From NCBI GenBank assembly GCA_017406505.1, contig JAFQYI010000064.1, positions 1 to 33,335 of the forward strand: a DNA stretch of 33,335 bases. Reading direction: 5' to 3'. The notes beneath the pieces were generated by a model. It saw nothing but the letters and a program-made list of their open reading frames with translations. It was not told where the DNA came from and did no database searches. Every line of letters starts with the position of its first letter. Position 1 is the stretch's first letter. This stretch comes from a bacterium (lineage in GTDB: Bacteria; Cyanobacteriota; Vampirovibrionia; Gastranaerophilales; Gastranaerophilaceae). A program made the position numbers and the translations under genes. Positions 1 to 33,335 of this stretch are shown here, in pieces.

Positions 1-1754
1 AGTCCCATATCATCTGCTATACACGTTCCAAATCCTTTTATTGTATTTGTATATAACCATCTTAAACCGTTTTCCTGATATGTTCTTAAATTTCCCTTTA
101 AACCTTCAGGTGGGGTTATTTCTTTAACTTTTGTCAAATCTTTTAAAATATTTGCAAATGCTGAATCATAATCAAATTCATAATCTTTCACATTACCGGA
201 AAGTGCGGCATGTAACAATTCAGCCCTTGTAAGACTTTCTATTGTCGGATTTTTTACCTTGTCTATTAATGCTTTCGCTTCGTCCTGTTCAATAAGAATA
301 TACATATTTTTATATGCTACAAGACCTTTTGAATTTTTTGTCAATTCTTCAAATTCTTCAACCGAAATCTTTTCATCACCTATTGCTATTTTATAATCGA
401 ATTCGAAAATATTTCTCAAATTCATACCATTTGCACCGAAATTTAAAAGTTCTTCAAGGTCTGATTCTCTGCCTGCTTTAACTTTGGCATTAATAGATGC
501 TCTTGGAACAACTATGTTTCCAAAATCTTCAGGCAAGATTAATTCAATACCTGCTTTATTTAAATAATATGCAGTATTTGCCATTACCTTATAAACTTCA
601 TTTACATTTAATTTTAATTTGAAATCATTTTCTTCTTCAAATAAAGCTTCAAGTTCCGGATAATACTTGAGTGCATAATTTAACTGTTTTTCAATGATTG
701 ATGTAACGAAATCTGCCGGTTTATCAAAAATAGTCTTATTGTTTTCGTATAAAACTTCTATAGGTAATATTTCTGATTTATCACCTTCTAGTTTATGTTT
801 GATTGTTACGGTTAATTCAAAATCTTCATCGGTAACTTTTGTTATATTTAAAACAGGTACAATATCATATTTCCCTATATAAATTTCATCAAGCCAATCT
901 GATATAGACATCGCAATATCTGTTGAACGGAAATATCTCTTTTGCTGTAAAGGTTTCACAAAATATACAGATGCTTTTAAATCCTTAAATTTAGATATTT
1001 TTAATCCTATAAATTTGAAAAGAATATAATTTAAATATTTATCAATTAAGTAATCTTTAGTATTTTTTATAGCTGAAAATTTATCAAAATCAAAATCACT
1101 TAATTTTTTTAATGAATTTGTTAATTCATCTGAGAAAGAAAAAAGCTCATATTTGACAGAAAATAGTTTATCTGACATTTCAACTTTAGGAATAAAATAA
1201 AGCTTTTGAATTACTTTTAATACAAATTGAGTAAGGTTGTTAATAGCAATATAGGAATCAGTTAAATCTTCATTGTGTTCTACATCAGAAAAACAAGAAA
1301 AATATTCCCATAAAACATCAAGAGGTATAGAATAACCATACTGTTCTTCACCTTTAATTTCTTTTGTTTTAGCAACAAATCTATATAACGACCCTTTAGA
1401 CTTGAGCCAAAAATCAAAATTATTTTTTGGATATACAAATACCATAGGTTTTTTATTTTCTTCAAAAATATAAAAATCCGTATTCCTTAAAATTGAAACA
1501 GGTTGGTTAAAAGTACCTTCAAAATCATCATCAACAACATCATAAATATTATTAACTGTCATTCTGAAATCTTTTCGTTCCATACCAGAGGGATTTTCCG
1601 TCAAATTACGAAACATTTCCTCTATATTATTTTTTTTAAACGAATATGTATGGTTTTGTTGTTCTACGACTTCTGATTCTTCTTCATCAAGTTCATCTTC
1701 TTCATATTCTTCATCATATTGATCGTATAAAAGTATATTATCTTGTATATCCAT
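1..1754 (-). CDS. SNF2-family helicase, N-terminal part (runs off the left edge)
   Basis: Reading the minus strand from an ATG at 1754 gives an open frame of 584 codons with no stop to the window edge. The protein starts with a very acidic stretch (about residues 8-27, mostly D/E). Residues about 450-520 resemble the helicase-associated domain found just before the ATPase in bacterial SNF2 proteins. The last residues, around 547-584, carry LRTYQENGLRWLY followed by GTCIADDMGL, which is the start of the SNF2 ATPase core up to the Walker A region. The P-loop lysine and the rest of the motor lie outside the window. Such proteins are DNA translocases that remodel nucleoprotein or recycle RNA polymerase (RapA/HepA type); the exact role cannot be told. 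A GAGG ribosome site lies just before the ATG. The gene is transcribed divergently from uvrC. Confidence 0.85.
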   Translation of the reverse strand, partial: MDIQDNILLYDQYDEEYEEDELDEEESEVVEQQNHTYSFKKNNIEEMFRNLTENPSGMERKDFRMTVNNIYDVVDDDFEGTFNQPVSILRNTDFYIFEENKKPMVFVYPKNNFDFWLKSKGSLYRFVAKTKEIKGEEQYGYSIPLDVLWEYFSCFSDVEHNEDLTDSYIAINNLTQFVLKVIQKLYFIPKVEMSDKLFSVKYELFSFSDELTNSLKKLSDFDFDKFSAIKNTKDYLIDKYLNYILFKFIGLKISKFKDLKASVYFVKPLQQKRYFRSTDIAMSISDWLDEIYIGKYDIVPVLNITKVTDEDFELTVTIKHKLEGDKSEILPIEVLYENNKTIFDKPADFVTSIIEKQLNYALKYYPELEALFEEENDFKLKLNVNEVYKVMANTAYYLNKAGIELILPEDFGNIVVPRASINAKVKAGRESDLEELLNFGANGMNLRNIFEFDYKIAIGDEKISVEEFEELTKNSKGLVAYKNMYILIEQDEAKALIDKVKNPTIESLTRAELLHAALSGNVKDYEFDYDSAFANILKDLTKVKEITPPEGLKGNLRTYQENGLRWLYTNTIKGFGTCIADDMG

Positions 1755-1772
1755 TTGTTACCTCAGAACAAT

Positions 1773-1778
1773 ATTATA
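1773..1778 (-). promoter_or_regulatory. Extended -10 promoter for the SNF2 helicase gene
   Basis: On the minus strand the sequence TGTTATAAT lies about 19 bases before the start codon: a perfect TATAAT with the TG of an extended -10. No good -35 is visible. The predicted transcript starts near 1766, giving a short leader that contains the GAGG ribosome site. Confidence 0.55.
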
Positions 1779-1826
1779 ACAGAATAATTTTATAAAAAAA
1801 CATAAAATGAATAATATTATATTTTT

Positions 1827-1854
1827 TTTACAATTGAAAATTTGCAAGGATAAT
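1827..1854 (+). promoter_or_regulatory. Promoter for uvrC
   Basis: TTTACA (1827-1832), a 16-base spacer and GATAAT (1849-1854) each match the sigma-70 boxes at 5 of 6 positions. The start point would be near 1861, so the AAGGA at 1846-1850 lies inside the promoter and not in the mRNA, and uvrC would have a leader of about 16 bases without a ribosome site. Confidence 0.5.
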
Positions 1855-1876
1855 TAAAATGAATTAAAATCTCAAT

Positions 1877-3718
1877 ATGGATACTATTTTAGAACAGTTA
1901 AAATTATTACCTGAAAAACCCGGTTCTTATCGTTTTCTTGATAAAAACGGTACTGTTATTTATGTGGGAAAAGCAAAAAATTTGAAAAAAAGGGTTAATT
2001 CGTACTTCCATAAAAATCACGAATCACCAAAACTTCGTGTTATGGTTCCACAAATAGTTAAAATAGAATTCATAATTACAAATACAGAAACAGAAGCTTT
2101 AATTTTAGAATCACATTTAATTAAAAAATTCAAACCTAAGTATAACGTTTTATTGAAAGATGATAAAAAATATCCATATTTTTTAATAACGAATGAGGAA
2201 TACCCAAGAATATTAATTGTTAGAAAACATAATATAAATATGGAACAAGGAAAATATTTTGGACCATATACCGATTCCGGAGCAATGTATTCAACTTTGG
2301 AACTTATGAAAAAACTTTTTCCTCTAAAGCAGTGTAAATCACCTAAATTCAAAGACAGACCTTGTATTTACTATGATATAAAAAAGTGTTCGGCACCATG
2401 TCAAAAACTTATTTCTTCGGAAGAATATAAAAAAATTCTGTCTAATGTAGAACTTTTTTTATCAGGAAACAGACTTCTTCTTGTAGAAGAATTAAAGAAG
2501 GAAATGCAATATTATTCAGATAAATGCGAATTTGAAAAAGCTGCTAAATTTCGAGATGCATATTTTGATGTAAAAAAAACAATAGAAAAACAAAGAGTTG
2601 TTTATGAAAATACCAATATAAATAGAGATGTTATTTCTATAACTGATAAAGGTGGAATTTGTGCTGTATCTCTTTTGCAGATACGTGATGGAAGATTAAC
2701 AGATAAAAAGGATTTTGAACTTTCTTTAGGAGATTTCAATACAGAAGAAGATTTATCTTATGCATTTTTAGGTGATTATTATTCAAGAACCAATGATATT
2801 CCAAAAGAAATTATTATTCCTACAAAAAATTCTGAATTAAAATCCGTAGAAAATTGGCTTACAGAAATAAAAGGTTCAAAAGTTAAAATTACAACAAAAA
2901 TTACAGATTCAATTATTGATATTGTTGAATTAGCGAATAAAAATTCTGAATTTTTTTATGAAAAATTAAAGCTGTCTAAAATGAAACAAATATCTGAAGA
3001 TTATAATAAAGTTGGTGCATATATCTGTGAAAAACTTAGCCTTGAAAGATTTCCTCATAGAGTTGAATGCTATGATATTTCACATATTCAAGGAACCAAT
3101 ACGGTTGCCTCTATGGTAGTTTTTATAAACGGACTTCCTGCAAAATCTGAATATCGAAAATTTAAAATCAAAACAGTTGAAAACGGAAAACCAGATGATT
3201 TTCAATCTATGAAAGAAGTTTTATCAAGGAGATTGGCAAAATTAAGTGATAGAAATTATCCGGATTTAATAATCATTGATGGAGGAAAAGGACAGCTTTC
3301 CAGCGTAATGCAAATTGTGAGAGATATGGGTATTACAGATATAAACTTTGTATCTTTAGCTAAACGAGAAGAAGAAATTTTTGTTCCTAATAAATCTAAA
3401 CCGATTATTTTTTCTAAAAATTCAGAACAATTATACTTCTTTCAACGAATAAGAGATGAAGCACATAGATTTGCCATAACTTTTCACAGACAATTACGAC
3501 AAAAATCGTCATTAGAATCAGTTTTAGACAATATAAAAGGTCTATCAGAAAAAAGTAAAAAAGTTATTAGAAAGAATTTTAAAGATGTAAAAAAAATATC
3601 ACTTTTAACATTGCCTGAAATAGCTTTACTTCTGCCTCCATCACAAGCTCAAAGAGTATATAAAGCTTTTAGAGATAAAAGTGATGATTTGATTGACAGT
3701 AGGAACAAGACAGAGTAA
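1877..3718 (+). CDS. uvrC: Excinuclease ABC subunit C
   Basis: This is the dual-incision nuclease of nucleotide excision repair, recruited by UvrB at damaged DNA. At 613 residues it has the normal length and all parts. The N-terminal GIY-YIG nuclease has GSY at 16-18 and YVG at 29-31. A cysteine cluster (CSAPC) follows near residue 170, and a UVR helix that binds UvrB (centred on CEFEKAAKFRD) near 215. The C-terminal RNase H-like nuclease has the YDISHIQG, IIIDGGKGQL and DEAHRFAITFHR motifs, and a tandem helix-hairpin-helix closes the protein. The start is ATG 1877; an ATG at 1859 is in frame but is followed at once by a stop. No ribosome site lies at the right distance. It leads a probable operon with the radical SAM and GH57 genes. 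Confidence 0.97.
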   Translation: MDTILEQLKLLPEKPGSYRFLDKNGTVIYVGKAKNLKKRVNSYFHKNHESPKLRVMVPQIVKIEFIITNTETEALILESHLIKKFKPKYNVLLKDDKKYPYFLITNEEYPRILIVRKHNINMEQGKYFGPYTDSGAMYSTLELMKKLFPLKQCKSPKFKDRPCIYYDIKKCSAPCQKLISSEEYKKILSNVELFLSGNRLLLVEELKKEMQYYSDKCEFEKAAKFRDAYFDVKKTIEKQRVVYENTNINRDVISITDKGGICAVSLLQIRDGRLTDKKDFELSLGDFNTEEDLSYAFLGDYYSRTNDIPKEIIIPTKNSELKSVENWLTEIKGSKVKITTKITDSIIDIVELANKNSEFFYEKLKLSKMKQISEDYNKVGAYICEKLSLERFPHRVECYDISHIQGTNTVASMVVFINGLPAKSEYRKFKIKTVENGKPDDFQSMKEVLSRRLAKLSDRNYPDLIIIDGGKGQLSSVMQIVRDMGITDINFVSLAKREEEIFVPNKSKPIIFSKNSEQLYFFQRIRDEAHRFAITFHRQLRQKSSLESVLDNIKGLSEKSKKVIRKNFKDVKKISLLTLPEIALLLPPSQAQRVYKAFRDKSDDLIDSRNKTE

Positions 3719-3741
3719 CATATTCTTAATGAGGTATGAAA

Positions 3742-4833
3742 ATGAGTCAAAAATTGCCGTCTAAACCACAAATGCTAACATTAGACATTACTGACAGATG
3801 TCAAATGCAATGTCAAACTTGTTCTAAATGGCAAGTATCTGCTGATGTTCGCCATAAAGAACTTTCAACTGAACAGTGGAAAGAAGTATTACGAGAATTA
3901 AGACAATGGCTTGGAAATGGTTTTTGGATTTGTTTTTCAGGTGGTGAACCATTTTTAAGACCTGATATTTTTGAACTTACAGATTATGCTACTTCTCTTG
4001 GATTCAAAGTTTCATCTATGAGCAATGGTTTTTCAATAGAACAGATGGTTGATAATATTATTGATTCCAAATTTGAAAGTTTGAATATTTCGTTAAATTC
4101 AATTATTGATAAAAATATACATGATACTTCAAGAGGTAGAGAAGGAAGTGCTCAAAAGATTTTTGATGTAATCTGGCAAATTATGCATAATAAAAAAGGT
4201 AGAAATGATAATTTAAGTATCAATCTTGCAACAATTATGTTTCCTGATAACTTAGATGAAATTATTCCACTTGTTGAATATGCAACAAAAAATCATCTGA
4301 AACATATTATGTTTCAGTTAATTGAAGATTTTAATTCTTTTCATGCTTATGCTGAAAAAGACGGTTTAGATACAGATAATTATAAAATTCCACAAGAATA
4401 TAAAAAAACAATACAAAGCATGGCTGAAAAAGCTATACCGATAATTGACCATCTTGTTGAAATGAAACGAGCAGGTCATTCTATAGCAAACAGTTACGAA
4501 CAGCTTGAAGCATATAAAATATTTTTTAATAATCCGGAAGATATTGTAACAGCAATTAAATGTGATGTAGGTTCAACAAATTTTGCAGTTGATCCATACG
4601 GAGATGTTAGATTGTGCTTTAACATGAAACCAATCGGTTCGATATTGGAAAAATCTCCTGAAGAACTTTGGAATAGTGTAGAAGCTTCACAATGCAGACA
4701 TAAAGTTCATACTTGTAAAATGTGCTGTCGTTTGATAAATTGTAATTTTAAAGCTAATTTTACTAATTTTAATAAATCATTTTTAGTAAGATTAAAAAAT
4801 AAAATTATTAAATTATTAACAAAAAAATTATAG
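3742..4833 (+). CDS. Radical SAM protein with cysteine-rich (SPASM/twitch-like) C-terminus
   Basis: Radical SAM enzymes cleave S-adenosylmethionine with a [4Fe-4S] cluster to start radical chemistry. The cluster motif is CQMQCQTC (Cys 20, 24 and 27 from the chosen start) and the SAM-binding GGEP is at 67-70. The C-terminal third carries at least seven more cysteines in a CDVG, RLCF, QCR, CKMCC and INC pattern, which would suit one or two auxiliary clusters of the SPASM/twitch type. The tail after it is basic and lysine-rich. I chose the second ATG (3742) because GAGG at 3730-3733 is eight bases from it but only two from the ATG at 3736. It lies 23 bases after uvrC and 45 before GH57. The substrate is unknown; a peptide or glycan-linked modification is possible. 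The family call is firm, the role is not. Confidence 0.85.
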   Translation: MSQKLPSKPQMLTLDITDRCQMQCQTCSKWQVSADVRHKELSTEQWKEVLRELRQWLGNGFWICFSGGEPFLRPDIFELTDYATSLGFKVSSMSNGFSIEQMVDNIIDSKFESLNISLNSIIDKNIHDTSRGREGSAQKIFDVIWQIMHNKKGRNDNLSINLATIMFPDNLDEIIPLVEYATKNHLKHIMFQLIEDFNSFHAYAEKDGLDTDNYKIPQEYKKTIQSMAEKAIPIIDHLVEMKRAGHSIANSYEQLEAYKIFFNNPEDIVTAIKCDVGSTNFAVDPYGDVRLCFNMKPIGSILEKSPEELWNSVEASQCRHKVHTCKMCCRLINCNFKANFTNFNKSFLVRLKNKIIKLLTKKL

Positions 4834-4878
4834 GTAATAATTGTTGTAAATAAACATTTTCAAAAAGAGGTTAAGTCT

Positions 4879-7143
4879 ATGAAAAAATTGTCTTTGGCAT
4901 TTGTTTGGCACTTACATCAACCAAATTATCGTTCTTCTGATGATGATGTAATGCTAATGCCCTGGACAAGATTGAATGCTGTTCAAACTTATTCCGGAAT
5001 GCTTGATTATTTGGATAAATTTCCAAATTTAAAACTTAATTTTGATATATCACCTGTTCTTCTTGATGCTATACAAGGATATGCTGATGGTTCCATAACG
5101 GATATTCATTCAAATTTAACTTTGACACCTGTTGAGGATTTATCGCAAGATGATATGGAGTTTATTTTAAATTACTTTTTCTCTTTAGATTACAATCGAC
5201 ATATATCGAAGTATCCTCGTTATGTTGATTTATATAAAAGAAGATTTGCAAAAGAAGAACTTGATATTGATGATTTTTCTATGTCCGGATATTCGGATAT
5301 AATGACTCTTTTCAATCTTGTATGGTTTACAAAAGAACAATTAGAACAATATCCGGAAGTTGCTGAAATTGCAAAAAAAGGAAAACATTATACTAATAAA
5401 CATCGTGAAACTTTACTTAATGTTCAGAAAAAAATAATAAGTAACATAATTCCAAAATTTAAAAAATATCTTTATGAGGATAAAATAGAAATTTTAACTT
5501 GTCCATATTATCACCCAATATTGCCAATATTAGCGAATATGGATTCAGCAAAAGAATTTTCATTAAGAAATCCATTACCCGGAAGTGATATAAAAATGCC
5601 TGATAGTACAAAAATACAAATTGAAAAAGGCTTAGAAAGAACTGAGGAAATATTTGGAGTAAGACCAAAAGGAATTTGGGCACCCGAACAATGTATTAGC
5701 AATGAAGTAGTAAATATGATGGCAGATTTGGGTTTAAAGTGGACAATTTCTGATGAAACGGTTTTATCTGATACTTTAAATAAAGAGTTTATAAGAGATT
5801 TTAATGGATTTCATCAAGATCCTTATGAATTATGTGAAACATATTCAATTAACTTTAATTCCCAAAATTTTAATATAATTTTCCGAGATTCAGTTCTTCC
5901 GACGCTGATAGCACTAGAATATGTAAATTATGATGCAAAAACTGCTGCAAAAGATTTATATGACAGAATAAAGGTTGTATATAATAAGTTGCAAAATGCA
6001 CCTTGTAACAGTCATTTGCTTACTATTGCAATGGATGGTGAAAATGCTTGGCATAATTATCCTGATGGTGGTGTTGAATTTTTAAGTGAAATATACAAGT
6101 TAATATCTGAAGATAAAACACTTGAAACAGTAAAAATAAGTGATTACATTGAAAAAATCGATCATGTTCATCATATAGAAAATATTAAAACAGGTTCGGG
6201 TATAAAAAAAGATTTTAGATTTTGGACGGCAGAACCTGTAAAAAATATGGCTTGGAGATACTTGTTTAATGCTTATGAAAATTTAAAAATTTTTGAAAAA
6301 GAAGAAAATGTAGACCAAGAAAAAATAAAACAGGCATACGAACATTTATATAATGCTCAAGGTAGTGATTGGTTCTGGTGGTTTGGAGAGCCAAATGATT
6401 CAGGTCAGGATCATTTATTTGATTATTTATTTAGAGAACATCTTAAAAGTATTTATACTACATTAAATAAAGGTATTCCTGATTATTTGAATGAACCATT
6501 GGCATCGTTTACAGGGAAACCTTCAAGAATACCAAAAGGCTTAATATCACCATCTTTAAAAGGTAAATCCGATTATGAAGATGAATGGAAAAATGCAGGC
6601 TGCATAGATATTCCAACATCTCCTTTAACAAATGAAAATAAATTATTTAACAAAATTTATTTTGGTTCTGACTATGATAATTTATATTTTTTGTTTGACG
6701 TAAACCAGTATATATATAATTTTAATACTGAAAATGAGCCGATTTATCAAGTATATGTTTATATCAGAACAAATAATGATAAAAATCAATATACGGCACC
6801 TGTAAGACCTTTAAATAAAACTGAAAATGTATGTAATCTTTTAAAAAATTCTTATACATACGAAATAAAATTAACTTTTATGAAAGATAAGAATTTTCCA
6901 TTATTTTTTTCTAATGCAATAAAAAATAACCTTTGGTCAATAATTAAAAATCATTCTGTTGAATATGTTCACGAAGATGTTATTGAAATGAAGATTCCAT
7001 TTGATGATTTACAAATTCAAGCAGGTGAAAAAATTGATTTCTTTATAATTAACGGAACTTTTGGAAAAATAGAAAATATTTATCCACAAGACTTATGGCT
7101 GACTATAAAACGCCCCGAAAGACAATTTTCTCCAACTAATTAA
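4879..7143 (+). CDS. Glycoside hydrolase family 57 protein with C-terminal glucodextranase-type domain
   Basis: GH57 enzymes act on alpha-glucans (amylases, branching enzymes, 4-alpha-glucanotransferases) with a retaining mechanism. The family hallmark HLHQP is at residues 11-15. The presumed nucleophile is Glu270 in GIWAPEQCIS and the presumed acid/base Asp386 in IAMDGENAW. A helical part with DWFWWFGEPNDSGQ follows near 500. Residues about 570-750 form a beta-rich domain (IYFGSDYDNLYFLFDV, VYVYIRTNN) like the C-terminal domain of glucodextranase. There is no signal peptide, so it is probably cytosolic and acts on a storage glucan. An AGAGG ribosome site precedes ATG 4879. Its stop overlaps the end of the opposite-strand glycosyltransferase by eight bases, leaving no room for a terminator. 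Exact activity cannot be fixed from sequence alone. Confidence 0.9.
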   Translation: MKKLSLAFVWHLHQPNYRSSDDDVMLMPWTRLNAVQTYSGMLDYLDKFPNLKLNFDISPVLLDAIQGYADGSITDIHSNLTLTPVEDLSQDDMEFILNYFFSLDYNRHISKYPRYVDLYKRRFAKEELDIDDFSMSGYSDIMTLFNLVWFTKEQLEQYPEVAEIAKKGKHYTNKHRETLLNVQKKIISNIIPKFKKYLYEDKIEILTCPYYHPILPILANMDSAKEFSLRNPLPGSDIKMPDSTKIQIEKGLERTEEIFGVRPKGIWAPEQCISNEVVNMMADLGLKWTISDETVLSDTLNKEFIRDFNGFHQDPYELCETYSINFNSQNFNIIFRDSVLPTLIALEYVNYDAKTAAKDLYDRIKVVYNKLQNAPCNSHLLTIAMDGENAWHNYPDGGVEFLSEIYKLISEDKTLETVKISDYIEKIDHVHHIENIKTGSGIKKDFRFWTAEPVKNMAWRYLFNAYENLKIFEKEENVDQEKIKQAYEHLYNAQGSDWFWWFGEPNDSGQDHLFDYLFREHLKSIYTTLNKGIPDYLNEPLASFTGKPSRIPKGLISPSLKGKSDYEDEWKNAGCIDIPTSPLTNENKLFNKIYFGSDYDNLYFLFDVNQYIYNFNTENEPIYQVYVYIRTNNDKNQYTAPVRPLNKTENVCNLLKNSYTYEIKLTFMKDKNFPLFFSNAIKNNLWSIIKNHSVEYVHEDVIEMKIPFDDLQIQAGEKIDFFIINGTFGKIENIYPQDLWLTIKRPERQFSPTN

Positions 7144-8089
7144 GTTCTTTATCTATAATATATCTGGGTCTTGATTTGACTTCTGTAAATATTTGACCTA
7201 GATATTCGCCAATGATACCAATACTAAGTATTTGAATACCACCAATAAAAGAAACAGCAGCAACTATAGTTGCCCAACCCGGAACACTTAAATTAAATAT
7301 TTTTTCAAAAACGGCACTCATTCCAAGCAAAAAAGCAAAAAATGAAATCAAAATTCCTGTAAATGTTACCAGTCTTAAAGGAACAGTACTAAATGAAGTG
7401 ATACCTTGAACAGCAAGTGAAAATAAATCAAATAAAGAAAATTTTGAAACTCCTGCCATACGTTTTTTTACGTCATAATAAACAATTGCCGGATTATTTC
7501 CCATTTCTTGAAAAATACCTCGCAAAAATATGTTATGTTCACCGTATTCATTCAAAATATTAACTAATCTTTTACTCACAAGACGATATTCAGAATGATT
7601 AGGACAAGTTTTAGCACCAAGTACATTCATCAATTTATAAAAACCAATAGCACAAATTTTCTTTAAAAATGAATCATCATTTCTTTCATTTTTAACACCA
7701 TAAACAAGTTCATGACCTTCATTATATTTTTCAATAAATTCTTCAATTTTATTTTCATCTTGTTGTAAATCTGCATCAATTGTGATGCAACAATCAAAAT
7801 CAAATTTTTTTAATTCTAAAAGTCCGGCTAATATTGCTTTTTGATTTCCAAAGTTTTTAATAAAAGATATAGCTTTTACTTTTTGGGGATATTGAGAATG
7901 CAAATCACATATTATTTGAAAAGTTTTATCTTTACTGCCGTCATCTACTAAAAACAGAAAACTTTTTGAAGAAATTTTTTCTTTTTGTTCAAGCTCATTT
8001 AAAACTTCAAGCAGTCTTTCAATTGTATTTTTCAAGACATCTTCTTCATTATAACAAGGAACTACTAAAGATAAAATTGGTAATATCAT
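7136..8089 (-). CDS. Family 2 glycosyltransferase, DPM1/GtrB-like, with two C-terminal membrane helices
   Basis: The GT-A fold motifs are present: LVVPCYNEED near the start, DDGSKDKT at about 49-56 and the metal-binding DAD of DADLQQD at 105-107. Two hydrophobic segments between about residues 235 and 300 are typical of the GtrB/ArnC/DPM1 group, which transfers a sugar from a nucleotide donor to polyprenyl phosphate on the inner face of the membrane. I start it at ATG 8089 (317 residues), with GGGGAAAGAG just before it; a TTG five codons upstream (8104) is open but has no better signal. It converges with GH57 and overlaps it by eight bases. The gene downstream on the same strand end is therefore none; upstream is the symporter, 63 bases away. 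The lipid-linked sugar product is unknown. Confidence 0.88.
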   Translation of the reverse strand: MILPILSLVVPCYNEEDVLKNTIERLLEVLNELEQKEKISSKSFLFLVDDGSKDKTFQIICDLHSQYPQKVKAISFIKNFGNQKAILAGLLELKKFDFDCCITIDADLQQDENKIEEFIEKYNEGHELVYGVKNERNDDSFLKKICAIGFYKLMNVLGAKTCPNHSEYRLVSKRLVNILNEYGEHNIFLRGIFQEMGNNPAIVYYDVKKRMAGVSKFSLFDLFSLAVQGITSFSTVPLRLVTFTGILISFFAFLLGMSAVFEKIFNLSVPGWATIVAAVSFIGGIQILSIGIIGEYLGQIFTEVKSRPRYIIDKELN

Positions 8090-8152
8090 TTTCTCTTTCC
8101 CCAAAATACATCAATAACATAATAAAATAAATTTATGTTTTATGCAAATAAA

Positions 8153-9493
8153 TTATACCACTTTTTTATTTCTATCAGCTCGTTGTTTTAAAAGTCTTTT
8201 GTATTTAATCAATCCTAATGGTCTAAATTTTGGAGAAGTTAAACCTGTATATTTTTTATTTTTGTCATAATTAAATTCATTTTCCCAACAAGCAACAACA
8301 ACAGTTGCAACACAATTTCCAATAAGATTTACCGTAGTTCTTCCCATATCAAGAATTTGGTCAATACCAAGTAAAATTGCAACCCCGATAAGAGGATAAT
8401 TAAAGCTTGTTAAAACACCTGCTAAAACAACAAGTGTAACTCTTGGAATACCTGCCATACCTTTACTTGTAACCATTAGAACAAGCATAATCATCAATTG
8501 TTGAGTGAGAGGTAATTCAATACCTCCAATTTGAGTTGCAAATAAAACAGCTAAAGATAAATATAGCGTACTTCCGTCCATGTTAAATGTATATCCTGTG
8601 GGCATAACAAAACCTACAATATTTTTCGGAACACCAAAATCTTCCATAATTTTCATAGCTTTAGGCAATGCAGCTTCTGATGTTGCTGTAGTAAATGCGA
8701 GTAAAGCAGGTTCTCTTAATGCATTTATTAACCCTATAAAAGATACATTACAAATTCTGCAAACAACAGTTAATACAAAAAGTAAAAATATAAATAAAGA
8801 GAAATATAATGCAAAAATTATTTTTGCATAAATAACCATAATTCCAAGACCATTTGTTGCAATTGTATGAGCAATAGCACCAAAAACGCCCATAGGAGCA
8901 AATAACATCACTATTTCTGTAAATTTGAACATAATATCACTCATTGACTGTAATACATCAAGAACAGGCTTTGCTTTTTGACCTATAGCACATACAGCAA
9001 TTGAAAAGAATATAGCAAATACAGCAATTTGAAGTAAGTCCCCTGAAGCCATTGCATCAACAATGCTGGTAGGAAACGCATGAACAAAAATATGAGAAAT
9101 AATATCCCAAGTACTTCCACCCACATCAGTTTGAGCCATACCTGAAACCATATCCATTGCTTCTTGTGCAGGTTGTGTCATGTTTGAAAATCCAACACCG
9201 GGTTTAAAAATGTGACCTGAAAAAAGTCCTATAAACAGGGCTATTGTTGTAACAATTTCAAAATAGATTATAGTTTTTAATCCCAACCGTCCCAAAGACC
9301 TAATGTTTCCATGTCCTGCTATCCCTGTAACTAACACAGAAAATAACAATGGTGCTATTATCATTTTTATCATATTTAAAAACACTTTTGCCAATGGCTG
9401 CATTTTAGATCCTATTTCAGGAAACAACCAGCCGACAAAAATACCGGCTATTAGTGCTATAAATATCATTAATGTTAATTTTGAATTTTTCAA
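8153..9493 (-). CDS. Dicarboxylate/acidic amino acid:cation symporter (DAACS family)
   Basis: A polytopic membrane protein of 446 residues in the GltP/DctA/GltPh family, importing acidic amino acids or C4-dicarboxylates with H+ or Na+. The YTFNMDGST motif and the C-terminal GIDQILDMGRTTVN motif are clear. Aligned by eye to GltPh, Asp378, Asp382, Arg385 and Asn389 match its D390, D394, R397 and N401. This keeps the Asp that contacts the amino group and the Arg that contacts the side-chain carboxylate, so aspartate or glutamate is the likely substrate. Asn393 stands where GltPh has the sodium-site D405. The start codon appears to be TTG: no ATG or GTG is available in frame upstream before a stop, and translation from the TTG gives the usual N-terminus. 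The cytosolic tail is basic. Confidence 0.92.
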   Translation of the reverse strand: MKNSKLTLMIFIALIAGIFVGWLFPEIGSKMQPLAKVFLNMIKMIIAPLLFSVLVTGIAGHGNIRSLGRLGLKTIIYFEIVTTIALFIGLFSGHIFKPGVGFSNMTQPAQEAMDMVSGMAQTDVGGSTWDIISHIFVHAFPTSIVDAMASGDLLQIAVFAIFFSIAVCAIGQKAKPVLDVLQSMSDIMFKFTEIVMLFAPMGVFGAIAHTIATNGLGIMVIYAKIIFALYFSLFIFLLFVLTVVCRICNVSFIGLINALREPALLAFTTATSEAALPKAMKIMEDFGVPKNIVGFVMPTGYTFNMDGSTLYLSLAVLFATQIGGIELPLTQQLMIMLVLMVTSKGMAGIPRVTLVVLAGVLTSFNYPLIGVAILLGIDQILDMGRTTVNLIGNCVATVVVACWENEFNYDKNKKYTGLTSPKFRPLGLIKYKRLLKQRADRNKKVV

Positions 9494-9512
9494 GTTATCA
9501 CACCCATATTCA

Positions 9513-9541
9513 ATTATAATTTAATTTACTTATTTTTTGAA
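9513..9541 (-). promoter_or_regulatory. Promoter for the symporter gene
   Basis: Minus strand TTCAAA (9541-9536), a 17-base spacer and a perfect TATAAT (9518-9513), 19 bases before the TTG start. The leader would be about 13 bases. Confidence 0.5.
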
Positions 9542-9588
9542 ATTTTATTGATTTTTTTATTAATTTATGTAACTTTTATTAAAGATTT

Positions 9589-9618
9589 TTGAAAAATATA
9601 CGATAATAAAGTTATGAT
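9589..9618 (+). promoter_or_regulatory. Promoter for the 69-residue protein gene
   Basis: TTGAAA (9589-9594), an 18-base spacer and TATGAT (9613-9618), each one mismatch from consensus. Transcription would begin near 9625, about 18 bases before the ATG. Confidence 0.5.
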
Positions 9619-9642
9619 GATTATATCAGTAAGGAGAGATTT

Positions 9643-9852
9643 ATGAGTTTACTTTCAAAGTATTATCATAGAAGATATATGTTACGAAAACTTTCAGAAG
9701 AGTCTCATGATAAAGGTTTAAATAATATAAAAAATGAAGTAAATAGAGTTCGTTCAATGTTAGGAACACTTAACGAAACGTATGCATCTGCTGCATCAGG
9801 CTTTTTTGCTTCTGCCGGAGAAATTGTTCCTCAAATGGAAAGTTCCTGGTAA
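9643..9852 (+). CDS. Small basic protein of unknown function, 69 residues
   Basis: I do not recognise this protein. It looks like a real gene: a strong ribosome site (AAGGAG at 9631-9636) stands six bases before the ATG, a promoter lies upstream and a clean intrinsic terminator follows. Residues 1-40 are charged and probably helical (YYHRRYMLRKLSEESHDKGL and an NNIKNEVNRVRSML segment), possibly a short coiled coil. The rest is small-residue rich (ASAASGFFASAGEIV) and ends in a tryptophan. There is no signal peptide or clear membrane segment. It is monocistronic, between two leftward genes (symporter and acyl synthetase), so its context gives no functional hint. The tight transcription unit suggests it may be well expressed. 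Confidence 0.8.
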   Translation: MSLLSKYYHRRYMLRKLSEESHDKGLNNIKNEVNRVRSMLGTLNETYASAASGFFASAGEIVPQMESSW

Positions 9853-9875
9853 AAATAGGTATTAATTTTAATATC

Positions 9876-9920
9876 AAAAGTCCGTCTAGCTATACAACAA
9901 ATTTTTCTGACGGACTTTTT
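9876..9920. terminator. Intrinsic terminator between the small gene and the acyl synthetase gene
   Basis: AAAAGTCCGTC (9876-9886) pairs perfectly with GACGGACTTTT (9909-9919) across a 22-base loop, with T residues on the right side. It would stop rightward transcripts of the 69-residue gene. On the minus strand the stem is followed by TTTTGATATT, so it may also serve the leftward acyl synthetase gene, which ends at 9942. Confidence 0.8.
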
Positions 9921-9941
9921 AAATTTTTTATGAATTATTTT

Positions 9942-11861
9942 TTATTGATACATTCCTGAAATAATATCATTATAAGTTTCAAAAACTTTATTTCTTTTTA
10001 TTTTAGCTGTTGATGTCATTAAACCATTATCAATACTGAACCCTTCTTTCAATATTTCAAATTTCATAATTTTTTCAAAAGGTTTTAACTTACTTTTGCT
10101 TTTAATATGTGTATCGATTTCTGATTTTATGAGTTTTCTAAGTGCAGGATTTTTTATACAAATATCTTGCTGCATTCTAAGTCCTCTTGTATCAATTTCA
10201 CATTTTTCAAGAGCTTCTTTTGTTGGTATAACTAATGCTCCTATTGCACTTCTATCTTGACCAACTAAAACTATTTGATTGATATACTGACTTGTTAAAC
10301 AAGCATCTTCTATTGGTATAGGTTCAACATTTTCACCATTTGATAAAACTATAGTTTCTTTCATTCTACCCTGTAGAACAAGATTATTTGTATTTGTCAT
10401 ATAACCCAAATCACCGGTATTAAACCAACCGTTTTCATCAATAACTGCCCTTGTTGCTGCTTCATCTTTATAATAACCTTTCATAACTTGTGGTCCTCGT
10501 GCAATAACAAGACCTTTTTCAAAATAAGATACTTCTTTTTTAGTTTCAGGATTTATAACTTTTATTTCAGTTCCGATTATTGGACTTCCAGCTGAACAAA
10601 GAAAGTTTTTTTCATATATATTTCTTAAAGTTAAAACTGGTGATGTTTCTGTTAAGCCATATCCAACTCGTAAGTTTACCCCTATAGCATCATAAAATAG
10701 TTCGTCAATTTTTGATAGTGCTCCACCCCCTGATATACTAACTCTTAAATTTAATCCTGCCATATCTTTTAATTTTTTATATAGCGTTTTTTTGAGTATA
10801 TCATGCAAAGGTTTCATTATTAATGCCATAATTGCATTATATCCCATAGAAAACGAATTATATTTTTTTTGTTCAGTAATTCTTTTTTCAACATACATTG
10901 TGTATTTTTTGTATTTAATACTATATTTAACAGCATTATCAAAAATAGAATACATTAATTTTGATTTTTGTTTTAATTTTGTATATATACCAGTTCTAAC
11001 AGCTTCCCAAATTCTTGGAACAGACATCATCATATCAGGAGAATATGCAACCATATCATCTTTTATTTTTGCCAAAGTTGTATAATATAAATGACAGCCA
11101 CGACCATAAAAATAATATGTTCCAACTCTTTCATAAGCATGCCATATAGGTAGAATTTCCAATATTTTTTCACCCGGCATACATAGGATTCCTTTATGTA
11201 AAGTTTCAAACTGATATAAAAAATTTCCATGTGTAAGCATTACACCTTTTGGATTTCCTGTTGTTCCGGATGTGTATAAAATAGAAGCTATATCATTAGG
11301 TGTTATATTTACTTTTGAAAAACAATGCTTTTTGCCCATTGTAATGACTTCTTCAAAGGTATAAACCGAACAAGAAGTATCTTCATATTTGTAGTTTTTA
11401 TCGTGAAACATTATGACAATAAACTTTAAATTATATTTATTTAAAAAAGGCTTCATTTTATCAAAAAGCATTGAATTTTGCAGAATTAAAGCACAACTAT
11501 CACTTTGTCCGATAATGTAGTCGAGTTCATCAATAGGTGCATTTGAACCTCTAACAGCGTCTACTGCACCACATCTTAAAATACCTTGATCTACAACAAT
11601 CCAACGACCATTGTTTTCTGAGAACAATCCAACCGTATCATTCTTTTTAATACCTAAACTTTGCAAACCTGCTGCAAAATCTTTAGTTTGCAAAATATAT
11701 TCAGCATAATTTTGTTTTATATGATTATATTTATCGGTGATAGCAGGCAAAACAGCATTTCTATTCGCCGAATCTTCTAAATATTCACAAATTGATTGAA
11801 AGCCCCTAAATTCATATTTTTTCTTTTTCCCAACATTTTTGTCATTTAGTATAGTTTTCAT
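9942..11861 (-). CDS. AMP-dependent long-chain acyl-CoA/acyl-ACP synthetase
   Basis: It activates fatty acids through an acyl-adenylate. The ANL-superfamily motifs are all visible: SILYTSGTTGNPKGVMLTHG (phosphate-binding loop), YGLTETSP, NTGDLGY and a GRMKETIVLSNGENVEP hinge region, in a 639-residue frame of the long-chain type. Cyanobacterial homologues of this shape (Aas) load free fatty acids onto acyl-carrier protein for recycling into lipids, so acyl-ACP activity is possible; the sequence alone does not separate CoA from ACP as acceptor. I start at ATG 11861 because GGAG lies six bases before it; a TTG two codons earlier (11867) is the longer choice. It follows the repeat-protein operon in the opposite sense of coordinates by reading leftward, 91 bases after that gene's stop, and may be co-transcribed or have its own promoter. 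Confidence 0.9.
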   Translation of the reverse strand: MKTILNDKNVGKKKKYEFRGFQSICEYLEDSANRNAVLPAITDKYNHIKQNYAEYILQTKDFAAGLQSLGIKKNDTVGLFSENNGRWIVVDQGILRCGAVDAVRGSNAPIDELDYIIGQSDSCALILQNSMLFDKMKPFLNKYNLKFIVIMFHDKNYKYEDTSCSVYTFEEVITMGKKHCFSKVNITPNDIASILYTSGTTGNPKGVMLTHGNFLYQFETLHKGILCMPGEKILEILPIWHAYERVGTYYFYGRGCHLYYTTLAKIKDDMVAYSPDMMMSVPRIWEAVRTGIYTKLKQKSKLMYSIFDNAVKYSIKYKKYTMYVEKRITEQKKYNSFSMGYNAIMALIMKPLHDILKKTLYKKLKDMAGLNLRVSISGGGALSKIDELFYDAIGVNLRVGYGLTETSPVLTLRNIYEKNFLCSAGSPIIGTEIKVINPETKKEVSYFEKGLVIARGPQVMKGYYKDEAATRAVIDENGWFNTGDLGYMTNTNNLVLQGRMKETIVLSNGENVEPIPIEDACLTSQYINQIVLVGQDRSAIGALVIPTKEALEKCEIDTRGLRMQQDICIKNPALRKLIKSEIDTHIKSKSKLKPFEKIMKFEILKEGFSIDNGLMTSTAKIKRNKVFETYNDIISGMYQ

Positions 11862-11952
11862 TCCCAACTCCGTATAAATTTTAATCTATTAACAATATAA
11901 TATCACTAATAATAGTTTGATAAAATATTTTATAAATATTAAAATATTATTT

Positions 11953-12909
11953 TCATAAAATCATTGCTAAAATCATTAGAACTATAGTTCCAATTTGAAT
12001 ACCGGTTGATATATATCTATCCCATTTGTTTTCCTTATACATTTTGCCTGTTTTTTGAGCTTGGGCTGCTGTTACAATTCTATCCAGTCTTGCCAAATGG
12101 TCACCTGAATATGTTTTTTTGAATATTTTCTTTTCCAGTTTATTTAATCTTTCGTGTACTGTTTCCGTATTATTGGTTTTCCCTAAAAGCATATTTTCTG
12201 CTGCTGATAGAGCAAATTCAAAGTCTGATGTATTATTTCCATAACTGTTGTAGTAACTTTGATTTAATGGTGCTGCCATTCCTGTAATGTAAGAATTTTG
12301 TGCCTTTTGGGTAAGTAATGGATTAGGTGTATAAAAATATTCATTATCATTATTGTATTGTGTCATTGGTAAATTGGAAGATTTGTTTCCAAAATTACTC
12401 GGGTTATAATTTTCATCATAGGTAATTTTTTCCGGTTTAACTGTTAATATTGATGCTTTTAATTTATCTGTTCTTTGCGATAAATCACCATCAAAAATCT
12501 TGCCAAATGTTTTTTGTTCCAATCTTTCTACTCGTTTATAGACATTTTCACCTTGATAAATTTTTTTAAATATTTCATTTTCCATCATATCAATTATTGG
12601 ATATGAAACATTGGAATCTTCAGGTTCTAAATCTGCTTGTGCTATTCGTTGTTGTTCTTGAGTAGGTTTTGGCATAAATGAAATACCTGAAACTTCTGCA
12701 ATTCTGTTTATTCTTTCTGTATTTGCACCTGTTTTAGTTTGTCCAAAAAGATGCTTTTCTAATCTGTTTAAGCGAGTAGTCGTATTATCATCTCTATATT
12801 CTATACCAAATATTTCTTTTTCTATTGTTGCAAGATTGTCTAATTCTGTTCCAAAACATTTGCATGACAATATCGCCAGTGCAAAAAACACTGTTAAAAA
12901 TTTTTTCAT
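11953..12909 (-). CDS. Exported 21-residue-repeat protein with C-terminal membrane anchor
   Basis: I do not recognise a named family. The 318-residue product has a signal peptide or N-terminal anchor (residues 1-20, MKKFLTVFFALAILSCKCFG) and a hydrophobic C-terminus at about 298-318. Between them are three paired modules at 29-70, 109-150 and 237-278. Each contains two units of about 21 residues with the pattern hydrophobic-E-x-x-hydrophobic-F-(G/K), then about ten residues, then R-x-(N/E/D)-(R/K). Clear examples are LEKHLFGQTKTGANTERINR and LEKKIFKKTYSGDHLARLDR. The linker at 160-230 is rich in Asn, Tyr, Pro and Ser. A GGTGGG ribosome site precedes ATG 12909. It is the last gene of a tight operon with the mutase, SppA and Yip1-like genes, suggesting an envelope role. 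It probably lies in the periplasm, held by one or both ends. Confidence 0.85.
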   Translation of the reverse strand: MKKFLTVFFALAILSCKCFGTELDNLATIEKEIFGIEYRDDNTTTRLNRLEKHLFGQTKTGANTERINRIAEVSGISFMPKPTQEQQRIAQADLEPEDSNVSYPIIDMMENEIFKKIYQGENVYKRVERLEQKTFGKIFDGDLSQRTDKLKASILTVKPEKITYDENYNPSNFGNKSSNLPMTQYNNDNEYFYTPNPLLTQKAQNSYITGMAAPLNQSYYNSYGNNTSDFEFALSAAENMLLGKTNNTETVHERLNKLEKKIFKKTYSGDHLARLDRIVTAAQAQKTGKMYKENKWDRYISTGIQIGTIVLMILAMIL

Positions 12910-12931
12910 TTTACTGTCCCACCTTTATCCT

Positions 12932-13495
12932 CTACACGCTATAAATATAACCGAGGTTAAAAAGACTTCCTATCAGCCAGATAAAACCAAAAATAAATGC
13001 TACAAATGGTAAAAAAATTAACAAATATGATGAGGTCTTTTGTAAATCATACGTCTTTACAAGGACTTTTGAATATAAAATTATTACCCATAAGAACAAT
13101 AAAAATTCTATTTTTGTACCTAAAAAATAGCCCATGTCAGAAAATTTTTTCATTATTTCTAATGGTGCAAAAAATATATATGGCAATAAACAGTATGATG
13201 ATAACATTAATAATTTTCTGATTTTACCGGATTTTCCAAAAATTTTTGCTACAAATTCAAAAAATAATCCTGTTACAATCCAGAAAAAATAAATTGAAAA
13301 TATATATCCAAATGAAGTAGTAATAAACAAAAATATTATACTTCCTCCATTTGCAAAATTGAACTTTGATATAAACAAAAACAAAGATGTCCATAATATT
13401 GTTAAAATAGCTTTTATTACGGTTGTATCTTCAAATACATTATCAAAATTATTTTCAAAAAGAATTTTATATAAATTTTCAATATATTTTTGCAT
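12932..13495 (-). CDS. Yip1-family-like integral membrane protein
   Basis: A 187-residue polytopic protein with about five hydrophobic segments and a conserved middle part (WIVTGLFFEFVAKIFGKSG, then LPYIFFAPLEIM) that resembles the Yip1/YIPF domain. The function of bacterial members is not known. I prefer the ATG at 13495 to the one at 13507: GGGAG (minus strand, 13505-13501) is five bases from it, and it sits two bases after the sppA stop, which suggests coupled translation. The upstream ATG would overlap sppA by ten bases and lacks a ribosome site. The repeat-protein gene follows after 22 bases. The family call rests on hydrophobicity pattern and a short similarity, so it is moderate. Confidence 0.7.
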   Translation of the reverse strand: MQKYIENLYKILFENNFDNVFEDTTVIKAILTILWTSLFLFISKFNFANGGSIIFLFITTSFGYIFSIYFFWIVTGLFFEFVAKIFGKSGKIRKLLMLSSYCLLPYIFFAPLEIMKKFSDMGYFLGTKIEFLLFLWVIILYSKVLVKTYDLQKTSSYLLIFLPFVAFIFGFIWLIGSLFNLGYIYSV

Positions 13496-13497
13496 AA

Positions 13498-14508
13498 CTA
13501 CTCCCATAAGTATAATGGTTTACCTGCATATTTCATACTTGCCGGTAAAAAGTTATTTATTGAATTTTCATTTGTTCCTGCACTAAATAATTTTAGAATA
13601 TTGGGTGATTTAGAATAATTGTAATCATAATCTAAAGAAGTATTTTCAGGAATATTAAACTTTTTATATACCATTTTTTTCATCATTTCATTTGCAGATT
13701 GAATACCACCGATAGAATCAACAAAGCCATAATCACGAGCCTGTCTGCCTGTAAAAACTCTACCATCTGCATACTTATTGATTTTTTCAAGTGTTAATAT
13801 TGTTTTTTCAACATTGTATTCGTCATTTCTTTCAACACGACCTTTTATTATTGCCTCTTTAAATTGGTTATAAGAATCATTAACCATATCTTGAAGAAGT
13901 TTTTTTTCGTCTGTTGTCATTATTCTTGTTGAAGAACCAATGTCTTTATATTTTCCACTTTTAATTACATTTTCTCCTATGGAAAGTTTTTCAGATAAAA
14001 GTTTATGAAAATCCATAGTGGACATAATAACTCCAATACTGCCTGTCATAGTACCGGGAAGAGCTACTATTCTGTCAGCAGCACTTGCAACATAATATCC
14101 TCCACTTGCAGCTATATCGTCCATTACTGCAATTACAGGTTTCTTTTGTCTTGCACTATAAATTGCATTGTATAACCTCTGGGACATTCCGACCGTTCCT
14201 CCCGGAGAATTTATACATAATACAATACCTTTTACATTTTCATCTTTTTCAGCCTTGGTAATAGCTTGTAATGCTGTTACAGATGGAGAATCTTCTTCAA
14301 AAAAATTCGTTGTTGAAGAAGATGAAATCATTCCTTCTAATTTTATTACTGCTACTTTATTTGCTATTGGTGTTATTAATTTATCAATTTTTGTTTTTGA
14401 TTTTTTTGTTACAATTTTATTTTGTGTAGGTGATATATTAAATATTCCTATAAATAAACAAGTTACACATATTAATAATAATGCTATAAAAAGTGGATTT
14501 TTATTCAT
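13498..14508 (-). CDS. sppA: Signal peptide peptidase SppA (short, 36K type)
   Basis: A membrane-bound serine protease that degrades signal peptides left after secretion. The 336-residue protein has one N-terminal membrane helix (about 5-25) and the S49 peptidase domain. The NSPGG motif is at 100-104, the nucleophile Ser135 is in IAASGGYYVA, TGSIGVI is at 155-161, and the general-base lysine lies in KSGKYKD at 183-189. The length fits the short Gram-positive and cyanobacterial type, which works as an oligomer, rather than the tandem E. coli form. Its ATG is two bases after the mutase stop, with a GAAGG ribosome site inside the end of the mutase gene. Confidence 0.95.
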   Translation of the reverse strand: MNKNPLFIALLLICVTCLFIGIFNISPTQNKIVTKKSKTKIDKLITPIANKVAVIKLEGMISSSSTTNFFEEDSPSVTALQAITKAEKDENVKGIVLCINSPGGTVGMSQRLYNAIYSARQKKPVIAVMDDIAASGGYYVASAADRIVALPGTMTGSIGVIMSTMDFHKLLSEKLSIGENVIKSGKYKDIGSSTRIMTTDEKKLLQDMVNDSYNQFKEAIIKGRVERNDEYNVEKTILTLEKINKYADGRVFTGRQARDYGFVDSIGGIQSANEMMKKMVYKKFNIPENTSLDYDYNYSKSPNILKLFSAGTNENSINNFLPASMKYAGKPLYLWE

Positions 14509-14510
14509 TT

Positions 14511-15962
14511 TTATGCCTTCATTTCTTTCGTTATTTTTTTAAGCTCATTTAACATTATCGTTTGATATTGATTGCAAATTTCTTTATTTCTGCCTTCAAA
14601 TCTAAGTGTAAAAACAGGTTCAGTATTACTTTGTCGTATCATTGCAAAACCACCATCAAAAACAATTCTCAAACCATCTAATTTTATTATTTCTTTTATT
14701 GTATCTTCAAAAAAATTTTTATTTTCTTCAATAGCTTGTTCAATTTTTGCTAAAACAGGTTTCTTAAGTTCGTCTTTACAAGGGAATCTAACTTCCGGAG
14801 ATGTATAAACTGCATTAAATGGTATTAATAAATCGGCAAGCTTAAAATTAGGGTCTTTTTCTTTGTGTTGTTTTATCAAATTGGCTACTTTTGATGCTGC
14901 AAAAACAGCATCATCAAATCCATACCAATTGTCTTTAAAAAACATGTGTCCGGACATTTCACCGGCTGCAATTGCTCCTGTTTCTTGCATTTTAGCTTTA
15001 ATATATCCATGTCCTGTTTTGCACATTACGGCTTCTGCTCCAAGTTTTGTTAATCCGTCAAATAAAACTTGTGAACATTTTACTTCTGACACAATTACAG
15101 GTTTTATATTGCTTTGCAAATATTTAGGAATGATTTCAGTAGAATAAATGTATAGAAGTTTATCACCAGTCAAATAGTTTCCGTCACTATCTATAACACC
15201 AATTCTGTCAGCATCTCCATCAAAAGCAATTCCAACATCGGCTTTTGTTTCTTTTACTGTTTTTTTTAATGTTTCCAATGTGCTTTCAACACTTGGGTTA
15301 GGGTGATGGTTCGGAAATCTTCCGTCAGGTTCTGTAAATAGTTCTACAACATCATAACCACATTCTTTTAACATTTGAGGAGCTACAACTCCTGCAGCTG
15401 CATTGGCACAATCTGTTACTATTTTTACACCTTTATTTTCTGTTCCAAACATTTGCTTTTGGACATCTGTATAATATTGCACCATGTCATATTCAAAATA
15501 CTTTCCTTGATTTTCTTTTAACGCAATTTGTCCATCAATTACTTTTTGAGTAATTGCTTTTACATCTTTAATTTGTTCTTCGTGCAAAGATTGTTTTTGA
15601 CATGTCATTTTAAGTCCGTTATACTCCGGAGGATTATGGCTGGCTGTAACTATCAAAGCTCCGTCAATATCTCCGTATGGAATTTTTGCAAATTCCGAAA
15701 AATATCCAAATGGTGTCGGTCCCATTCCTAAATCAACAACATTTCCTCCTGCTTCTAACACACCTTTTATTAAAGCCTTTACTAATGGTAAAGAATGTAA
15801 TCTTGCATCTCTTACTACAGAAAGTGTGATTAATTCTTTATTACATCTTTGTTGCACATAATATACATAAGCCTTTCCTACATTGTAAAATAAATCTTCA
15901 GTTACGGTTTCACCGTATATTCCTCGAATATCATTTTTACCAAACGCTTTAAGACTAATCAT
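14511..15962 (-). CDS. Phosphomannomutase/phosphoglucomutase
   Basis: Alpha-D-phosphohexomutase that interconverts hexose 6- and 1-phosphates, feeding nucleotide-sugar synthesis for surface polysaccharides, glycolipids or storage glucan. The 483 residues carry all four active-site loops: the phosphoserine loop TASHNP (Ser108), the metal-binding DGDADR (248-253), the sugar loop GEMSGH (334-339) and the phosphate loop RQSNTEP (443-449). The GEMSGH form is typical of bacterial PMM/PGM of AlgC type, which use both mannose and glucose phosphates. An AGGAG ribosome site is eight bases before ATG 15962. It is the first gene of the operon mutase-sppA-yip1-repeat protein. Substrate choice is not decided by sequence. 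Confidence 0.93.
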   Translation of the reverse strand: MISLKAFGKNDIRGIYGETVTEDLFYNVGKAYVYYVQQRCNKELITLSVVRDARLHSLPLVKALIKGVLEAGGNVVDLGMGPTPFGYFSEFAKIPYGDIDGALIVTASHNPPEYNGLKMTCQKQSLHEEQIKDVKAITQKVIDGQIALKENQGKYFEYDMVQYYTDVQKQMFGTENKGVKIVTDCANAAAGVVAPQMLKECGYDVVELFTEPDGRFPNHHPNPSVESTLETLKKTVKETKADVGIAFDGDADRIGVIDSDGNYLTGDKLLYIYSTEIIPKYLQSNIKPVIVSEVKCSQVLFDGLTKLGAEAVMCKTGHGYIKAKMQETGAIAAGEMSGHMFFKDNWYGFDDAVFAASKVANLIKQHKEKDPNFKLADLLIPFNAVYTSPEVRFPCKDELKKPVLAKIEQAIEENKNFFEDTIKEIIKLDGLRIVFDGGFAMIRQSNTEPVFTLRFEGRNKEICNQYQTIMLNELKKITKEMKA

Positions 15963-15975
15963 TTATGTAAACTCC

Positions 15976-16003
15976 TTGTATATTTTTTGTATATATTTAT
16001 AAT
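15976..16003 (+). promoter_or_regulatory. Promoter for the ABC permease gene
   Basis: TTGTAT (15976-15981), a 16-base spacer and a perfect TATAAT (15998-16003). The start would be near 16010, leaving a 26-base leader with AAAGG. It lies in the divergent gap opposite the mutase gene. Confidence 0.5.
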
Positions 16004-16035
16004 TACTATATTAACTCAAGCAAAGGTTATTGCAA

Positions 16036-16905
16036 ATGATTAACAACTCAAAATATTCTGATAATAAATCTGCTTTTTGGTTTTTAATGCCCTGTCTTTT
16101 GGGTTGTTTTATTTTTATTATAATTCCGGTATTTTTTTCATTCGGATTAAGTTTTTATGATTGGAATTTGCTAAATAAACCTCAATTTGTAGGATTGAAT
16201 AATTATTTTAATTTATTTAATGAACCTGAATTTTATAATGTTTTAAAAAATACTGTTATTTATGCTGTTTTTACAACATTATTTAGTGTAATAATTCCTT
16301 TAATTTTAGCAGATATTTTAAATAAAAAATTCAAATTCTCTGATTTTTATAAAACAGCATATTTTATACCTTTTATTACCCCAATGCTTGTAGCAGCACT
16401 TGTTTGGGCATGGATTTTTGACCCTAATGCAGGATTTTTGAATTATATTTTACGAACTAATATTCAATGGCTATATAGACCTGATACAGCAATGATTGCC
16501 GTAATAGCAGTTTCTGTATGGAAATTAATTGGCTATAATACTATTATTTTACTTGGTGGGTATGCAGGTATTAATTCTTCTTTAGAAGAAGCTGCTGATA
16601 TTGATGGAGCAAATAAAGTTCAAACTTTTTTTAAAATAACATTACCTCTTTTAAGTCCTGTTATTTTCTTTGTATTAATTATTACAACTATTTCATCATT
16701 TCAAGTTTTTGATTTAATATATCTTATGACACAAGGAGGTCCGGACGGAGCTACTGATGTCCTTGTATATTGGCTTTATAAAAATGCATTTGAGTATTTT
16801 GATATAGGAAAGGCCTCTGCTGCTGCATATATCTTGTTTATTATTATCGCTTTTTTATCTCTGATACAATGGACTGTTCGAAAATTTTGGGTTTATGGAG
16901 AATAG
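16036..16905 (+). CDS. Sugar ABC transporter permease, MalF/UgpA type, without partner genes
   Basis: A 289-residue inner-membrane subunit with six predicted helices. The cytoplasmic loop that docks the ATPase is clear (EEAADIDGA at about 184-192, followed by KITLPLLSP). The N-terminus (FWFLMPCLLG, SFYDWN, FVGLNNYF) is that of carbohydrate-uptake class 1 permeases. These normally pair with a second permease (MalG type), a binding protein and an ATPase. None is next to it here: the upstream gene is divergent and the downstream gene is adenine deaminase. The ATG at 16036 has AAAGG nine bases upstream, so I prefer it to a TTG at 16030. The sugar cannot be inferred. Confidence 0.9.
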   Translation: MINNSKYSDNKSAFWFLMPCLLGCFIFIIIPVFFSFGLSFYDWNLLNKPQFVGLNNYFNLFNEPEFYNVLKNTVIYAVFTTLFSVIIPLILADILNKKFKFSDFYKTAYFIPFITPMLVAALVWAWIFDPNAGFLNYILRTNIQWLYRPDTAMIAVIAVSVWKLIGYNTIILLGGYAGINSSLEEAADIDGANKVQTFFKITLPLLSPVIFFVLIITTISSFQVFDLIYLMTQGGPDGATDVLVYWLYKNAFEYFDIGKASAAAYILFIIIAFLSLIQWTVRKFWVYGE

Positions 16906-17026
16906 ATATTAATAAATTATAAAAATATATATTATATATTTATTTCAAGGAATAATCCTAATTTTATTATAAAAAATTTTTTTCTATGTTATTATATTTT
17001 AATAATTGTATGTACGGGAGAAATGT

Positions 17027-18757
17027 ATGGAAACAGAAAAATTAATAAGAGTAGCAAAAGGGGAAGAACTTGCTGATATTGTTATAAAAAATGCAAACTT
17101 AGTGAATGTATTTAATGATGAAATTAAAAAAACAGATATAGCCATTTATAAAGGAAGAATTGCCGGTATAGGAAACGGTTATAAAGGATATAAAGAAATT
17201 AACGTTAATGGCTCTTATGTTACTCCTGCATTTATTGACGGACACGTCCATATAGAAAGTTCAATGTGTCTGCCAAAAGAATTTGCAAAGGCTGTTGTTC
17301 CGGAAGGAACGGTTACTGTTATGGCTGACCCTCATGAAATTTCAAATGTTTTTGGTCTGCATGGTATAAGTTTTATGAGAGAGGCATGTAAAGATTTACC
17401 ATTGCAAGTTTACATTATGCTTCCGTCATGTGTTCCTGCAACAGATTCTGAAACATCTGGTTTTGAACTTGCGAGTTACGATTTATCCCTTCTAATGGAC
17501 GACCCTGCTATTTTAGGTATTGCAGAAATGATGAACTTTCCCGGTGTTTTAAGCTGTGATAAAGAGGTTATGGCTAAATTAAAACTAGGTCTTGCTAAAC
17601 ATAAAAAAATTGACGGACACGCTCCCAGTTTAAGTGGAAAAAATCTATGTGGATATGTTGCAGCAGGTGTTATGTCTGACCACGAATGTACAACCCCTGA
17701 AGAAGCAACCGAAAAACTAGGACTCGGTATGTATATTATGATTAGAGAAGGTTCTGCAGCTAAAGATTTACAACCACTAATTCCTGTTTTAAAGGGTAAA
17801 AATACAAGACGCTGCATCTTTGTAACTGATGATAGACACCCAACAGATTTAAAAGGACACATAAACGATATGGTTAGACAAAGTGTAGAAGCCGGCGTTG
17901 ATCCTATTACGGCAATTAAAGTAGCTTCTATTAATACTGCAGAATATTTTGGCTTGACTGATTTGGGTGCAATTGCTCCAGGATATAGAGCTCATATGCT
18001 TGTGTTTGATAATTTAAAAGATTTTAAACCGAAATTGGTGTTTAAAAGTGGAGAAATTGTTGCTGAAAATGGAAAATTGACTGTCAATCTTGATAAAACT
18101 GAAGTACCAAGATTAAGAGGTTCTGTAAACGTAAAATGGATAGAACCTGAGGACTTTAAAATTCCTGCAAAATCAGAAAAAGTAATAGCTATGGAAATAG
18201 TTCCAGGAACGCTTTTAACAAAATCTATAACAGCAAAAGTAAAAGTTGTTGATGGATATGCTGAATCTAATCTCGAAGATGACTTATTAAAAATAATGGT
18301 ATTTGAAAGACACAAAGCAACAGGAAATATTGGAAAAGGTTTTGTAAAAGGTTTTGGATTAAAATCCGGTGCAATTGCTTCAACGGTTGCTCACGATTCT
18401 CACAATATGATTGTTGTTGGTACAAATGATGAAGATATGCAGATGGCGGCTACGGAACTTGTTAAATCTCAAGGTGGTAAAGTAGTTGTTAATAATGGTA
18501 AGGTTATTTCGAAACTAGCCTTACCTATAGCAGGATTAATGTCTGATAAACAATTTGAAACAGTTTTGCAAGAATGCAGCGACTTGATAGATGGTGTAAA
18601 ACAAATTGGTTGTAATCTTAAAGACCCATTTATGACAATGGCATTTTTATCATTGTCGGTAATTCCTGATTTGAAAATCACAGATAAAGGTGTTGTTGAT
18701 GTTAATGCGTCTAAGTTTATTGATATATTTGATACAGAAGATATAAAAGTTCATTAA
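17027..18757 (+). CDS. ade: Adenine deaminase
   Basis: It converts adenine to hypoxanthine and ammonia in purine salvage. The 576-residue amidohydrolase has the metal-binding FIDGHVHIESS near residue 75, an ADPHEISNV motif, KIDGHAP, GVMSDHECTTPEEA and FVTDDRHP, in the order of AdeC/YicP proteins, and the adenine-deaminase C-terminal domain after about residue 400 (KATGNIGKGFVKGFGL, AHDSHN). I start at ATG 17027 because GGGAG (17016-17020) is six bases before it; the frame is open to a TTG at 17006. It lies 121 bases after the permease gene in an AT-rich gap, so it probably has its own promoter. A hairpin follows it. Confidence 0.95.
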   Translation: METEKLIRVAKGEELADIVIKNANLVNVFNDEIKKTDIAIYKGRIAGIGNGYKGYKEINVNGSYVTPAFIDGHVHIESSMCLPKEFAKAVVPEGTVTVMADPHEISNVFGLHGISFMREACKDLPLQVYIMLPSCVPATDSETSGFELASYDLSLLMDDPAILGIAEMMNFPGVLSCDKEVMAKLKLGLAKHKKIDGHAPSLSGKNLCGYVAAGVMSDHECTTPEEATEKLGLGMYIMIREGSAAKDLQPLIPVLKGKNTRRCIFVTDDRHPTDLKGHINDMVRQSVEAGVDPITAIKVASINTAEYFGLTDLGAIAPGYRAHMLVFDNLKDFKPKLVFKSGEIVAENGKLTVNLDKTEVPRLRGSVNVKWIEPEDFKIPAKSEKVIAMEIVPGTLLTKSITAKVKVVDGYAESNLEDDLLKIMVFERHKATGNIGKGFVKGFGLKSGAIASTVAHDSHNMIVVGTNDEDMQMAATELVKSQGGKVVVNNGKVISKLALPIAGLMSDKQFETVLQECSDLIDGVKQIGCNLKDPFMTMAFLSLSVIPDLKITDKGVVDVNASKFIDIFDTEDIKVH

Positions 18758-18767
18758 AAATAAAGAT

Positions 18768-18799
18768 ATAAAGATAGTTCTTGTAAGCACTATCTTTAT
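18768..18799. terminator. Hairpin between convergent adenine deaminase and aminotransferase genes
   Basis: An 11-base-pair perfect stem (18768-18778 with 18789-18799, core AAAGATAGT/ACTATCTTT) with a 10-base loop. The T tract is weak rightward but leftward the stem is followed by a T-rich run, so it may serve both strands. Confidence 0.55.
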
Positions 18800-18816
18800 T
18801 CCTATATTTAGTATAG

Positions 18817-18843
18817 TAAATGAAACCTATTTGGTTTCATTTA
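18817..18843. terminator. Second hairpin overlapping the aminotransferase stop codon
   Basis: TAAATGAAACC (18817-18827) pairs perfectly with GGTTTCATTTA (18833-18843) around a five-base loop. It includes the stop codon of the leftward aminotransferase gene. There is no strong T run, so it may stabilise the mRNA end or work together with the neighbouring hairpin rather than terminate alone. Confidence 0.45.
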
Positions 18844-19936
18844 TACTTTCTATTAATGTCTTTGCAACTGTTTCTTGTTCTTCTTTTGATAGTTCCGGAA
18901 ACATTGGTAAAGATATTACGAGTTTTGTATTTTCTACAGTATTTGGCAATGAATTTTCAGGAATATTCAAATATTTGTGAACTTTTTGCATATGAAGTGG
19001 AACAGGATAATATATCATTGCACCTATACCTTTTTCTTGTAACATCTTATGAACAGCATCTCTGTTAGGTATTTTTACTGTATATTGATGATAAATACAT
19101 TTTGTATCTTTTAATTCAACAGGTGTTACAATATCTTTGCAATCTTTAAACAGTTCATTATAATATTCAGCATTTGCTTTTCTTGCAGCATTCCATTCAT
19201 CAATGTATGGCAATTTTATTCTTAAAATTGCAGCTTGTATTTCATCAAGTCTGGAATTAACACCAATTTCATCGTGATAGTAACGTATCGCACCACCATG
19301 ATTTCTAAGAGCAATTGCTCTATTTTTAATATTTTCATCATTGGTAACAAGAATACCACCATCACCCATTGTTCCAAGATTTTTTGTAGGATAAAAACTA
19401 AAACAGCCTATATCTCCAAATGAACCTACTTTTTGTCCTTTATATTCTGCACCTACTGCTTGGCAAGCATCTTCAATAACCTTTAAATTATGGCGTTTTG
19501 CAATATCCATAATCTTATCCATTTCACAAGGTTGTCCGTACAAATGAACAGGAATTATGGCTTTTGTTTTAGGTGTTATTAATTCTTCAATTTTATTTGC
19601 ATCAATATTAAAAGTATCTTTATCTATATCTGCAAAAACAGGTTTTGCACCTACTATACCTATTGCTTCTGTTGTTGCAACAAAGGTAAAAGCTGTTGTT
19701 ATAACTTCATCACCTTCACCTATATCTAAAGCTCTTAATGCAATGTGTAAAGCATCTGTTCCTGAATTTAATGCAACAGCGAATTTTGTCGTGCAATAAT
19801 TTGCAAATTCAACTTCAAATTCTTTATTGTTTTTTCCTAAAATATATTGACCTGACTGCATTACTTCAACTACAGCCTTTTCAAGTTTATCTCCAATTTT
19901 TGCATATTGTCTTTTTGAATCCAATATAGGTATCAT
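18827..19936 (-). CDS. DegT/DnrJ/EryC1/StrS-family sugar aminotransferase
   Basis: A PLP enzyme that aminates keto-sugar nucleotides for surface polysaccharide or glycan synthesis. In the 369-residue protein the PLP lysine is Lys185 in CFSFYPTKNLG. Other family motifs are NSGTDALHIAL (57-67), the PVHLYGQP loop (129-136), VIEDACQAVGAEY (153-165) and RNHGGAIRYYHDEIGVNSRLD further on. An AAGGAG ribosome site lies before ATG 19936. The family resembles WlbE/WecE-type enzymes, but the sugar is not determined. No other nucleotide-sugar genes are adjacent, so it stands alone between hairpins and a gap. Confidence 0.92.
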   Translation of the reverse strand: MIPILDSKRQYAKIGDKLEKAVVEVMQSGQYILGKNNKEFEVEFANYCTTKFAVALNSGTDALHIALRALDIGEGDEVITTAFTFVATTEAIGIVGAKPVFADIDKDTFNIDANKIEELITPKTKAIIPVHLYGQPCEMDKIMDIAKRHNLKVIEDACQAVGAEYKGQKVGSFGDIGCFSFYPTKNLGTMGDGGILVTNDENIKNRAIALRNHGGAIRYYHDEIGVNSRLDEIQAAILRIKLPYIDEWNAARKANAEYYNELFKDCKDIVTPVELKDTKCIYHQYTVKIPNRDAVHKMLQEKGIGAMIYYPVPLHMQKVHKYLNIPENSLPNTVENTKLVISLPMFPELSKEEQETVAKTLIESINETK

Positions 19937-20123
19937 TTCAAATCTCCTTAATTATTCTATATTTCAAGTTTACCACGATATAAATGTGTCTTTATATATT
20001 CTTTATAAATTTAGGTTTTATGATGGAAATAATTGTTAAGAAATATTAATTTGAATATATATAAAAAGTCAAATTTTTGTAATAGAAATACTTTATATAA
20101 ATGTAGAGAAAGAGGATTATAAA

Positions 20124-20198
20124 ATGATTAAAATGTTATTAAATTTCGTAAATAGAAAGCAAAAAAGATTTTCACCAATGTATCTTATCAATATGTAA
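20124..20198 (+). CDS. Possible 24-residue mini-protein
   Basis: A 24-codon frame starts at ATG 20124, seven bases after an AGAGGA ribosome site, and ends in TAA. It is followed 33 bases later by a strong hairpin with a T run. The peptide is short, basic and partly hydrophobic (MIKMLLNFVNRKQKRFSPMY, then four residues). I know no family. It is the only sign of coding in the 437-base gap between the aminotransferase and bfn genes. No convincing promoter was found, although an AT-rich TATATA/TATAAA stands near 20094-20101. It could instead be part of a small RNA, or chance in AT-rich DNA. Confidence 0.4.
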   Translation: MIKMLLNFVNRKQKRFSPMYLINM

Positions 20199-20231
20199 TA
20201 TATAAATAATATAAAGCTTGTTTGATATATA

Positions 20232-20260
20232 AAAAAATAGAGATAACTTCTCTATTTTTT
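20232..20260. terminator. Bidirectional intrinsic terminator
   Basis: AAAAAATAGAGA (20232-20243) pairs perfectly with TCTCTATTTTTT (20249-20260) around a five-base loop. Rightward it ends any transcript of the 24-codon frame; leftward, the stem's T run (seven Ts) suits the adk-map-bfn transcript that ends at 20374. Confidence 0.8.
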
Positions 20261-20373
20261 GAGTGATAATAGATATTTTTATCAGTAGTTTTAAGCTTTT
20301 TTTCAATGTTATTCATATATCTACATTACAAAAATATTTTCAATTTTTATTAATTTTAATATATTTATCTTAT

Positions 20374-20883
20374 CTAACTGTCTGAATCACCATTATTTTT
20401 CAATAATCTTTCAAAGTCTGATGGTTTTATACTTTGCACAAAATTTCTAAACTCTTGTGCCTCTTCTTCATCTTTCTCTGAATTACAAGCAACAGAACCA
20501 TCCATTAATACATTCTCTGTAACATATATAGGTGAATCTGTTCTTATTGCTAATGCAATTGCGTCTGATGGACGTGCATCTATTTCTAATACTTTACCTT
20601 CCATATTTGATAAATATACTGTAGAAAAATATGTATCATTCTCTACATCATTTATTTCTACTTTCTCTATGTCATATCCGGCTGCTTTTATAAAATTTAT
20701 TGTTAAATCATGCGTCATTGGTCTTAATACTTTTATATTTTCAATTTTTCTTATTATTGAACTTGCTTCTGCTGAACCTATCCAGATTGGTAATGCCTTT
20801 CTGTTTTGTAAATCATTCAACACTACTATCGGATTACCTGTTCTTGTATCAATTGCTATTCCCATTACACGCATTTGAATCAT
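20374..20883 (-). CDS. DUF151 bifunctional nuclease-domain protein
   Basis: A 169-residue protein with the full DUF151 (BFN) domain. Conserved parts are the N-terminal VVLNDLQNRKALPIWIGSAE (21-40), RPMTHDL near 55, and VLEIDARPSDAIALAIR near 100, followed by an acidic linker and an FVQSIKPSDFERL tail. Plant and bacterial relatives have been reported to have DNase and RNase activity, but their role in bacteria is unsettled. An AAGGA ribosome site lies nine bases before ATG 20883. It is the third gene after adk and map, where infA stands in many spc operons. Confidence 0.9.
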   Translation of the reverse strand: MIQMRVMGIAIDTRTGNPIVVLNDLQNRKALPIWIGSAEASSIIRKIENIKVLRPMTHDLTINFIKAAGYDIEKVEINDVENDTYFSTVYLSNMEGKVLEIDARPSDAIALAIRTDSPIYVTENVLMDGSVACNSEKDEEEAQEFRNFVQSIKPSDFERLLKNNGDSDS

Positions 20884-20915
20884 AAATTTTTTCCTTCTTA
20901 CAATAACAATATATT

Positions 20916-21668
20916 CTATTCCGGTATTTTAGTCAAAATATCTGCACCATTTTCTGTAACAAGTGCTGTGTGCTCAAAATGAGCTGAAGGCTTTTTATCT
21001 TTTGTTACAACAGTCCACTCGTCTTCTAATACTTCTACATCGTCACAGCCTATATTTAACATTGGCTCAATGGCTATAGTCATTCCTGTTTTTAATATTA
21101 ATGAATTTTTTACTCTGTAATTGAATACAAATGGCTCCTCATGCATCTTTGAACCTACTCCATGCCCACCATATTGACGAACTATTCCATAATGATTTTC
21201 ATTGGCAACATCTTCTATAGCTCCAGATACATCATCTAAAAGATTACCTGTTTTTAGTTTTGATAGTCCTGCAAACAATGCTTTTTCCGTAATTTCTAAT
21301 AATTTTTTACATTCATCAGAAATTTCTCCAACAGGATATGTCCACGCTGAATCTCCAACAAATCCTCTATATGTTGCTCCTACATCTACACTTATAATAT
21401 CGCCATCTTTTAAGATTCTATCTGACGGAAAACCGTGTACAACTTGTTCATTTACAGATGCACAAATTGTTGCAGGAAATCCATTATATCCCAAAAATGT
21501 TGGATCACACTTATGGTCTTTTATTATTTGATATGCTATTTCATCTAAATATTTTGTTGTTATTCCAGGTTTTATAATTTTTTTCATTTCAGCATGCACT
21601 AGAGCAACAACTCTTCCAGCTTCTCTCATTAATTTTATTTCATATCCGGATTTTCTTGTTATTCCCAT
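20916..21668 (-). CDS. map: Methionine aminopeptidase, type I
   Basis: It removes the initiator methionine from new proteins. At 250 residues it is a bare catalytic domain without N-terminal extension. The dimetal site residues are in DVGATYRGFVGDSAWTYPVG (two Asp), GGHGVGSKMHEEP (His), TIAIEPMLN (Glu) and HFEHTALVTENG (Glu at the C-terminus). It begins two bases after the adk stop, the usual adk-map pairing, with GGTGG serving as a ribosome site. Confidence 0.97.
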   Translation of the reverse strand: MGITRKSGYEIKLMREAGRVVALVHAEMKKIIKPGITTKYLDEIAYQIIKDHKCDPTFLGYNGFPATICASVNEQVVHGFPSDRILKDGDIISVDVGATYRGFVGDSAWTYPVGEISDECKKLLEITEKALFAGLSKLKTGNLLDDVSGAIEDVANENHYGIVRQYGGHGVGSKMHEEPFVFNYRVKNSLILKTGMTIAIEPMLNIGCDDVEVLEDEWTVVTKDKKPSAHFEHTALVTENGADILTKIPE

Positions 21669-21670
21669 TA

Positions 21671-22324
21671 TTATATTACCACCTTGAGATTTTCAAATAC
21701 TTCTTCTATAGTTCCTAATGCTTTAATCTTTACTAAAATACCTCTTTTATTATACAAATCAATTAAAGGTGCTGTTTGTTCAAAATAAGTATTAAATCTT
21801 GATTTTGCAGTTGTTTCGTTATCATCAGCTCTTTGCACAAGTTCTGTATTACAATTATCACATTTACCATCATTTTTAAGTTTCATTGTTTTTATATTAA
21901 AAATGGCACCACAATTAGGACAAGAACGTCTATTGACAATTCTATCAACCAAATTATCCACCGGAATATCAAAATAAATTACTTTTAAATCTACTTCATT
22001 ATTTTCATCAATTTCTTTAAGAATTTTATCTAAGATTTCTGCTTGTTCTAGGCTTCTTGGAAATCCATCAAGTATAAATCCATTTTTACAATCATCTTTT
22101 GAAAGTCTTTCTTTGATTATTCTTGCAACTATATCTACAGGAACTAATTGACCTTTGTCCATAAAACTTTTCGCAATTTTTCCGGCTTCTGATTCAGAAG
22201 CAACAGCTTCACGTAACATTGACCCCGTATCAACATGCTTTAATCCAGTTATTTCTGCAAGTTTTTTTGTTTGAGTTCCTTTTCCACTTGCCGGAGGTCC
22301 TACCATAATAAGTTCTTTTTTCAT
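21671..22324 (-). CDS. adk: Adenylate kinase, zinc-lid type
   Basis: It balances AMP, ADP and ATP. The 217-residue protein has the P-loop GPPASGKGT (9-17), DTGSMLREAV, GFILDGFPRSLEQAE, and a long LID with a four-cysteine zinc site (CPNCG and CDNCN, each a C-x2-C pair), as in Gram-positive and many thermotolerant forms. An AAGGA ribosome site is eight bases before ATG 22324. Its own promoter lies just upstream, after the secY terminator. Confidence 0.97.
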   Translation of the reverse strand: MKKELIMVGPPASGKGTQTKKLAEITGLKHVDTGSMLREAVASESEAGKIAKSFMDKGQLVPVDIVARIIKERLSKDDCKNGFILDGFPRSLEQAEILDKILKEIDENNEVDLKVIYFDIPVDNLVDRIVNRRSCPNCGAIFNIKTMKLKNDGKCDNCNTELVQRADDNETTAKSRFNTYFEQTAPLIDLYNKRGILVKIKALGTIEEVFENLKVVI

Positions 22325-22359
22325 TGTTATAGTCCTTTTATATCATAGCTTACAAGCTT

Positions 22360-22368
22360 ATTATATCA
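22360..22368 (-). promoter_or_regulatory. Extended -10 promoter for adk-map-bfn
   Basis: Minus strand TGATATAAT: a perfect TATAAT (22365-22360) with extended -10 TG, immediately after the secY terminator stem. A palindrome AGCTTGTAAGCT (22348-22359 region) lies at the expected start point. The -35 region falls within the hairpin and is weak. Confidence 0.5.
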
Positions 22369-22372
22369 CAAA

Positions 22373-22410
22373 ATAAAAGAGGTAAACATAAAAATGTTTA
22401 CCTCTTTTAT
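22373..22410 (-). terminator. Strong terminator after secY
   Basis: A 17-base-pair perfect stem (22373-22389 with 22394-22410) with a four-base loop, starting 15 bases after the secY stop on the minus strand. The stem ends in TTTTAT and is followed by TTTTG. It separates the ribosomal operon from adk. Confidence 0.85.
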
Positions 22411-22424
22411 AGCCTTTGTAAGGA

Positions 22425-23774
22425 TTATGGTTTTTCTTTTAAGAAACTTTCATAACTTCTCGATAAAAGATGTGTTTTTACTTGATTTAAGAAATCTAAA
22501 GCAACACCGACCATAATTATTAACGAAGTTGCACCAAGACCCTGTAATGTTGTAACATTAGTAATTTTTGCGGCAAAAGAAGGAATCAATGCAATAATGC
22601 CTAAACCTAAAGCTCCAATAAGGGTAACCCTGCTTAAAATTTTATCTAATGCTTCTGCAGTAGGTCTGCCAGGTTTTATACCGGGAATTGAAGAGCCGTA
22701 TTTTTTAAGATTATTAGCAATTTCTTTTGGCTGCATATTGGGAATAATTGATGCATAGAAAAATGTTAATACTACTATCAATAAGAAATAGATTGCAGTA
22801 TAAGTAAATGTTGATGGATTAAAGTATGCAGAAAGTTGAATCATTATATCCTTAAACGGACCTGCCGGAAAATTGGATTGCCCAACTAATTCCAATATTG
22901 TCGTTGGAAATAACAATATTGCTACTGCAAATATTATAGGCATTACTCCACCGGGATTAAGTTTGAATGGAATATATGTATTCATTCCTCCATAAACTTT
23001 ATTTCCCACTTGTCTTTTTGGATTTACAATAATAATTTTTCTAGCAGCTTCGTGCATAATTACAATAAGAACCATTGTAGCAAAGAATATTATTAATAAT
23101 GCCATTAATCCCCATTGTAATCTTGCATCTCCAGCAACAATTTTTGCAGTTTTTTCACAATAGAAAGGTATTCTTGATAATATACCCCAAAAGATTATCA
23201 TTGAAGCACCGTTTCCAATACCTCTTTCAGTTAAAAGTTCTGCAAGCCACATTACAAAAACAGCCCCTGCCGTAAGTATGCATATTGAACCAATAATAAA
23301 TAATGGCTGATTCACATTTGGCATTAATGCTGCTTGTGCATTTCTTGTAAGGAAAAGTACAAAAACAAGAGATTGAAAAATTGCAACAATTACTGTTAAT
23401 AATCTTGTATATTGTGAAATTTTCCTTCTTCCTGCTTCACCTTCCTCTTTTTGAAGTTGTTCCAAATGAGGAATAACAACGGCTAATAGCTGCATTACAA
23501 TTGATGATGTTATGTATGGTCCTATACCTAGAGCGATAATAGATACATTTCCCAATGCACCACCGGAAAACATATCTAAAAATCCTATGATATTTTCTCC
23601 ACCTGCAATATTTAAAAAATTCAAATTATTTATTCCAAATAAAGGCAGTTGCGTACAAAAACGAAAAATCATCATTACAAAAGCAGTAAAAATTAATTTT
23701 TGTTTTAAACCGGATGTTTGGAACATCGATTTTAAATCATCAATACTGGGTGGTTGTATTTTTGGTTGTGCCAT
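22425..23774 (-). CDS. secY: Protein translocase subunit SecY
   Basis: The 449-residue channel subunit of the Sec translocon, with ten predicted membrane helices. The N-terminus (LKQKLIFTAFVMMIFRFCTQLPLFGIN), the plug region (LDMFSGGALGNVSIIALGIGPYITSSIVMQ) and the cytosolic loops including RKISQYTRLLT are family-typical. The gene shares one base with the rplO stop (TAATG), so translation is coupled. It is the last gene before a strong terminator. Confidence 0.97.
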   Translation of the reverse strand: MAQPKIQPPSIDDLKSMFQTSGLKQKLIFTAFVMMIFRFCTQLPLFGINNLNFLNIAGGENIIGFLDMFSGGALGNVSIIALGIGPYITSSIVMQLLAVVIPHLEQLQKEEGEAGRRKISQYTRLLTVIVAIFQSLVFVLFLTRNAQAALMPNVNQPLFIIGSICILTAGAVFVMWLAELLTERGIGNGASMIIFWGILSRIPFYCEKTAKIVAGDARLQWGLMALLIIFFATMVLIVIMHEAARKIIIVNPKRQVGNKVYGGMNTYIPFKLNPGGVMPIIFAVAILLFPTTILELVGQSNFPAGPFKDIMIQLSAYFNPSTFTYTAIYFLLIVVLTFFYASIIPNMQPKEIANNLKKYGSSIPGIKPGRPTAEALDKILSRVTLIGALGLGIIALIPSFAAKITNVTTLQGLGATSLIIMVGVALDFLNQVKTHLLSRSYESFLKEKP

Positions 23775-24226
23775 TATACTAATTCAGCCTTTCCACCTGC
23801 TTTTTCAATTTTTTCTTTAGCAGATTCTGTAAAATATCTGGCTTTTACAGTAATAGCTTTAGATATATCACCATTACCCAAAACTCTTAATTCTTGAGTT
23901 GAAGGGTGAGCTAATTTTTTTGATTTTAATACGTCTAAATCAATTTCAGCTAAACCTGTTTTTTCAAGTTCACTAACATTAATTTCTGCATAGCATAGAG
24001 CATTAAAATTCTTGAAGCCTTTTAATTTAGGCATTTGTCTGTAACCTGGCATTTGACCACCTTCAAAACCTCTTTTTGAAGAGCGTCCTGAACGTTGTCC
24101 TTCACCATTATTACCTCTGCAAGAAGTTTTTCCGTGACCGGAAGCTCTGCCTCTGCCAACTCTTTTAATTTTAGAAGTTGAGCCATCAGCCGGTCTTAAA
24201 TCTTCCAATGTTATTTGTTCTGACAT
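23774..24226 (-). CDS. rplO: Ribosomal protein L15
   Basis: The 150-residue large-subunit protein. The N-terminal extension that penetrates the 23S rRNA is rich in Gly, Arg and Lys (KRVGRGRASGHGKTSCRGNN), followed by GFEGGQMPGYRQMPKLKGF. An AAAGG ribosome site is eight bases before ATG 24226. It overlaps secY by one base and follows rpmD by 26 bases. Confidence 0.97.
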   Translation of the reverse strand: MSEQITLEDLRPADGSTSKIKRVGRGRASGHGKTSCRGNNGEGQRSGRSSKRGFEGGQMPGYRQMPKLKGFKNFNALCYAEINVSELEKTGLAEIDLDVLKSKKLAHPSTQELRVLGNGDISKAITVKARYFTESAKEKIEKAGGKAELV

Positions 24227-24252
24227 TTTATGTACCTTTCGTTATTATTAAT

Positions 24253-24444
24253 TTATTCAACGACTTCTACCATGTGTGAAATTTTATTAACCATGCCCAT
24301 AATTGTAGCAGATGGAGCATGTTCAACAACATCATTTGTTTTGTGCAAACCCAAAGCTTTTACGACTTTAATTTGAGTTTTTGTCGCACCAATTAGGCTT
24401 TTGGTAAGTTTTATTTTTACTTTTTCAGTTTTATTTGCCATCAT
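24253..24444 (-). CDS. rpmD: Ribosomal protein L30
   Basis: A 63-residue large-subunit protein, with KIKLTKSLIGATKTQIKVVK and a LGLHKTNDVVEH core typical of L30. GAAGGAG is five bases before the first ATG and eight before a second ATG next to it, so either may be used. It sits between rpsE and rplO as in the classical spc order. As I recall, most cyanobacteria and plastids lack L30, so its presence would place the organism outside the photosynthetic group. Confidence 0.95.
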   Translation of the reverse strand: MMANKTEKVKIKLTKSLIGATKTQIKVVKALGLHKTNDVVEHAPSATIMGMVNKISHMVEVVE

Positions 24445-24455
24445 GTATTCTCCTT

Positions 24456-25031
24456 CTAATTAAGCATTTCTTTTAAAGAAATACCTCTTTTGTCAGCAAC
24501 ATCCTTGAAACTTCTTAATGATTTAAGAGCATCAATAGTTGCATTTGCTGCATTAAGAGGGGATTTAGAACCTAATGATTTACTCAAAATATTTTCTATA
24601 CCTGCAAGTTCTAATACAGCACGAACAGCACCACCTGCGATAACTCCGGTACCTTGTGAAGCAGGTCTTAACATTACACTGCCTGCACCTGAACGACCTG
24701 TTATTGGGTGGGGTATTGTAGTCTTGAATACAGGAACATTTATAAGATTTTTTCTTCCGTCTGCCACTGCTTTTTGTATTGCTGTTATAACTTCTGCAGC
24801 TTTTGAACAGCCAACACCTACTTGTCCATTTTTGTTTCCAACAATTACAATTGCTCTAAAACTTAATTTTTTACCACCTTTAACAACTTTAGTTACACGG
24901 CGAATTTGGATAACGTGTTCTTTCCATTCGCTTTGAGCAGGAATTTCTTCTTTTGTTTCAATCTTTTTTCTTCTTGATTTAGGATTGATTTCTTTCGTTT
25001 CTTTTACTTCTTCCACTTTTTTGCCTTTCAT
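24456..25031 (-). CDS. rpsE: Ribosomal protein S5
   Basis: A small-subunit protein important for decoding accuracy. The N-terminal RNA-binding domain reads [20 protein letters not shown], close to the cyanobacterial form, and the C-terminal domain has [16 protein letters not shown] and [11 protein letters not shown]. Before the core is a charged, lysine/glutamate-rich tail of about 30 residues. The ATG at 25031 lacks a ribosome site. A GTG five codons later (25016) has AAAGG seven bases upstream and may be the real start. It is the first gene of its operon; rplR, rplF and the rest of the spc genes are not upstream. Confidence 0.96.
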
Positions 25032-25050
25032 TAGTAAAACTTTTACAATT

Positions 25051-25102
25051 AAAAAAACATGACTTATTTTGAAAATTTTAGCGAATTTTCAAGTTCATGT
25101 TT
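25051..25102 (-). promoter_or_regulatory. Terminator-like hairpin in the rpsE leader (possible attenuator)
   Basis: On the minus strand an outer stem AAACATGA/TCATGTTT (25102-25095 with 25062-25055) encloses an inner eight-pair stem (25091-25084 with 25077-25070), and the outer stem runs into seven consecutive Ts (25057-25051). It lies about 20 bases before the rpsE ATG and after a good promoter, so it would be in the mRNA leader. It may control read-through into the ribosomal genes, or simply end transcripts from the upstream AsmA-like gene. Confidence 0.55.
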
Positions 25103-25133
25103 ATCGTGGGGTTATTTTTTTTCTGACTTACTC

Positions 25134-25161
25134 ATTGTATTACATAATATTTTTATTTCAA
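25134..25161 (-). promoter_or_regulatory. Promoter for the rpsE-rpmD-rplO-secY operon
   Basis: Minus strand TTGAAA (25161-25156), a 16-base spacer and TACAAT (25139-25134), each one mismatch from consensus. The start would be near 25127, giving a leader of about 95 bases that contains the hairpin. Confidence 0.55.
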
Positions 25162-25229
25162 GTAGCTTTATAAATTAAAAAACTATTCAATATAAAACTT
25201 TTATATGTATTGTATATTGTAAATTGTTT

Positions 25230-28061
25230 TTACTTTATCTTTTTGAGAGAAGATATAAAGTTTGAAGTTTGCAAATCTCCATCAAATTTTGTTAAAAAAA
25301 CTTGGGCATTTTCTTCGCCTGTATCTAATTCAGGAAGCATTGATAATTCTGCTGCATAATAACTTACGTCTTCCTTTGTATTAAATGGTATTTTCTTGGA
25401 TAACGATGCAAATGAAAGATTCCTTAAAAATCCTGCAAATCCCTTATTCTGACTGGAAAATTTTGTATAAATTCTTAATGATGCATCCATATTTTCCAAA
25501 TTTATTTGTCCTACTATAAAAGAGCTAAGCTGGGGTGATGATGATTGTATCATCATTTTTTCGATAATATTATCCTTTATATCCATTTTTCCACTTATTT
25601 TTTTAAATGTACCTTCCGGAATATTTAGTAAATCAAATAAAGTTGATGGGGTTATCATAACTATAGGATTTCTGAAAATTGCTGCCATATTTAATACATA
25701 TTGTACTAATCCTAACTTCGTTATCGTTCCATCATTTATCGAAAATTTGATTTTTCCGTTTAATTTTGCATTTTTATCAGTGTTTAAATCTAATATCGCA
25801 TTAGTTTTTCCTGTGATTTCTTTATTCAAATTTAATATAGAAGTTGATACAATATCCGTATCTATATTTTTTCCTCCCAGTATTATTCTGTATTTTTCAT
25901 TTAATAAATCACAATTTAATTTTAAAGATGATACACCTTCTGCAAAATCAAATCTGTTAGATTTTACCTCTAATAAACCATCTTTTGTTAAAGTTAAATT
26001 TGCTTGCAAATTTCCAAAATTAATCAGTTTATAGACACCTTTTTGTACATTAAAAATACATTCTTTTATAATAAGTAAATTAGGTTGAAAAGCTATTGCT
26101 TCAATATTTTCTTCATTATTATTCGTATTTGATGTATCATCTACTTCAAAATATTTAAGTGGTACATCACTTTTTGGTATATTGCCCTGTTGTCTGTTTT
26201 GACGTGGTTTTGCAGGAAGATTTGGATTTCTTGGTGCAAATGTTTTCATAACTTTTTCTACATCAAGTTCGTCTATATTAAGATTAATTTTATCTATTAC
26301 TATAGGAAATAATAAATTATTTACTATTGAGCCATCAAACTTATATTTTGTTCTTCTTATACTTCCATCAGAAATGATATGAATTAAATTTTTATCTGCA
26401 AAGATTTCAGCATTTTTTATTAAAAAACGCTGCCCTGCGATAATTACACCTTTTAATATCATTTTACCGTCAATTTTGGGAATATTACCATTTATAAATT
26501 TTAATGAACCTTGAAAAGTACCATTTCTTAAAATTCTTTGACCAATTAAAATATTAAAAAATTCACTTGGTAATGCATTTGGAACATCAAATTCCAATTC
26601 TTTTACATAACCGGTATAAGCATTTATCATACCTCTAATTGTAACAAGAGGTTTCGGTCTTTTTGAATAACGATTAATTTCATCAGCAATATAATAGTTA
26701 ATATGTTTTATATTTAAGTCTTGATTTATAAGCTTTAATTTAATACCCACAGCCCTATCATATTTCGGAGAACTTATGCTTGCTCCATCAAATAATATAT
26801 TGCTTCCTTTGGGAACTTTTCCACCACCTGATATCAAAACTTTTCCCGTTGCATCAAAATCAACTTTTATTCCAATTTTAGATGTATTTACAAAAGATAT
26901 ATTAATTCCGGAAATTTTTGATATATATTTTGCTAACTCTTGATATGCTGTACCAGTAATAATTAATGAAGATTTTACTGTATTTATATAATCTTTTATT
27001 TCTCCAAACATTTTAATATTTTGGTTTTTTGATTTTCCATAAAAACCTTCAAAATCTTCTATTTTTATATCTTTATTTCCTATTAATATACTTCCCTTAG
27101 TTAAAGTTAAAGGAATATCTGCTATAGGAACAAGTTTGGATTTTATTGTATTAACCTGGATTTTTCCGTCCATGCCATTTTTATCAAAATTAAAATAAAA
27201 ATTAAAATCACCTTTTGAATCTTTAAAGCAGCTCATTATTTCTCTTCCATTAGGAATAGCAAGATTAGTATTCATAAATTGTTCAACATTTTTGATTTCA
27301 AATTTATCTGATTTCAATATAAAAGAGTATTCATTTCCTTTTTCATCAACAGTACCATCTAACAAAATTTCAGAATTATTAATTTTAAATAAAAATTTAT
27401 CAAAATATAACTTGTTATTTTGGATATATACGTTATTTTTATCAGCAAGTAATACTCGAAGTCTTTCATTTTGATAATCTGTATCAACAAGAATTTTAAA
27501 ATGTAAAAATTTTCTATCATCAGAAGGTGTTAAATTGATATTGCCGGCTAAAAATTTAACAATAACACCCTTTGGAGAACCATAAATTATTGCACATTTT
27601 TTTATGTATAGAAACGATTTCAAAAAGTTTATTTTAAAATTAGAATTTGTATTTTGATTGTTATCTTGTTGTTTGAAAGTTATTTCATTAAATTTATTCA
27701 AATCAATATAAATATCATCAGCACCTAATTTTTTCAAAGTTATGTTTTTAGATAAAATTTTAGAAAAATTTATTTCTGTATCTAGATTTTGAATATTTAA
27801 GATTACATTACCTTTTTTAGATAAAAATATATTTTCAACTTTAAATTCAAGTTCAGGCTTTAAAGAAGTTGTTAATACTGGTTTATTTATCAAAAACTCA
27901 ACACCACAAACATTTTCGATAACATTTTGAAGATGTTGAATAACTATAGGATTGGCAACAAGTTTAGGAAGTAAAACTGTATAAAAAATTATACAAAAGG
28001 CAACAATTCCTATTAAAATGAAACTTATTGAAAGTGAAATTATTTTTAAATTTTTTATCAT
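25230..28061 (-). CDS. AsmA/YhdP-like envelope protein with N-terminal membrane anchor
   Basis: A 943-residue protein with a single N-terminal membrane helix (about 7-31) followed by long beta-rich periplasmic sequence. The C-terminal part (about 690-920) has the AsmA_2-like pattern: ITGKTNAILDLNTDKN, LNGKIKFSINDGTITKL, then ISGKMDIKDNIIEK and SFIVGQINLENMDASLRIY. Relatives (AsmA, YhdP, TamB) are thought to form hydrophobic grooves that carry phospholipids to the outer membrane, so this implies a diderm cell. A proline/asparagine-rich linker lies near 610-650. The ATG at 28061 has no ribosome site and stands six bases after a TATAGT box, so the mRNA may be leaderless. A weak hairpin with a T run lies just after the stop, around 25187-25213. 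Confidence 0.82.
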   Translation of the reverse strand: MIKNLKIISLSISFILIGIVAFCIIFYTVLLPKLVANPIVIQHLQNVIENVCGVEFLINKPVLTTSLKPELEFKVENIFLSKKGNVILNIQNLDTEINFSKILSKNITLKKLGADDIYIDLNKFNEITFKQQDNNQNTNSNFKINFLKSFLYIKKCAIIYGSPKGVIVKFLAGNINLTPSDDRKFLHFKILVDTDYQNERLRVLLADKNNVYIQNNKLYFDKFLFKINNSEILLDGTVDEKGNEYSFILKSDKFEIKNVEQFMNTNLAIPNGREIMSCFKDSKGDFNFYFNFDKNGMDGKIQVNTIKSKLVPIADIPLTLTKGSILIGNKDIKIEDFEGFYGKSKNQNIKMFGEIKDYINTVKSSLIITGTAYQELAKYISKISGINISFVNTSKIGIKVDFDATGKVLISGGGKVPKGSNILFDGASISSPKYDRAVGIKLKLINQDLNIKHINYYIADEINRYSKRPKPLVTIRGMINAYTGYVKELEFDVPNALPSEFFNILIGQRILRNGTFQGSLKFINGNIPKIDGKMILKGVIIAGQRFLIKNAEIFADKNLIHIISDGSIRRTKYKFDGSIVNNLLFPIVIDKINLNIDELDVEKVMKTFAPRNPNLPAKPRQNRQQGNIPKSDVPLKYFEVDDTSNTNNNEENIEAIAFQPNLLIIKECIFNVQKGVYKLINFGNLQANLTLTKDGLLEVKSNRFDFAEGVSSLKLNCDLLNEKYRIILGGKNIDTDIVSTSILNLNKEITGKTNAILDLNTDKNAKLNGKIKFSINDGTITKLGLVQYVLNMAAIFRNPIVMITPSTLFDLLNIPEGTFKKISGKMDIKDNIIEKMMIQSSSPQLSSFIVGQINLENMDASLRIYTKFSSQNKGFAGFLRNLSFASLSKKIPFNTKEDVSYYAAELSMLPELDTGEENAQVFLTKFDGDLQTSNFISSLKKIK

Positions 28062-28066
28062 TGTAA

Positions 28067-28072
28067 ACTATA
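28067..28072 (-). promoter_or_regulatory. Putative -10 box placing the AsmA-like start at the mRNA 5' end
   Basis: Minus strand TATAGT (28072-28067), five bases before ATG 28061. With the usual spacing, transcription would begin at the start codon itself. No -35 box is convincing. Confidence 0.35.
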
Positions 28073-28101
28073 CCTAAAAATTTTCAGTAAATTAAAATTT
28101 A

Positions 28102-28110
28102 TGTTATCAT
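28102..28110 (+). promoter_or_regulatory. Extended -10 box before the WG-repeat gene
   Basis: TGTTATCAT at 28102-28110 is an extended -10 (TG, one base, TATCAT). The start would fall at about 28117, which is the A of the preferred ATG, suggesting a leaderless mRNA. Confidence 0.4.
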
Positions 28111-28116
28111 TTGTAT

Positions 28117-29013
28117 ATGATGCGAAAGTTTTTATTTATATTATCATTATTTATAATAACTCAAAATTGTACTTTTTGCGAAACTGTTACAACAAATATT
28201 GTAAAACCTTTTACTGAAAATAATAAATATTTTGGCTTAAAGGATAATAAAGAAACAATTGTAGTAAAACCAATCTATAAAAAAGTTATAAATCTTGATA
28301 ATGAAGCTTGGATTATTCAAAACAAAAAGAATAAATTCGGGCTTATTGATAGTAATGGAAAAATATTAATAGAACCAAAGTATACACATGCCGAAAGATA
28401 TTTTAATAAATTCGTAAAATTGGGAAACTATAAAGATTTCGGTTTATATAATGGGCAAGGAACAGCAATTATACCACCGGAATATAATGCAATTATGCCG
28501 TTATTCGGGAAAAAATTTTTAACCTATAAAGATTATAAATACGGTGTATATAACGAAAATGGTAAGATGTTATTAGATAACAAATATGAATTTATATATA
28601 TGCCAAATCCAAAAACAATGAGAATAAAATATGAAAATGAATGGTTTGAAATTCAACAGATTTCAGAAGGTGAAGAAATTAAGCTTCCAACAGAAGATAT
28701 TTCGCAAATAAAAGGAAAACATGTAAAAATATTAAAGATATTTATAAATACAGGAGTAGGAGCAGGTTATTCAATTGTTACGACCACTGACTATGTAATA
28801 AAATTATTTTCATCAATATCTAATGCTTATGAAGAAACTATTGACGAATTGATGTTATCACAGGGTGTCGATACAGTATCAATTTTTATGAAAATGAGCT
28901 GGCTTCCAAAATTTCCAATAATATATTCAAAGAACTATTGGAAAAATATAATTCACCCTACAAAAGGACCTTTATCTGATGTTAAAACTGAGTTAAAAGA
29001 GCAATTTAAGTAA
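28117..29013 (+). CDS. Exported WG-repeat protein
   Basis: A 298-residue protein with a signal peptide (MMRKFLFILSLFIITQNCTF, likely cleaved near CETV). Four WG-type repeats follow, at about 35-170, each with a FGL(I/Y)(D/N)xxG core and (I/L)xPKY-like end: KNKFGLIDSNGKILIEPKY is the clearest. Such repeats form beta-propeller-like blades for protein binding. The C-terminal 120 residues (from about 195) are not a repeat and contain a hydrophobic stretch near GVGAGYSIVTTTDYVIKLF; I know no family. There is no ribosome site. I prefer ATG 28117 (or 28120) to the TTG at 28111. It is divergent from the AsmA-like gene, with 55 bases between them, and alaS follows after 108 bases. Confidence 0.75.
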   Translation: MMRKFLFILSLFIITQNCTFCETVTTNIVKPFTENNKYFGLKDNKETIVVKPIYKKVINLDNEAWIIQNKKNKFGLIDSNGKILIEPKYTHAERYFNKFVKLGNYKDFGLYNGQGTAIIPPEYNAIMPLFGKKFLTYKDYKYGVYNENGKMLLDNKYEFIYMPNPKTMRIKYENEWFEIQQISEGEEIKLPTEDISQIKGKHVKILKIFINTGVGAGYSIVTTTDYVIKLFSSISNAYEETIDELMLSQGVDTVSIFMKMSWLPKFPIIYSKNYWKNIIHPTKGPLSDVKTELKEQFK

Positions 29014-29084
29014 TTATTTTCTTAATTATAGAATAGGGATTTTTTGAATATAAAATAAAAATATATATTGAAATATATTTGTCG

Positions 29085-29090
29085 TATAAT
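29085..29090 (+). promoter_or_regulatory. -10 box for alaS
   Basis: A perfect TATAAT, 31 bases before the alaS ATG; start near 29097. No -35 at 16-18 bases is convincing. The leader is too short for a T-box. Confidence 0.4.
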
Positions 29091-29121
29091 ATCAACATAA
29101 GATAGTAAAAAGGAATTTCTT

Positions 29122-31740
29122 ATGGAAGTATTAACCGGTAATCAAATAAGAGAAGCATTTATAAAGTTTTTTAAAGATAAGCATCAACATACAGTTGTTG
29201 AAAGTTCTTCATTAATACCAAATAATCCAACCGTTTTATTAACTACGGCAGGAATGCTACAGTTTGTACCGTATTATTTGGGTTTAGAAAAACCACCTTT
29301 TAATCCACCCAGAGCGACAAGTTGTCAAAAATGTGCAAGAGCAGGTGGCAAAGATTCGGATATCGAAAATGTAGGGAGAACACCTCGTCATCATACTTTT
29401 TTCGAAATGCTCGGAAATTTTGCATTTGGTGATTACTATAAAAAAGAAATTATTCCTTGGAGTTGGGATTTTGTTACTAATTATCTTCATTTAGAACCTT
29501 CAAGGTTATGGATTACTATTTATGAAAACGATGATGAATCCTTTAAAATTTGGACAGAAGATGTTGGGATTGCTCCTGAAAGAGTTATCAGAAAAGGTAA
29601 GAAAGATAATTTTTGGGGGCCTCCGGGAGCTACAGGTTCTTGTGGACCTTGTACCGAAATTCACTATGATTTAGGGGAAGACTTAAAATGCTCAGATGAC
29701 TGTGGAATTGCAACTTGCGAATGCGACCGATGGGTCGAAATTTGGAATCTTGTTTTTACAGAACTATTTCAAGATGAAGAAGGTAATCAATTCCCTCTTG
29801 AAAAGAAAAATGTTGATACTGGCATGGGATTAGAACGAATTGCAATGGTTGTTCAAGGCAAACGTTCTACTTTTGATACTGATTTGCTAATACCAATTGT
29901 CAATAAAGTTTGTGAAATAACAGGTGCAACATATAAAAATAATGAAAAAACAGATATCTCTATTAGAATTATTACTGACCATGCCAGATGTGTAACCTTC
30001 ATGATAAATGATGGTGTTATTCCTGGCAATGAAGGAAGAAGTTACGTTTTGCGAATGATTTTGCGTCGAGCTTTAAGGCATGGAAAAATTCTTGGTACAG
30101 AACTTCCTTTTCTATATAAAATTGTTGATACTGTTATTGAAAACTATAAAATGGCATATCCTGATTTGGAAAAAAATGCAGAACGTATAAAAAATGTTAT
30201 CAAAAAAGAAGAAGAACGTTTTAAAGTTACTTTAGACAGAGGATACAAAATTCTTGAAGATTTAATTTCTACAGGTAAAAACATTAATGGAGAAGATGCT
30301 TTTAAATTATATGATACCTTTGGATTTCCTCTGGAATTAACTGTTGAAATTGCTGCAGAAAAAGGAATAAAAGTTGATACAGACGGTTTCAATATTGCGA
30401 TGAAAGAACAAAAAGAAAGAGCAAAAGCTGCTACACAAAAAATCAGCTTAACTGATGATTTAGTTTATGTAAATATTGAAAACAAATTTGGTTCAACCAT
30501 TTTTACAGGTTATGAAGAAACAGAATGTGATGATGCAAAAATTGTTGAAAAAGTAGATGTTGAAGGTGGATTTACAGATATTATTCTTGATAAAACTCCT
30601 TTTTATGCAGAATGTGGTGGACAAATCGGCGATACAGGTATAATTGAAAGTAATAATCTCAAAGCTGTTGTTTTAAATACTTTTAAAGTTAATCATTTAT
30701 CAGTCCATAGAGTAAAAGTAATTAATGGTGAAGTTCAAATTGGAGATACTGTTTCTGCTGTAATAGATAAGCAACGTCGTCAAAATATTACAATTCATCA
30801 TTCAAACGCACATCTTTTACAGGCAGCTCTTGTAAAAGTGCTTGGCAACGAAGTTAAACAAGCCGGTTCTCAAGTTGAAGAAAATCGAACTCGCTTTGAT
30901 TTTTCATTTTCAAGAGCAATGACAACAGATGAAGTTGAAAAAGTTGAAACACTTATTAATAAATGGATTAGTGAAAATCATAAGCAAAAGACATCTGTTA
31001 TGGACGTTCAAGAGGCAATAAATGCCGGAGCAACTGCATTATTTGGAGAAAAATATGAAGATAAAGTTCGTATGGTTGAAATAGGGAATGTTTCAAAAGA
31101 ACTTTGTGGAGGAACACATGTTAAATCTACAGGTGAACTTAGATTAACTAAAATACTTTCAGAAACAGCAATTTCAGCAGGTACAAGACGTATTGAAGCT
31201 GTTTGTGGTAATACGGCATTTGATTATCTTTCTCAAAAAGCAAAGACTGTTGATACTATTGCTCATAAGTTCAAAATTCCACAAGTAGAAGTATTAGACA
31301 AAATTGAAAAGTTATCTGAAGAAAATAAACAACTTCAAAATGAAATACAAAAATTGAAAGAAGAATCTGCTAAAGATAAAATACAATCATTTATCAGTAA
31401 AGCAGAAGATATAAATGGAGGAAAATTGTTTGTAAGTAAGGCAGATGGATTTCCACAGGCATTTATGAAGTTTGCTGTAGATAAACTTAGTGATAAACTT
31501 GGAACATCAATCATTGTACTTGTATCTGTAATTAATGAAAATCAACTTTCAATATGTGTGAAGGTTTCCGAAGAATTTGTTAAAACAGGAATCAATGCAG
31601 GGAAAATAGTTTCAGAAATAGCTTCAGCAACGGAAGGTAAAGGTGGTGGTCGCCCAAACTTTGCACAAGGTGGTGGAAAAAATCCTGCTAAACTTGATGA
31701 TGTTTTATTAAAAATAAAACATGACCTTAAAAACATATAA
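29122..31740 (+). CDS. alaS: Alanyl-tRNA synthetase
   Basis: It charges tRNA-Ala and edits mischarged serine and glycine. At 872 residues it has the full set of domains. The class II catalytic core has TSCQKCARAGGK and an NVGRTPRHHTFFEMLGNFAF motif near 75-95. The editing domain has HHSNAH (559-564) and CGGTH (Cys662, His666), the zinc site. A coiled-coil follows (about 725-755), and the C-terminal DHHA1 domain ends in GGGRPNFAQGGG. The start at 29122 has AAGGA seven bases upstream. A strong terminator follows the stop. Confidence 0.98.
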   Translation: MEVLTGNQIREAFIKFFKDKHQHTVVESSSLIPNNPTVLLTTAGMLQFVPYYLGLEKPPFNPPRATSCQKCARAGGKDSDIENVGRTPRHHTFFEMLGNFAFGDYYKKEIIPWSWDFVTNYLHLEPSRLWITIYENDDESFKIWTEDVGIAPERVIRKGKKDNFWGPPGATGSCGPCTEIHYDLGEDLKCSDDCGIATCECDRWVEIWNLVFTELFQDEEGNQFPLEKKNVDTGMGLERIAMVVQGKRSTFDTDLLIPIVNKVCEITGATYKNNEKTDISIRIITDHARCVTFMINDGVIPGNEGRSYVLRMILRRALRHGKILGTELPFLYKIVDTVIENYKMAYPDLEKNAERIKNVIKKEEERFKVTLDRGYKILEDLISTGKNINGEDAFKLYDTFGFPLELTVEIAAEKGIKVDTDGFNIAMKEQKERAKAATQKISLTDDLVYVNIENKFGSTIFTGYEETECDDAKIVEKVDVEGGFTDIILDKTPFYAECGGQIGDTGIIESNNLKAVVLNTFKVNHLSVHRVKVINGEVQIGDTVSAVIDKQRRQNITIHHSNAHLLQAALVKVLGNEVKQAGSQVEENRTRFDFSFSRAMTTDEVEKVETLINKWISENHKQKTSVMDVQEAINAGATALFGEKYEDKVRMVEIGNVSKELCGGTHVKSTGELRLTKILSETAISAGTRRIEAVCGNTAFDYLSQKAKTVDTIAHKFKIPQVEVLDKIEKLSEENKQLQNEIQKLKEESAKDKIQSFISKAEDINGGKLFVSKADGFPQAFMKFAVDKLSDKLGTSIIVLVSVINENQLSICVKVSEEFVKTGINAGKIVSEIASATEGKGGGRPNFAQGGGKNPAKLDDVLLKIKHDLKNI

Positions 31741-31750
31741 AATAAAAAAC

Positions 31751-31790
31751 AAACTAGTTAAAACCCTTAGAAATTAACTAGTTTTTTTTT
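31751..31790. terminator. Bidirectional intrinsic terminator after alaS
   Basis: AAACTAGTTAA (31751-31761) pairs perfectly with TTAACTAGTTT (31774-31784), followed by a further run of Ts. Leftward, the stem is also followed by TTTGTTTTTTA, so it can serve the convergent transglutaminase gene. Confidence 0.85.
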
Positions 31791-31795
31791 ATGTA

Positions 31796-32896
31796 TTAGT
31801 AATAAGTAATATATAGATTTTTACTTATAATATTTCCTTCACCATCATATTTAGAAATAACATTCTTCGCATCTATTATTAAATAAGATTTATATTTGTT
31901 TAAATAGGATAACAAGTCGTAAGGTGAAATTGATAAATCTTTGGCATGTTCTTTTATCTTATCAGAAAGATTGTTTGTAGGGTCAAATGTTACCCAGCCG
32001 TATTCAGGAAAATAAACTTCTGCCCAAGCATGACCACCAAACTTATCGCGTCTATCATCAATAAAAGGTAAATCAAAACCTTCAACAACTCTGGCAGGAA
32101 TTCCTTTTGCACGACATAAAGCTACAAATAAATCGGCAAATTCTTCACAAACGCCTCTACCTGATTGAACAGAGGCAACAGCTCCTTTATCCTTGCCTGT
32201 TTCTCGAAAATCATAAGTCATATAATTTACGACAAAATCAAAAATATTTTTTACTGTATCAATCTTATTGGTTGCAGTAGGAATTTTTTTTCTTGCAACA
32301 CTTTTAATGAGTTTACTGTTTGTTTCAATATTTTGTTCTGGACGCAAATAATAAGAAATATCATCATCTGTTAAAAGAGTATCAATATTTTTGTTTATTT
32401 TTTGAGCTATATTCAAATTATAAGTTCTAACCATGGCTTCACCACTTATAGAAACTGTAACTTGATTTGAAGGTCTGGGAATATAAATTAAGGCATATTT
32501 TTCGCCATTTTTCGTAACAATTTCTTTTGGAGTTGGATTAACTGATAAACTTAATATTTTTTGTCTTTGTGGAACGTCAGATGGTAGCTTTATAGTCAAT
32601 GTAACATCATATAAATTTCCTGAAAAAATAATATCTCTGGTAATTTTAAAATTAAATTTTTGTCCTGGTTTGAACACCGGGATTTTATCTTCAATATTTA
32701 AAGAATTTATATTATTAGAAGAATGTTTTCGTTCAATTATCTTATCTGAATATGTTTGATTTTTATTTATTTTATTAGAAGGTTTGAATAAAATAAGACA
32801 AAGCATGCCAACAAATAAACAACATACAATAATGCCAATAATGAAAGCTATACTGTTACTGTTACTGTTACTGTTATTGTTATTGTTATCAATCAT
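31796..32896 (-). CDS. Membrane-anchored transglutaminase-like protein
   Basis: A 366-residue protein with an Asn/Ser-rich N-terminus (about residues 4-15), one membrane helix (about 16-38), a beta-rich middle part and a transglutaminase-core domain. The catalytic triad is complete: Cys250 in GRGVCEEFADL, His289 in GGHAWAEVYF and Asp305 in VTFDPT. In bacteria these cysteine-protease-fold domains act as peptidases or amidases, or in cross-linking; here the domain would face the periplasm if the N-terminus is inside. The ATG at 32896 has GGG at a fair distance. It has its own promoter, so it is probably not simply co-transcribed with trxA. Confidence 0.85.
   Translation of the reverse strand: MIDNNNNNSNSNSNSIAFIIGIIVCCLFVGMLCLILFKPSNKINKNQTYSDKIIERKHSSNNINSLNIEDKIPVFKPGQKFNFKITRDIIFSGNLYDVTLTIKLPSDVPQRQKILSLSVNPTPKEIVTKNGEKYALIYIPRPSNQVTVSISGEAMVRTYNLNIAQKINKNIDTLLTDDDISYYLRPEQNIETNSKLIKSVARKKIPTATNKIDTVKNIFDFVVNYMTYDFRETGKDKGAVASVQSGRGVCEEFADLFVALCRAKGIPARVVEGFDLPFIDDRRDKFGGHAWAEVYFPEYGWVTFDPTNNLSDKIKEHAKDLSISPYDLLSYLNKYKSYLIIDAKNVISKYDGEGNIISKNLYITYY
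32855..32890 (-). repeat. Six tandem hexanucleotides encoding the Asn/Ser tract
   Basis: Plus-strand GTTACT three times, GTTATT twice and GTTATC once, coding on the minus strand for alternating Asn and Ser/Asn codons near the start of the transglutaminase-like protein. A hexamer can vary in number without breaking the frame. Confidence 0.8.
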
Positions 32897-32923
32897 AGAA
32901 AACCCATATTATATCTTGTAAAC

Positions 32924-32953
32924 ATAATACAGGTTTTTTTTAGAATATGTCAA
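32924..32953 (-). promoter_or_regulatory. Promoter for the transglutaminase-like gene
   Basis: Minus strand TTGACA (32953-32948, perfect), an 18-base spacer and TATTAT (32929-32924). The start would be near 32917, with a leader of about 20 bases. A second TATAAT lies closer (32913-32908), without a -35. Confidence 0.55.
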
Positions 32954-32965
32954 ATAAAAAATAAA

Positions 32966-33289
32966 TTATAAATATTTTTCAATATTTTTAATTAAAGAAG
33001 ATTTAGGCATGAGCCCAACAAGTCTTTCTTTTGGTTCCCCATCCTTAAAAATAAGTATTGTTGGAATACTGCTAATGGCAAAATCTTGAGCTGTTTTAAG
33101 ACTTTCATCAGTATTAAGCTTACAAACATGAACTTTGTCGTTATACTCATCAGCAATTTGAGAAATGACATCAGCCATTTTTTTACAAGGACCACACCAA
33201 GGTGCGAAGAAATCAACAACAACAAGTTTAGAATTATCAATAACTTGAGATTGAAAGTTATTATCATTAATTTCAATAATATCAGTCAT
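32966..33289 (-). CDS. trxA: Thioredoxin
   Basis: A 107-residue cytosolic thiol-disulfide oxidoreductase. The active site FFAPWCGPCKKM has Cys32 and Cys35, and the conserved cis-proline is Pro76 in SSIPTILIF. There is no signal peptide. A near-perfect AAGGAGG ribosome site stands before ATG 33289, which fits high expression. Its promoter probably lies in the remaining bases to the right edge or beyond. Confidence 0.97.
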   Translation of the reverse strand: MTDIIEINDNNFQSQVIDNSKLVVVDFFAPWCGPCKKMADVISQIADEYNDKVHVCKLNTDESLKTAQDFAISSIPTILIFKDGEPKERLVGLMPKSSLIKNIEKYL

Positions 33290-33335
33290 AGAAGCCTCCT
33301 TAATAATATAAAAATAACATATAGGAAGAGATAAG

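Follow-up and report, generated by a model that had tools for sequence, protein, structure and literature searches.

A family-wide structured leader upstream of rpsE in the split spc operon of Gastranaerophilaceae

The rpsE unit and its upstream region

The stretch of DNA analysed here (the window, 33,335 nt) is contig 10 of G000, the 1.8-Mb assembly of a Gastranaerophilaceae genome. Its minus strand encodes rpsE (S5; 24456–25016, with the Pfam S5 N and C domains and a start inferred from relatives), rpmD (L30; 24253–24444), rplO (L15; 23774–24226) and secY (22425–23774), the last three also assigned with Pfam, as were adk and methionine aminopeptidase on the same strand. The gene order rpsE-rpmD-rplO-secY was found in 74 of 74 loci. 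In Gastranaerophilaceae the S10-spc cluster extends as far as rplR (L18) and these four genes lie elsewhere: in the genome of the window the cluster can be followed to L18, where the contig stops, and on contig 11 of G010 (L234, about 5700–6000) the S10-to-L18 cluster is followed by a 12-bp terminator-like hairpin and then by dnaJ. The family thus has a split spc operon in which rpsE-rpmD-rplO-secY forms a separate unit, and the leader described below is the unit's own. At the other end of the unit, a 17-bp perfect hairpin with Ts lies between secY and adk (22373–22410, minus strand). It looks far more like a terminator than the hairpin of the rpsE leader does, and may end or lower transcription ahead of adk.

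Upstream of rpsE, along the minus strand, a predicted promoter (25134–25161; TTGAAA-16-TACAAT) has its −35 element TTGAAA at 25161–25156 and its −10 element TACAAT at 25139–25134, and matches 10 of the 12 consensus bases. It is followed by the invariant motif GTCAGAAA (25120–25127) at the predicted transcript start, by an unpaired stretch that is A-rich and then C-rich (25103–25119, with CCCC at 25111–25108) and by a two-part hairpin (25102–25055). The outer stem of this hairpin, P1, was defined by folding and covariation and comprises the 5′ arm AAACATGA (25095–25102) and the 3′ arm TCATGTTT (25055–25062); the inner stem, defined by sequence and folding, comprises the 5′ arm TTGAAAATT (25084–25092) and the 3′ arm AATTTTCAA (25069–25077). 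A run of seven Ts (25051–25057) comes directly after P1. The promoter, the two-part hairpin with its seven Ts ahead of rpsE and the two minus-strand copies of TAAGTCA had all been described in an earlier note on this DNA, and each of them is present in the window.

Single-sequence folding of the window leader gave −12.6 kcal/mol (z −1.6), with 15 of 200 shuffles as good, and from its own genome alone the hairpin is only marginally better than chance. Promoter-like sites are common in this AT-rich DNA (68 found versus 48 expected), so the promoter taken alone carries little evidential weight. The single sequence would be insufficient to sustain the claim.

The S5 start codon is probably the GTG at 25016, because the sequence GTGGAAGAA, seven bases 3′ of the Shine–Dalgarno sequence GAAAGG (25024–25029, assigned from sequence and relatives), is common to relatives, and an upstream ATG at 25031, which overlaps GAAAGG, is missing or out of frame in several of them. 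With GTG 25016 as the start, the leader reported in the earlier note would measure about 111 nt rather than 95. In many genera (L023–L113) the S5 N terminus carries an acidic extension of very variable length, which ends in a basic RRKK stretch ahead of the conserved domain. Inside the window hairpin (25098–25078, minus strand) we also observed a mini-ORF, ATG AAC TTG AAA ATT CGC TAA (MNLKIR), that varies almost only synonymously across five genomes of the window's genus, with MSLKIR in L008. A leader peptide MNLKIR/MSLKIR was rejected as a candidate, the mini-ORF being confined to g1, lacking a Shine–Dalgarno sequence and missing from other genera.

Conservation and covariation across the family

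An rpsE gene was identified in 281 of the 288 family genomes and in 113 of the 117 genomes of a class sample, and was 88–91% identical in relatives that include Candidatus Gastranaerophilales MAGs. When 146 distinct regions upstream of rpsE were compared across Gastranaerophilaceae, 145 showed one leader plan, the exception (L210) being a mis-picked sequence. The plan opens with a −35/−10 promoter, whose element positions are conserved in 146 family members. A gap of 6 nt separates it from GTCAGA(A), and an unpaired stretch, in which ACCC, ACTC or ATCC is often present, leads to a long hairpin, which is followed by GAAAGG ahead of the start codon. Because the 6 nt that follow the −10 element are unconserved and the motif itself is invariant, we placed the motif at the predicted 5′ end of the transcript; the start of GTCAGAA, 6 nt past the conserved −10 element, is the position expected for transcript initiation. 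Among family leaders the AU-rich hairpin is highly variable in sequence. Preceded by TA...T, GTCAGAAA occurs 11 times in the genome of the window, and only the rpsE copy precedes a gene in this way; a general start-site element was rejected, as the other 10 of the 11 matches looked coding or unrelated.

Further elements were observed in single clades or leaders. An extra outer stem, UCCC/GGGA, encloses the hairpin and a U-rich strand in L172, L173, L181, L151 and L184; AUCC/GGAU is its form in g41, and it is perhaps a clade-specific elaboration. Upstream of the leader in L005, two near-identical stretches end in GTTCAAATCCTGTTGTCCCGA and resemble repeated tRNA 3′ ends.

RNAalifold found no consensus structure in a mixed MAFFT alignment, and the consensus structure was therefore named by hand and then tested against shuffled alignments and slid pairing partners. 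In an alignment of 60 leader sequences (A1), P1 was paired in 93% of cells, with two-sided changes at five pairs, and the covariation score of the whole structure was 0.263, compared with 0.147 in shuffled alignments and at most 0.150 with slid partners. A covariance model built from A1 (R1) recovered leaders outside A1 at the correct place, with E values down to 6e-8. In the held-out set the covariation score was 0.28 versus 0.14, a comparison that leans towards the model, as the alignment was fitted to R1; in the same model-fitted alignment P1 of the held-out matches was 93% paired and 13 of 18 pairs had two-sided changes.

In searches of whole genomes with R1, the best match lay ahead of rpsE in all 12 of the 12 family genomes, which together yielded one additional weak match (E 0.21) and no credible match at another place. 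Ten genomes belonging to other families of the class gave no match, and neither did the S10-to-L18 clusters or the outgroup rpsE regions. Several outgroup families keep rplR and rpsE joined and others have rpsE apart, and no leader was found in either arrangement. The window's own leader gave no match to R1 at E up to 1, and L008, from the same genus, gave one at the right place with E 0.8. We take the window leader to be a divergent, U-run-bearing variant of the family leader, joined to it by the common layout, the invariant 5′ motif and the leaders of its own genus (L005–L008).

The earlier note had proposed to look for paired changes among relatives. Such changes were found in the outer stem, in excess of both the shuffled and the slid controls, and the stem, whose loss in relatives with rpsE as first gene would by that note have refuted the proposal, was kept in them. 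Together, these comparisons confirm the earlier observation, the leader being beyond chance once relatives are considered.

Termination, decay, pairing and feedback as possible functions

The simplest reading offered in the earlier note was that the hairpin terminates the transcript of the upstream gene, which is AsmA-like in the window, and that rpsE is served by a promoter nearer to it. The hairpin and T-run of the window would suit such a terminator, but the genes upstream of the leader differ between genomes and are divergent in 20 of 82, the strongest conservation is that of the promoter and 5′ motif, both of which precede the hairpin, and the T-run is missing from most relatives. We regard this reading as poorly supported and scarcely credible.

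The same note had proposed a candidate attenuator, and here the hairpin did prove to be a conserved element of the rpsE leader behind a conserved promoter of its own, but attenuation was not supported as its general function. In about one in four distinct leaders, from about 4 of 41 genera (g1, g41, g32 and g17), a T-run directly follows the stem, and most genera retain the stem without it. The second copy of TAAGTCA, which had been thought to allow an alternative fold, is missing even within the window's genus; the repeat is peculiar to the window, and a conserved competing antiterminator fold built on it was rejected on that ground. As the T-run is rare, TAAGTCA is unconserved and the upstream genes vary, we conclude that termination or attenuation is unlikely to be the shared function of the leader.

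For the window's genus taken by itself, an attenuator, in which the hairpin and seven Us would halt RNA synthesis ahead of rpsE unless prevented by a factor or a competing fold, is possible but unlikely. In its favour, P1 leads straight into T7 in leaders of all four genera named above. Besides the persistence of the stem without a U-run and the unconserved TAAGTCA switch, however, the stem at the U-run is asymmetric and has only two G–C pairs, whereas clear terminators here are long perfect hairpins (22410–22373 in the window; after rplR in L234). Moreover, g41 conserves GGAT 3′ of the U-run, where it can pair with an upstream ATCC and where termination would remove it. The T-run is best read as a clade-specific addition: the hairpin may be primarily an RNA structure to which some genera add a U-run, with partial termination in those genera.

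An RNA structure need not have a ligand, and the hairpin could merely protect the mRNA from 5′-dependent decay. Its position about 15–25 nt from the 5′ end and its strongly conserved, sequence-tolerant and AU-rich pairing would be expected of a 5′ stabiliser, but the invariant GTCAGAA and the confinement to a single operon would be left unexplained, and we consider this reading distinctly improbable.

The 5′ motif itself could have a partner in the rRNA, since its sequence GTCAGAAA has as reverse complement the UUUCUGAC that is found without change at the 16S rRNA 5′ boundary throughout Gastranaerophilaceae. In such a scheme GUCAGAAA would pair in trans with UUUCUGAC of pre-16S rRNA, and the rpsE mRNA would sense the rRNA precursor. 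The complementarity was first seen as a 12-mer across genomes, but within each genome it spans only 7–9 nt (8 nt in 24 of 34 same-genome leader/16S pairs, 9 in 8 and 7 in 2). It lies at exactly the same place in all 34 pairs; against this, the match stops at the invariant core, no compensatory changes between the leader motif and the 16S flank were found in these pairs, the A-run does not track the U-run, a family of the same class (f2) has a similar 16S flank without the leader, and some 5 kb of sequence would contain a given 8-mer by chance with a probability of roughly 8%. The complementarity of GTCAGAAA and UUUCUGAC is probably due to chance. We hold it to be very unlikely that the mRNA senses the precursor by this pairing, and equally so that its 5′ end pairs with the pre-16S 5′ boundary or with the 5′ spacer after its release, the hairpin serving as a further determinant; if true, the pairing would couple S5 synthesis directly to rRNA synthesis or maturation. 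A sense copy of GTCAGAA was sought in the rRNA operon, in which only GTCAGAG is present. The pre-16S 5′ boundary (L239–L308), ACUUU(U)CUGACAAUGGAGAGUUUGAUC, is almost invariant across the family and is preceded by a covarying-looking hairpin.

The leader probably controls the S5-L30-L15-SecY operon, and we think it reasonably likely that the leader of the rpsE-rpmD-rplO-secY mRNA is a ribosomal-protein leader through which S5, L30 or L15 exerts feedback. In this mechanism the transcript would start at or beside GUCAGAAA, and the long bulged hairpin would fold near the 5′ end of the mRNA. S5, L30 or L15 in excess would then bind the 5′ motif and the hairpin, and the bound protein would lower operon expression. 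In the few genera with a U-run directly after P1, the window's among them, premature termination could be added, and in genera without a U-run regulation would act on translation or mRNA decay. S5 may serve as a first guess for the ligand, and only as that, because the authors of the r-leader survey discussed below call the first gene a poor guide to the ligand.

Searches of the leaders for features of other kinds gave negative results. Mimicry of rRNA was not detected for S5, L30 or L15. The C-rich 5′ segment was considered as a partner of the Shine–Dalgarno sequence and rejected, as own pairs were not better than swapped ones (0.83 of permutations were as good), which gave no sign of coevolved anti-Shine–Dalgarno pairing. 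Rfam gave no match in the window at the gathering score and, at a relaxed threshold (E up to 1), only chance matches elsewhere.

Relation to known ribosomal-protein leaders

The description that suits the element best is that of a structured leader, common to the whole family and not listed before, that belongs to a split spc operon; it is apparently undescribed so far. Its presence throughout the family exactly at the spc split suggests that the broken operon acquired a control element of its own. The leader would provide a candidate new RNA–protein pair in uncultured gut relatives of Cyanobacteria, and a U-run gained in some lineages and lost in others would exemplify in nature a change of output on one sensor.

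Eckert and Weinberg reported 20 r-leader candidates in 2020, using as the criterion a covarying structure in a consistent position before r-protein genes, and cautioned against reading the ligand from the first gene; none of their motifs is assigned to S5, L30 or L15 or lies before rpsE (PMC7247131). We found no report of an autogenous S5 leader in the sources consulted, and the control of the spc genes outside gamma-proteobacteria, in B. subtilis and other species, has been described as unknown (PMC10931766). Like these r-leaders, the rpsE leader is a structured, covarying 5′ UTR element confined to one lineage and placed before an r-protein operon, and some r-leaders, the L31 motifs, are likewise single bulged hairpins (PMC7247131). 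Its structure is supported by covariation, and its predicted 5′ UTR position before r-protein genes was consistent in all loci tested. It differs in combining a 5′-terminal GUCAGAA with a hairpin, a combination that matched no Rfam family.

Two E. coli systems can also be compared. S8 binds near rplE inside the spc operon and regulates S5, L30 and L15, among others. Feedback by an r-protein on S5, L30 and L15, as proposed here, would be common to both systems; by contrast, rpsH of Gastranaerophilaceae belongs to the other unit, the S10-to-L18 cluster, and the element lies upstream of rpsE. GUCAGA resembles what we take to be one strand of the helix-21-like S8 site of E. coli; no matching second strand was seen by eye in the leaders, and GUCAGA is absent from the 16S rRNA of G035. 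The E. coli S10 operon, controlled by L4, has an attenuator with a terminator-like hairpin in an r-protein leader. The rpsE leader of the window shares such a hairpin, but the U-run here occurs in few genera, and rplD lies in another transcription unit.
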